From positions 1-42,123 of the IMG/VR virus record IMGVR_UViG_3300030329_004293: a DNA stretch of 42,123 nucleotides, one strand, 5' to 3'. The notes under the pieces are model-generated. The model searched no databases. It saw only the letters and a program-made list of their open reading frames with translations, and had not been told where the DNA came from. Below are positions 1 through 42,123 of this stretch, piece by piece. Every line of letters begins with the position of its first letter. The first letter of the stretch is position 1. The DNA is from a virus. The position numbers were made by a program, and so were the translations under genes.

Positions 1-87
1 CTGTTGGGTTTTCATTATGTAGTAGAAACAAAATCCAATAATAACTGCTGGCAGTCCTATTCTTTCTACCAATATCATTACTTGATC
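1..87. repeat. Direct terminal repeat, left copy (contig circularity overlap)
   Basis: Bases 1-87 are identical to 42037-42123. An exact repeat of this length at both ends of a contig is what an assembler leaves when it closes a circle, or when a genome is terminally redundant or circularly permuted. A reading frame is open through both copies and joins into one sensible gene, so the ends are contiguous in the real molecule. The 87-bp length more likely reflects the assembly k-mer than a biological terminal repeat, which is an inference. Confidence 0.9.
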
Positions 88-129
88 TATTTCCATAATT
101 GTTTCAACAGGGGGATGGTGTCCGCTCAT
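1..129 (-). CDS. Holin-like one-segment membrane protein, 5' part (continues at 42036)
   Basis: This is the first 43 codons of a 112-aa gene that crosses the contig junction. The chosen ATG (129-127) overlaps the TGA of the upstream 98-aa gene as ATGA. In-frame ATGs at 96 and 78 are alternatives, and none has a good ribosome-binding site. The part encoded here has a short polar N-terminus, then a hydrophobic segment (about residues 25-37, rich in I, V, F and Y) followed by a basic residue. That is an N-terminal membrane anchor with a cytoplasmic or periplasmic tail encoded at the other end of the contig. The architecture resembles small BhlA/XhlA-type lysis proteins; this is inferred from shape and position, not from a motif. 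Confidence 0.75.
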   Translation of the reverse strand, partial: MSGHHPPVETIMEIDQVMILVERIGLPAVIIGFCFYYIMKTQQ

Positions 130-422
130 GCCTTTGGATACTTATCTTTTACGGCTTTTATGCGAGCTTTCCATTCATCCATATCATGATATATCTGGTC
201 TAGCTGTTCAGGGATTGGGTCGTAGGCTACGGCTCGGTCACGTTGGTATTTTTTAGAGTCGTAGTCTGCTTGAAGTTCACTTAACTTTGCTTGGATTTGT
301 TCTTCAGTAGGTAATTTTTCGCCATTTTTAAGTTTTGAGTTTAGGATTACTCCTTCTTGACTCATAACAAACTTTGATGTTGGACATAGATTTTTAAGAG
401 CATCAAATTTAGTTGGACTCAT
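126..422 (-). CDS. Tail-fibre-associated small protein (98 aa)
   Basis: Small soluble protein at the end of the tail module. The C-terminal half has the pattern YQRDRAVAYDPIPEQLDQIYHD followed by WKARIKAVKDKYPK, common in short proteins downstream of fibre genes in marine myoviruses and podoviruses. Such proteins are usually annotated as hypothetical or as tail-fibre assembly factors. The ATG overlaps the stop of the 191-aa gene (419-422), and its own TGA overlaps the next ATG. It probably acts in fibre folding or attachment. The family pattern is recognised from memory, and the function is inferred from position. Confidence 0.7.
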   Translation of the reverse strand: MSPTKFDALKNLCPTSKFVMSQEGVILNSKLKNGEKLPTEEQIQAKLSELQADYDSKKYQRDRAVAYDPIPEQLDQIYHDMDEWKARIKAVKDKYPKA

Positions 423-994
423 CCTGTTATCTCCATTAAAGACAATAATTGTTGACCATCATGAGTACCTACTTGTGGGCCTTGAGAATATCCACTACCA
501 ACTAATTTGTACCGATTTGTCCCTGTGTCTGGTGACTCATCTAAAAAAAATCCTGACATATCTGCATATAAGTCAATATTGACACCACTCTTTTGAGCAA
601 AACTAATTGAATTAGCATTCCCACCATCAGGACTCACTCTGCTACCATCCGCAACATCACCAGCACTTTGGGAAGTTCCACCTCTATAAACTTTTAATTC
701 CATACTTTCGGCCGCAGTATCAGCATCCCACAATCTTGCAGTAATTTTATAAGACACATAAATTTTACTAGATGCTAAAACATTAGGAATTTCTAATTGA
801 ACAATAACGTCCTCATCTGTATCAAATTGTTGGGATGCAAAAGTTTTTGTAAACACAATATTCCTAACCATTCCAGCAGGAAAAACAGTTGCCGATCCTA
901 GAGTTCCTGTTACTTGTCCAGTTGAATCAGCTATTACTAATCCAGCCGTACCATCGTTGGCTTTTATATTTGTTACTTGTAGATCGCTAGGCAT
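419..994 (-). CDS. Putative virion/fibre protein (191 aa)
   Basis: The N-terminus (residues 1-35) has the SDLQVTNIKANDGTAGLVIADSTGQVTG pattern seen at the start of many phage fibre and baseplate-like proteins. The rest is beta-rich, with alternating hydrophobic residues, few charges and Gly/Ser/Thr-rich loops, as in jelly-roll fibre tips. No enzyme motif is visible. It lies between other fibre-type genes on the same strand, 17 nt after the 202-aa gene. It is likely a distal fibre or accessory adhesin domain carried on a separate polypeptide. Confidence 0.65.
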   Translation of the reverse strand: MPSDLQVTNIKANDGTAGLVIADSTGQVTGTLGSATVFPAGMVRNIVFTKTFASQQFDTDEDVIVQLEIPNVLASSKIYVSYKITARLWDADTAAESMELKVYRGGTSQSAGDVADGSRVSPDGGNANSISFAQKSGVNIDLYADMSGFFLDESPDTGTNRYKLVGSGYSQGPQVGTHDGQQLLSLMEITG

Positions 995-1011
995 GATTTA
1001 TTCTGGTTTAG

Positions 1012-1620
1012 TTATGCAATTGATCTAATTTTAAAAATTGAAAGATGTGTGCTTGTATGAAGATCAGCAGTAGTATCAGATTGGGCATAAAAATTTATCT
1101 GATCATTTGCGTTGAAAAGGCCAGTATAAACACAAAAAGCATTACCATAATCTGTTGGACTTCCTGTGTTCGCAACTTGATCCATAGCATAAGAAAGATC
1201 CGTAGTTGATTCTGAAGCAGAACCATTACCTCTTATAGCGTTCTTAAAAAATCTTGTGTCACCATCTGATGCTCTTGAAAATATGCAACTAAATGAAATA
1301 TGATAAATCCCTTTTGTCCTAAATTTTAAATCATGTACTGTATCCCCTGTTACTGTAGTACCTCCACCATCTCCAAAAGATGCAATAGAACCTGTCCATA
1401 AAATATGCGGATCAGTTGTGCCAGATAAATTAATCATTTCAGCACTAACAGATGTGCCATCATCTATCGTTCCACAAATATAATCAGTAGCTGGTTGTGT
1501 TACTGAGTCACTTATAGTGCCAGTATTAATTGCGGAATCTTTAATATTAAGACCATCAATTGATACACCATTATCAGATGTAACTTCTGATATAGAATTA
1601 GCTTTTATTTCAGAACTCAT
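1012..1620 (-). CDS. Fibre protein with C1q/TNF-like C-terminal fold (202 aa)
   Basis: Residues 1-45 carry the repeat-like stretch ISEVTSDNGVSIDGLNIKDS, a signature at the neck of many phage fibres and collagen-like proteins. The C-terminal part (about 85-202) reads as a jelly roll of the C1q/TNF kind: a GIYHISFSCIF strand, a central Asn/Gly/Ser-rich region, then YTGLFNANDQINFYAQ and a final hydrophobic strand. Such domains trimerise and serve as receptor-binding tips. The ATG overlaps the stop of the 77-aa gene by 4 nt. The fold assignment is by pattern only. Confidence 0.65.
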   Translation of the reverse strand: MSSEIKANSISEVTSDNGVSIDGLNIKDSAINTGTISDSVTQPATDYICGTIDDGTSVSAEMINLSGTTDPHILWTGSIASFGDGGGTTVTGDTVHDLKFRTKGIYHISFSCIFSRASDGDTRFFKNAIRGNGSASESTTDLSYAMDQVANTGSPTDYGNAFCVYTGLFNANDQINFYAQSDTTADLHTSTHLSIFKIRSIA

Positions 1621-1850
1621 GATGCCTCACATTTAAGAGCTTTAAGTTCATCAGTAGTTTTACAAGAATCTACACTTTTCGTTATATCTCTAAGTCGTTG
1701 CTTTTCTGCTACGATTGTCTTTGTGTCAGATCCAGATTCCTGTGCTTGCATGAATAAAATATCTTGTGCTTCTAGTAAAGGTTTTCGTTCCTGCCTTAAT
1801 CTATATTTTGTGATGTCTTTTGCTTTATCTAGGTTAATAGAAAAACTCAT
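1617..1850 (-). CDS. Tail assembly chaperone-like protein (77 aa)
   Basis: Short, charged, helical protein. It resembles the Phage_tail_APC type (tail assembly chaperone-like) in its arrangement: an RLRQERKPLLEAQD helix, an acidic linker, then KQRLRDIT, the equivalent of the RQALRDI pattern. Proteins of this kind sit beside fibre genes and are thought to help fibre assembly. It overlaps its neighbours by 4 nt on both sides (ATGA arrangement), so translation is probably coupled to the 70-aa and 202-aa genes. The assignment rests on remembered family pattern. Confidence 0.6.
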   Translation of the reverse strand: MSFSINLDKAKDITKYRLRQERKPLLEAQDILFMQAQESGSDTKTIVAEKQRLRDITKSVDSCKTTDELKALKCEAS

Positions 1851-2059
1851 TCTCCTACTCCATCTGAATCACTTTCAAAATCGTACTCCCAAGCACCTAA
1901 CCAATAAGTATCGGGTAAGTCTTTAGCTTCTACTATTTTAAATTTTGTGCCAGTTGGTACATCTTTTTTTGCAATTGCTAAAACATCACTACTTGGGTTT
2001 GGGAATAATAACATAATATTCCCATCATCTTTTTTATAAATAATTCTTTTTGTGTTCAT
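1847..2059 (-). CDS. Small conserved phage protein next to tail chaperone (70 aa)
   Basis: Starts MNTKRIIYKKDDGNIMLLFPNP and continues with IAKKDVPTGTKFKIVEAKDLP and a Trp-containing acidic C-terminus. This layout, IIYKxDDGxxxxxxP then KDVPxGTxxKIVxxxDLP, recurs in small proteins beside tail fibre chaperones of many phages. No enzymatic function is known to me. It is soluble and has no membrane segment. It lies 1 nt downstream of the 128-aa fibre protein and overlaps the chaperone-like gene by 4 nt. Confidence 0.65.
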   Translation of the reverse strand: MNTKRIIYKKDDGNIMLLFPNPSSDVLAIAKKDVPTGTKFKIVEAKDLPDTYWLGAWEYDFESDSDGVGE

Positions 2060-2060
2060 T

Positions 2061-2447
2061 TCAGCACATTATTAAAACATTAAAATTGCAACAAAATTCA
2101 GGAGCACTATTTGAGTAAAGCGACTGAAATTCACATGTTGTTTCACTCCTAGTACAATCCTGTGGTTGAACAAGTACATCCATATTTGCACTAGTTCCAG
2201 CTTTTAATCGGCCTGAACCAACTACTGCAACATAGTTTGTTGTAGGCATTGCTGTTGCAAAATTTACGTTATAATAATTAGCCCCACTAGCTCCAGAGAT
2301 GCCAACACTACTGACATTATAGTATTTAGTAGTTTCAAAAGATCCATTGGCTGCTGTATCATTAGCATAAACACCTGCCCTTACCCTAAAATTCTGACCT
2401 ATCGTTTTAGATCGTGCATCTGCACTTTGATTAACTAATCCACTCAT
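2061..2447 (-). CDS. Putative fibre/virion protein (128 aa)
   Basis: The ATG at 2447 was chosen because it directly follows the stop codon of the previous gene (TAA, one base, ATG). The longer open frame upstream overlaps that gene and looks unprotein-like. The protein is Ala/Gly/Asn/Thr-rich and beta-type, with GANYYNVNFATAMPTTNYVAVV in the middle, a pattern seen in receptor-facing virion proteins (H-type lectin-like fibre domains have a similar YxVxF...P...Y layout). Cysteines cluster at the C-terminus (five in the last 30 residues), which is unusual for an intracellular phage protein and could mean metal or disulphide stabilisation. Confidence 0.6.
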   Translation of the reverse strand: MSGLVNQSADARSKTIGQNFRVRAGVYANDTAANGSFETTKYYNVSSVGISGASGANYYNVNFATAMPTTNYVAVVGSGRLKAGTSANMDVLVQPQDCTRSETTCEFQSLYSNSAPEFCCNFNVLIMC

Positions 2448-2448
2448 A

Positions 2449-2835
2449 TTAGGTACTCCAATCTTGTTTAATAAATGTGGTAACAATGTCCACATCTGCA
2501 GTTGTATTCATTTTAAAACTCCATTTATCCCCCGGATAAAGCACAAATTTGTCATTCCATACAAAAACACTTGCTTCAGGAATGTCCTGATAGAGTATTT
2601 CTATAGTTCCAGTTCCATCATGCAAATAGCACCTAAGATTTTCCGTTCCGCTTGCCGTATTGGTTGCCATAAATCCAAGAACTGTGATGATGGTATTGGC
2701 TGGAACAACAGCCGTATCAGTTCCTGTAGTAGCTCGATATGGGCTTGTCCATACATGAGCAGTTTGGACATTACTTAAAGTTTCAATAGTACCTCTACAG
2801 AGTACCTCTGTTCCGCCTCCTGATGGTATAGCCAT
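2449..2835 (-). CDS. Putative virion protein (128 aa)
   Basis: Beta-rich protein with a Gly-rich start (MAIPSGGGTEVL), small and polar loops, and a C-terminal VLYPGDKWSFKMNTTADVDIV stretch. This resembles the small accessory proteins encoded between the fibre N-domain and the fibre tips in marine podoviruses. No catalytic motif is visible. It follows the 44-aa gene with a 1-nt gap between that gene's stop and its own ATG. It is probably exposed on the virion, which is an inference from neighbours. Confidence 0.6.
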   Translation of the reverse strand: MAIPSGGGTEVLCRGTIETLSNVQTAHVWTSPYRATTGTDTAVVPANTIITVLGFMATNTASGTENLRCYLHDGTGTIEILYQDIPEASVFVWNDKFVLYPGDKWSFKMNTTADVDIVTTFIKQDWST

Positions 2836-2836
2836 A

Positions 2837-2971
2837 TCAACTCATTATTAAAGATCGGTGAAGTGCTTTTTGAGCAAAAGATTGCTTGTCATGGATGCCA
2901 CCAGTTTTTGCTTGTATGGCATTGTTATCCACAACGATGTAATTAGAAAATAAAGCTTTTAAGAAATTCAT
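2837..2971 (-). CDS. Small hypothetical protein (44 aa)
   Basis: A short reading frame that fills the 145-nt gap between the 77-aa and 128-aa genes. It begins ATG at 2971 and ends TGA at 2837. A strong ribosome-binding site (AAGGA, about 3 nt upstream of the ATG) supports the start. The peptide has a short hydrophobic N-terminus (MNFLKALFSNYIVV) and a polar, basic C-terminus. The size, spacing and ribosome site argue for a real gene. The function is unknown. Confidence 0.6.
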   Translation of the reverse strand: MNFLKALFSNYIVVDNNAIQAKTGGIHDKQSFAQKALHRSLIMS

Positions 2972-2980
2972 AGTTCCTTT

Positions 2981-3214
2981 CTAAACAATGACTAATGTTC
3001 CATTTACAGTAAGAGTTCCATTTGCACCTATTGTTACTGGCCCTGCCATTACTGCATTTTCATCTGCACTTATGGTCACAGCAGAGTTAATCGTTGCAGG
3101 GTTTCTCAAAACCCCACTTAGCGTTGAACTAACGTGTCCAGTAATACCATTGTCATCCGTTTTTACAGATGTAAAATCACCTTGAGTAAGTGAACCTTCT
3201 CCTTGTCTTTTCAT
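2981..3214 (-). CDS. Beta-helix-like small virion protein (77 aa)
   Basis: The start at 3214 is chosen because its ATG overlaps the upstream TGA (ATGA). The in-frame TTG-type extension further upstream lies wholly inside the previous gene. The protein ends with VTIGANGTLTVNGTLVIV, a right-handed beta-helix/beta-prism style repeat typical of phage fibre and tailspike subdomains. The first half is polar, with DFTSVKTDDNGITGHVSS. It probably builds part of the fibre or head decoration. It contains no Cys, catalytic motif or membrane segment. Confidence 0.6.
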   Translation of the reverse strand: MKRQGEGSLTQGDFTSVKTDDNGITGHVSSTLSGVLRNPATINSAVTISADENAVMAGPVTIGANGTLTVNGTLVIV

Positions 3215-3561
3215 GCGTTCTCCAATACTGAAACTATGACTTCTGCTTTGTCTGCTACAGAACAAGCACCATGTATTTCTGATGTATCTGTAATAACTAT
3301 TTTTCCATCAACAAGATCGAGGTTGCCTCCTACTGGAATTGAAGTGCTTTTGCAGATATGAATTTTGCTGTTATCTGATGCAACAAGAGCAATATCGACT
3401 GTTACTGTAGCCGTATGCACGTTTGCTATATTTAATCCAATAACAACGTGGCCTTTGTCAGTTGTTACTGCACTAAGATCAGTACCAATTTGAGAAGCTG
3501 TTCCATGGTTCCCAATTGATGTTTCTGATAATGCTGATTTTCTAGTTACAAATTTTGCCAT
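3211..3561 (-). CDS. Putative virion protein (116 aa)
   Basis: Begins MAKFVTRKSALSETSIG and continues as a compact beta-sandwich-like sequence (VVIGLNIANVHTATVTVDIALVASDNSKIHICK) ending in VADKAEVIVSVLENA. Proteins with this start and this GLNIANxxxxxxTVDI pattern occur beside tail or head genes in marine phage genomes as structural hypotheticals. It lies 3 nt downstream of the fibre gene stop side and overlaps the 77-aa gene. A virion accessory role is inferred from context and composition. Confidence 0.6.
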   Translation of the reverse strand: MAKFVTRKSALSETSIGNHGTASQIGTDLSAVTTDKGHVVIGLNIANVHTATVTVDIALVASDNSKIHICKSTSIPVGGNLDLVDGKIVITDTSEIHGACSVADKAEVIVSVLENA

Positions 3562-3564
3562 AAG

Positions 3565-4506
3565 CTATCCAAGTGCGATGCTGAACACGATTGCGTTTGC
3601 TTGTGAAGTATCGGCTGCCGAAGTTGCAGACGCTGCTGCTGATGCAGCACTAACTTTTGCAGACGCAGTTGATCCGTCTACTGTTCCTGAAGGTTTTGCA
3701 GCCCATGCTTTTGCAGAGTATTCCCCAGTATTTGACCCACTATCATTGGTAACTTCAGGATATGAGGTTCCATCTCCTGCCCATTCTTTAGCTTTTTCTC
3801 TGTAATGTAGGGCTGAATAACCATCGTTGCTTGTTGATGCTGAAGTAACATCGGCAAAGACCGAAGCCTGGGAATTTTCAGCAGTTTGAGCATAGTTTTT
3901 TGAATTTGTTGCAGCCCTTGTTGATTCTGTAGCTTTAGTCGTTGCTGTGGTTGCCTGTGCTGTTGCATCTGCTACTTGAGCATCTGGATCGTTGGTTGAT
4001 ACACCTAGATCCCCATTTGCATCAAATTTAAGTGCTTTATTCAGTCTATTGGCTTTATTGACATTAAGGGTTGATGCCGTATCTGCATTTGAATTAAAAG
4101 CCGTTGTTCCTGAAAGACTTGTGTCAAATTTGAAGGAATACTGTCTACCATCATTCAACTGCTGAGACATGATGGTAATTTTGTCTAAACCTGTTTCGAC
4201 GTTCTCTATGTCTAAAGCATCGTTATTGACAAAGTTTGCTTGTTGTAGATATGCCAGTGAACGCACAATCGTAATGATGTCACCGGAAACAGGAAGATGA
4301 CTTGAAGTAAATGAAACAGTAGCCGTGTTATCCGTTGCGACAGTTACGGAATACTGCTGTGGGCTGGATATGGTCTTTAAGACATTATTGACATAAACAC
4401 TAACATCATCTGCACTGTAAATTGGTGCAGGAGTCGCATACGTATCTGAAGTCGTTGCGTCTGATGAAAGGGTGTATGAGGTACGTGGGGTATCGCTATT
4501 GATCAT
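3565..4506 (-). CDS. Tail fibre protein with T7-type N-terminal domain (313 aa)
   Basis: Residues 1-125 match the T7 gp17 N-terminal domain that docks fibres to the tail: YTLSSDATTSDTYATPAPIYSADDVSVYVNN, then SLPVSGDIITIVRSLAYLQQANFVNNDALDIENVETGLDKITI. After this comes a long Ala/Thr/Ser-rich segment (about 160-310) with heptad-like SAxAAAxxAT runs, typical of a trimeric coiled-coil shaft. The protein is much shorter than T7 gp17 (553 aa) and lacks a receptor-binding tip. The tips are therefore probably supplied by the small downstream proteins. Its ATG overlaps the TGA of the 862-aa gene. Confidence 0.85.
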   Translation of the reverse strand: MINSDTPRTSYTLSSDATTSDTYATPAPIYSADDVSVYVNNVLKTISSPQQYSVTVATDNTATVSFTSSHLPVSGDIITIVRSLAYLQQANFVNNDALDIENVETGLDKITIMSQQLNDGRQYSFKFDTSLSGTTAFNSNADTASTLNVNKANRLNKALKFDANGDLGVSTNDPDAQVADATAQATTATTKATESTRAATNSKNYAQTAENSQASVFADVTSASTSNDGYSALHYREKAKEWAGDGTSYPEVTNDSGSNTGEYSAKAWAAKPSGTVDGSTASAKVSAASAAASATSAADTSQANAIVFSIALG

Positions 4507-7091
4507 CTAAAAGGACCTCCGTAAGAGACAAAATTGGTTGGTCGTAGAGCATCAAAGTATTGTTGTTGATCAACACCTTTGCTCCAGTTCTCAACCATCT
4601 GGGTGTATCCAGGTTGCAGTGTTTCCATTACCTGATAATGAACAAGGTAATTGTATGCTAATTCCGTATAGAACAAATTCATGAACGGGGTACGTTCCCG
4701 AATCAAGTTCCACGCATCAGCAGCACCGTCCTGCCCAGTCGCCAGTCCCTTACCTAGCGAAGCGATGTCCTTGAAGAATTCGTAGTGTGGACCGAGTAGA
4801 GTTTCATCAAAACTAGAATGATGTCTTCCTACTTCCTCTAACAGAAAATCTCCTACTCCTGCAGCAAAGCCACTCTGGACTAAGGATTCTAATACTGTGT
4901 TGAGGTTATCCGGTCTTCTTGGTTCCTTTCCTTTAATTAAATCTTTAACTGCAAGCGAAGCATACCCTAATCCAATCATTGGAGTAAGGTGAAGCAAGCT
5001 TGGTAAACCCATCTCCCACATTCTAGGGAGTACTTTCCGTCCCATAACTACTGGATGGGATCTAAATGTAAAGATCATTTGTGCAACTACTGCGGGAACT
5101 GTTCCTCTCTGGAAGGTTCTCATCATGAATGCTCGGTCCATAGCATCAGGCGTTGGAACGGCTGCACGGGCTTCATTCTGGAAAAACCGGTCCAGCATAA
5201 ACCCTAATCTTTCACCTTTTTTCCCATCAATTTTTTGTCTTATCCAGTCTGATGTAATAAATCTTTCGGTTCCCAGCTCGACATTTTTGTAATTTGGATT
5301 GTTTTTTAGACGTTCTTTGATGGAAAACGATCCCACAGACTGAAGTTCTATCCAGTCTTGTTCTTTAAATCGGTGTTCCTGCAAAGTTTTCTTTAGAATG
5401 GGATCTAGATCCTTCCAAGAAGATTTAAGCTTGTGTGCCAGATGCATGGACATCGATCTCCCCCAGACTTCCTTCCAGGTATTGGTCCACCAATTCAATC
5501 CACTAACATCAAACATTTTCTGTGCAGATCGATTTAGTTTTTCACCAAATGCATAACGACTATGTGTTTCTTGAAGTATTCCTTCTAGTGCCACGTTCAT
5601 GTGGTTGAGGACGTATTCTCGTTCCGCTTTTGACTTAATCTTATCTAAACGAGCACGGATTCCTCCAATTATGTCGGAATAAGAACCAAGAAACCCTCTG
5701 CCGTGACTGTGTAGATTGACTGCGACTGAAGCTACATCACCAAATGATGAGATCATGGATTTCCCCATCGTTGTCGTAATCAACCAGGATTGTAATCCCC
5801 TCATAAACTTGGCAACCGATGGTCTTCCTACTACATAAGCCTCACCAGAAACCTGTTTCCATAAGGAATCTAGTTGATCCCTTTGCCATCCTGATAACTT
5901 GACAGGCTTTGCTTTGGCAGCATCTGCATTCTCCATCATCTCGTTCCATGCAGATTTGGCATAGATGACGTTTAATTGTTCATCAGGCTCCAGTGCTGCG
6001 ACTTTTGCGCTATCTAGGCTGTCAGGACTCTTATCATGCTGAAATGGTCTCCACTGGCCTTCTAAGTCCATTAAATCGGATTGTTTCCATTCTCGAACAA
6101 TTCCTGCCTTATCAATAAAAACCTTCTCTCCTTCCATTCTTCTGCGGAGATACCGATATGCTTCTTTAGGATTGCTTCCGAAGGCTTTCATAAGAACCAG
6201 TCGGTCATCCATGACATCCATTCCTGCCAAGATTGCATCTACAGGATTGTCGTGACCAAACTGCTTATTGTATTCCAACCATGCAGTCTTATCTTTCAGT
6301 TGGAGATGGCGGGTCATCTGGAGTCGTTTTCCCAGAGATTTATTCATGACGTTCTGGGACCAATCGAACTCGTCTACGTTCTTAGTTATGTTGTCGTAGA
6401 CTGCTCTAAGATATTTTTTTCGTCCTGATTCTGTCAAATCTGAAAGTAGGTTTCCTCTCACATCAAATGACTTTTCCATGTCAATTCGGTCATAAATGTA
6501 GTCAACCCATTTTTCCTTTCCTGCCGATACCATCCTGATCTGATCATGCCACTGCTGGGTGAGGTGATCATCTTTCCAGAACATTCCTGCTCCGTACTTA
6601 TTTGCTTCAAAAACCTGTGCTTTCTTTTCGTTATAAACATTCTCACTAAACGAAAAGGCTTCTGAATTCTGACTTTTTTGTTGTCCTGTAAAGGGAAGCA
6701 TTTCTTCTACAGTTGCTTCCTGAAATGCCTTGTCAGAAGATTTTCTGCTGAATAGTTTTCTATCAAAGGGGAGAGCATTAAAGATCCTGCCCATTCGGTT
6801 GGTTTTAAACCCGTCTTGATCCCGTGCTACATTTTCTAGGAACCCATATAATTTGTTGTATACATCATTTGAAGATCCCGTCATGAGATCCTTAAAGAAT
6901 GGAATCCTGGAATAAAGATAGTTTCTGGCAACCTGAGTGGATTTAAGACGGAATGCCTGTCTCTTAGCACCTTCCGGTGACAATGCCTGGAGCTTTTCCA
7001 AACTGACATCCTTCAACGAATCAATCACATCTGCTGCTTCGTCGTAGCTAATCTTAAACTGCTTGGATAAGGTGCTGGCGCAGACTGTCAT
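4503..7091 (-). CDS. Internal virion protein (862 aa)
   Basis: Large, mainly helical protein directly upstream of the fibre gene and the last of a run of very large genes. That is the place of the T7 gp14-gp16 ejection proteins. It is rich in Lys, Trp and Arg amphipathic helices. Near residues 640-740 are hydrophobic stretches (LHLTPMIGLGYASLAVKDL and SLVQSGFAAGVGDFLL) that could insert into a membrane. No transglycosylase motif is visible. It overlaps both neighbours by 4 nt. It is best read as part of the DNA-ejection channel, possibly the equivalent of the C-terminal half of gp16. The family assignment is inferred. Confidence 0.7.
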   Translation of the reverse strand: MTVCASTLSKQFKISYDEAADVIDSLKDVSLEKLQALSPEGAKRQAFRLKSTQVARNYLYSRIPFFKDLMTGSSNDVYNKLYGFLENVARDQDGFKTNRMGRIFNALPFDRKLFSRKSSDKAFQEATVEEMLPFTGQQKSQNSEAFSFSENVYNEKKAQVFEANKYGAGMFWKDDHLTQQWHDQIRMVSAGKEKWVDYIYDRIDMEKSFDVRGNLLSDLTESGRKKYLRAVYDNITKNVDEFDWSQNVMNKSLGKRLQMTRHLQLKDKTAWLEYNKQFGHDNPVDAILAGMDVMDDRLVLMKAFGSNPKEAYRYLRRRMEGEKVFIDKAGIVREWKQSDLMDLEGQWRPFQHDKSPDSLDSAKVAALEPDEQLNVIYAKSAWNEMMENADAAKAKPVKLSGWQRDQLDSLWKQVSGEAYVVGRPSVAKFMRGLQSWLITTTMGKSMISSFGDVASVAVNLHSHGRGFLGSYSDIIGGIRARLDKIKSKAEREYVLNHMNVALEGILQETHSRYAFGEKLNRSAQKMFDVSGLNWWTNTWKEVWGRSMSMHLAHKLKSSWKDLDPILKKTLQEHRFKEQDWIELQSVGSFSIKERLKNNPNYKNVELGTERFITSDWIRQKIDGKKGERLGFMLDRFFQNEARAAVPTPDAMDRAFMMRTFQRGTVPAVVAQMIFTFRSHPVVMGRKVLPRMWEMGLPSLLHLTPMIGLGYASLAVKDLIKGKEPRRPDNLNTVLESLVQSGFAAGVGDFLLEEVGRHHSSFDETLLGPHYEFFKDIASLGKGLATGQDGAADAWNLIRERTPFMNLFYTELAYNYLVHYQVMETLQPGYTQMVENWSKGVDQQQYFDALRPTNFVSYGGPFR

Positions 7092-8173
7092 TTGTTTTTC
7101 TTAATACAATCGATCCCGAAATTAATAATTTTCTCGAACTCATCTGCAGTTCGGTTGACTACTGATCCTGTAAAATCTGTAACCTTTTTTTGAAACTCTG
7201 GTGTCAAAATACTGTCAATAGTTTCGCCTACGCCCTGTGTCATTGTGTTAAAGGTTTCATTCCCCTGAAATGCTTCGTAATGTTTCTGAGCGTTACCTAG
7301 TATCCCATCACTTTCTTGTTCTTTATGTTTAGCAACTACGTGAGGTTTTACTTTATGTTCTGGATGTCTTGGACCTGCTGGAGTAAAAGGATCTTGTGGT
7401 CCTCTAGGGTTGTAATCATCAGGCATGACAGAACCTAATTCTCCATCTCCAAGGTCTTTAGAAACTTTAGTTAATGCTCCCATTCTCCATTTAAAAGGAG
7501 CTTTAACTACTACTGGTGCAACTTTGGCAAAGGCTGCTAACGAAGACCCTGCACCTATTGAAAAGCCTACATCTGCTAAGACATCAGTAGCTCCCCATGG
7601 TTGCTGCATCATTCTTTTTTTAGGCCATATTATGCTTTCTGCTAAAACCGCATACATACCTGCTTGAGCACCCACGGAAGCAACTTCTCCAATAGGTTTA
7701 AACATTTTTCCAGCATAGTTAGCATGAACACCTGCATTAACTGCTTTAGCTGTTGCACCCATACGAGCAACCATTCCTCCAAAAGGAATTGCATTTAAAG
7801 GATCTAAAATGCCTGATCCTATAAAACCTCCTATTCTTGAAGGTTCCCATGCACCTACATTTTGAGTAAACCAACTATATGCCCTATCTCTTTCATGTGT
7901 TTTTTTAAGCAAATCAAGTTGTCCAATAGTCATTCCCTGTTCATATTGAAGGTTTAGTCCTTCAGTAGATGAATCAAATTGTTCTCGACTAACAGGTTCA
8001 GACAAATATTTCTGTGCCATGAATTCCAATAATTCAATCCCCTGATACAACGGACTTTCAACCAATCCCATTTTTGCAGATTCAAAAAAAACTCCATAAG
8101 GACCAGGAGTAAATTTGTTTAATCCTCGTGCAAATATGTCGGGTCTAGCGTATCTGTGTCGTTGTCTAATCAT
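7088..8173 (-). CDS. Internal virion/ejection protein with hydrophobic core (361 aa)
   Basis: Starts with a basic N-terminus and has a Gly/Ala-rich hydrophobic middle (about residues 115-230: GGFIGSGILDPLNAIPFG, AGMYAVLAESIIW, LADVGFSIGAGSSLAAFAKVA). Such segments occur in podovirus inner-core proteins that span the host envelope during ejection. The tail is charged and Pro-rich. It overlaps the 507-aa and 862-aa genes by 4 nt each. The tight overlaps and complementary composition suggest these three genes may jointly replace a single gp16-type polypeptide, which is an inference. Confidence 0.65.
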   Translation of the reverse strand: MIRQRHRYARPDIFARGLNKFTPGPYGVFFESAKMGLVESPLYQGIELLEFMAQKYLSEPVSREQFDSSTEGLNLQYEQGMTIGQLDLLKKTHERDRAYSWFTQNVGAWEPSRIGGFIGSGILDPLNAIPFGGMVARMGATAKAVNAGVHANYAGKMFKPIGEVASVGAQAGMYAVLAESIIWPKKRMMQQPWGATDVLADVGFSIGAGSSLAAFAKVAPVVVKAPFKWRMGALTKVSKDLGDGELGSVMPDDYNPRGPQDPFTPAGPRHPEHKVKPHVVAKHKEQESDGILGNAQKHYEAFQGNETFNTMTQGVGETIDSILTPEFQKKVTDFTGSVVNRTADEFEKIINFGIDCIKKNK

Positions 8174-9693
8174 GAATCGGGTCTTATATTACGGAACTCA
8201 TTCCACCATTGAACAGGATCAGACTGATAAAACCCTGCAGGTAAATCAGGCAAGTTATCTACTTTGAGTTTTCTATCTTCTAATTCTTGATCTGTTAAGA
8301 ATCCAAAACTCCAATCTTTTTTAAGATATTGCCGTAATTGATCAAACATTCCTCCATGTTTTGATAATTCATTATTTAAATATTCTTGAAGATCCTCATT
8401 GCTTGGTCTAATTCCCATTTGATTAGCAAAATGTTCAATCATAGGCTTAATCACATAATCTACCTGAACATGGCTAAAATCTTCTCCGCTTACAAAAGGA
8501 GACCACCACGCATGAAATTGCTGTGGATCTATTCTTTTCCCAGGATTGTTATATTCAGAATACCATTTCATCATTTGATCCCATCCAGTATCCCATGTAC
8601 CTTTTGGAGATGTTTTAGTTGCAAAATTACTGGCTGCAGATCGGACTTGGTAAATCCCACTAACAATTTCGTCAGTTAATGCCATCCTTATCCCTTCATC
8701 AAAGGATGTGGTGATCTTGTTACCTTCAGAATCTCTTACATACCCTTTAATTTTATTGGGATACCATTCCGTTGGCAGAAACCACCATCTTTGGTCTTCA
8801 GGTTCTGGCACATATTCGACTATACCTATTTCCCAATTTTCTGTATCAGCAGAATTTACTGTGACACAACGATACGATCCTCCTCCTCTGAAACATTCAC
8901 GTAAGAAAACCTCTTGGCTATATCCTTGATTCGACATATATGTAGGAATCTCTGTTTCTCCAGCTTCGTAATGAACACTTAAACCTTTCAACCCACGTTT
9001 ATCAAAATGCTCAATAACATTGCGTTGTCCTCCAAAAACGATTTGATCGCCAGATAATCCATATTTTCCAGTCAAATTACTTTTGGGCATTCCTAAATAG
9101 CGTGAAGTATTAGAATCATATCCAACCAAATCTTTTCCATAAAACCTTGATATAACCTCATCAATAGCTAAATCAGCATTCCTATTTGCCAAAGGACTGG
9201 TCGAAGCAACCGCATGAATTAAATCTCGTTGCTTTTGTCGATCTCCTCTTTCTTCCAAAAGATGATAACTGGTAGGTCTATTGTTTATTCTTTGTTGAAC
9301 ACGTTCTTCATTTAACGTATCTGATGCAATTTTTTGCGTTGATCGGGACTCTAAAATCATCGCTTTGGTTTCAGGGTCTATTTGATGCCAAATTTGAGCA
9401 GTTGCATAAACCAAAGGATGTGTTTCTCTTAAATTATTTTCTAATTGTTCCATGAATATCCCTGCGACATCTGATCCTCTCGTCCCAAACGTATGCTCCA
9501 CAGGATTTAACACATAATCATAACTTTCTTGAGTAGTACCTTTTGATGTCAGTTCTTGTATTGTGGAATCCCAAAATCCTTTATGAAGAAAAGAGCCATC
9601 TTGTTTATACACGTTTCTAAAAATATCCAACGTGCGAGGGTCTTCGTTAATTATTGTTGCTAAATTCCTAATCGTTAAATCATCTGGACTCAT
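8170..9693 (-). CDS. Putative internal virion protein (507 aa)
   Basis: Soluble helical N-terminal part (1-190) with acidic and basic helices. A central Gly/Trp-rich domain follows (about 225-330: GSYRCVTVNSADTENWEIGIVEY, RWWFLPTEWYPN), then another helical part with several Trp pairs. No catalytic motif is recognised. The gene lies between the SNase-bearing core protein, which it overlaps by 14 nt, and the 361-aa membrane-type protein. A core or ejection role is inferred from position. The Trp-rich central domain could equally be a cell-wall-binding or structural module. Confidence 0.55.
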   Translation of the reverse strand: MSPDDLTIRNLATIINEDPRTLDIFRNVYKQDGSFLHKGFWDSTIQELTSKGTTQESYDYVLNPVEHTFGTRGSDVAGIFMEQLENNLRETHPLVYATAQIWHQIDPETKAMILESRSTQKIASDTLNEERVQQRINNRPTSYHLLEERGDRQKQRDLIHAVASTSPLANRNADLAIDEVISRFYGKDLVGYDSNTSRYLGMPKSNLTGKYGLSGDQIVFGGQRNVIEHFDKRGLKGLSVHYEAGETEIPTYMSNQGYSQEVFLRECFRGGGSYRCVTVNSADTENWEIGIVEYVPEPEDQRWWFLPTEWYPNKIKGYVRDSEGNKITTSFDEGIRMALTDEIVSGIYQVRSAASNFATKTSPKGTWDTGWDQMMKWYSEYNNPGKRIDPQQFHAWWSPFVSGEDFSHVQVDYVIKPMIEHFANQMGIRPSNEDLQEYLNNELSKHGGMFDQLRQYLKKDWSFGFLTDQELEDRKLKVDNLPDLPAGFYQSDPVQWWNEFRNIRPDS

Positions 9694-12600
9694 TTGCCCT
9701 CATTATTTTGTCGTGTTTACCAACACCATTAAAATCGATAACAGGAGAAAATCCCCGTTCCACCATGTAAGCATTTAGCAATATATTTTCGTTTGTCCAA
9801 ACCCATCCAATATCTCTTCCCCAATGTCCTTTAGGAGCCTTTTCTATTCTGAATTTAAGTCCAGGTCTTTTAAAATATTTACTTAATGCTTGTTTTGCTG
9901 CTAATCCTGGTCCTGAATCTGGGCTGGTCAATTCTTTAGTATTGATCCCCCCAAAACGAACACTTCTATAACGTCCGTCTTCTCCTAAAACTTCTATAGT
10001 ATCTCCATCAATAACTCTTACTTTTTGTGATGTGATCCATCGTTTGGAACCAATATTTGTGATACTGGGATCTTCAGGATTGGCTTCTCCACTATTTTCT
10101 AATTTTCTAAATTGGTCTAAAAACAATGTCGCACCACGGTTTTCGGGGGAAAGGCTTATTATTCTGTCTTCTGCAAGGTCTTTCCACATGTCTAGAATAA
10201 GTATTTTATGTTGATCTCCTCTGGCTATTTTATCTAAATCTGCCATTTGGCTTCTTATCACAGTTGCATCTGTAAGTTGTATTGTTTTTAATGCTTCATG
10301 TTGAACAACATTTGAAAATATTTCTAAATCTTGGAATCTCTGAATGTTTAAGCCTAATCTTTGTCTAAGCGTAAATTTTTCATGATCTTCCATCATCAAA
10401 GGATCACTAATGGAATTCTTGGAAAAGAAAGTGTCATTAATAAGATAACGTGCATATCGATTCAATTCGGCATCTACATTTTCAACCGGATCAGGAGTTA
10501 ATCGATCAATCGTATCTGAAGCCCCTTTTTGGATACTTAACCATTTCGTTGGGGATATATGTTTATATGTACCTTTTGAACCCAAGATTTTTTCTCCTTT
10601 TTGAAGAATCTCTTGAGCACCACTAAGGGTATTTATTTTACGGGTTAATCTTGTCCAGTCTTCTTGGTTGTGCCAATGGTCCCGTGCCTGTAAAGCAGCA
10701 GTTTTCAATCGTGATAACCAAGGTTTATATTTCCCGCCAGCGGTTCTATTTGCTGTTTCATATTGATCAATACTCTGAATTGCTCCAATGATCTCTTTGC
10801 TGGAACTGCCTGTCCTAATTATTCTGTCAATATTGTCAGCAAATTCTTGTTCTTCTAGGTTTTGTGGATCAGGACGACTTGTATTGTTTTCAATTTCTGT
10901 AGCTTTTAAACGTGCTTGGGTTATCAAAAGTTCTTTACCCATTGCACTAATACCTCCAGGAAGATCATCTCCTATTACTTCAAGATTTACAGACTCTGTT
11001 CTTCCAACATCTCCATATTCCAAATTGACTGCACCTCCAGTTTCAATTAACTGAAGCATTTCCATAATTTTGTTTGGATCATCAGTTATTTTAATAAAAC
11101 GACTGATCTTTTCCGCATTCAATGACTTCTGATTTCTATATTCTTTCTGCCGTTCTGCTTCGAAATTTGACGAATGAACTTGCCGTGCAGAAGTTAAAGT
11201 CCTGGTTAAATCGTCTTTTTCATATTGTTCAAGATTTAGTGTTTGTACTTCCCGAATTATATTCCCGTATAATTCTTCTGATTCTTCAGGGCGTATTCTT
11301 GCTGCTCTAAGAAGGATTTTGGAAACCAGACCTTTTGTCCGTTCATCTTTTTCAGACAGTAAAATGCCTTTTTCGGCAAGTAACCGATTTGTCTTAAGAA
11401 CGGTTTTGGATAATTCGGAAAGTGATTTATCTGCATCTATTTCACTATCCGATGGTAACTGGTCCAAATTTTCTGCTGTTTGAATTTGACCTGATATTTC
11501 AGTTTTCCGTTGTGTGTCTTTTTTAGCATCTGTTCTTTCGTTATCTGCTACTTCTTTTTCTTCATAAACTCGTTGAAGATTACCTAACTGTGTGTCTAAA
11601 GCAGTTTTATCATTATTCGATAAATAAGCATGATTCTTTAATCCTTCCCGTAATTTTTTTACTTGGGCAGAACTTCTCACATCAGCCATAAGGTTATTAA
11701 TTTGACCTATATGACCTGTTCGGGTTATTTCGTTTAATTCTCCTGTTGCTTTTTGAAGAAGACGTGATGCAGTAGCTTCTGACATGGAAACAATATTTTG
11801 TTCCAAAGGAGACATCTCTGAAGTAATTTTCGTTTCTGGATCTTTAAGTTTACCGGAGCTATCTCGGTATTTGTCGTAAGATTTCAGAAACTCTTCTTGT
11901 TTGTTTGGAGTGCTTAAAAAGTATTCTGCAGATCGACCAGCACTATTTTCAATTGCTGTATTTTGTGTTTCTTCATTTAAGTAATTAAGATTTTCACGAT
12001 CTTGAGGATGCAGATTTTCTTCTTCTATTCTTGTTTTGGCTTCTTGATAAGGTAATTTGCCTAGCTTTATAAGGTTTTCCAGCTTACTGCCGTTAAGAAG
12101 TCTTGTTTCATGTTCTGAATTTTTTTTCTCTTTAATAGCACTGTCTACAATCGTTCTTGCTTTAGGGATATTAGAAGGGAAATCTTTTAGGAGTTTTTCT
12201 TGATTAGGAATAACTTTGCCATCAACAACCGTAGTGTATTTTTTATACATATCTTCTTTGGTTGCCAAATCATCCTGCAATGTACCTAACGCCAAAGTGC
12301 TATTATAATTTTGAACAGAAGCTTTAATTCTTTGGTCAGTAATAATTTTTGCTTCATCCTCAAGCATTTGATACCACTTATTGAATTCTCCTGTTTCTGA
12401 TTGAATTCTTTGTTTTAACAAATAAGGCTCAGTTGTCTGTATAGCTGTATCTATAACAGATGATGCAGTCTTTTTATCTCCATCTTGTTCTCTTGCCCAA
12501 AGTTGAATCATTTTGTCAGTGTTGGCATTGCCCTTAATATCACCATCAAATGAATATTTTCCTAAAACTTCCGCTAAGGTCATTTTTCTAAACGCTTTGG

Positions 12601-13306
12601 GATTTTTGTTGTAATCCATTTCAGCTTGAGCCATTGCCATAGCGTTTGCTAAACCTTGCGTGTATTGTTTTATCAAACCTTTTTCAATAAGATTTTGATT
12701 GACAAATGGCGTAAATCTTTCTGAATATCGGGTTATTTCATTTTGTGCAATTTCCCTCCAAACAAGAGGAGCCTTTTGGGAATTTATTAAAAAATCAGTT
12801 ATTCCTTCTGCACGTCCTAATTCTAACTCTTGTTCTAATCGTCCTTTCCTTTCAGCATTTATATCTGCTAAAGCAGAACCAATTACTCCTTGTCTTTTTA
12901 ATTGCAAACGCTTGTTTGCAGACTTATTAAGTTCTTGATCGTCTGAATATTGGACAGGTTCATTAAATTTATATGTGTCATTTAAATATGTTTTTAATTT
13001 ATCTTGGTTTAAATTTTCTGTTCCCCAATTTGGAATAATGTTATAACGCAAATCTTCTGCAATTTGTGCTGCTTCAAGATCCTGATCTCTTTCAATTTCT
13101 TTTGATTTTAATTGTTGATTTGATTTTTGTATTTTTGCAGCAACACCTCCAAGCTTTGAAAATAGACCTTCCAGGTTCTCATATAAGGAAACTTCCGCTT
13201 TAGTTGATCCATAATCTGTAGGACGTTCAGGAACCTGTGTCGTAGGAGACTGCATCATCTGAGTTTGTTGCGGTCTACGCTGGAAGTATTCTCTAGGAAT
13301 GATCAT
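9680..13306 (-). CDS. Internal virion protein with C-terminal SNase-like nuclease domain (1208 aa)
   Basis: Residues 1-1080 are long, highly charged helices typical of podovirus inner-core proteins. Residues 1095-1208 form a staphylococcal-nuclease-type (thermonuclease) domain: VRVIDGDTIEV with Asp1100/Asp1102, VRFGGINTKE with Arg1117 and Glu1125 in the places of SNase Arg35 and Glu43, and GRDIGWVW with Arg1164 in the place of Arg87. Asn1122 stands where SNase has Asp40, a substitution common in bacterial homologues. The main catalytic residues are therefore present. The overlaps (4 nt with the 187-aa gene, 14 nt with the 507-aa gene) place it in the core cassette. If packaged, it would be ejected into the host with the DNA. 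Confidence 0.85.
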   Translation of the reverse strand: MIIPREYFQRRPQQTQMMQSPTTQVPERPTDYGSTKAEVSLYENLEGLFSKLGGVAAKIQKSNQQLKSKEIERDQDLEAAQIAEDLRYNIIPNWGTENLNQDKLKTYLNDTYKFNEPVQYSDDQELNKSANKRLQLKRQGVIGSALADINAERKGRLEQELELGRAEGITDFLINSQKAPLVWREIAQNEITRYSERFTPFVNQNLIEKGLIKQYTQGLANAMAMAQAEMDYNKNPKAFRKMTLAEVLGKYSFDGDIKGNANTDKMIQLWAREQDGDKKTASSVIDTAIQTTEPYLLKQRIQSETGEFNKWYQMLEDEAKIITDQRIKASVQNYNSTLALGTLQDDLATKEDMYKKYTTVVDGKVIPNQEKLLKDFPSNIPKARTIVDSAIKEKKNSEHETRLLNGSKLENLIKLGKLPYQEAKTRIEEENLHPQDRENLNYLNEETQNTAIENSAGRSAEYFLSTPNKQEEFLKSYDKYRDSSGKLKDPETKITSEMSPLEQNIVSMSEATASRLLQKATGELNEITRTGHIGQINNLMADVRSSAQVKKLREGLKNHAYLSNNDKTALDTQLGNLQRVYEEKEVADNERTDAKKDTQRKTEISGQIQTAENLDQLPSDSEIDADKSLSELSKTVLKTNRLLAEKGILLSEKDERTKGLVSKILLRAARIRPEESEELYGNIIREVQTLNLEQYEKDDLTRTLTSARQVHSSNFEAERQKEYRNQKSLNAEKISRFIKITDDPNKIMEMLQLIETGGAVNLEYGDVGRTESVNLEVIGDDLPGGISAMGKELLITQARLKATEIENNTSRPDPQNLEEQEFADNIDRIIRTGSSSKEIIGAIQSIDQYETANRTAGGKYKPWLSRLKTAALQARDHWHNQEDWTRLTRKINTLSGAQEILQKGEKILGSKGTYKHISPTKWLSIQKGASDTIDRLTPDPVENVDAELNRYARYLINDTFFSKNSISDPLMMEDHEKFTLRQRLGLNIQRFQDLEIFSNVVQHEALKTIQLTDATVIRSQMADLDKIARGDQHKILILDMWKDLAEDRIISLSPENRGATLFLDQFRKLENSGEANPEDPSITNIGSKRWITSQKVRVIDGDTIEVLGEDGRYRSVRFGGINTKELTSPDSGPGLAAKQALSKYFKRPGLKFRIEKAPKGHWGRDIGWVWTNENILLNAYMVERGFSPVIDFNGVGKHDKIMRANESR

Positions 13307-13866
13307 GTTGCCTTTCCTGCTGCATAGGTTCCACCTGCATTGAACATCGATGACATCATATTTGACATAAACATGTCATCAGCACCCCTACGTTTGAGTT
13401 GTGCGGAACGCATAAGGTTGTGATACATCATTGTTGACTGTTCATATTCTGTATCCTTCCAGTCGGTATATGCGGTTTCTGCAGTATCAATATCCGAATA
13501 AGTATCTTGAGTAACTTGTTGCTGGGCATACCAAGCATCAAAAGCCTGTTCCATTTCTATGTCTTGGGTGGTCCCTTCTCCAACAACTGCTCCTGATGCA
13601 GATACAGCAGATACAACTTTACCTACAGCACGATCTCCCGCCCTTGCGACTTCCGCAAACATCTGACCACCTTCATCGGCTCTATCGGTAACATATCGGG
13701 TCAGACTGGTTCTTTTTCTTTGAACATTTTTGTAGTAATTACGCATGATTTGATCTGCGTAATACTCATCCTCATCTGCTTCTCTATATTGTTGCCGTTT
13801 TAGCGCACTGGCTTTAAGTCCACCTGCTGCAAATTGGGCAAATGCTGCTACTGCTAACCAAGACAT
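13303..13866 (-). CDS. Internal core protein, gp14-like (187 aa)
   Basis: Small protein with an Ala-rich hydrophobic N-terminus (MSWLAVAAFAQFAAGGLKA), then charged helices with YREADEDEYYADQ and RKRTSLTRYVTDRADEGG, a central GAVVGEGTTQDIEM segment and a Met-rich C-terminus. Size, composition and position directly after the nozzle gene match the T7 gp14-type internal proteins that form a pore in the outer membrane. It is separated from the nozzle gene by 1 nt and overlaps the 1208-aa gene by 4 nt. Confidence 0.75.
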   Translation of the reverse strand: MSWLAVAAFAQFAAGGLKASALKRQQYREADEDEYYADQIMRNYYKNVQRKRTSLTRYVTDRADEGGQMFAEVARAGDRAVGKVVSAVSASGAVVGEGTTQDIEMEQAFDAWYAQQQVTQDTYSDIDTAETAYTDWKDTEYEQSTMMYHNLMRSAQLKRRGADDMFMSNMMSSMFNAGGTYAAGKAT

Positions 13867-13867
13867 A

Positions 13868-16408
13868 TCAGACGTTCATTTCATGTTCTGAAACTAATGC
13901 AACCAGAGTCACCGGAAAAGGCTGGTCACAAACGATTTTAATGGATTCTTCATCCAGAGATCGGCTCATGATATTTGCCGTTTTGGTTCCTGTAAAAAGA
14001 GGAACTTTGGTATTAAGGGGATCTGCTGTAAGACGGAATATGAACTCTTCCATTTCAGATGTAGTCATGGAAGAAAGCCCTATTTTAACGCCTAAAGAGT
14101 CGTGTAATGAAAGGTGTGCTTTTACGACTCTATCTCTGCCTACAACAAATAAACTTCCGTCTACGGCTTGTTTTGGTGTTAACAGGACCACATGAGAGTC
14201 ATAGGGTAGTCCTCCTACCAATTTAGTAACTGCAGAACCTATGGTTACTGTTCCGTTACTGTCGGTTCCAACAGTTACATCATTTTGAACAGCACCATCT
14301 CCTAATATCCTGATAGACTCGTTTTTAAGATGAGCAAACTGTGCGGTGGTAAATGAGGATGCCGTTTTGTAAAGACCACAATCGACAAAATGGGCTAGTT
14401 CCTGATCAGTCTCAGAAGGCTCATAAAACTTTTCAAGAAATTCCACATACCTGACTGTTGAATCATTAATATCTCTTTTGACGATGAGCCATAACTGATC
14501 TCTTCCGTCATGTGGGATAACTGCCATTGATTCAACTTTGGCATGATTACCAAGAGTTGCATCAGCTTGGGTTCCTCCAATAGTATGATGCCCCCAACCA
14601 ACGACAGGCATCGTATCTTCGTAGGATAATGATGCTAATGTCCCATCTTTAAGTCTGCACCATGTCAATGAATGAGGTTGTTTCTGATAAACCAGTTCTT
14701 TGACTTCTTTTCCTACTAACTCATCTGCTTGGTATGAAATTTCAGAAGACTCGTATTGAACGTCTTCCCCCGAAAATGTCAGAACTCTTAATTTTCTGCG
14801 GTTAAACTGGACATAGATCATTGCGTTGCCAACACGGGCAGGCTTAATGTCGGCAGCTTCCCAGGACGTATCTCTGATTAATGAGAAGTTTGTGGGAGTA
14901 ATCGTGTAGGAAGTTTCAGAACCATAGAGATTAAAAATCCCTCCAGAAGTCCCGATAGCGAGCTTCTTTCCTTCCTCGATCCAATAGATTTCATCAACTG
15001 TGTCAGAATCAATGGTCAGGCTAATGGCATTGTTATCCAGGATCTGTTCTCCCATGATTGTTTGACCAATCGAATCAGCAGTTCCTGTTGATACTCCTAT
15101 CTTGGAATCGGGAGCAAAGCTTAAAAAATCACCTGCTTCTGACAGCCAAATTGTTGTGGGATATTGAGAAGATGCTGCAACTACAAGACGTTGCTGATGA
15201 ATTTCTATAGCAGAAGGCCATTTATTATCTCCTCCTAAAATGCCCATACGCCATTCACGGGTATTGACATCAACCAAACCTACTTCACCTTGAGAAGTAG
15301 CTTCTACATATTTCCTATTTGTGGAATCAACAGATGAAATTTTAAACCACGTCCATCGAATGCCTTTGGTCTTTTCTGCTTCTGATCCTGCAAATGTATT
15401 GACCCGAATAAGCCTTTCGTTATCATTTGCATCAAAAAAATCATTACTATTTCCTTCTATTTTGCAGACTTTCCCTTTTTTAATAACCTTTTTTTGAACT
15501 TCTAATTTACCTGTCCATTCGGTAACAGCATTTGCAGCAATACTTAATTTAAATTCTAATGCTGATCCTCCAAGAGTGCTTGCAATCTGAAATGACGAGG
15601 ATTGAGCATTGATAACATAATAATCAGTATTTAATGATGGAAACCCGCTTTCGCTAGTTGCAGTCGATGAAGCAGTAACCAGATTACCAACTGTTAAACT
15701 TGTTGTTCCATCAAGTGAATTAGCATCGTTAGGAAACCTGATTTTGGTCCCATTCATCAATCCATGACCATAAAGCACAAAACGGTCATCAGCCGTGTCA
15801 ATGGCAACTCCATCAACATGAACCCATTCGTAATCTGAACCTGAAACTGCAGTGACCTTTACCAGTTTTGTGTTATCAGTATTAATGGCATCCCATGGTC
15901 CATCTAAAAAATCGACTTCGGATAAAGTCCATACCGAATCATCTGCTGCTCTGGTTCCAGATGTTGCAATTGTTCTGGCAAGTTGTTTGGGTTTAAAATC
16001 TTTGTGGACTATGTAAAGAACGTCTGCAGACTGAGTAAAATCAATCTCTAAGCATTGTGCTGCAGTTATTCCGGTGCTTGAGACTTCATAAGGTGTGGTT
16101 CCACCATTGACCAGTAATTGACCATTTTGGGAAAAGAAACGGATCTTCCCGTTACTGAATTCAAGGACATAACTTTGTCCTTCTCCAAAATAAAATGGAA
16201 CTAAGCGAGATTCATCAGAATTGTTGGTAGTTGCATCGGCTGCATAGTAAGTTCCTGGTCTTCTTTTGGCAGGTCCTTGAAGAAGAGGAACAAAGTTCTT
16301 CATCTCTTTAAGGCCTTGTTTATACAAATCTGCATCAAAACGACCATGCATCTTGGGAGACAACTCGCCTCCTGCAAAGCTGTTTTGAACCCTGTATTTA
16401 GTTGCCAT
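13868..16408 (-). CDS. Tail nozzle / tail tubular protein B (846 aa)
   Basis: The N-terminus carries the signature of podovirus tail tubular protein B: FAGGELSPKMHGRFDADLYKQGLKEMKNFVPLLQGPAKRRPGTYY (residues 10-54 region). T7 gp12 has about 794 aa, so 846 aa is normal. The body is beta-propeller-like and lacks membrane segments. The protein forms the hexameric nozzle below the adaptor ring and carries the fibres. It overlaps the adaptor gene by 1 nt (TAATG type), as is usual for the gp11-gp12 pair. Confidence 0.88.
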   Translation of the reverse strand: MATKYRVQNSFAGGELSPKMHGRFDADLYKQGLKEMKNFVPLLQGPAKRRPGTYYAADATTNNSDESRLVPFYFGEGQSYVLEFSNGKIRFFSQNGQLLVNGGTTPYEVSSTGITAAQCLEIDFTQSADVLYIVHKDFKPKQLARTIATSGTRAADDSVWTLSEVDFLDGPWDAINTDNTKLVKVTAVSGSDYEWVHVDGVAIDTADDRFVLYGHGLMNGTKIRFPNDANSLDGTTSLTVGNLVTASSTATSESGFPSLNTDYYVINAQSSSFQIASTLGGSALEFKLSIAANAVTEWTGKLEVQKKVIKKGKVCKIEGNSNDFFDANDNERLIRVNTFAGSEAEKTKGIRWTWFKISSVDSTNRKYVEATSQGEVGLVDVNTREWRMGILGGDNKWPSAIEIHQQRLVVAASSQYPTTIWLSEAGDFLSFAPDSKIGVSTGTADSIGQTIMGEQILDNNAISLTIDSDTVDEIYWIEEGKKLAIGTSGGIFNLYGSETSYTITPTNFSLIRDTSWEAADIKPARVGNAMIYVQFNRRKLRVLTFSGEDVQYESSEISYQADELVGKEVKELVYQKQPHSLTWCRLKDGTLASLSYEDTMPVVGWGHHTIGGTQADATLGNHAKVESMAVIPHDGRDQLWLIVKRDINDSTVRYVEFLEKFYEPSETDQELAHFVDCGLYKTASSFTTAQFAHLKNESIRILGDGAVQNDVTVGTDSNGTVTIGSAVTKLVGGLPYDSHVVLLTPKQAVDGSLFVVGRDRVVKAHLSLHDSLGVKIGLSSMTTSEMEEFIFRLTADPLNTKVPLFTGTKTANIMSRSLDEESIKIVCDQPFPVTLVALVSEHEMNV

Positions 16409-17025
16409 CAGATTTTAGAATAACCTTCTGCAGGTGCATCTATCGGTTTCCAGGGGTCTGTAAATGCCCCCATTCTTCCGTCAAGCCATGTCGATCCGTG
16501 GTAATATTCTGGTGTTCCTTCTGTGGCATCCATACTTCTGGTAGTTGCCAATTCCATTGTAAATTTCTGCCACATTTCCTGCTTCAATGCAGTTTTTGCA
16601 GTCAGAGGTTCTGCAAGTTCCCATGCCAGTCGTATCCCTATAAGATTCACAACATTGGCATCCAATAAGGTTAAATCGGAGGGACGCTGAACGTATTTGA
16701 TTTTGATGGTTCCCGAATCGGTATGGAGTTTTGATCCCTCAATTCGGTAAGCAATGGTTGCATCGTGAATTGAAAGGACTCGGATACAATCATTTGGAAG
16801 AGAATACTGGTAGGTATAACCCCAGGATGGAGTTTCAGAATCTCTTGTTAGGACTGTACGGGCCGTGACGCAATTCCACGGATGGAGTCGCAACACGGAA
16901 TCCCGCACATCATCAAACCGGAGTTTGCATAGACGGGCACGTTCATTATTCTCATCAAGAGAAACAATCTTTTGCTCACCTAAGTTGGTCAGCGCAATAT
17001 TGCAAATATCAACCGCACCCGCCAT
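16408..17025 (-). CDS. Tail adaptor / tail tubular protein A (205 aa)
   Basis: Begins AVDICNIALTNLGEQKIVSLDE and continues ARLCKLRFDDVRDSVLRLHPWNCV, the textbook pattern of gp11-type adaptor proteins (DICNxAL...LG...ISLD...A..C...RD.VLR.HPWN). Length fits the family (T7 gp11: 196 aa). It connects the portal ring to the nozzle. A ribosome-binding site (AGGAGG) lies just upstream of its ATG. It is followed by the nozzle gene with a 1-nt overlap. Confidence 0.9.
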   Translation of the reverse strand: MAGAVDICNIALTNLGEQKIVSLDENNERARLCKLRFDDVRDSVLRLHPWNCVTARTVLTRDSETPSWGYTYQYSLPNDCIRVLSIHDATIAYRIEGSKLHTDSGTIKIKYVQRPSDLTLLDANVVNLIGIRLAWELAEPLTAKTALKQEMWQKFTMELATTRSMDATEGTPEYYHGSTWLDGRMGAFTDPWKPIDAPAEGYSKI

Positions 17026-17034
17026 TCAGCCTCC

Positions 17035-17529
17035 TTAATCGATGGTATAAGTAATGATGGTCTGGATTGTAGCTGCTCCTGCTGCTCCAGATCCTCCTGC
17101 ATGTTTTAACGTAATGAAGGATTCCTTGGGCAGGGCAAAGCCTACTGAACCTGTGGCAATAGGACCTGTAAGAGTCCACCCTGTACTGGTGGCAGCGGTT
17201 GCTGCTACAAATTTAACATCATCACCTGCTGTAGCTCCATCAACGGGCAAGTATCCGACTGATACAGTCTTACTTGAACCAAGTGTTGCGGATTGATACA
17301 GCTTTATATCCCAGATTTTTGCCATCTCGGGTAGAACCGCTACATGAACAAGACCATTTAAGGCCCATGTTCCTGTGGTTCCAACAACATGAGTGTCATA
17401 CCAGACACGCATTCTCCCGCCATTGTCAGCGACATTGAGCATGACGGGTTTTGCATTACCGCTTTGTGCGGTATTTGCCATATTCGTAGCGTAGTACGAA
17501 GGGGCAGTTCCTGCAGTGATAGCAGCCAT
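17035..17529 (-). CDS. Putative head decoration protein (164 aa)
   Basis: Gly/Ala/Thr-rich protein placed directly downstream of the capsid gene. It has no charged coiled coil, but has several beta-like segments (VGFALPKESFITLKHAGG and IQTIITYTID at the end) and an Ala/Tyr/Asn-rich N-terminus. Position and composition suggest a capsid cement or head accessory protein; a tail protein is the alternative. It has its own Shine-Dalgarno (AAAGGAG) upstream of the ATG at 17529. Confidence 0.65.
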   Translation of the reverse strand: MAAITAGTAPSYYATNMANTAQSGNAKPVMLNVADNGGRMRVWYDTHVVGTTGTWALNGLVHVAVLPEMAKIWDIKLYQSATLGSSKTVSVGYLPVDGATAGDDVKFVAATAATSTGWTLTGPIATGSVGFALPKESFITLKHAGGSGAAGAATIQTIITYTID

Positions 17530-17544
17530 AATTCTCCTTTCAGA

Positions 17545-18474
17545 TTAAGTTGCAGTGTTTTTGCACTTGATTTTGATGACACGCTTTTCTTCCAAACGTG
17601 TTGCACCCATCGTCATCCGAAAGTAGATATACTGGCTAAATCGTTTGTCAGGACGTTCATCTACACGGGCAACAATGTCTTCCCAAATGCAGAGTCCGAG
17701 TCCAGCACGATGAAAGCAGAGAACATCTTCCACGTTACTGGCAACTGTGGTTTTCTCCGTCCTAATGAAGTTAAATCCCATGAAGGAATCTACTTCACCT
17801 GTATACAGAGCATACAAAGGAGAGAAGTCACGATTGACGTAACTGGAATCATTCAACATGCCCTCAATCTGAGCAGATGAACAAACAATGAATAGAGGAG
17901 ATCCTCCACCCGCATCGTAGTCATCAGCTTCATTTTGCTGAAGCATGCGTTGTGCTCGGATGAGCTTGTCTACTGTTAATGTAGAGTCTGATGTTACAGA
18001 CGAATCTTGATGAAAATTAACAGCAATATCTTGGTCGGTTGACCAAGTGATTGGTGTATTAGCATCTGATCCACTGGTGTTTTCAGAACCATAAGCAGTT
18101 CCAAAAGCAGCATCGAGAATGATGTCATCAATCTTTCGTCCCATTGCCATTGCAGCCGACTCAACGTAAGCACTGGCAGGGTCCATGATCAGACGTAATT
18201 TATCCGGGTTGTCTACGAGTTTGCCCCAATCGTAATCTTTCGGTGTGACCCGTCTACGATCATGTGGGACATCCATCAGCGGGGAATCCGCATGACGATT
18301 CGTGACTTCTACCGCTTCGGTAGCATCGATACGATCCATGAAGACTTCTTCACCGACCTTACCTGTTTCGAGGGTTACAGCACCTCGGAGCCTTGAACCT
18401 CTTTGTTGGAGCAGATGCTGCACATTTGCAGAATACTGCTTCACCATAGAGGTATTAATAGCATCGTATGCCAT
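17545..18474 (-). CDS. Major capsid protein (309 aa)
   Basis: The sequence matches the Phage_capsid_2-type major capsid family: MAYDAINTSMVKQYSANVQHLLQQRGSRLRG, then HADSPLMDVPHDRRRVTPKDYDWGKLVDNPDKLRLIMDP, SAAMAMGRKIDDIILDAAFG and a C-terminal YFRMTMGATRLEEKRVIKI. The length of 309 aa is normal for this HK97-fold group. It follows the scaffold gene after a 141-nt leader with three stem-loops and has a good ribosome-binding site (AAAGG). That unusual spacing, in an operon where genes otherwise touch, suggests separate expression control for the most abundant virion protein. Confidence 0.88.
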   Translation of the reverse strand: MAYDAINTSMVKQYSANVQHLLQQRGSRLRGAVTLETGKVGEEVFMDRIDATEAVEVTNRHADSPLMDVPHDRRRVTPKDYDWGKLVDNPDKLRLIMDPASAYVESAAMAMGRKIDDIILDAAFGTAYGSENTSGSDANTPITWSTDQDIAVNFHQDSSVTSDSTLTVDKLIRAQRMLQQNEADDYDAGGGSPLFIVCSSAQIEGMLNDSSYVNRDFSPLYALYTGEVDSFMGFNFIRTEKTTVASNVEDVLCFHRAGLGLCIWEDIVARVDERPDKRFSQYIYFRMTMGATRLEEKRVIKIKCKNTAT

Positions 18475-18615
18475 AGAATACCTTTCTGTAGTTTTAAGTT
18501 GGGTTGTCCAACTGCCAAAGGGAGTTGCCCGTTACCGGACTCCGAACCCTTCCTACAGGGAGGTCGCTACTGCGATTGTCTCCCGAAAGGTTTCACATGG
18601 ACTAAACGCTTACGA
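18475..18615 (-). promoter_or_regulatory. Structured leader upstream of the capsid gene (three stem-loops)
   Basis: This 141-nt gap between scaffold and capsid genes is the only long gap in the late operon. It contains three consecutive inverted repeats. The first is 18558-18584, with outer arms GGGAG/CTCCC and inner TCGC/GCGA around a 4-nt loop. The second is 18521-18543, GGAGT/ACTCC. The third is 18497-18513, AGTTGG/CCAACT with a 5-nt loop. No T-run follows any of them, so they are not simple intrinsic terminators. Likely roles are an mRNA-processing or stabilising leader, or a translational control element for the capsid protein. I tested it by eye for a tRNA cloverleaf and found none. Confidence 0.55.
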
Positions 18616-19413
18616 CTATTCGTATGCGCTTTGGAACAAACGAGTCATCTGCTGAACTGCAGCCTTATGATTCGGATGCTCCTTGTTTAAATAAGCTTCG
18701 TTAAATTCCTTATCTCCGAATTTTTCTTTAATTTTCTCTTCTGCATTAACAGGAGAGATTTGTGTTGGGGATTCGGTTCCCACCAACATGTTATGTTCGG
18801 CAAATTGTTTACCAATGTTTGCCATCATTTTGATAATTTCAGGGTGATCTCCGAGTCTTGTATCCTCCACGAATTTCAAGAGATCAGGAGTTGCAAACTG
18901 ACCAAAAGCACGACGAGCATACTCCATGTTCTTGTCATACTCTTTTCCAGGCCATTCCTTTAATAAGGCTTGCTGTCCCTGCATTTCCAATTGTTCCATC
19001 TGTTGTGTTTGGGCTGCTGCATTTTGCTGCGCTTCCTGTGCAGATACTTCCAGCAACTGTTCTGCCTGACGTTGTGTCAGTCCCAACTGATGGGCTTTAC
19101 TTCTGAAGTCGTCTAACTGTCCTGGTTGATTCTCGAAAGTATCAAACGTGTAGTCTGACGGATCTTCTGGCCTTCCTAGTGCCTTATATACTCCATCCCA
19201 GGATTCTCCTTCTTTAGGGACCTGGACAAAGTTTTCCGGTGGTGCGCCCATCTTTTTGACAAGATGAACGTAGCTTTGAGCCAGCTTATCGACAGAATCG
19301 AAATTACGCAGACTCGGTTCTTCAGCTAAATCTCCAGGGAGGCTGGTTGAATCAAACGATGAATTATCCGCTGGAGCTTCACTCGCAACGGGTTCACTAA
19401 TCTGTTCTTCCAT
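18616..19413 (-). CDS. Capsid scaffolding protein (265 aa)
   Basis: Acidic protein with a disordered N-terminus (EPVASEAPADNSS), the region PENFVQVPKEGESWDGVYKALGRPEDPSDYTF typical of T7-like scaffolds, a long Gln/Glu/Ala-rich coiled coil (about residues 105-150) and a helical C-terminus with paired basic residues. It sits between the portal and capsid genes, the standard place for scaffold. The first 17 nt overlap the upstream 87-aa gene. The protein organises capsid subunits around the portal and is lost at maturation, as established for the family. Confidence 0.82.
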   Translation of the reverse strand: MEEQISEPVASEAPADNSSFDSTSLPGDLAEEPSLRNFDSVDKLAQSYVHLVKKMGAPPENFVQVPKEGESWDGVYKALGRPEDPSDYTFDTFENQPGQLDDFRSKAHQLGLTQRQAEQLLEVSAQEAQQNAAAQTQQMEQLEMQGQQALLKEWPGKEYDKNMEYARRAFGQFATPDLLKFVEDTRLGDHPEIIKMMANIGKQFAEHNMLVGTESPTQISPVNAEEKIKEKFGDKEFNEAYLNKEHPNHKAAVQQMTRLFQSAYE

Positions 19414-19660
19414 ATTCAGCTTCTAGTTTTTTGATGCGTTGCAAAATCTCCTGTGGAGAAGATCCTGCAAGTTGGATTAAGCTCATCACAACGGATCGTG
19501 CTCCCTCGTTGAAGGCAGACAGGTGAGAATCACCTTCCACGAATGTTGTATTGAGCACTTTATAGTTCCGACTGAGATCGGCTAAAACCTCTTTCCCAGC
19601 GGGACTGTTAAAAAGCTCGTAATATAAAGTTCTTCGACGTTCCTCTTTTTTGAACATCAA
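19397..19660 (-). CDS. Small hypothetical protein between portal and scaffold (87 aa)
   Basis: Helical protein starting MMFKKEERRRTLYYELFNSPAGKEVLADLSRNY and ending IQRIKKLEAEYG (as IKKLEAEYGRTD). It overlaps the portal gene by 4 nt and the scaffold by 17 nt. Similar short proteins beginning ..F.TEEGR.VL.DL... occur between portal and scaffold in many podoviruses; they are of unknown function and thought to act in head assembly. No catalytic motif is visible. Confidence 0.7.
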   Translation of the reverse strand: MMFKKEERRRTLYYELFNSPAGKEVLADLSRNYKVLNTTFVEGDSHLSAFNEGARSVVMSLIQLAGSSPQEILQRIKKLEAEYGRTD

Positions 19661-21306
19661 TTAACCCTTCTCTTTGCTTCTGCATCTGCAACATTCTTGT
19701 CAACTTCAGAAGCCATTTGGGATGCCAGCATCTGCTGTTCAGCCATTTGCTGTTCCTGCCGTGCTTCCATAATTTCCTGCATTTCTTCATTGGTTCTAAT
19801 GGCAGACGCAGGAGCACGTAATATTTCTGCACCCAGTTCAGTAATTCTGCTGATATTGAGTCTTTCGATTGCCATTGGGTCGATCTGTGCCAAAGGCATG
19901 ATAAACTGCATCAATTGAGAAACTGCATTGAGTTCTACTGATCTCATAGACACCGATACTGGATTGACATATTCGATCATAAAATCGACATCAACCATTT
20001 CCTGCGGAGGAGGAGGTAGCATTCCTGCTCTCATCATCAACATGAATGTTCGTTCTATGAGTGGAGATAGAAACTCTGCTTCTTGACGGGCGACAATTGG
20101 ACCAAGGATTACCAAACGATCCCTTTGCCTCATTGCTATTTCGGTTGCTGTAAAACGCAAAACATCTCCGTCTTGGGCAACTGGACCTGGAAGTTCCATC
20201 AGATCAAGGTAGAATGCTTTGTCAATGGCTTCACGGACCTGACCCATCTTTGCATCGGCATACCTTGGTTCCCCTGTTGGTATTTCACCGATCATGTCAG
20301 AGGAGGTGAACCCTGCACGGTGAAAGTTGAGTGCCCCAGCATAGGTTTTTAAGGGAGATATAAACCCATCATCAGGCAACGTCAACGCAGGGTCCACCTG
20401 CTTCTGAAGACCTTTAAGGTAGGTTTTTTCCATTTCGTTGAGCATGCGGATGTCTGGAAGGGCATCCCCTCCTGGTCCTCGTCCATATATTTCAATGGCG
20501 TTTCTAGCCCATCTGCTACACACGTATGGAAACTGATCGTATCCCCCGATTCCAAGAATCTTTTTGTCATCCTTCAGGATATGTAGTGAGATCCAAGGCT
20601 TTTCGATAGTCTGTAAAGGACTGGGTTTCAACGAATGCCAAGGTTTGACTACATGAAAGCACTCGAATGTTTCATAAGGCTTACCTGCCTCCATACTTTT
20701 GATTACCTTTTCTGAAAGGTTTTCAGGAGGAAACTGTTCTATTAGTGCTTTTGCTGTTTGTTTGTGGTGTCTAAATACAGTGTCGATTCTGCCGTAATTG
20801 TCAGTTGCTAGGATGCAATCGGATAATGGGAAGTTCCGGTACATTGGACCTTCTCCAGGAACATCCTCAATAAACATGATTGCTGTCCCAAATGCTCCGA
20901 GATCCGCATAATACTCATAGACTGCAGGATGGAAATTGCATTGTGGACGTGACATGAACATCTGAATCTGCTTGGTGGTTTCTTCCAACCAGAGATTGAC
21001 ATTTCTGTTCTGCTCCAAGGCTCTCACTCTTGGCTTCAAAATAAACCAAGGTGCTGCTGCAGGAGTCAGAATATTGTGCATTCCTGCTGCAAAGCGGGTT
21101 AATGCCCTTACAGGAGTAGAGTCAAATATCTTTTGCCTACGCTCATTTCCTGGGTTCCTGTCCCGATTATGGAAATCCGCACGTCTAGGGATTACCATTT
21201 CGGCAATCTGATTCCATTGGCCTTCCCATGCAGACCGATTGGATTTCAAATGCTCGTATTCTTTCAGAATATCGGAGGCAGGATTATCCTGGTCTTCGTA
21301 TGCCAT
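19657..21306 (-). CDS. Portal (head-tail connector) protein (549 aa)
   Basis: Clear T7 gp8-type connector: the region FDSTPVRALTRFAAGMHNILTPAAAPWFILKPR (residues 58-90) and QMFMSRPQCNFHPAVYEYYADLGAFGTAIMFIED (111-145) match the head-tail connector family. The C-terminus is a Met/Gln/Glu-rich helix. The protein forms the 12-mer ring at the DNA entry vertex. Length fits T7 gp8 (536 aa). It shares 1 nt with the preceding 122-aa gene and overlaps the 87-aa gene by 4 nt. Confidence 0.92.
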   Translation of the reverse strand: MAYEDQDNPASDILKEYEHLKSNRSAWEGQWNQIAEMVIPRRADFHNRDRNPGNERRQKIFDSTPVRALTRFAAGMHNILTPAAAPWFILKPRVRALEQNRNVNLWLEETTKQIQMFMSRPQCNFHPAVYEYYADLGAFGTAIMFIEDVPGEGPMYRNFPLSDCILATDNYGRIDTVFRHHKQTAKALIEQFPPENLSEKVIKSMEAGKPYETFECFHVVKPWHSLKPSPLQTIEKPWISLHILKDDKKILGIGGYDQFPYVCSRWARNAIEIYGRGPGGDALPDIRMLNEMEKTYLKGLQKQVDPALTLPDDGFISPLKTYAGALNFHRAGFTSSDMIGEIPTGEPRYADAKMGQVREAIDKAFYLDLMELPGPVAQDGDVLRFTATEIAMRQRDRLVILGPIVARQEAEFLSPLIERTFMLMMRAGMLPPPPQEMVDVDFMIEYVNPVSVSMRSVELNAVSQLMQFIMPLAQIDPMAIERLNISRITELGAEILRAPASAIRTNEEMQEIMEARQEQQMAEQQMLASQMASEVDKNVADAEAKRRVN

Positions 21307-21674
21307 TAATATCCTGTAGTTCCACTAGCAGTTCGCCGTGCTCTAATTTTACTTGCAGTCATTCCTCTTGTTAGAAATGTACTGGTCCTTGTAGTTCCTG
21401 CACCTTGTTTTGCTCTAATCCAAGCACCTGGAGCACCTTGAGTTATATCTCCAAAAGTATTGGGATTTGGAGGCGCACTTCCAGGAGAGTTGTAACCAGT
21501 AGTTGAACTAGATCCTTCTGTATAGGGCTTATTACCTCCTAATAACCCAGCCCCAAAACCCGTTGCTGCCCCTACTGTGGCATTTGCTAAACCCGTTATA
21601 GGATCTTCTGAATCATCCCAATTTTGTTTCCAGCCAGCTTCGGCTTCTTTAAAAGCTGTTGATAACCAACTCAT
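21306..21674 (-). CDS. Gly/Ser-rich small protein between terminase and portal (122 aa)
   Basis: The N-terminus is a charged amphipathic helix (SWLSTAFKEAEAGWKQNW). A Gly/Ala-rich hydrophobic stretch follows (about 28-47: GLANATVGAATGFGAGLLGG), then a disordered Ser/Thr/Pro/Gly segment and a basic C-terminus. The hydrophobic stretch is long enough for one membrane pass, but its Gly content also fits a virion-internal protein. It ends with the TAATG junction to the portal gene. The function is not recognised. Confidence 0.55.
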   Translation of the reverse strand: MSWLSTAFKEAEAGWKQNWDDSEDPITGLANATVGAATGFGAGLLGGNKPYTEGSSSTTGYNSPGSAPPNPNTFGDITQGAPGAWIRAKQGAGTTRTSTFLTRGMTASKIRARRTASGTTGY

Positions 21675-21682
21675 ATACCTCC

Positions 21683-23116
21683 TTATGCAGCAAAATATTG
21701 ATATTCGTCATCGTATGTACCGATGGCGTGATCCATTCTTCTGGAGAAGGTATTGCCTTTGGCATAACGGAGTGACATGACTGCATAACGTGCTGCAGAC
21801 ATCAGGTCATCCCGTTCCTTCACCACTTTCCCATCCTTCCTGTGGTACATTCTCATTTCCTCGAAAAACTCTCCGAGATGATCAAATACCAACAACCTTT
21901 GGGTCTGGAAACGCTGTAGCATCTCCATGAGTCCTGGTTCGACTCCTTGACCTCCTTCTGGGTTTTCAAAATGCTTTGGGAACATGTTGACTCCTGCCTT
22001 CCGATAAATGGCAGCAAGAGGTTCCCCAGATCCTTTATCGTGTTGTGCTCCGTCATGAGGCCAGATAACAGGTATCCAGTCTCCACGGGCTTTGATGGAT
22101 TGACCATGAACTAGAGGGGTTTCCCCAGACTTTCGGTAGATGTCATACACGTATGCAACATCGTGGTCCCGATCATGAGCAATCCAAACAGCAGCAGTAG
22201 GGTGATCATATCCAAAATCAAGAGCACATATCCTCGACCAGTGTGCTGGTATGGCAAAAGCCGGCCTTTTGATCTGTTCAACATCAACAGGAAAAACGAG
22301 ACCGCTACCCAATACGGGAATACCCTCAGAACGCATCTTTCTTTCATGCGGAGGTAGTGCTGCAAGAATCTCTTCTTTAACCTCATCATCGAGGTGTGGT
22401 GCGTCATCCCATGTGGCGTTATACAGTTGCTGGTGTGGTTTTAAATTGTTCATGAACTGGGCAACCACATTGGTCATCCCAGATTCGGGCGTAAATGTCA
22501 TAAAGGTCAGACCACCGCTTTTGAGAGAAGCACGTAATGCCTGACTGTAAATATCCTGCGGGGGTTCCTCGTCCATCCAGACCACATCGACTGCTTTCCC
22601 CATCCATGCCTGTTTCCCCTGCTCGTAAGACTTCATAAAGCATTTGGAATTTCTTCCTGACGCATGCTTTACAGTTACTGTCGAAATGGCGTTTGGTATT
22701 CCAGGCTGACGTTCCCATTTTATTATTGATTCCTTTGGTACTGCTCCTTTACCAAAATCCTCATCATCTCCAGGTTCCCCGAATAGTTCTGCTTGAACGA
22801 TGTCTCTTGTGTTTGCTGTTGTATTTCCTGCTGCCCATGCCTTGATTGGTCCTTTAAACCGATAGCCTTTCCACCATTTGGGATATTTCCCTGTTAGGTG
22901 ATATGCCATCTCTGCTGCGCCACAGAAGGTCTTTCCGGTTTTATTTGCTGCCATTAACAATCTTTGTCGTGCGAGTCTGCCATTGTTGTCTTTGGCTGCA
23001 TGGAAATTGTCCTGGTACTCATAAGGGTCATAGAACGAGAGTCTATTCGTGTCTTTGGTTTCAGTAATCTTTTCTGCAAGCTGAATCGCTTGTTCTAGCT
23101 TTTCGTGTTCAAGCAT
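21683..23116 (-). CDS. terL: Terminase large subunit (477 aa)
   Basis: ATPase and nuclease that packages DNA through the portal. Walker A is AANKTGKT at residues 56-63. Walker B is VDVVWMDEE at 176-184, with catalytic Glu after the Asp. The coupling motif TFMTFTP is at 204-210. The RNase-H-fold nuclease domain shows Asp300 (ALDFGYDHPTAAVW), Asp355 (PVIWPHDGAQHD) and Asp436/437 near the C-terminus. The length is slightly below the 550-600 aa of the T7 enzyme. It overlaps the 949-aa gene by 8 nt. The packaging mode (headful or cos) cannot be judged from the protein by eye. Confidence 0.93.
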   Translation of the reverse strand: MLEHEKLEQAIQLAEKITETKDTNRLSFYDPYEYQDNFHAAKDNNGRLARQRLLMAANKTGKTFCGAAEMAYHLTGKYPKWWKGYRFKGPIKAWAAGNTTANTRDIVQAELFGEPGDDEDFGKGAVPKESIIKWERQPGIPNAISTVTVKHASGRNSKCFMKSYEQGKQAWMGKAVDVVWMDEEPPQDIYSQALRASLKSGGLTFMTFTPESGMTNVVAQFMNNLKPHQQLYNATWDDAPHLDDEVKEEILAALPPHERKMRSEGIPVLGSGLVFPVDVEQIKRPAFAIPAHWSRICALDFGYDHPTAAVWIAHDRDHDVAYVYDIYRKSGETPLVHGQSIKARGDWIPVIWPHDGAQHDKGSGEPLAAIYRKAGVNMFPKHFENPEGGQGVEPGLMEMLQRFQTQRLLVFDHLGEFFEEMRMYHRKDGKVVKERDDLMSAARYAVMSLRYAKGNTFSRRMDHAIGTYDDEYQYFAA

Positions 23117-25958
23117 CTGGACCCGTTCCTAACCCCAACATATCTGCTCTTTCTTTTGCCCATTTAATTTGGTTTAAAGACGGAATCGCTCCCATAGACA
23201 TCCGGTTCATAAACTGCTGTGTCCATTGATCTCCTGTAACTGATGGAACCAATCTAGGAGGTTCGGTAGACTCATAGTTATGCCTCTCAGCATCTTTGTA
23301 TGCCAAGACCCCCTGGAGTGGAGCCGTAAGCAGATTCAATCCCATTGAGAACATTGGAAGTGATCTGATTGGACCAGATGATAAAACTCTATTTGCACCT
23401 TGATTTGCAGCGGTTCTTAACTTCTCCTGCTTCGTCATAAAGGTGTCCGTCTGATTCAATGCAGTTGCTACCTTAGATTTCTCTAATTCAATATCCAGCG
23501 TCCCTTGTTGCTGTATCGGGAATGCACTCTTAGTATCAACCTCTCCAGACACCACTGTCGGGGCTTTCTTCATGTCAAGCTGATCCTGTAAAGGACGATT
23601 GGGATCATGGGCAATACTAGGATATTCCGTAATCTGTTGAGGTTTATTAGAAACAATCTCTGGAACTTCACCCCCATCAATTCCAAGAGTTAATTGTGTT
23701 GACCTTGAACCTGGATGAATATTGACGTTATGCGTTAATACATGAGACTTTCCATCAACTGTGACCGATGTGGTTTTCTGTGGAACAATCGTTTCTGCTT
23801 CTGGTGCAACTATTGGTTCACTAGGCTTTGCTTTACTGGAACCATATCTTCCTGCATAAACCACATTTCCTGAATCATCTACAGCAGGGCTAAATAGAGA
23901 TAATTGACCTGTAGAAGGTTTTATTGCAGTCGATTCCGGTCCTGACACAAACTCTGAAATAAGACCTTTAGAGGTAAAATAATCTAATACATGCCATCTC
24001 GATGATGCTTCCATCGATTTCTTTGCGGCTGATACCTCGGCTTCCTTCTCTGTCTTATGCCATGCAGGTAATTCACGGGCATGAAGATGAGGGTTCCGAT
24101 CTCTCTGAACAGTAAGCTTTTTAGATTGCTGAATAGAAGGAAAAGGAACTTTGCTTGATGGTTCAACAGGAATCGCCTTTTCTCCTTTGACTCTCATTTT
24201 GATTGCAGGTAGTTTTTTGTCTTTTGCCGATACTCCTGAATCCAAAGGTTCCTGTATCCCTTTTTGAGTCTGAGCACCACGCAAAACCAAGTGTGCCAGA
24301 ATAGGATGAATTTCTCTTAATTGAGCTACCTTTGCTCCCTGATGCCTCTGTAATAGCTTTGTTGTTTCCTGATACCAGGCTTTGCTTCCTAAATCGTATT
24401 CTTTGACAATGTTGTTGTACTGTTTCCGTATCTCCTCCATCTCTTCCTGGACTGTCTGATTCTCATCCTGCCCTACAAAATCATCTGTCGTGTACTGATG
24501 GATTCGATGAATATCGACTGTCTCTCCTGTTGCTGATCCAGCTTGGACATGTTGTGTTTTCCTTGCTTCTTCAAGAACTTCATCCATCAATACCCCATGC
24601 AATAACTGCTTTGCAGCATCTTTTTGGGGATCAATTTCCATTGATGAAAGATAAGAAGGATCTTCATCTAACTGGAGATATGGTTGTTTATGCTTTGCTC
24701 TTTCCAATTCTCTACCAAGTACAGGATCTGTATCAGGAAGAATACCCTTAGAGATGTTGCTATCCGAAACATCTTGTCCTGTCCTATGCTTACCTGCTTC
24801 AAATCCCTCACCCTTGATATGCTTTGAGGCCTCACCCCATCCTGTCTGTCCTAATCCCACTTTTTCATCAAAGGACAAATCATCACTTCCCCGTGCCTCT
24901 CCAAACCGGAACTCTGTACTGCGAATATCCTCTGTCAAGGTAGATCCTCCTTCTCCAAGAACAACCTGCCCCTGCATCTTCTCCAAACGCTTCCTCGGTG
25001 TGTTCATGTCGATATTGCCAAAACTGAACTTACTCGTTGGATCTTTTTCCTTGGCAAATAACATCGGGACTACTTCGTTATTGATGATCTCTTGAAATGC
25101 TTCATGACTGACAACAATATCCCGATCAAACTTCTTTCCTGTCTTTGGATGCTTCTTTAACTTACTCGTCTGAAAAAGATGGTATCCCCGTTCCTTCGAT
25201 TTCTCTAATGCCTCTGAAAAGAACCCTTCTACCTTTTCCCAAGGGGTATACTTGATTTCACCTTCGTGTGAAGTCGTACTGCTCATCGAATACGAAAAAG
25301 GAACCTCTCCTGCTGCATCAGGAACCCATACCCAGTTACTCGCATTGGCAGGGTTCTTAACTGATTTCTTTTGCTCACCCCATGGGTGATATGCTGCAAA
25401 TTCCCCTTTTTCCCTTAACTCAAATCTCCCCCTACCATGCTCCCATACGTGCCCTCCCAGAAGATCCTTAATGGGCTGCCCTTTCTTGTTAAATATGAGG
25501 TTCCCCTTTTTATCACGCTTATAAACAAAGGATGGCTCCGTCGATTCGGACACTTCTGTTGAAACTGCTTCTATCTGTTGCGACAAAAACGCCTTAATGA
25601 CATCAATTTTGTTCTGATCGATGTATCTTTTGTGAGCAACTTTCTTCGATCCCGTCTTCACTGGCCCTGAATCCGACTGAACCCCACTCATTTCCTTAAT
25701 ATCACCTGTTAAAGTGCTGTATTTGATCGGTTCTAGGTTTTTATCCACCAAAATATCCGTATCAAAGGGCTTTTTTAGCGGTCCTGCAAATTCTCCAATG
25801 ATTCGACGATTCTGAACGGGCTGATCCCGCTTCTGAACAGGTCTGTAAGCGTATTTCGTTAGATCAAAAGGCTCGGTGTTCTTCTTAGGAGCAACACCCG
25901 ACTTCTTTAAATCCAACTGATTCTCTACTGACCTCAGAAAATCGTCTTTCTTTGCCAT
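23109..25958 (-). CDS. Large protein of unknown function between terminase subunits (949 aa)
   Basis: One uninterrupted frame of 949 codons separates the small and large terminase genes, which normally touch. The protein is hydrophilic and rich in Lys, Glu, Gln, Ser and Pro, with many short charged motifs. I see no nucleotide-binding or protease motif. Near residue 860 is a moderately hydrophobic stretch (SGPIRSLPMFSMGLNLLTAPLQGVLAY), followed by a C-terminal region with TGDQWTQQFMNRMSMGAIPS that resembles short C-terminal tags. Long disordered spacers and the location suggest a virion or packaging-associated protein. The ATG is 6 nt after the TerS stop. Confidence 0.6.
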   Translation of the reverse strand: MAKKDDFLRSVENQLDLKKSGVAPKKNTEPFDLTKYAYRPVQKRDQPVQNRRIIGEFAGPLKKPFDTDILVDKNLEPIKYSTLTGDIKEMSGVQSDSGPVKTGSKKVAHKRYIDQNKIDVIKAFLSQQIEAVSTEVSESTEPSFVYKRDKKGNLIFNKKGQPIKDLLGGHVWEHGRGRFELREKGEFAAYHPWGEQKKSVKNPANASNWVWVPDAAGEVPFSYSMSSTTSHEGEIKYTPWEKVEGFFSEALEKSKERGYHLFQTSKLKKHPKTGKKFDRDIVVSHEAFQEIINNEVVPMLFAKEKDPTSKFSFGNIDMNTPRKRLEKMQGQVVLGEGGSTLTEDIRSTEFRFGEARGSDDLSFDEKVGLGQTGWGEASKHIKGEGFEAGKHRTGQDVSDSNISKGILPDTDPVLGRELERAKHKQPYLQLDEDPSYLSSMEIDPQKDAAKQLLHGVLMDEVLEEARKTQHVQAGSATGETVDIHRIHQYTTDDFVGQDENQTVQEEMEEIRKQYNNIVKEYDLGSKAWYQETTKLLQRHQGAKVAQLREIHPILAHLVLRGAQTQKGIQEPLDSGVSAKDKKLPAIKMRVKGEKAIPVEPSSKVPFPSIQQSKKLTVQRDRNPHLHARELPAWHKTEKEAEVSAAKKSMEASSRWHVLDYFTSKGLISEFVSGPESTAIKPSTGQLSLFSPAVDDSGNVVYAGRYGSSKAKPSEPIVAPEAETIVPQKTTSVTVDGKSHVLTHNVNIHPGSRSTQLTLGIDGGEVPEIVSNKPQQITEYPSIAHDPNRPLQDQLDMKKAPTVVSGEVDTKSAFPIQQQGTLDIELEKSKVATALNQTDTFMTKQEKLRTAANQGANRVLSSGPIRSLPMFSMGLNLLTAPLQGVLAYKDAERHNYESTEPPRLVPSVTGDQWTQQFMNRMSMGAIPSLNQIKWAKERADMLGLGTGPDA

Positions 25959-25964
25959 TTATCC

Positions 25965-26429
25965 CTAATTAACGACCTGAATTTCCTCAATTTGATCTGA
26001 CACAGGCTTCCGAACCTGGACCTTCGCAAGTAATACCTTCGCTCCATCTGATCCCACCAATGCCACCAACTGCGCTTCCATCTCTTCCACTGTCCGCTTA
26101 ACCTCACTCTCGACTTCCACACCCCTGTAACCACTCCGGTCCAGTAAATCCTTTGCTGCTTGAAATCGAACTGTCTCACTCTCTCCCCTCTCTAATAAGT
26201 TCTCCATTACATGCAATGCCTTGGGACCAACTCCCTTTAACTTTTCCCTCGTTAACCCCTCTATCTCCTCCTTCAACTGACTCTTTAAGTTCCAAGCATG
26301 ACTCCGCAACTTACGCTGATCCCCCTTGTCATACCCCGCTGCCCTCGCAGCCTTCACTGCATCTCCAGTCTCTACAAACTCCTCTACAAAAACCTTCCGC
26401 TTGTTCGACCTGATGTGACTTAAATCCAT
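25965..26429 (-). CDS. terS: Terminase small subunit (154 aa)
   Basis: N-terminal helix-turn-helix-like region KRKVFVEEFVETGDAVKAARAAGYDKGDQRKLRSHAWNLKSQLK (residues 9-55) matches Terminase_2-type small subunits (FVxEY...GNA..AA..AGY). The middle SETVRFQAAKDLLDRSGY is the common Terminase_2 C-terminal part. The protein recognises the packaging site and regulates TerL. It starts on the last base of the previous stop (TAATG) and lies 6 nt before the 949-aa gene. Confidence 0.88.
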   Translation of the reverse strand: MDLSHIRSNKRKVFVEEFVETGDAVKAARAAGYDKGDQRKLRSHAWNLKSQLKEEIEGLTREKLKGVGPKALHVMENLLERGESETVRFQAAKDLLDRSGYRGVEVESEVKRTVEEMEAQLVALVGSDGAKVLLAKVQVRKPVSDQIEEIQVVN

Positions 26430-26875
26430 TAGTAGTTCTGGTTCCGCTTTGGTAAACCCATTTTTTTCCTAGTCTCTCTTTCATTGTGGCGGATACGCAA
26501 ATCTGCAGGACCAGCCGTGTTTATGTTCCCTGTCAGGTAAGAATCTTTATAAACCGCATTCTCTTCATCTTTCTTCCATTCACTTACCGATGGAGCACCT
26601 GCAGTCCTCGGAATCATCGTCTCGATTATCGCTCCCAATGGACCTGCCAACTTACCTACTGCTCTCGTCAACATCGTAGTCTTCCTGCTACTTGCTAATT
26701 TCTTAGCTCCACTTCTACCCACATTAAACTCACTTCCAGCTTTTGATAAACCTACTTTGGAATTATTACTTACAGACGTGTAACCAGCTTCTTTCCCCGC
26801 TGCAATAACTCCTTGACGCATAGTCCCTCTCGGACCTGAAGGCTTTAGCCAATCATACTTATTTTGCTTAGACAT
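26429..26875 (-). CDS. Basic hypothetical protein, first gene of the late operon (148 aa)
   Basis: Lys/Arg/Ser-rich protein with little hydrophobic content except a short helix (AVGKLAGPLGAIIETMI, about residues 72-90). The C-terminus, with ITGNINTAGPADLRIRHNERETRKKMGLPKRN, looks disordered and basic. It is the first gene after the divergent control region and runs directly into terS, so it may bind DNA at packaging, but no motif is recognised. The start ATG at 26875 has the upstream context TGTAGGGATCAAA ATG, a moderate ribosome site. Confidence 0.6.
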   Translation of the reverse strand: MSKQNKYDWLKPSGPRGTMRQGVIAAGKEAGYTSVSNNSKVGLSKAGSEFNVGRSGAKKLASSRKTTMLTRAVGKLAGPLGAIIETMIPRTAGAPSVSEWKKDEENAVYKDSYLTGNINTAGPADLRIRHNERETRKKMGLPKRNQNY

Positions 26876-27040
26876 TTTGATCCCTACAAAAATATTTACT
26901 CCTACACATAATCAAACTTGACAGTATGTGCAATACTACTTTTTTATTTCTGTTCTATTACCTAACAACTATTTCTCCCCCCGTGTATGGGAATGGGACT
27001 ACCCAGCCACGTCGAGAAGGCGAATTTGTTGGGGGGGGGC

Positions 27041-27142
27041 ATGCCTCGCTTCGCAATGGCAACACAAGAACCGCACAGCACTAGAGATTTAATTGTGAAT
27101 GACACAACCCAGACGACCTACCCAGACGACAAGAGAAGGTGA
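27041..27142 (+). CDS. Possible small leader ORF (33 aa)
   Basis: ATG lies one base after the G9 run. The frame encodes a polar peptide starting MPRFAMATQEPH and ends TGA at 27140-27142. A run of nine Gs could act as a crude Shine-Dalgarno but is too close to the start. An internal ATG at 27056 is an alternative. Evidence for translation is weak: only the intact frame and its position at the head of the early transcript. Confidence 0.3.
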   Translation: MPRFAMATQEPHSTRDLIVNDTTQTTYPDDKRR

Positions 27143-27155
27143 CAGATCAGGATAC

Positions 27156-27257
27156 ATGTCAGGGCAACATGAGTTTAAGAGACCAGTGGAGTTTTCAGAA
27201 TGGGTTCTTAATTTAATTGGTTTGTCCGGTTCTGGGATGTCCTCGGAGCACGGATGA
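27156..27257 (+). CDS. Possible small leader ORF (33 aa)
   Basis: ATG at 27156 with CAGGA four bases upstream. The frame ends TGA at 27255-27257 inside the start region of the first early gene. The peptide has a hydrophobic WVLNLIGLSG centre between polar ends. Its stop overlaps an ATG (27254) that is in frame with the next gene, so it could couple translation to that gene. Support is modest. Confidence 0.35.
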   Translation: MSGQHEFKRPVEFSEWVLNLIGLSGSGMSSEHG

Positions 27258-27280
27258 ACCTCATGCAAAGGAGCATAACA

Positions 27281-27856
27281 ATGCAAGCAACAAACGAGCG
27301 TGAACCAATGGTAATCAACACCCGTGCGGACTACTCAGCGACCGGAGCAACTGTGTACGTGGACCTGTTAGCGGATCGAGAGAAGTTGGCATTCGCAAAA
27401 CACGGAGTCGAGAATTCAGCGACACACGTTGTAAACGATGCCAGAACTTTACGAATTCCGCTCTTTCACGACCAGCAACGTGGAGGAGGACATTTAGTCG
27501 GGATCAACGCTGCGCCTACCTACGTTGATCGTTCCAAAGGAAATCTCGGTTACTGCACCCGACCGGAGGCCAGCTACCTCGTTCAAAGGGAGGGAGAAGA
27601 GATAACGGGCTACGGTGTTTGGGCGTTCTACCTCAACCTCACGAAGGAACAGGTCGAGGCCATAAACAACAGTGTTCGCAAAGATCCAGAGACGGGCGCC
27701 ATCACGAAAGACGGAAGAGTCAAAGTGCAGTTCAGCGTCGCAGATGAGGATTGGCTTCCGACCGAATGGGAAGCGACCGAGATAACCGTCCTCGCAATGA
27801 AGAATATTGTGCAGGAAACAGCAGAACCGCAACAGGAAGAAGCGGTGGCTGCATAA
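27281..27856 (+). CDS. First early-arm protein, unknown function (191 aa)
   Basis: The ATG at 27281 is preceded by a perfect AAGGAG seven bases upstream. An upstream in-frame ATG (27254) lacks such a site, so the shorter form is preferred. The protein is soluble, starts MQATNEREPMVINTRADYSATG, has a middle NAAPTYVDRSKGNLGYCTRPEAS and a WEATEITVLAMKNIV strand, and ends in an acidic, Gln/Ala-rich tail. No family is recognised. Its base composition is visibly richer in G and C than the genes downstream. Location at the head of the early arm suggests a host-takeover or DNA-binding role expressed soon after infection. Confidence 0.75.
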   Translation: MQATNEREPMVINTRADYSATGATVYVDLLADREKLAFAKHGVENSATHVVNDARTLRIPLFHDQQRGGGHLVGINAAPTYVDRSKGNLGYCTRPEASYLVQREGEEITGYGVWAFYLNLTKEQVEAINNSVRKDPETGAITKDGRVKVQFSVADEDWLPTEWEATEITVLAMKNIVQETAEPQQEEAVAA

Positions 27857-27862
27857 CACAAC

Positions 27863-27894
27863 TGCCTGGGCATCTGAGACAAGGTGTCCAGGTA
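27863..27894 (+). promoter_or_regulatory. Stem-loop after the first early gene
   Basis: Ten-base-pair stem (27863-27872 with 27885-27894, core CCTGG/CCAGG, two G-U pairs) around a 12-nt loop, 6 nt after the stop codon. No T-run follows, so it is not a standard intrinsic terminator. It may protect the 3' end of the mRNA or mark a processing site. Confidence 0.45.
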
Positions 27895-27974
27895 CATTCG
27901 CATTTGGGTGAAAAGCTACTCATCGGAGCGAAGAGACATATCACACGTTGTCCTTGTATAGAAGCTTCAACAGT

Positions 27975-28047
27975 GAGGTATATAGATATTACCTTAACTA
28001 AATAGATAAATACTAAGAGATATATAAATAGATATATATCTAGAAAG
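27975..28047 (+). repeat. AT-rich stretch with repeated ATAGATA motifs
   Basis: About 70 nt of almost pure A/T with ATAGATA or close variants at three places (27981-27988, 28001-28008 and 28028-28035), the short inverted repeat AGGTA/TACCT (27977-27995), and AGATATATATCT at 28030-28041. It lies in the 197-nt gap before the 41-aa gene and resembles a DNA-unwinding element. It may be a promoter region or part of an origin, and this cannot be decided from sequence. Confidence 0.4.
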
Positions 28048-28053
28048 GTAGAG

Positions 28054-28179
28054 ATGCCGAAAACGGATAACTGGCCTTATAGCAATTGGCGAGATGTAGA
28101 CTGGGAACGAGAAGCACAAAAGCATACAGATGAGCATGAATTTGAGCCTGAAATGGAGCTTGAATTCCATGAATCGTAA
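28054..28179 (+). CDS. Small acidic hypothetical protein (41 aa)
   Basis: ATG at 28054 preceded by AAAGG and the GTAGAG sequence that resembles the start cassette of three later early genes. The peptide is hydrophilic, with several Trp and a Glu/His-rich C-terminus (HTDEHEFEPEMELEFHES). It overlaps the start of the next frame (28169). Strong ribosome site and position support a real gene. The function is unknown. Confidence 0.6.
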   Translation: MPKTDNWPYSNWRDVDWEREAQKHTDEHEFEPEMELEFHES

Positions 28180-28444
28180 TTTTCTCGCATCGATTATAAC
28201 AGTAGTCGCAGTTTTCACCATTATACCAATCATACCGCTAGTGATCGCATTTCTAGCGGGAATCATCCTAAAACGGAGAATAGACCATGTACCAGGAAAC
28301 AGAGCAATTGATGAGCAACTATTACGACAAAGTAATGGCCTCGAAACGTTTGAAGCAAGCCAAGGAAGTCATGAAGGAAACTGGCAAGACAGTGAAACAA
28401 GACGCACCAAACATATTCATAAAGCTAGTGTGGAATATCGTTAA
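28169..28444 (+). CDS. Putative small membrane protein, overlapping its neighbour (91 aa)
   Basis: ATG at 28169 overlaps the previous stop region and has GGAG ten bases upstream. Residues 6-33 form one hydrophobic segment (LASIITVVAVFTIIPIIPLVIAFLAGIIL), followed by KRR, a typical single-pass protein with the basic end inside. The last 45 codons overlap the 89-aa gene in another frame and look like translated noise, so the functional product may consist mainly of the membrane part. Medium-low certainty. Confidence 0.45.
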   Translation: MNRNFLASIITVVAVFTIIPIIPLVIAFLAGIILKRRIDHVPGNRAIDEQLLRQSNGLETFEASQGSHEGNWQDSETRRTKHIHKASVEYR

Positions 28445-28556
28445 AGCGGTCTTGTGTGCGCCATTGGCAATCTTCGTGATGCCTTTTGTGGATGCATTCC
28501 GGAAGCGTCCAAGTAAGAAGGGAATGCTTGATAATTTCAAACGGGATACGAAATGA
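28287..28556 (+). CDS. Hypothetical protein with a hydrophobic segment (89 aa)
   Basis: Frame of 89 codons, ATG at 28287 with GGAG nine bases upstream. The N-terminal part is charged and helical (MSNYYDKVMASKRLKQAKEVMKETGKTVKQD). Residues 46-66 (FIKLVWNIVKAVLCAPLAIFVMPFV) form one hydrophobic segment, followed by a basic C-terminus. Its TGA overlaps the next ATG as ATGA. It may be a small inner-membrane protein acting early in infection. It is not recognised. Confidence 0.6.
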   Translation: MYQETEQLMSNYYDKVMASKRLKQAKEVMKETGKTVKQDAPNIFIKLVWNIVKAVLCAPLAIFVMPFVDAFRKRPSKKGMLDNFKRDTK

Positions 28557-28648
28557 AATATATCATCTTGATGCAGGTGACGGGAGCATTGATAGGCTCT
28601 GGAATAGGGCTTATAGCAGCTTCAATCGCATTGTACTTTATTAACTAA
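28553..28648 (+). CDS. Single-pass membrane micro-protein (31 aa)
   Basis: ATG overlaps the stop of the 89-aa gene (ATGA), and the frame ends TAA at 28646-28648. Nearly the entire peptide is one hydrophobic helix (ALIGSGIGLIAASIALYFIN), as in small holin-like or membrane-inserted early peptides. The start has no separate Shine-Dalgarno, consistent with translational coupling. Confidence 0.5.
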   Translation: MKYIILMQVTGALIGSGIGLIAASIALYFIN

Positions 28649-28655
28649 TAACTCA

Positions 28656-28680
28656 GCCCCTGACATCGGAAGTTGGGGGC
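28656..28680 (+). promoter_or_regulatory. Stem-loop after the 31-aa gene
   Basis: Nine-base-pair stem (GCCCCTGAC with GTTGGGGGC, two G-U pairs) around a 7-nt loop, eight nt after the stop codon and 12 nt before the next ATG. No T-run follows. It may be a processing or stabilising hairpin between early cistrons, similar in kind to the one at 27863. Confidence 0.45.
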
Positions 28681-28692
28681 ACGAAAGGAAAT

Positions 28693-28878
28693 ATGACACC
28701 AACAAGAAAACTATATAAATCATTAGTCCAGCGTCACAACGGGTTGAACAAGATTGTAAGGAACAAGACGAAATGGCAATTAGCATGCGAGATCATGGAC
28801 CTCAAAAGTCAGCTACATGGCGTTAGAGTCAGCACCGGACTTCAAATCTCGAAAATGAAACAAGAGATGGAAGTGTAA
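28693..28878 (+). CDS. Small basic hypothetical protein (61 aa)
   Basis: Perfect ribosome site (AAAGGAAAT before ATG). The protein is Lys/Arg/Gln-rich, with heptad-like helices (KLYKSLVQRHNGLNKIVRNKTKWQLACEIMDLKSQL), so likely a short coiled-coil or nucleic-acid-binding protein. No motif is recognised. Confidence 0.6.
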   Translation: MTPTRKLYKSLVQRHNGLNKIVRNKTKWQLACEIMDLKSQLHGVRVSTGLQISKMKQEMEV

Positions 28879-28993
28879 CTAATGCGTGGGAGTGTATACA
28901 TCAAAACTGACGCACCCAACTAAGTCGTCTGAGATAGATATGCTCCCACATTCATACTTTTTTGCCTTAACAAATAATCAGCGGAGCGTAGAG

Positions 28994-29530
28994 ATGATTG
29001 AATACACATATGAACAAATTATTGAGTTATTTAAGAAGAATAGTACGGAATGGATGGGCTACGACCTGCCTGACCATGTTAAACAAGTAATACCTTGGTT
29101 CAGTGATCCACTCTGGGACGCTACGCCTTTCACATTTTCAGCAAATGCTGATCACATCAAGCTTGAGTGTGTGACATTACGAACAGATTGGGGCACTTGG
29201 AATGGTTACGTTTACATACCCAATTCACATCCATTATGCACTTTAGAAATGGACGATAAGCTCATTGAAGATTTGCCAGTACATGGTGGAATAACACATT
29301 CAAGTAACTGGGGTACATCGTCAAAAAGAAATTGGGTTATAGGCTTTGATACAAATCATACAATGATTGATTATTCTCCATCACATAATTGCTACACAAA
29401 AGAAACATTTGGTGATGCGTTAAAACGATATAAAAACCGTTCATATGTGATACATGAATTAGAAGACTTAACAACATACATTTTTAAGCATTACGGAAAC
29501 TATAGCTATTACAAGGAAGCGACCAGTTGA
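28994..29530 (+). CDS. Conserved phage protein with GFDxxH-type motif (178 aa)
   Basis: ATG at 28994 was chosen because the GGAGCGTAGAG start cassette immediately precedes it; an earlier in-frame ATG (28886) lacks a ribosome site. The C-terminal half has NGYVYIPNSHPL, LPVHGGITH and WVIGFDTNHTMIDY, a pattern seen in hypothetical proteins of many phages (HGGLT..., GFDxxH), of unknown function. The N-terminal half is less regular and contains several aromatic residues. A metal site formed by the His and Asp residues is possible. Confidence 0.7.
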   Translation: MIEYTYEQIIELFKKNSTEWMGYDLPDHVKQVIPWFSDPLWDATPFTFSANADHIKLECVTLRTDWGTWNGYVYIPNSHPLCTLEMDDKLIEDLPVHGGITHSSNWGTSSKRNWVIGFDTNHTMIDYSPSHNCYTKETFGDALKRYKNRSYVIHELEDLTTYIFKHYGNYSYYKEATS

Positions 29531-29580
29531 TTTTTTTTAATGGATTTATTTTTTTTACCCTTTTTTAACGGAGCGTAGAG
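29531..29580 (+). promoter_or_regulatory. Three T-tracts in a short intergenic gap
   Basis: T8 (29531-29538), T8 (29549-29556) and T6 (29561-29566) fill the 50 nt between two early genes, followed by the GGAGCGTAGAG cassette. No strong stem precedes the first tract, so a standard intrinsic terminator is not supported. A pausing site or a region of slippage is possible. Confidence 0.35.
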
Positions 29581-29982
29581 ATGGAACTACACCCAAAACA
29601 ATTTCAGGACATGTGCTTTCATAAAGAACATGAGTATGCAGGCACGTTACACGATGGTCGTCAATTAGTTGATATTTACTTTTTAATTGATGACATATCA
29701 AACGATATAGGTTTATGCATCAGAGAAGATGATAAATGCCCTAGTCAATACAGATCAGGATCTTTGCGGTATTACGTTCAAGCTAAATCTGGTTGGCGTA
29801 GTCAAGACGACCCTAAAATGCTTAAAGACTTCTGCATGGATACAGAATTCAAATCTGCAGTGCTGGCGTTGTTCTTTAAATGGGCAGAAAAAAACAAAAT
29901 AAAAATTAATCCAGGGCAATTTACACATATGCATTTTGAGAAATCATTTGCATTAATCAAACAAGAACTAGAAGGAGCGTAG
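29581..29982 (+). CDS. Hypothetical protein (133 aa)
   Basis: Start ATG at 29581 directly follows the GGAGCGTAGAG cassette. Soluble protein with acidic and aromatic residues, a DIYFLIDDISNDIGLCIRED core and charged helices toward the end (SAVLALFFKWAEKNKIK). The stop codon TAG lies within the start cassette of the next gene (GGAGCGTAGAG). Not recognised. Confidence 0.65.
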   Translation: MELHPKQFQDMCFHKEHEYAGTLHDGRQLVDIYFLIDDISNDIGLCIREDDKCPSQYRSGSLRYYVQAKSGWRSQDDPKMLKDFCMDTEFKSAVLALFFKWAEKNKIKINPGQFTHMHFEKSFALIKQELEGA

Positions 29983-29984
29983 AG

Positions 29985-30230
29985 ATGAAACCAAATAAAA
30001 CAGATTCAAAAGCAAGAGAAGTCTGTAATGAATTAACACACCTTATTGAAAGAAATAGAGCACTTATATCAGGTTGGAACCAAGCATTAGATATGGGAAT
30101 CAACGATATAACTCGTAATGCAATCAAAGATGAAATTGTAAGAGTAGAAGCACAATTGCACCAAATGATACACGGCAAATTACATGCCCGATTAACAACA
30201 CTTTATAACCTAGAAATGAAAAATGACTGA
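29985..30230 (+). CDS. Hypothetical helical protein (81 aa)
   Basis: Third gene with the GGAGCGTAGAG ATG start. Charged, Ala/Leu/Glu/Asn-rich helices (SKAREVCNELTHLIERNRALISGW, NAIKDEIVRVEAQLHQMIHGK), consistent with a small coiled-coil protein. It ends by overlapping the ATG of the 44-aa gene by 8 nt. Function unknown. Confidence 0.6.
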   Translation: MKPNKTDSKAREVCNELTHLIERNRALISGWNQALDMGINDITRNAIKDEIVRVEAQLHQMIHGKLHARLTTLYNLEMKND

Positions 30231-30357
30231 TAGAGAGTTATTAGCTTATATATATGGAATTGTTTCAACCAATAAATATGGAACTATGTATTCCCCGATT
30301 TATGACGTTTTAGAAAAACATTTTGAAGAACAAAAGGAGGAAGATGAAAAAGTATAG
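30223..30357 (+). CDS. Small hypothetical protein (44 aa)
   Basis: ATG at 30223 overlaps the end of the previous gene. The frame ends TAG at 30355-30357, inside the next gene's first codons. The peptide is aromatic in the middle (LLAYIYGIVSTNKYGTMYSP) and ends with acidic repeats. Overlap at both ends is in keeping with the tight packing of this arm. Not recognised. Confidence 0.5.
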   Translation: MTDRELLAYIYGIVSTNKYGTMYSPIYDVLEKHFEEQKEEDEKV

Positions 30358-30541
30358 AGCATTCGCAGAGAGTTCTTCTGGATACGCCTTAGAACTCCAA
30401 GCAAATTCTGAAGATGAAGCATGGGAAAAAGCAGAAGAAGCAGCAGAAAATGGTCAATTTAAAGAAGTACCTATGTCTGGTGAATTCAAAGTTTACGATG
30501 TTGTTGAAATAGAGGAGGAAAATGGACCATCCGCATCATGA
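30344..30541 (+). CDS. Small acidic hypothetical protein (65 aa)
   Basis: ATG at 30344 follows AGGAGG directly, the strongest ribosome site in this region, so the longer frame starting at 30323 was rejected. The first half has a KKYRAFAESSSGYALELQANSEDEAWEKAEE pattern (charged helix plus strands), as in small phage proteins with an alpha/beta fold. It ends 20 nt inside the following gene. Confidence 0.6.
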   Translation: MKKYRAFAESSSGYALELQANSEDEAWEKAEEAAENGQFKEVPMSGEFKVYDVVEIEEENGPSAS

Positions 30542-30728
30542 CGATTCGCATTTGCCTGAACCAGTAGAAATGACTGATAGCAACTTAGAAAAGCTTATTG
30601 AACGAATACTGGACAAGTTAAGCGAAGATGACATTCGGTGTTATGCAGAAGATCAGTTTGTACATATTTACAACAATAATCCGCATGAGTTCCAAGATGA
30701 TTGGAAAGAATATATGGAGAAAGCATGA
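30522..30728 (+). CDS. Small His/acidic hypothetical protein (68 aa)
   Basis: Begins MDHPHHDDSHLPEPVEM, a His/Asp-rich N-terminus that could bind metal, followed by charged helices and a DFQDDWKEYMEKA-type ending. GAGGAGG precedes the ATG. Its TGA overlaps the next ATG. Not recognised. Confidence 0.6.
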   Translation: MDHPHHDDSHLPEPVEMTDSNLEKLIERILDKLSEDDIRCYAEDQFVHIYNNNPHEFQDDWKEYMEKA

Positions 30729-30883
30729 GTGATTTAAATTTTAAATATGTTGGAGACGGTGTTGATCAAGTTTGTGAAGACCTTGTGGGTCATACTAATT
30801 GGGCTTGGGGCAACCCTATGACAAAGGATATTGATTCAATCATTATTATTTATAAAGAACAAAGTGAGGAAGAAGATGAATAG
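30725..30883 (+). CDS. Small hypothetical protein (52 aa)
   Basis: ATG at 30725 overlaps the previous stop (ATGA), and this is preferred over the earlier ATG at 30701, which lies within the previous gene. The peptide is acidic, with aromatic residues in the middle (LVGHTNWAWGNP) and a strongly acidic tail. It overlaps the next start by 8 nt. Confidence 0.5.
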   Translation: MSDLNFKYVGDGVDQVCEDLVGHTNWAWGNPMTKDIDSIIIIYKEQSEEEDE

Positions 30884-31097
30884 AGATCCACAAATCCAAT
30901 GCCCTAAATGTAAGGGATCAGGATACGGGCATATCAACCTTTTAGACGATTACGACAACTATGTTAGTGATATTGGGCCGTGCCATTACTGTGGCGGTAG
31001 CGGGTACGTTAGCAAGTCTCATAACGCAGAAGCTGATAGCAAAAATAGTAACCCACAACCTACATACAAAGAGGACAATGAATCCTTACCATTCTGA
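30876..31097 (+). CDS. DnaJ-type zinc-finger protein (73 aa)
   Basis: Two CxxCxGxG-like motifs: CPKCKGSGYG (Cys9, Cys12) and CHYCGGSGYV (Cys36, Cys39). They form one four-cysteine zinc site, as in the DnaJ zinc-finger domain but without a J domain. Such small DnaJ-finger proteins are frequent in phages and may act as chaperone or regulatory modules. GGAAGAAG precedes the ATG. The C-terminus is polar and disordered. Confidence 0.75.
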   Translation: MNRDPQIQCPKCKGSGYGHINLLDDYDNYVSDIGPCHYCGGSGYVSKSHNAEADSKNSNPQPTYKEDNESLPF

Positions 31098-31323
31098 GAT
31101 AGAAGACCCATTTGAAGAACAATTAGTTCTGAACATTGTGCCAACAGGAAAGGAGAGAGCACTAATTGCAGAAATGTGTGATGTCTTTGAAGGGCAGCTT
31201 TGGACAGAAGCATCATCATCTGGTGTTTTAGATCAAAGTAAACTTGAGGAAGTAGAATCCATGCGTTTGAAATGGAAATTCCCTAAGAAAATGCCCATCG
31301 ATTTAACCGAAAACATTTATTAA
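31078..31323 (+). CDS. Hypothetical protein (81 aa)
   Basis: Start ATG at 31078 overlaps the end of the zinc-finger gene by 20 nt. AGAGG lies seven bases upstream. The protein is acidic with a helical core (ERALIAEMCDVFEGQLWTEAS) and ends with a basic PKKMPIDLTENIY segment. The longer frame from 30961 is rejected because it runs through the previous gene. Not recognised. Confidence 0.55.
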   Translation: MNPYHSEIEDPFEEQLVLNIVPTGKERALIAEMCDVFEGQLWTEASSSGVLDQSKLEEVESMRLKWKFPKKMPIDLTENIY

Positions 31324-31330
31324 AGGAAAT

Positions 31331-31606
31331 ATGAGTACACAATTAGTTTTAGATGAAACAATCAGAACAATAGTGCGTGAAGAACTTAAAAAAGCTGGCT
31401 TAACCAATTTCAATGACGAAATGGATGCCAGAGCAGATGAAAAACTAGAAGAGTTCTTTAACGAATATGATCTTGAAGAAAAGTTTACAGATCACTGTGA
31501 AAGCTGGATTCAAAGAAACAGCCCTGAAACAAGTCGTTTTGTAACAGCAAAAGATTTCGACGAGTATTTTGATAATCGATTGCGTGATGTAACCCTCTCA
31601 AGATAA
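31331..31606 (+). CDS. Acidic helical hypothetical protein (91 aa)
   Basis: Good ribosome site (AAAGGAAAT) before ATG at 31331. The protein is charged, with helices (LDETIRTIVREELKKAGL, DEMDARADEKLEEFF) and Asp/Glu clusters. It resembles acidic early proteins that mimic DNA or bind host factors, but there is no specific motif. It lies immediately before the DUF932 gene. Confidence 0.6.
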   Translation: MSTQLVLDETIRTIVREELKKAGLTNFNDEMDARADEKLEEFFNEYDLEEKFTDHCESWIQRNSPETSRFVTAKDFDEYFDNRLRDVTLSR

Positions 31607-31614
31607 AGGAATAT

Positions 31615-32736
31615 ATGAAACAAGGATTAGATCAATACGGAGTCATTGACGCAATCAAGCGCAATGAAGACATAAAACGTGATTTCGTTTCAAGTACCGA
31701 GAAAATTCAGTTCAGTACCAGAGCAACCAGGACGTTTGATGAAGACGGAAATGAGGTAACAACTCATGATCCTATGTTTGCATTTACAGACAATGCCATT
31801 GGTTCAGCAGCTTGGTTTGACATCAACAAGACGATGGCAACACAGATGTCCAATAAGCTTGGTGTACCTAAAAGCTACTGGGAGAAGTGCTTAAAGAGTG
31901 CTCCGTTGCTTTTGAAAGAGAATGTCGATTATTGGTTATACGAAAATCCTAAGACCATGATGGTTAGGACATTAGGTGAAACCGGACGTGCATTCTTGAG
32001 TGATCGTTATGCTCGTTATGACCATTTCGATGTACTGGAAAAGGTTATGCCAATAATGTCGCAATGGAATATGGAGTTCAGAGATAGCTATATCACTGAC
32101 GATAAGATGTATCTACGTGCGACTTTTCCGACTATGGAGAGAGACATTAGTGCCAGACAGAAGGGCGATGTCGTCAGACTCGGCATCATGATCAGTAACT
32201 CGGAAACGGGGATGGGTCAACTTCAGGCTGGTCCGATCATAGAACGTCTTGTCTGTCTCAATGGCATGGTGGTTACAGATACCAAGTACGCCATAAAGCG
32301 TAAGCACCTCGGATCGAAACTCGAAAACGCTGTTGACAGGGAGATCCTGCGTGAGGAGACCATTGTCCAGCAAGACAGGGCGTGGTTGATGACCTTTGAA
32401 GATCACATGGGAAATCTTTTTAATGGGACTACCTTTGAAGAGATTACTGACAAAATCATCGGAAGTCAGGATTCCGCAGAAGTGGAACGTGCTGAACCAG
32501 CAGTAAAGGAAATCACTAAACGATACAGCTTCTCAGATCGTGAACGTGAAGACATTTACGAAGCATTCCTCACAGGTGGTGATAAAACGAAGTGGGGCAT
32601 GTCAAACGCCATAACCAGCGCAGCACAGAAACGAGTGTCAGCGGATCGTGCTGTTGAAATGGAGGCCATTGGCTGGAACGTCATGAACATGCCCTCACGT
32701 CAATGGGATGAAGTAGCTTTTGCAGAAGCTGGCTAA
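31615..32736 (+). CDS. DUF932 family protein (373 aa)
   Basis: Recognisable DUF932 features: KLGVPKSYWEKCLKSAPLLLKENVDYWL, MMVRTLGETGRAFLSDRYARYDHFDVLEKVMP, and SNSETGMGQLQAGPIIERLVCLNGMV. Members of this family are frequent in phages and plasmids; the function is not settled, with proposals linking it to DNA replication or recombination. Length is normal for the family. AAAGGAATAT precedes the ATG. The stop is followed by tandem TGGCTAAAA repeats. Confidence 0.88.
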   Translation: MKQGLDQYGVIDAIKRNEDIKRDFVSSTEKIQFSTRATRTFDEDGNEVTTHDPMFAFTDNAIGSAAWFDINKTMATQMSNKLGVPKSYWEKCLKSAPLLLKENVDYWLYENPKTMMVRTLGETGRAFLSDRYARYDHFDVLEKVMPIMSQWNMEFRDSYITDDKMYLRATFPTMERDISARQKGDVVRLGIMISNSETGMGQLQAGPIIERLVCLNGMVVTDTKYAIKRKHLGSKLENAVDREILREETIVQQDRAWLMTFEDHMGNLFNGTTFEEITDKIIGSQDSAEVERAEPAVKEITKRYSFSDREREDIYEAFLTGGDKTKWGMSNAITSAAQKRVSADRAVEMEAIGWNVMNMPSRQWDEVAFAEAG

Positions 32737-32755
32737 AATGGCTAAAACGGCTAAC
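32730..32755 (+). repeat. Tandem 9-nt repeat at the end of the DUF932 gene
   Basis: TGGCTAAAA occurs at 32730-32738 and 32739-32747, with a degenerate third unit CGGCTAAC after it. The first unit contains the stop codon. It lies upstream of the promoter at 32796 and may be a protein-binding site or simply slippage. Confidence 0.5.
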
Positions 32756-32793
32756 TTTCATTTTGCACTGAAAGCTTAGCGGCAAAACGCTGT

Positions 32794-32808
32794 GATATAA
32801 TATCAAGG
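32794..32808 (+). promoter_or_regulatory. Extended -10 promoter
   Basis: TGATATAAT gives a perfect TATAAT (32796-32801) with the upstream TG of an extended -10 box. No good -35 is found 16-18 nt upstream, which extended -10 promoters do not require. The transcript would start near 32807-32808, at the base of the hairpin. Confidence 0.6.
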
Positions 32809-32847
32809 GGCTGAAAGGCAACTTTTGGCCCTAATTCTTGCCTTTTT
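32807..32847 (+). promoter_or_regulatory. Competing hairpins: GNRA-capped 5' stem versus terminator
   Basis: Structure 1: 32807-32817 pairs with 32822-32832 (11 bp including three G-U) around the loop GCAA, a GNRA tetraloop. Structure 2: AAAGGCAA (32814-32821) pairs with TTGCCTTT (32838-32845) and ends in a T5 run, as in an intrinsic terminator. The two structures share 32814-32821 and cannot form together. The start point of the promoter just upstream falls at the first base of structure 1. This suggests a short RNA or attenuator in front of the 121-aa gene, whose ATG (32863) has no Shine-Dalgarno. Confidence 0.55.
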
Positions 32848-32862
32848 ATCCAAAAAAATACC

Positions 32863-33228
32863 ATGGGATTAGATATGTACGCACAAACTGTCAATAAGTC
32901 TGGCAGTCAAGAAATTGCTTATTGGAGAAAACACAATCGTCTTCACGGATGGATGTGTGAAAAATGGTTAGAACAAAATCCTGATAAGCACGATTATGAT
33001 TTCAATTGTGAAAACTTAGTTATTACATCTGAAATGCTTGATGAATTAGAAGATACCATTAACAACAAAAATCTTCCTGAAACATCAGGTTTTTTCTTTG
33101 GACAAGATAGTTACGAAGATTATTCAGATCCTGAATTCGGATACAAAGAAGACGATGAGCAATTTATTAAAGATGCCCGTGAAGCCATTAAAAATGGTGA
33201 CATCGTTGAATATTCTTCTTGGTGGTAA
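32863..33228 (+). CDS. Conserved phage protein, MGLDMY family (121 aa)
   Basis: Begins MGLDMYAQTV and contains EIAYWRKHNRLHGWM and SGFFFG. This pattern (MGLDMY..., YWRKaN.iH.W, LP.. SGFFFG) is widespread among phage hypotheticals, and its function is unknown. The start has no Shine-Dalgarno but follows the structured leader. The C-terminus is rich in Asp and Glu. It overlaps slightly with a possible TTG extension of the next gene, which I did not accept. Confidence 0.8.
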   Translation: MGLDMYAQTVNKSGSQEIAYWRKHNRLHGWMCEKWLEQNPDKHDYDFNCENLVITSEMLDELEDTINNKNLPETSGFFFGQDSYEDYSDPEFGYKEDDEQFIKDAREAIKNGDIVEYSSWW

Positions 33229-33248
33229 CCCTAATATCGAAAATATTT

Positions 33249-33596
33249 ATGCCTCAATACATTCAAGAATGGGAATGGCAAGAAGCCTTCCATAAATTTG
33301 GTTTTCATGATGGTGATGAATGGGTTGGAACTTACCTCGTTGCTGAGTACCTAGAAACACTAGGATACGATGTCGATTATGAAGGTTGGGGAATGCACAA
33401 CACAACCATTATTAAATTAGCTAAAGATGGTAAAAGCCTTTTACCTCATTATGATGCAGAAGGTAATTACATTGAAGGTAATTCAGAAACTGAAAAGATT
33501 AAATACGGTTATGATGAGCCTGAAACATATCTTCCTGCTGATCTTGTCAAAAAGCTTAATGAACATTTCGATGACGAATATATAATTAACATATAG
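33249..33596 (+). CDS. Hypothetical protein (115 aa)
   Basis: ATG at 33249 starts MPQYIQEWEWQEAFHKFGFHDGDEWVGT. A TTG-started extension (33219) overlaps the previous gene and is less likely. The protein is acidic, aromatic-rich and soluble (EYLETLGYDVDYEGWGMHN). Proteins of this kind often pair with the MGLDMY family in phages. No motif is recognised. Confidence 0.65.
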   Translation: MPQYIQEWEWQEAFHKFGFHDGDEWVGTYLVAEYLETLGYDVDYEGWGMHNTTIIKLAKDGKSLLPHYDAEGNYIEGNSETEKIKYGYDEPETYLPADLVKKLNEHFDDEYIINI

Positions 33597-33636
33597 GTTA
33601 TAATGCTAATGCTAATCTTGCTAATCTCATTTTTTG

Positions 33637-33685
33637 TTGACAAACATAACAATTACTCTTACAGTTTGTTAAAACTTTTAACAAA
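33637..33685 (+). promoter_or_regulatory. Promoter with palindromic operator before the HTH gene
   Basis: TTGACA (33637-33642), 17-nt spacer, TACAGT (33660-33665): a good sigma-70 promoter. A perfect palindrome covers the start point: TTTGTTAAAA (33665-33674), one central C, and its reverse complement TTTTAACAAA (33676-33685). A second, shorter site, TTTGT-TG-ACAAA (33633-33644), covers the -35. Both share the TTTGTT/ACAAA half-site. The arrangement is typical of an autoregulated repressor; the likely binder is the HTH protein starting ten nt downstream. Confidence 0.7.
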
Positions 33686-33694
33686 TGATTGGAA

Positions 33695-33898
33695 ATGAGC
33701 TATTTGCAAGAGCAAGTGAAGTTTTGGGGAGGAGTTAATCTCCAAGAAATTGCCAAGGAATCAGGCGTGACCGCAACCTATGCATATATGGTCGTCGCAG
33801 GGAAGCGACAAAACCCTAAAGTCAGTAGTGCTGTCAATCAAGCATTACAAAAACGCAAACTTGATTTAAAAAAGAGGCTAATCGATGAACACGCTTGA
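33695..33898 (+). CDS. HTH (Cro/C1-type) DNA-binding protein (67 aa)
   Basis: Helix-turn-helix region around residues 15-43: NLQEIAKESGVTATYAYMVVAGKRQNP, which fits the xIAxxxGVSxxxVxxxxxGKRxP pattern of small Cro-like regulators. The C-terminus is a basic helix. The ATG at 33695 is chosen; TTG at 33689 would add two residues. It has its own promoter and a palindromic operator at the start site, so it probably represses itself and neighbouring replication genes. No lysogeny cassette is seen, so it is more likely an early-gene switch than a prophage repressor. Confidence 0.8.
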   Translation: MSYLQEQVKFWGGVNLQEIAKESGVTATYAYMVVAGKRQNPKVSSAVNQALQKRKLDLKKRLIDEHA

Positions 33899-34082
33899 AA
33901 GATCGATCAAGGATCTTACTAAAGAACTTAAACGCTTTAATGACAGTCTTCCTCATTTACAGAAGGAGATGTCAAAAACCGAGACTGTAAAACGTCTCAA
34001 GGAGGAAAAAGAGGAGCGTTTCCAGAGGATGCGGGAATTTCCCCGTGTCGAACTTGAAGACGATCAAGTTCATTCCATTTAA
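33885..34082 (+). CDS. Small coiled-coil hypothetical protein (65 aa)
   Basis: Overlaps the HTH gene by 14 nt, with AGAGG before the ATG. A long charged helix, ERSIKDLTKELKRFNDSLPHLQKEMSK, is followed by a Lys/Glu-rich stretch and a short acidic tail. Probably dimeric. It lies between the regulator and the exonuclease gene, so it may accompany replication. Not recognised. Confidence 0.55.
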   Translation: MNTLERSIKDLTKELKRFNDSLPHLQKEMSKTETVKRLKEEKEERFQRMREFPRVELEDDQVHSI

Positions 34083-34103
34083 AAACCTGAATCGAAAGGT
34101 TAT

Positions 34104-35054
34104 ATGAAAATAGAACAACCCCCATGGATGCCCAACATATTATATCGGGCCATCAAAGAACAACATGCGTCTTATGACAAGGGAGACAGTGACTTTACAG
34201 TTACTGAACTTATAAGACCTGCATGGCAAGCTGCGTTGCAGCGCAAACACCACGACGAGATCGAAGAGCTTGCAGATGAAAGGATCTGGAGTCTTTTCGG
34301 TTCTGCAATTCATTCCTTCATAGAAAAGTCAGCCCAGGAAAATGATACCACTGAAAAGCGGTTATACATTAAGCGAATGGGTTACAAGATTTCCGGTCAG
34401 ATGGATCACATGGAATTCCATCAATATGACCATGGCTGGGAAAGGAATTTATACGATTGGAAAGTAACCAGTTCTTACGCAGGGATGGACGACCAACCAG
34501 CAAAACCGGAATGGGAACAGCAACTAAACCTGCTGAAATTACTATATGACAACCAAGATTATGTGAATGTCCATCTTCACTATATCACCAACATGTATGT
34601 GATAGCGTTCTTTCGTGATTGGTCTGAAACAAAGCGTTTGCAAGATTATAAATATCCTAAACATCCATACGCACAATTCCAAATTAGTGCTTGGAATCAA
34701 AGCGATGCAGAAGAATTCTTAATTGATCGAATTAAGTTAAATCTGCAAGCAGACTACGAGGTAGCAGGACAAAAAGTTATTACGCTTTTATGTAGTCCTG
34801 AAGAACGCTGGCATAAGCCTGATACATGGGCTGCAAAATCACCTGGAGCAAAAAGGGCGCAAAAAGTGTTTCCTACGTTAAAAGAAGCAACTGATTGGGT
34901 TAATGCCAAACCATTAGGTAAGAAAACCTATGACATTGAACATCGTCCTGGTGAAGACACTCGATGCATGAAATATTGCAATGTAAATCGCTTTTGCCCT
35001 CACTACAAAGAACTAATTAAAGAACAAATTGAACAAACTAAGGAAGCAGCATGA
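34104..35054 (+). CDS. Cas4/RecB-like PD-(D/E)XK exonuclease (316 aa)
   Basis: Nuclease motifs of the RecB/Cas4 group: GSAIHSFIEK with His70, GQMDHM with Asp101, YDWK with Asp118 and Lys120, and EQQLNLLKLLY with Gln139/140. Four cysteines (Cys230 and Cys288-x3-Cys292-x5-Cys298) lie in the C-terminal half, as in iron-sulphur-bound AddB/Cas4 enzymes. It overlaps the RecT-like gene by 4 nt. The exonuclease resects DNA ends and hands the strand to the annealase in phage recombination. A Fe-S cluster is inferred from the cysteine pattern. Confidence 0.8.
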   Translation: MKIEQPPWMPNILYRAIKEQHASYDKGDSDFTVTELIRPAWQAALQRKHHDEIEELADERIWSLFGSAIHSFIEKSAQENDTTEKRLYIKRMGYKISGQMDHMEFHQYDHGWERNLYDWKVTSSYAGMDDQPAKPEWEQQLNLLKLLYDNQDYVNVHLHYITNMYVIAFFRDWSETKRLQDYKYPKHPYAQFQISAWNQSDAEEFLIDRIKLNLQADYEVAGQKVITLLCSPEERWHKPDTWAAKSPGAKRAQKVFPTLKEATDWVNAKPLGKKTYDIEHRPGEDTRCMKYCNVNRFCPHYKELIKEQIEQTKEAA

Positions 35055-36022
35055 CTGAAATAGCAACAGCAGATTTAATTCCATTTTCACAATCACAAAG
35101 AGAATGGGATTTCGATTACAATGAAGTAATCAATCAAGTAGATCCGCAGAAAAAGGGTACTCCAGCAGAACACAAATACTTCTTTGAATTGTGTAAAGCA
35201 CAGGGATACAACCCTTTGACTCAGGAAGTGTACTTCATCAAGTACGGGAACACGAAAGCAACCATTGTCACCAACGTCGATACAATTGTCGGACGGGCCA
35301 ATACCTTCCCAGATTATGATGGGTATGAGGTAGGTTGGTTTATTGGCACTGAAAACGATCCTAAAAAGACAGATATGCCTTTTGGGAAGTTGCTTGGTGC
35401 ATGGTGCATAGTTGGCAGTAAAAACAAATCAAAACCTACAAAAGCTGAAGTACGTTTTGACGCTTACAACACAGGACAATCCCGCTGGAAGATAGATCCT
35501 TTTGGCATGATTGCAAAATGTGCAATTACTGCTGCACATCGCAAGGCTTATCCCAAAGCTTTCAAAGGCATTTATGAGTGGTCTGAAATGGATCAGGCAA
35601 AGGATGGAAAAGCTAAAAATGTTACACCTCCGAAACCTGCTCCAAAGCCCTTAGATCCTCCTCCTGCAAAAGCAAAAACTCCAAAGAAAGAGGAGCCAGT
35701 TGTTGAAGCAATTGCAGATTCTGTAGAGGGTTTAGAGAAGATTGAGAAAGCCATCGACGATGGTGCAATCGCACAATTTACCTGGACAGTCGATCAGGTA
35801 GGACAGGATGTTTCTCAGCTTATGAATCCTGAAGGTAATCCTGATGCAGATGCAGTTTTTGATGCTGAATCCTATGAACGGATCAAGCAGTACAAAAACG
35901 ACAATTTTAATGCATGGAAGGAGCAGTTATCTCAGGAAGATTTTGATCAAGTTGTAGGCTTGTTCAAAAAGCTCAGGGCCGAGTTTCCTGAAGAAATTGT
36001 GAACGCATCACAACCTTCATGA
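35051..36022 (+). CDS. RecT/Bet-type single-strand annealing protein (323 aa)
   Basis: Matches the Bet/RecT family: FFELCKAQGYNPLTQEVYFIKYG, VTNVDTIVGRANTFPDYDGYEVG and PFGMIAKCAITAAHRKAYPKAFKGIYEWSEM. Residues 195-235 are a Pro/Lys-rich linker (PPKPAPKPLDPPPAKAKTPKKEE), and the C-terminal part is acidic and helical, longer than in lambda Bet (261 aa). It binds single-stranded DNA and promotes annealing together with the exonuclease encoded just before. Overlaps of 4 nt on both sides indicate a coupled recombination operon. Confidence 0.85.
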   Translation: MTEIATADLIPFSQSQREWDFDYNEVINQVDPQKKGTPAEHKYFFELCKAQGYNPLTQEVYFIKYGNTKATIVTNVDTIVGRANTFPDYDGYEVGWFIGTENDPKKTDMPFGKLLGAWCIVGSKNKSKPTKAEVRFDAYNTGQSRWKIDPFGMIAKCAITAAHRKAYPKAFKGIYEWSEMDQAKDGKAKNVTPPKPAPKPLDPPPAKAKTPKKEEPVVEAIADSVEGLEKIEKAIDDGAIAQFTWTVDQVGQDVSQLMNPEGNPDADAVFDAESYERIKQYKNDNFNAWKEQLSQEDFDQVVGLFKKLRAEFPEEIVNASQPS

Positions 36023-36912
36023 TCTACTGTTTCGATTCAAGGATAGCAGTGATACACGGAGTTGCAGAAGCGGTCATTTACGAGTTCCTTATGAAGAATG
36101 TATTACACAACAAGCTTCACAATGTACGGGAACAAGATGGCAACTACTGGACTCCGCTTTCATTTACTGCAATGAACGTCCTTATGCCGTTCTTCAGCGT
36201 CAGGCAAATTAGTACAGCAGTTGGTAATTTAGTTGATGAAGGTTTGGTTCTTAGAAAAAAGATCAAACATAAATCAATTTGGTTCTCTATTCCCAACGAG
36301 GAACTGGAGAAAGCATTGATTATACAAAAATGTACTAACGAAAGTCTGGAGGTTAAGAAGATTCCTACAAAATCGACAGAACCCCCAGTCCCAAAGCCTG
36401 AAGTTAATGAAGAAACCTATAAAGATATAATCTCTATAGAAGATAATAAATCTATAGATATAAACCTTTCTAAACAAGAATCTAAATCTATAGATATATA
36501 TAACCCCCCTATAGTCCCCCCAGTCGGAAAACGAGACATCTCCAAACTCGTAGCTGAGTTCGCTGAACATCGGGAAGCACTCGGCAAAATGCACAAAATG
36601 ACGGAATTCGCCAAGAATAAACTCTACAACAAGCTATCTCGCTGGTTTCAAGAGGGATGGGATGTGGAAGCTTTAGTGGACCATGCCATTGAATCGGGAT
36701 GGAAGGGAGTCTTTCAGATGGATCAATATGACCCACAGAAGCCTCAGAAGGGCCGTCAGCAACCTCAATACATTCGGGGAGGGATAAACCCTGACCTCAT
36801 AGAACAACGTGCCTATGAAGAACTTAAACGAGGAAAGCAAAATGGTGGAAACGCTGATCGTAACGAGACTAGCACAAGCCCACCAAATCCCATTAACCGA
36901 ATCACTAATTAA
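36019..36912 (+). CDS. Replication initiator/replisome organiser-like protein (297 aa)
   Basis: The N-terminal winged-helix-like domain (residues 1-95) has VIYEFLMKNVLHNKLHN, WTPLSFTAMNVLMPFFSVRQISTAVGNLVDEGLVLRKK, resembling DnaD-like and lambda-O-type phage initiators. A low-complexity linker encoded by AT-rich repeats follows, then FAEHREALGKMHKMTEFAKNKLYNKLSRWFQEGWDVEALVDHAIESGWKGVF, the C-terminal module common to phage replication proteins. The repeats inside the gene (36434-36514) look like iterons, as in lambda O. The protein probably binds them and recruits the host helicase through the next gene. The exact family is inferred. Confidence 0.65.
   Translation: MIYCFDSRIAVIHGVAEAVIYEFLMKNVLHNKLHNVREQDGNYWTPLSFTAMNVLMPFFSVRQISTAVGNLVDEGLVLRKKIKHKSIWFSIPNEELEKALIIQKCTNESLEVKKIPTKSTEPPVPKPEVNEETYKDIISIEDNKSIDINLSKQESKSIDIYNPPIVPPVGKRDISKLVAEFAEHREALGKMHKMTEFAKNKLYNKLSRWFQEGWDVEALVDHAIESGWKGVFQMDQYDPQKPQKGRQQPQYIRGGINPDLIEQRAYEELKRGKQNGGNADRNETSTSPPNPINRITN
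36434..36514 (+). repeat. AT-rich iterons inside the initiator gene (candidate origin)
   Basis: CTATAG occurs at 36434-36439, 36452-36457, 36488-36493 and 36509-36514. Two copies are embedded in the palindrome ATCTATAGAT (36450-36459 and 36486-36495), spaced by 36 nt, and the first two CTATAGs are 18 nt apart. The surrounding sequence is almost pure A/T, flanked at the right by C-runs (CCCCCC before, CCCCCC after). Position inside an initiator-like gene is the hallmark of the lambda origin. Function as an origin is an inference. Confidence 0.55.
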
Positions 36913-37207
36913 AGTATGGCTGGACGCACTCGCAATCGTAGACGACCTACAACTAGCACACTCGGTTTACGAGATGTTCCTACAGGCAAAAATAGCCAGA
37001 CCGGAGAACCGGAAAGGTTGGATGCCGACACCGGAGGAATTCATGGAAGCTTATTATCTGGAAAAGGAAAGAAGGAGAAAGGAAGAAGCATCCAAACTCC
37101 AACTTCCACCACCAGAGAAGAAAGGGATTCCGATGCCACCGGAAGTGAAGGAAGCATTCGAGAAACTGACTGCGAAGTGGTCTATGAAACAGAGGAAATC
37201 CGCTTAA
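36842..37207 (+). CDS. Probable helicase loader-like protein (121 aa)
   Basis: Start ATG at 36842 chosen (AGGA upstream; a longer frame begins inside the initiator gene). The N-terminal pattern VETLIVTRLAQAHQIPLTESLIKVWLDALAIV and the middle WMPTPEEFMEAYY match small phage proteins annotated as helicase loader or replicative-helicase-interacting proteins (LTESLVKVWLDAL..., WMPTPGE). It overlaps the initiator gene by 71 nt. With no phage helicase present, it would load the host DnaB, like lambda P. The C-terminus is Pro/Lys-rich. Confidence 0.55.
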   Translation: MVETLIVTRLAQAHQIPLTESLIKVWLDALAIVDDLQLAHSVYEMFLQAKIARPENRKGWMPTPEEFMEAYYLEKERRRKEEASKLQLPPPEKKGIPMPPEVKEAFEKLTAKWSMKQRKSA

Positions 37208-37320
37208 CCCGTGAACCGATTCAAGGAGGATGGTTGTTCACAAAAGAATATTTTACTCACGACATCTTCAGAAACAGGAAGTTGATTGAACATGTCGCAA
37301 TGGCATTTCAGCCAGAGTAA
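37177..37320 (+). CDS. Possible small ORF after the loader gene (47 aa)
   Basis: A frame with alternative GTG start at 37177, overlapping the end of the previous gene. The ending GGWLFTKEYFTHDIFRNRKLIEHVAMAF looks protein-like. AAGGAGG at 37225-37231 could instead serve a TTG start at 37236. Evidence is only reading-frame quality. Confidence 0.3.
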   Translation: MVYETEEIRLTREPIQGGWLFTKEYFTHDIFRNRKLIEHVAMAFQPE

Positions 37321-37438
37321 ACCGCTGTTGGATCATGAGCCTCTCTCCTCGGACTTCAGTTCATCCATGATGGAGTCCCAAAATAAAGGCTTAACCGATA
37401 CGTCTTGGAAAGGGAGCGAATCATTACCATTCCAGTAG
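37292..37438 (+). CDS. Possible small ORF (48 aa)
   Basis: ATG at 37292, stop TAG at 37436-37438. Polar peptide (Ser/Gln/Leu/Trp-rich, ends KGSESLPFQ). No clear ribosome site, and it overlaps the preceding small frame. It occupies the otherwise empty 305 nt between the loader-like and ParB-like genes. The rest of that gap shows no strong hairpin. Confidence 0.35.
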   Translation: MSQWHFSQSKPLLDHEPLSSDFSSSMMESQNKGLTDTSWKGSESLPFQ

Positions 37439-37512
37439 GTTTGCATACGTTACCTACGCTACATGGCGGACAAAGGTGTCCAACAGCACCAATCACCAAT
37501 AAAAAGGATAAA

Positions 37513-38271
37513 ATGAAATCCAAGAAAATTAGAAAAGGAGTGCTTTTAGAAGTATCTCCAGCACAATTGAAGGAACTCGATCCTAACCCAAATAACAGGA
37601 TTGATGGTGTGCATAAAAAAGTTCATGAAGGACGTTTGAGAGTCTTGAAACGAAACATTGAGAAATATGGCTTCAAAAAAGCTTTTCCCATTGTTTTAGA
37701 CAAGGATTTTGTCATCTGCGATGGACATCACAGAGTTGCAGCATGTATTGCATTAAATAAAAATGCTTACGTGCTTGTAGATGAAGAAGCCACAGTAGAG
37801 CAATACGCTCAGATTTCTGCTTCAACTCAAAAATGGAACATCAACGATTTTATTAAAGCTGCAGTCAACAATGGTAGTCAGGCTGCTAAGATCGTTGAGC
37901 ATTTCATGGAAAAGTTCAATTTTTCAGCTTCTGCAATCATCCGAATTGAGTACGGGATGCATGTCAGAAAATCCGACATTATTGAACTCATTACTTCTAA
38001 AAAGTTGGCATTTCGGGACATTGAAGAAACAAAATCTAAGTTAAATCACTTACGAGATTGTTTACAACTACTTCCTGAATACAATGAAAAGATCATCGGT
38101 GCGTTGTCATTACTTATGCAACATGATCGATACGATGAAAATGTAATGATTAGAAAGTTGAAACAAGTAGGAGGAAATTTGAAACCATCTAGTTCTCAAA
38201 AGCATTACACAGAACAGTTCCAGCGGTTTTATAACCATGGAACTCGGTCCAGACGAATCTACTTCTTATGA
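37513..38271 (+). CDS. ParB/Srx-like nuclease-domain protein (252 aa)
   Basis: Start ATG at 37513 has AAAAAGGATAAA directly upstream; a longer frame from 37405 lacks a ribosome site. The N-terminal ParB-type region has LDPNPNNR, VLKRNIEKYGFKKAFPIVLDKDFVICDGHHRVAACIAL (Asp70-Gly-His-His-Arg), the ParB/Srx signature. Residues 95-250 are helical with a helix-turn-helix-like ASAIIRIEYGMHVRKSDIIELIT. Phage ParB-like proteins may bind or nick DNA. Its stop overlaps the RusA ATG. Confidence 0.75.
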   Translation: MKSKKIRKGVLLEVSPAQLKELDPNPNNRIDGVHKKVHEGRLRVLKRNIEKYGFKKAFPIVLDKDFVICDGHHRVAACIALNKNAYVLVDEEATVEQYAQISASTQKWNINDFIKAAVNNGSQAAKIVEHFMEKFNFSASAIIRIEYGMHVRKSDIIELITSKKLAFRDIEETKSKLNHLRDCLQLLPEYNEKIIGALSLLMQHDRYDENVMIRKLKQVGGNLKPSSSQKHYTEQFQRFYNHGTRSRRIYFL

Positions 38272-38639
38272 AGCAGGTATGGATACCCGTAGATCCCGTG
38301 TCGAAGCCGAGGATGACTCAACGAGATCGAAGACTCCCGAAGAGGCCAGCCGTGGAGAGATACCACAATTTCTGCGACATTTTAAGGCCTTATTCAGTCC
38401 CTTTTCAGAAGTCATCCAGATTGTCGATAGTGTTAGAACTACCAATGCCCAAGTCATGGAGCAACAAGAAGAGACTAGCAATGGACGGAAAGCCTCATCA
38501 GCACCGTCCAGACCTAGATAATCTTGTCAAAGCAGTCCTTGATGCGTTTTTTGAAGAGGACAAGCAAATCTATGATGTTCGAGGGCAAAAATTCTGGAAG
38601 GTCAAAGGTTCAATCTTAATTTCGGAGATTTATGACTAA
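38268..38639 (+). CDS. rusA: RusA-type Holliday junction resolvase (123 aa)
   Basis: Family features: PVSKPRMTQRDR near the start, PMPKSWSNKKRLAM and HQHRPDLDNLVKAVLDAFFEED. Asp82 and Asp84 of the PDLDN motif, and Asp103, stand in for the catalytic Asp70, Asp72 and Asp91 of E. coli RusA. Length fits (E. coli 120 aa). It resolves four-way junctions from recombination or packaging-arrested replication. A second, shadow frame of 94 aa overlaps it and is rejected. It overlaps the ParB-like gene by 4 nt and the next gene by 8 nt. Confidence 0.88.
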   Translation: MKQVWIPVDPVSKPRMTQRDRRLPKRPAVERYHNFCDILRPYSVPFQKSSRLSIVLELPMPKSWSNKKRLAMDGKPHQHRPDLDNLVKAVLDAFFEEDKQIYDVRGQKFWKVKGSILISEIYD

Positions 38640-38874
38640 ACAGAACTTCTTTAAGCGGTCATTTCGTCACAACGTCTTTATATCGGCCTGTGGCGAATGG
38701 AAAGTTGTTAGGAGTACAACCAAGACCAAAGAGCCAACCTACTCAAAGGTGCAGAATCAGTGGGCTTTATACAACCTATCTGATGATGATGGTGAATGGC
38801 AGTATATACGGACCTTTCCAAACATGACTGAAATCAAATCTCATATTAAAATCAATAAAAAGGTCTATACATGA
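38632..38874 (+). CDS. Hypothetical protein between rusA and ssb (80 aa)
   Basis: Basic, aromatic-rich protein (FFKRSFRHNVFISACGEWKVVRS... GEWQYIRTF). The size and beta-type sequence could indicate a small nucleic-acid-binding fold. It overlaps rusA by 8 nt and ssb by 4 nt. No motif is recognised. Confidence 0.6.
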   Translation: MTKQNFFKRSFRHNVFISACGEWKVVRSTTKTKEPTYSKVQNQWALYNLSDDDGEWQYIRTFPNMTEIKSHIKINKKVYT

Positions 38875-39239
38875 TCAATTCAATTGTTGCCACCGGAAAT
38901 ATCGGTAAAAACCCTCCAAAACTAAAGCAGACCACCAACAAAGACGGGAAAACCTTCTCATCCTGTTGGTTCTCTTTCTGTATTAAACAGCATGGGAAAT
39001 ATGCCAATAAAGGCATTTGGATCACATGCAATGCTAATGGTCATCATGCAGAAAAACTGGCTGAATGGTGTGGTAAGGGAGACACCCTAACCATCCAAGG
39101 GAAGCTGATGCAGGGTATGGGTGAGAATGATGAAAAGTTCCATTATATCTGGATCGATGAATTCAGTCCTCACCGGAATATGAATCAGGAACTCAAAGGT
39201 CAGATACAGGAACTGGATGAATCAGAAGACATCTTCTAA
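38871..39239 (+). CDS. ssb: Single-stranded DNA-binding protein (122 aa)
   Basis: OB-fold SSB features: MINSIVATGNIGKNPPKLKQT at the start, FSFCIKQHGKYANKGIWITCNANG as the middle strands, AEKLAEWCGKGDTLTIQGKL with the common KGD.. motif, and an acidic tail ending ESEDIF, like the DDDIPF tip used to recruit partners. Shorter than E. coli SSB (178 aa) but typical for phages. It coats single strands during replication and recombination with the RecT-like protein. Confidence 0.82.
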   Translation: MINSIVATGNIGKNPPKLKQTTNKDGKTFSSCWFSFCIKQHGKYANKGIWITCNANGHHAEKLAEWCGKGDTLTIQGKLMQGMGENDEKFHYIWIDEFSPHRNMNQELKGQIQELDESEDIF

Positions 39240-39453
39240 GACTGTCTTCTCTAACATCCGGTTTAATCTCGGGGAGATACTAGCTATTGAACAGGTCTTG
39301 AGGCACTCCACAGACTTTGGTCAATCGGTAGCTCCCCCTGATGTTGTTAGCGGGATCTTACAAAAAATACATAACCATAAACCTTTAGTTGGAACCATAG
39401 GATGGGAGCAGGATTTAAAACTGGGTTTAAATACAGACACAGAAAATGGATAA
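39217..39453 (+). CDS. Hypothetical protein (78 aa)
   Basis: Overlaps ssb by 23 nt. AGGAACTGG precedes the ATG at 39217. Sequence is helical at the start (SNIRFNLGEILAIEQVLRHST) with a more polar tail. Position suggests co-expression with ssb, but no motif is seen. Confidence 0.55.
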   Translation: MNQKTSSKTVFSNIRFNLGEILAIEQVLRHSTDFGQSVAPPDVVSGILQKIHNHKPLVGTIGWEQDLKLGLNTDTENG

Positions 39454-39653
39454 AGAGAAAACCTGGTTTTCGAATTCCATTTGACCCTGAAAAAAGAAAG
39501 ATCCAGAAAGAAGGGCGTAACTTTCAAAAAGCAGGATTTACTTCTTTTGTGGAATACGTCCGGTTTCTTAAAAAACAGGCAAAGAAGGAGTTGGAACTAG
39601 CTGTTTCCAAAGGCAAACATCCCGTAACTATCGATAAAGATGACAACATATAG
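39402..39653 (+). CDS. Basic hypothetical protein (83 aa)
   Basis: Overlaps the previous gene by 52 nt, which is longer than its neighbours' overlaps. Lys/Arg/Phe-rich (KWIKRKPGFRIPFDPEKRKIQKEGRNFQKAGF), as in small nucleic-acid-binding proteins. TAGGATGGGA context gives a weak ribosome site. Probable gene, function unknown. Confidence 0.5.
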   Translation: MGAGFKTGFKYRHRKWIKRKPGFRIPFDPEKRKIQKEGRNFQKAGFTSFVEYVRFLKKQAKKELELAVSKGKHPVTIDKDDNI

Positions 39654-39825
39654 CTATTGCAACAGAAGTGGTCATAAAGCAAAAACTTATAGCCACAAAG
39701 AAAGAATTAGACGTGATCGAGGAGAGGAATGGAAATTAGTACATGAGGAAATTACTTATCCTCCTCACATTGAAGAAGCAATGGAGCTTATTAAAAAATT
39801 ACAGGAGGAAAAAGATGAAAGATAA
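39640..39825 (+). CDS. Hypothetical protein with Cys/His motif (61 aa)
   Basis: ATG at 39640 lies within the end of the previous gene. Starts MTTYSYCNRSGHKAKTYSHKERIRRDRG, a Cys/His pair not enough for a classic zinc finger, followed by an acidic helical C-terminus. It overlaps the next gene by 11 nt. Confidence 0.45.
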   Translation: MTTYSYCNRSGHKAKTYSHKERIRRDRGEEWKLVHEEITYPPHIEEAMELIKKLQEEKDER

Positions 39826-39982
39826 ATTTGAAATACTTATCGGATTTGTTTGTTACAAAATAATACTTACTGATTTGTTAAATTATTTTAATAAAGGTCA
39901 TTCAGAATCTTTAAGGTTTAAAATCTATCTTTGGTTTGTTGGATGGGCAGGACACTACGCTTATCATCCAATGCATGAGTAG
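39815..39982 (+). CDS. Small membrane-associated hypothetical protein (55 aa)
   Basis: AGGAGGAAAAAG directly upstream of ATG 39815 makes this the clear start; an upstream ATG (39743) is rejected. The peptide has two moderately hydrophobic segments (FEILIGFVCYKIILTDLLNYF, IYLWFVGWAGHYAY), perhaps a small inner-membrane protein. Function unknown. Confidence 0.6.
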   Translation: MKDKFEILIGFVCYKIILTDLLNYFNKGHSESLRFKIYLWFVGWAGHYAYHPMHE

Positions 39983-40073
39983 CGGGTTCCAGGTCACCAG
40001 CCTGTTCACTGCAGGGAAGGACATGAGCAACTGCAGTTAAACCCGCTTCCAGTTCTGGGTCGTCATATCTCAT
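39918..40073 (-). CDS. Possible antisense small ORF (51 aa)
   Basis: The minus strand here reads MRYDDPELEAGLTAVAHVLP then CSEQAGDLEPATHALDD, which looks more protein-like than noise, and the plus strand has no frame across 39983-40104. A GTG start one codon earlier and a longer frame (to 40163) are alternatives. It overlaps the 55-aa gene on the opposite strand. Support is limited to codon-like quality. Confidence 0.3.
   Translation of the reverse strand: MRYDDPELEAGLTAVAHVLPCSEQAGDLEPATHALDDKRSVLPIQQTKDRF
39981..40047. repeat. Nested inverted repeats before the AP2/NUMOD-like gene
   Basis: Outer arms AGCGGGTT (39981-39988) and AACCCGCT (40040-40047); inner arms ACTGCAG (40008-40014) and CTGCAGT (40031-40037) with a 16-nt loop. 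They lie in the 122-nt gap (39983-40104) between plus-strand genes. No T-run follows. Could be an RNA structure, a cruciform protein-binding site, or the remains of an insertion. Confidence 0.45.
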
Positions 40074-40104
40074 CACGGCCCAGTTACCCTCAAAATAATA
40101 ATCA

Positions 40105-40509
40105 ATGTCTAAATTCAAACCTAAATTGGGAGAAGAAGTTCCTGGTACTTGGCTCACTCCCATCAGATTTTCACATACTGTCTATGATCAGGGTGCTCAC
40201 TACGAATATCGTTGTCGTTGTGGGAACACCAAAGTCATGCGAAAAGGTAACGTTAAAAGCACCAATGTCCGTTCCTGTGGATGTATGCAGAAATTAAATC
40301 AACAGTCATTTGTCAAAAAATGGTCAAAACATCAAAAAGGAAAAACTCCCTGGAACAAAGGTCTAAAAGGCATGAAAAGCAATGCTAAAGGCCATCCCAA
40401 TCTCTCCTGGAAAAAAGGGAAGGTTATGTTGAAATATCCTAATGGTAAAATTGAATGGGTTAAGGTTTCTGATGAAAAAATCGGAAGCCATCATCAGTTT
40501 AAAGAATGA
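40105..40509 (+). CDS. Zinc-binding protein with AP2/HNH-accessory and NUMOD3-like motifs (134 aa)
   Basis: The first part, WLTPIRFSHTVYDQGAHYEYRCRCGNTKVMRKGNVKSTNVRSCGC, matches the zinc-ribbon/AP2-type module found in phage HNH homing endonucleases (Cys37, Cys39, Cys58, Cys60). Residues 79-91 (GKTPWNKGLKGMK) fit NUMOD3, a DNA-binding repeat of such enzymes. No HNH nuclease core is visible, so it is either a free DNA-binding accessory or a degenerate homing endonuclease. It is the last gene of the plus arm and ends exactly against the endolysin stop. It may have arrived as a mobile insertion with the inverted repeats before it. Confidence 0.65.
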   Translation: MSKFKPKLGEEVPGTWLTPIRFSHTVYDQGAHYEYRCRCGNTKVMRKGNVKSTNVRSCGCMQKLNQQSFVKKWSKHQKGKTPWNKGLKGMKSNAKGHPNLSWKKGKVMLKYPNGKIEWVKVSDEKIGSHHQFKE

Positions 40510-41034
40510 TTATTCCCGTTCCTGCCAGAGTCCCTTGTAATACTTTGCTTTCCCCTTCACCTTTACCATCCTTAACACCTCCTTTCTATTTCCTCCCACA
40601 CTACTGTAGGATACGTGAACCCATCCTGAATTAGGCCCTTCTGCTTCTCCGGTGATTTTGGATACTCTCTGGGGATTATAATTTTCCAGAATCAATTGAT
40701 CGTATTCAAGGTTATCCCGAATCCATTCTGCCAGTTCCATATTAGAAACCGACTCACTTATAATTTCTATATCTGCTGCAGCCGAGGTTCCAGAACAGCA
40801 ATGTTGTGACTTTTGACTGCCTCCAATCAGGGTATTTAACGGCTCTGACCGGAAACAACTGTTAATTTTGGTAGGACCGAACTTGTCTCTGACAGGCTGA
40901 AGAACCTTTAGTGTCAGTGCTGTTATTCTTGCAACAGCATTGTTATCTAAATGTTCCTCTTGATCGATACCTGCATGGATTGCACTAGGGCTATAAACCA
41001 GTTCATGCAGACTAAAATTCTGGCTAATCCGCAT
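40510..41034 (-). CDS. Endolysin, M15-type D-Ala-D-Ala peptidase (174 aa)
   Basis: Starts MRISQNFSLHELVYSPSA, the usual N-terminus of phage M15A endolysins, so ATG 41034 is preferred; a longer frame (to 41145) runs through the previous gene. Zinc ligands: His78 (SQH), Asp88 (AAADI) and His140 (GWVHVS). Between His78 and Asp88 are ten positions instead of the normal seven, with a CCSGTS insertion, which is unusual. It cuts peptidoglycan cross-links or stem peptides for lysis. AAGGAT lies upstream. It is the last gene of the minus arm, with its stop directly against the plus-arm stop. Confidence 0.85.
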   Translation of the reverse strand: MRISQNFSLHELVYSPSAIHAGIDQEEHLDNNAVARITALTLKVLQPVRDKFGPTKINSCFRSEPLNTLIGGSQKSQHCCSGTSAAADIEIISESVSNMELAEWIRDNLEYDQLILENYNPQRVSKITGEAEGPNSGWVHVSYSSVGGNRKEVLRMVKVKGKAKYYKGLWQERE

Positions 41035-41044
41035 GGCAAGCCAC

Positions 41045-41308
41045 TTATCCTTTGATAAGGTCTTTGAGGGATTTGTGAGCGTGAGCGTTGTCACCATCCA
41101 CAGCACTATCAAGTGCTTCTCTAACTTCTTTTGGAAGTTTATCAAGATGTGGTTCTAGGTGTTCCGCTGCGAGAGACTGAGCTTTGTCCGCTACTATGTC
41201 TTTGAGCATGTTAGCCACGAATGGCAGGACGAGATTAAGCATGTCTTCCTTTTCTTTAGGTTTGAGGTTAAATAATTCATAAGCCCAATTAATTATTGCT
41301 TGCATCAT
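41045..41308 (-). CDS. Small helical protein of the lysis cassette (87 aa)
   Basis: ATG at 41308 (or 41305) is chosen, inside the end of the holin gene (overlap 20 nt). The longer frame from 41377 would run through it. Sequence: amphipathic helices (MMQAIINWAYELFNL, LNLVLPFVANMLKDIV) and a charged C-terminus. It may be a lysis regulator or antiholin-like protein. It is followed by the endolysin gene. No firm match. Confidence 0.5.
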   Translation of the reverse strand: MMQAIINWAYELFNLKPKEKEDMLNLVLPFVANMLKDIVADKAQSLAAEHLEPHLDKLPKEVREALDSAVDGDNAHAHKSLKDLIKG

Positions 41309-41642
41309 TTTCTTTATCTGGATGTGGTGGAATTGGGTTCTTTTCCTCTTCTTGATGCAAATCACCTCCAGATTCAAAATAGAACTTAGCTATGCCTGCA
41401 ATTATCGGTATAAATGCACCAATAAGGATATTGAGTAAGTCTTTACTCGATGTTGGTAATTCATCCGATGTAAGTAACATCACATGAACAATGTATGCAA
41501 AAATGCCAAGTGCGGAAATCGCAATGGCAAATCTAGCTATAAAGCGGCTCACTTGGATTCTCTCATTTACCGACATTTGTTGCTTAATCGGTTTCGGAGG
41601 ATCGGGTTTCTCTACTACTGTTGTGGTCGTTTCTTTAGCCAT
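41289..41642 (-). CDS. Two-segment holin candidate (117 aa)
   Basis: Two hydrophobic segments: residues 33-57 (RFIARFAIAISALGIFAYIVHVMLL) and 69-89 (LLNILIGAFIPIIAGIAKFYF), separated by a polar loop with DELPTSSKD. The N-terminus is Lys/Pro/Thr-rich and the C-terminus is acidic and Pro-rich. Two-segment topology and position just ahead of the endolysin fit a class II holin that makes pores for endolysin release. ATG overlaps the previous stop. Confidence 0.7.
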   Translation of the reverse strand: MAKETTTTVVEKPDPPKPIKQQMSVNERIQVSRFIARFAIAISALGIFAYIVHVMLLTSDELPTSSKDLLNILIGAFIPIIAGIAKFYFESGGDLHQEEEKNPIPPHPDKENDASNN

Positions 41643-41748
41643 TATTTTCTATTCTTAATCGAAGTTGGCGAAGCTCAAATTGAATCTCAAGAAATTCATT
41701 TAAAATGCGCTTAAACCTTTTTTCTAAATCCCTTATTTCTTCAGCCAT
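41635..41748 (-). CDS. Coiled-coil micro-protein of the lysis cassette (37 aa)
   Basis: ATG 41748 has AAGGA five bases upstream. Sequence is a single charged helix (EIRDLEKRFKRILNEFLEIQFELRQLRLRI). It overlaps the 28-aa gene on one side and the holin start on the other (stop TAA inside the holin ATG region). Small coiled-coil partners of holins or spanins are known, but the role here is unknown. Confidence 0.55.
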   Translation of the reverse strand: MAEEIRDLEKRFKRILNEFLEIQFELRQLRLRIENNG

Positions 41749-41827
41749 TTTCTTCCTTAACTATATTGTCATCACAACTGCAAGGGTAACTGTGGCATTC
41801 AGGACAAAATGGGATTTCTTCGTGCAT
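41741..41827 (-). CDS. Cys-rich micro-protein of the lysis cassette (28 aa)
   Basis: ATG 41827 overlaps the previous TAA (TAATG) and has AAGGA five bases upstream. The peptide carries CPECHSYPCSC, a CxxC-x4-CxC arrangement that could bind one zinc ion. At 28 aa it is among the smallest supported genes in the window. Role unknown. Confidence 0.55.
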   Translation of the reverse strand: MHEEIPFCPECHSYPCSCDDNIVKEENG

Positions 41828-42123
41828 TATTTCCTTATTAGTGCGGAGGCCATGCCTTTAATCTCATCTGCTAATCGTTCATTACTTTTAGTCACATCTT
41901 TATTACTAATTGTTAAATCAGAAATAGCTTTAGCAAAATGTTCATTTCTAGCATTCTGTTCTTTAATTACATCTATAAGCCTAGAATCACCTTCCGAATC
42001 TTTATTTTCCCACCTTACTATTTCATCTCTATGAGCCTGTTGGGTTTTCATTATGTAGTAGAAACAAAATCCAATAATAACTGCTGGCAGTCCTATTCTT
42101 TCTACCAATATCATTACTTGATC
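41827..42123 (-). CDS. Holin-like one-segment membrane protein, 3' part (continues from base 1)
   Basis: The frame is open to the end of the window and continues in the left copy, giving 112 aa in total from the ATG at 129. This part encodes the membrane segment end (AVIIGFCFYYI), then a long charged helix (HRDEIVRWENKDSEGDSRLIDVIKEQNARNEHF) with heptad repeats, and ends ASALIRK. N-terminal anchor plus coiled coil is the shape of XhlA/BhlA-type lysis proteins. It starts the lysis cassette, and its stop overlaps the next ATG (TAATG). Confidence 0.75.
   Translation of the reverse strand, partial: DQVMILVERIGLPAVIIGFCFYYIMKTQQAHRDEIVRWENKDSEGDSRLIDVIKEQNARNEHFAKAISDLTISNKDVTKSNERLADEIKGMASALIRK
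42037..42123. repeat. Direct terminal repeat, right copy
   Basis: Exact copy of bases 1-87. Removing one copy gives a 42,036-bp circle. The repeat lies inside the coding region of the one-segment membrane protein of the lysis cassette, not in an intergenic region next to the terminase, which argues against it being a physical cos or pac end. Confidence 0.9.

Follow-up and report, generated by a model that had tools for sequence, protein, structure and literature searches.

The DNA analysed here, hereafter the window, is a stretch of 42,123 nucleotides (positions 1 to 42,123 of the IMG/VR virus record IMGVR_UViG_3300030329_004293), and no close cultured relative of this phage was found. Structural genes occupy the minus strand from about 0.1 to 26.9 kb. 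Early genes, including those for a DUF932 protein, RecT, an exonuclease, an O-like initiator and a ParB-like protein, occupy the plus strand from 27.3 to 40.5 kb. A search for tRNA genes returned none. The feature of interest, here called element A, is a 40-nt segment in the interval between the DUF932 gene and the first small gene of a variable accessory-gene slot. The features of this region are the following.

31615 to 32736, plus strand: DUF932 gene (Pfam DUF932, E 1.8e-10; phrog_1362), the constant upstream neighbour of element A
32793 to 32801, plus strand: extended -10 promoter TGATATAAT, a perfect match; start predicted from the spacing at 32806-32808
32807 to 32846, plus strand: element A, conserved 40 nt (GGGGCUGAAAGGCAACUUUUGGCCCUAAUUCUUGCCUUUU), ungapped in nine loci
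32807 to 32832, plus strand: predicted hairpin of 11 pairs with a GCAA loop and an invariant tandem U.G/G.U
32833 to 32837, plus strand: linker of 5 nt, fixed in length and variable at all positions (alignment A2, columns 30-34)
32838 to 32845, plus strand: tail UUGCCUUU, with UUGCCUU invariant in the alignment; complementary to 32814-32821
32863 to 33228, plus strand: accessory gene of the variable slot, 121 aa, phrog_7971, unknown function; missing from locus L024
33249 to 33596, plus strand: second slot gene (MPQYIQEWEW...); in L024 it follows element A directly
33637 to 33686, plus strand: right edge of the slot, formed by the promoter TTGACA-17-TACAGT and the palindrome GTTTGTTAAAACTTTTAACAAAT that precede the Cro-like gene
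33695 to 33898, plus strand: small helix-turn-helix gene, Cro-like by position

A sequence-only reading of this stretch had described a perfect extended -10 box, an 11-pair hairpin with a GCAA loop, a second complementarity involving one arm of that hairpin, and a following gene that lacks a Shine-Dalgarno sequence, and on these points it was accurate. The box agrees base by base with TGATATAAT, and the hairpin is part of the minimum-energy structure. Its pairs (last three digits of the positions) are G807-U832, G808-C831, G809-C830, G810-C829, C811-G828, U812-G827, G813-U826, A814-U825, A815-U824, A816-U823 and G817-C822. Bases 32814-32821 (AAAGGCAA) also pair perfectly with 32838-32845 (TTGCCTTT), and the leader of the gene at 32863 reads TATCCAAAAAAATACC-ATG.

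Taken singly, these features are not rare. The box at 32793-32801 is the single occurrence of TGNTATAAT on the plus strand of the window, and both strands together hold three where chance predicts 2.1, which leaves the box without significance by itself; a -35 match was looked for upstream of it and none was found. No other GNRA-capped stem of 11 or more pairs exists in the window; two of ten shuffles also contained one, and the stability of the local fold is unremarkable (z = -1.38). What raises element A above chance, given the unexceptional frequency of the promoter or hairpin alone, is its conservation in eight other loci, and this conservation rules out plain chance as an explanation.

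Conservation and genomic context of element A

Relatives were sought by DUF932 similarity, with the 5′ half of the hairpin and with partial patterns, and each way led to the same nine distinct loci, metagenomic throughout: the window, L019, L027, L032, L024, L012, L053, L010 and L023. DUF932 similarity gave L004/L019, L005/L027, L006/L032, L007/L037 and L008/L024, and partial patterns of the 5′ or 3′ part gave the others; the near-copies L037 and L025 are not counted among the nine. Positions 32807-32846 align gap-free in all nine loci with 82-100% identity, the adjoining 40 nt on each side are 20-53% identical where they are not homologous, and the flanks change abruptly at the edges of the element. 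Element A always lies just 3′ of the DUF932 gene (in L024 one small ORF stands between them), and the neighbouring DUF932 proteins range in identity from 98% down to 35-38%. Each locus has a single copy, and no other copy was found in the window. The more distant DUF932 neighbours L050-L052 are without element A, and it was not found in cultured phages, plasmids or GTDB genomes. Two genome matches (L096 and L097) were discarded, since the rest of the element is missing from them and they look like chance, as was the one extra contig (L098) given by a relaxed pattern allowing variant loops or altered stems; it is tail-less and falls within the estimated chance number. Rfam gave no match at the gathering score in the window or its relatives, and at the locus no match appeared even with E values allowed up to 10.

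The predicted stem pairs in 99 of 99 alignment cells. Pairing is preserved through one-sided changes, with G-U, A-U and G-C exchanged at 807-832 and G-C and G-U at 810-829. Formal covariation measures over these nine loci, which vary little, were not above shuffled controls; because the variation is too small for a covariation signal, the case is one of conservation. The invariant tandem U.G/G.U would give mismatches in the opposite strand, which indicates that it is the plus-strand RNA that matters, and a minus-strand RNA was rejected. The tail can likewise be assigned a role, since UUGCCUU is invariant while the 5-nt linker before it varies throughout.

The same alignment bears on a coding explanation, in which GAAAGG at 32813-32818 would serve as the Shine-Dalgarno sequence for a leader peptide starting at UUG 32825 (frame MALILAF...) and coupled to the next gene. 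The Shine-Dalgarno-like sequence lies six bases 5′ of the UUG in all nine loci, and in several the frame ends close to the next start. However, most of the linker's codon changes alter the amino acid, the stop is not at a conserved position, UUG starts are rare, and the frame is short enough to arise by chance, which makes a leader peptide extremely improbable.

The promoter is less constant than the element behind it. The segment TGTGATATAATAT[CT]AA is identical and directly 5′ of element A only in the window, L024, L012 and L053, and it is in these four of the nine loci that the early promoter TGTGATATAAT is joined to the stem-loop. The promoterless L019, L027 and L032 have element A about 11 nt past the DUF932 stop codon, and L010 and L023 carry a small hairpin with a U tract in the promoter's place. 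The conserved block begins at 32807 whether or not a promoter precedes it, and where one does, this position equals the predicted +1. It is thus the RNA that is conserved as a unit, rather than the promoter.

A block that begins at a predicted +1 and finishes with a T run could be a trans-acting small RNA of about 35-40 nt, started by the extended -10 box and ended by its own terminator. In L053 the promoter, the element, T6 and the next promoter follow one another with no gene between, as such an RNA would have it. Yet the promoter is missing in five of the nine loci, and the ribosome site of the gene at 13306 (AAAGGCAACATG), a candidate target, is not kept in the relative G002; a small RNA is an unlikely reading of element A. 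The position directly behind a promoter of an early operon in four loci, together with the strong sequence constraint on stem and loop, would also suit an RNA that, like HK022 put, brings about antitermination by modifying RNA polymerase itself. Like put, element A would be a sequence-conserved phage early-region RNA close behind a promoter. The put RNAs, however, are about 70 nt long with two stem-loops (PMC9378689), whereas element A has one 11-pair stem and a tail in 40 nt, and a second adjoining hairpin occurs only in L010 and L023. A put-like function thus seems very improbable. A boxA-type nut site was also tried for the tail and rejected, as UUGCCUUUU leaves the core of the consensus UGCUCUUUA unmatched.

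Gene content shifts exactly at the 3′ edge of element A. The gene directly behind it begins MGLDMYAQ in the window, MPNWTENW in L019 and L032, MHERYKSL in L027 and MPQYIQEW in L024; other genes follow in L010 and L023, and the Cro-like gene in L012 and L053. Compared with the window, L024 is without the first slot gene, position 32846 being joined to 33237, and compared with L027, L032 has one gene extra between element A and MHERYKSL. The promoter of the Cro-like gene is (T)TTTGTTGACA, with the palindrome in the window and L053, and element A of L053 and L023 passes at its T-rich end directly into (T)TTTGTTGACA. In L104 the Cro-like gene stands opposite a minus-strand repressor-like gene and an integrase.

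In temperate relatives attP, a tyrosine integrase and a repressor-like gene are situated in this slot or next to it: the slots of L032 and L027 contain the attP-like 3′ half of a tRNA-Arg gene together with a gene resembling a tyrosine integrase and, on the minus strand, a repressor-like gene. The window is without attP, integrase and repressor genes, so a lysogeny module was lost or gained around a constant element; of the attP-like segment it retains only GCTAATGCTAATCTTGCTAATCTCATT (about 33604-33630). This segment, a tRNA-Arg 3′ half flanked by repeats ATTCCAGTTTCA or ATCTGAGTTT, lies at 5540-5760 in L019, at 9090-9350 in L027 and downstream of the slot genes in L032/L104. In L027 and L032 it adjoins the tyrosine-integrase-like gene, which is convergent, and the repressor-like gene.

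Folding energies, terminator scores and the tail

The sequence-only reading took the GNRA stem as an antiterminator competing with a terminator formed by AAAGGCAA and UUGCCUUU ahead of a T5 run. Complementarity over the full 8 bp in eight of the nine loci, and over 7 bp in the ninth, would be consistent with such an attenuator; seven of the eight pairs are invariant and so carry no covariation signal. The energies speak against it. In the window the GNRA stem is worth -16.5 kcal/mol at 37 °C and -23.9 kcal/mol at 15 °C, against -7.0 and -10.4 kcal/mol for the alternative stem, so that the GNRA stem, which forms first, is ahead there by about 9.5 kcal/mol (37 °C) or 13.5 kcal/mol (15 °C); its advantage is similar in all members. 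Terminator strength was judged by a score of the d'Aubenton-Carafa type (threshold 0), and on this scale the alternative stem reaches -7 to -32, below the threshold for an intrinsic terminator in all nine loci. The T5 run does exist at 32843-32847, but its first three T lie within the 8-bp stem, so that just two T follow it; trimming the stem to 5 bp frees the run and leaves -2.9 kcal/mol. In addition, upstream sequence able to sequester the 5′ arm is not conserved. A two-stem attenuator requires a mutually exclusive terminator of adequate strength, and the alternative stem is weaker, later and sub-threshold throughout. Competition between the two stems is not borne out, and the attenuator is decidedly unlikely. 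The accompanying view that this is not a plain leader does hold, given a 40-nt block that is kept while its flanks change and a promoter present in four of nine loci.

Scored by itself, the GNRA hairpin reaches +23 to +30 as an intrinsic terminator in L010, L023, L012 and L053. In the other five loci, which form the window's clade, AA stands in place of UU after the stem and the score is -7 to -10. If there is a terminator at this site, the scoring would make it the very hairpin that had been taken for the antiterminator, in a form decayed in the window.

The tail could also act in a different fold. Pairing of the loop GGCAA with UUGCC of the tail would give an H-type pseudoknot in which the lower stem has about 7 bp, the second stem 5-6 bp and the linker its fixed 5 nt, a geometry that we judge by rule of thumb. 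Element A would then be a leader that senses a ligand or a protein (the adjacent DUF932 protein is one candidate), and either the folding of the pseudoknot or the bound protein would regulate the downstream gene. UUGCCUU and GGCAA are invariant, the linker varies at five of five positions with no indel, and the tail repeats the CUUU that the upper stem uses as its 3′ strand, which makes strand exchange possible. In L010, L024 and L027 a Shine-Dalgarno sequence follows the tail directly. Against this, the loop-tail pairs never vary, so covariation is not measurable for them, and Rfam has no match. The window, L019 and L032 have no Shine-Dalgarno sequence beside the tail, and in L053 and L012 the next gene is far off or has its own promoter. 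A sensing leader therefore appears rather doubtful. The preQ1-I riboswitch, a small pseudoknot made of a hairpin and a 3′ tail complementary to its loop, offers an analogy: both have, upstream of a gene, a hairpin and a loop-complementary tail that together span about 40 nt. Element A, unlike preQ1-I, has a loop-tail pairing that is a prediction, no Rfam match, occurrence in phage contigs only and no ligand-linked gene.

A proposed role in the early operon

In view of the above we propose, tentatively and with a probability of about 0.45, that element A is a hairpin transcription-control cassette with an optional promoter, which marks the left edge of the accessory-gene slot and serves as an exchange point. 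The proposal builds on the predicted structure, its conservation, its position and the mosaic flanks, and from there we infer termination, promoter activity and recombination. The cassette would act in cis on transcription of the early operon. In the deep-branching L010, L023, L012 and L053 the hairpin and its U-rich tract would form an intrinsic terminator, ending the DUF932 operon before either the slot or the Cro-like regulator is reached. The hairpin of the window's clade would be a weak terminator, because AA breaks the U tract, and would act as a 5′ leader. In four phages the extended -10 box is placed such that a transcript would start at the foot of the hairpin and enter the accessory genes; in L053 this transcript would instead end after about 35-40 nt. 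Since the block is constant while both neighbours change, element A probably doubles as a short homology for module exchange.

Several points count against this cassette model, which draws on nine loci, all metagenomic. The terminator score is sub-threshold in five of the nine loci, and a promoter upstream of a terminator yields mRNA only via readthrough. The model also does not explain the invariant stem sequence and the UUGCC tail. A terminator or recombination anchor alone needs neither these nor the GCAA loop, which points to something that is recognised. It is conceivable, although we consider it unlikely, that element A represents an undescribed phage RNA motif, a 40-nt hairpin-tail pseudoknot that controls the entry of transcription into a swappable slot, with RNA polymerase, a host factor or the adjacent DUF932 protein as the partner that recognises it.

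Cassettes called PeSL (promoter-early stem-loop) have reportedly been described in T4-type phages by Arbiol et al. in 2010 and Comeau et al. in 2014. They are reported to join a conserved early promoter to a terminator-like stem-loop in the early region beside exchanged genes, an arrangement that element A resembles. PeSLs are characterised by a high copy density in shuffled regions (PMC4503421), whereas element A has one copy per locus. It further differs in having the promoter in four of nine loci and a terminator-like score in four of nine, in its base-for-base conservation with an extra invariant tail, and in phages that are not T4-like (an O-like initiator and RecT, with integrase and repressor genes in relatives). 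By this analogy PeSL is the nearest known system in anatomy and setting, and element A is PeSL-like rather than a PeSL because it is single-copy, promoterless in five loci and conserved beyond what a PeSL needs. The PR′-tR′ region of lambda offers a further likeness, a promoter that fires into a close terminator. That likeness ends with the arrangement: no Q-type gene was seen here, and element A belongs to the early and accessory region, the late genes being on the other strand.

If the cassette model holds, it would describe a tiny regulatory unit outside T4-like phages that stays near-constant while the genes on both sides are replaced, and a simple handle on how phages plug accessory genes into existing control. 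If the tail turns out to belong to a pseudoknot or to bind a protein, element A would be a new phage RNA motif and could offer an initial lead on the function of DUF932 proteins, which are widespread and unexplained.

Other conserved segments of the early region

Further segments of the early region recur in some of the same relatives. A second conserved hairpin, element B (gCCCCUGAC-AUCGGAA-GUUGGGGGc), lies at 28656-28680 of the window immediately 5′ of an ORF at 28693, and is found also in L019 (about 1838) and L053 (about 416-440). In L053 the lower stem is substituted by AGGG/CCCU with pairing retained. Elements A and B have the CUGA/UUGG tandem wobble in common. Positions 28886-28966 hold a long-stem structured RNA, CGTGGGAG...CTCCCAC followed by a T6 run, which is predicted to be a small RNA or a large terminator. 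It occurs also in L019 (same region, reverse strand), L012 (91-155) and L053 (914-978); the inner sequences differ in each relative and all still fold (-24 to -33 kcal/mol).

An extended ribosome-site motif, GGAGCGTAGAGATG, is repeated 5′ of several unrelated early genes (window 28983, 29570 and 29974; L019 2164 and 2748; L012 188 and 259; L053 1011 and 1083). It exceeds what a Shine-Dalgarno sequence needs and is possibly a shared translational operator. Finally, the intergenic string TTTTTTTAATGGATTTATTTTTTTT is conserved between the window (29530-29558) and L053 (about 1047-1077).
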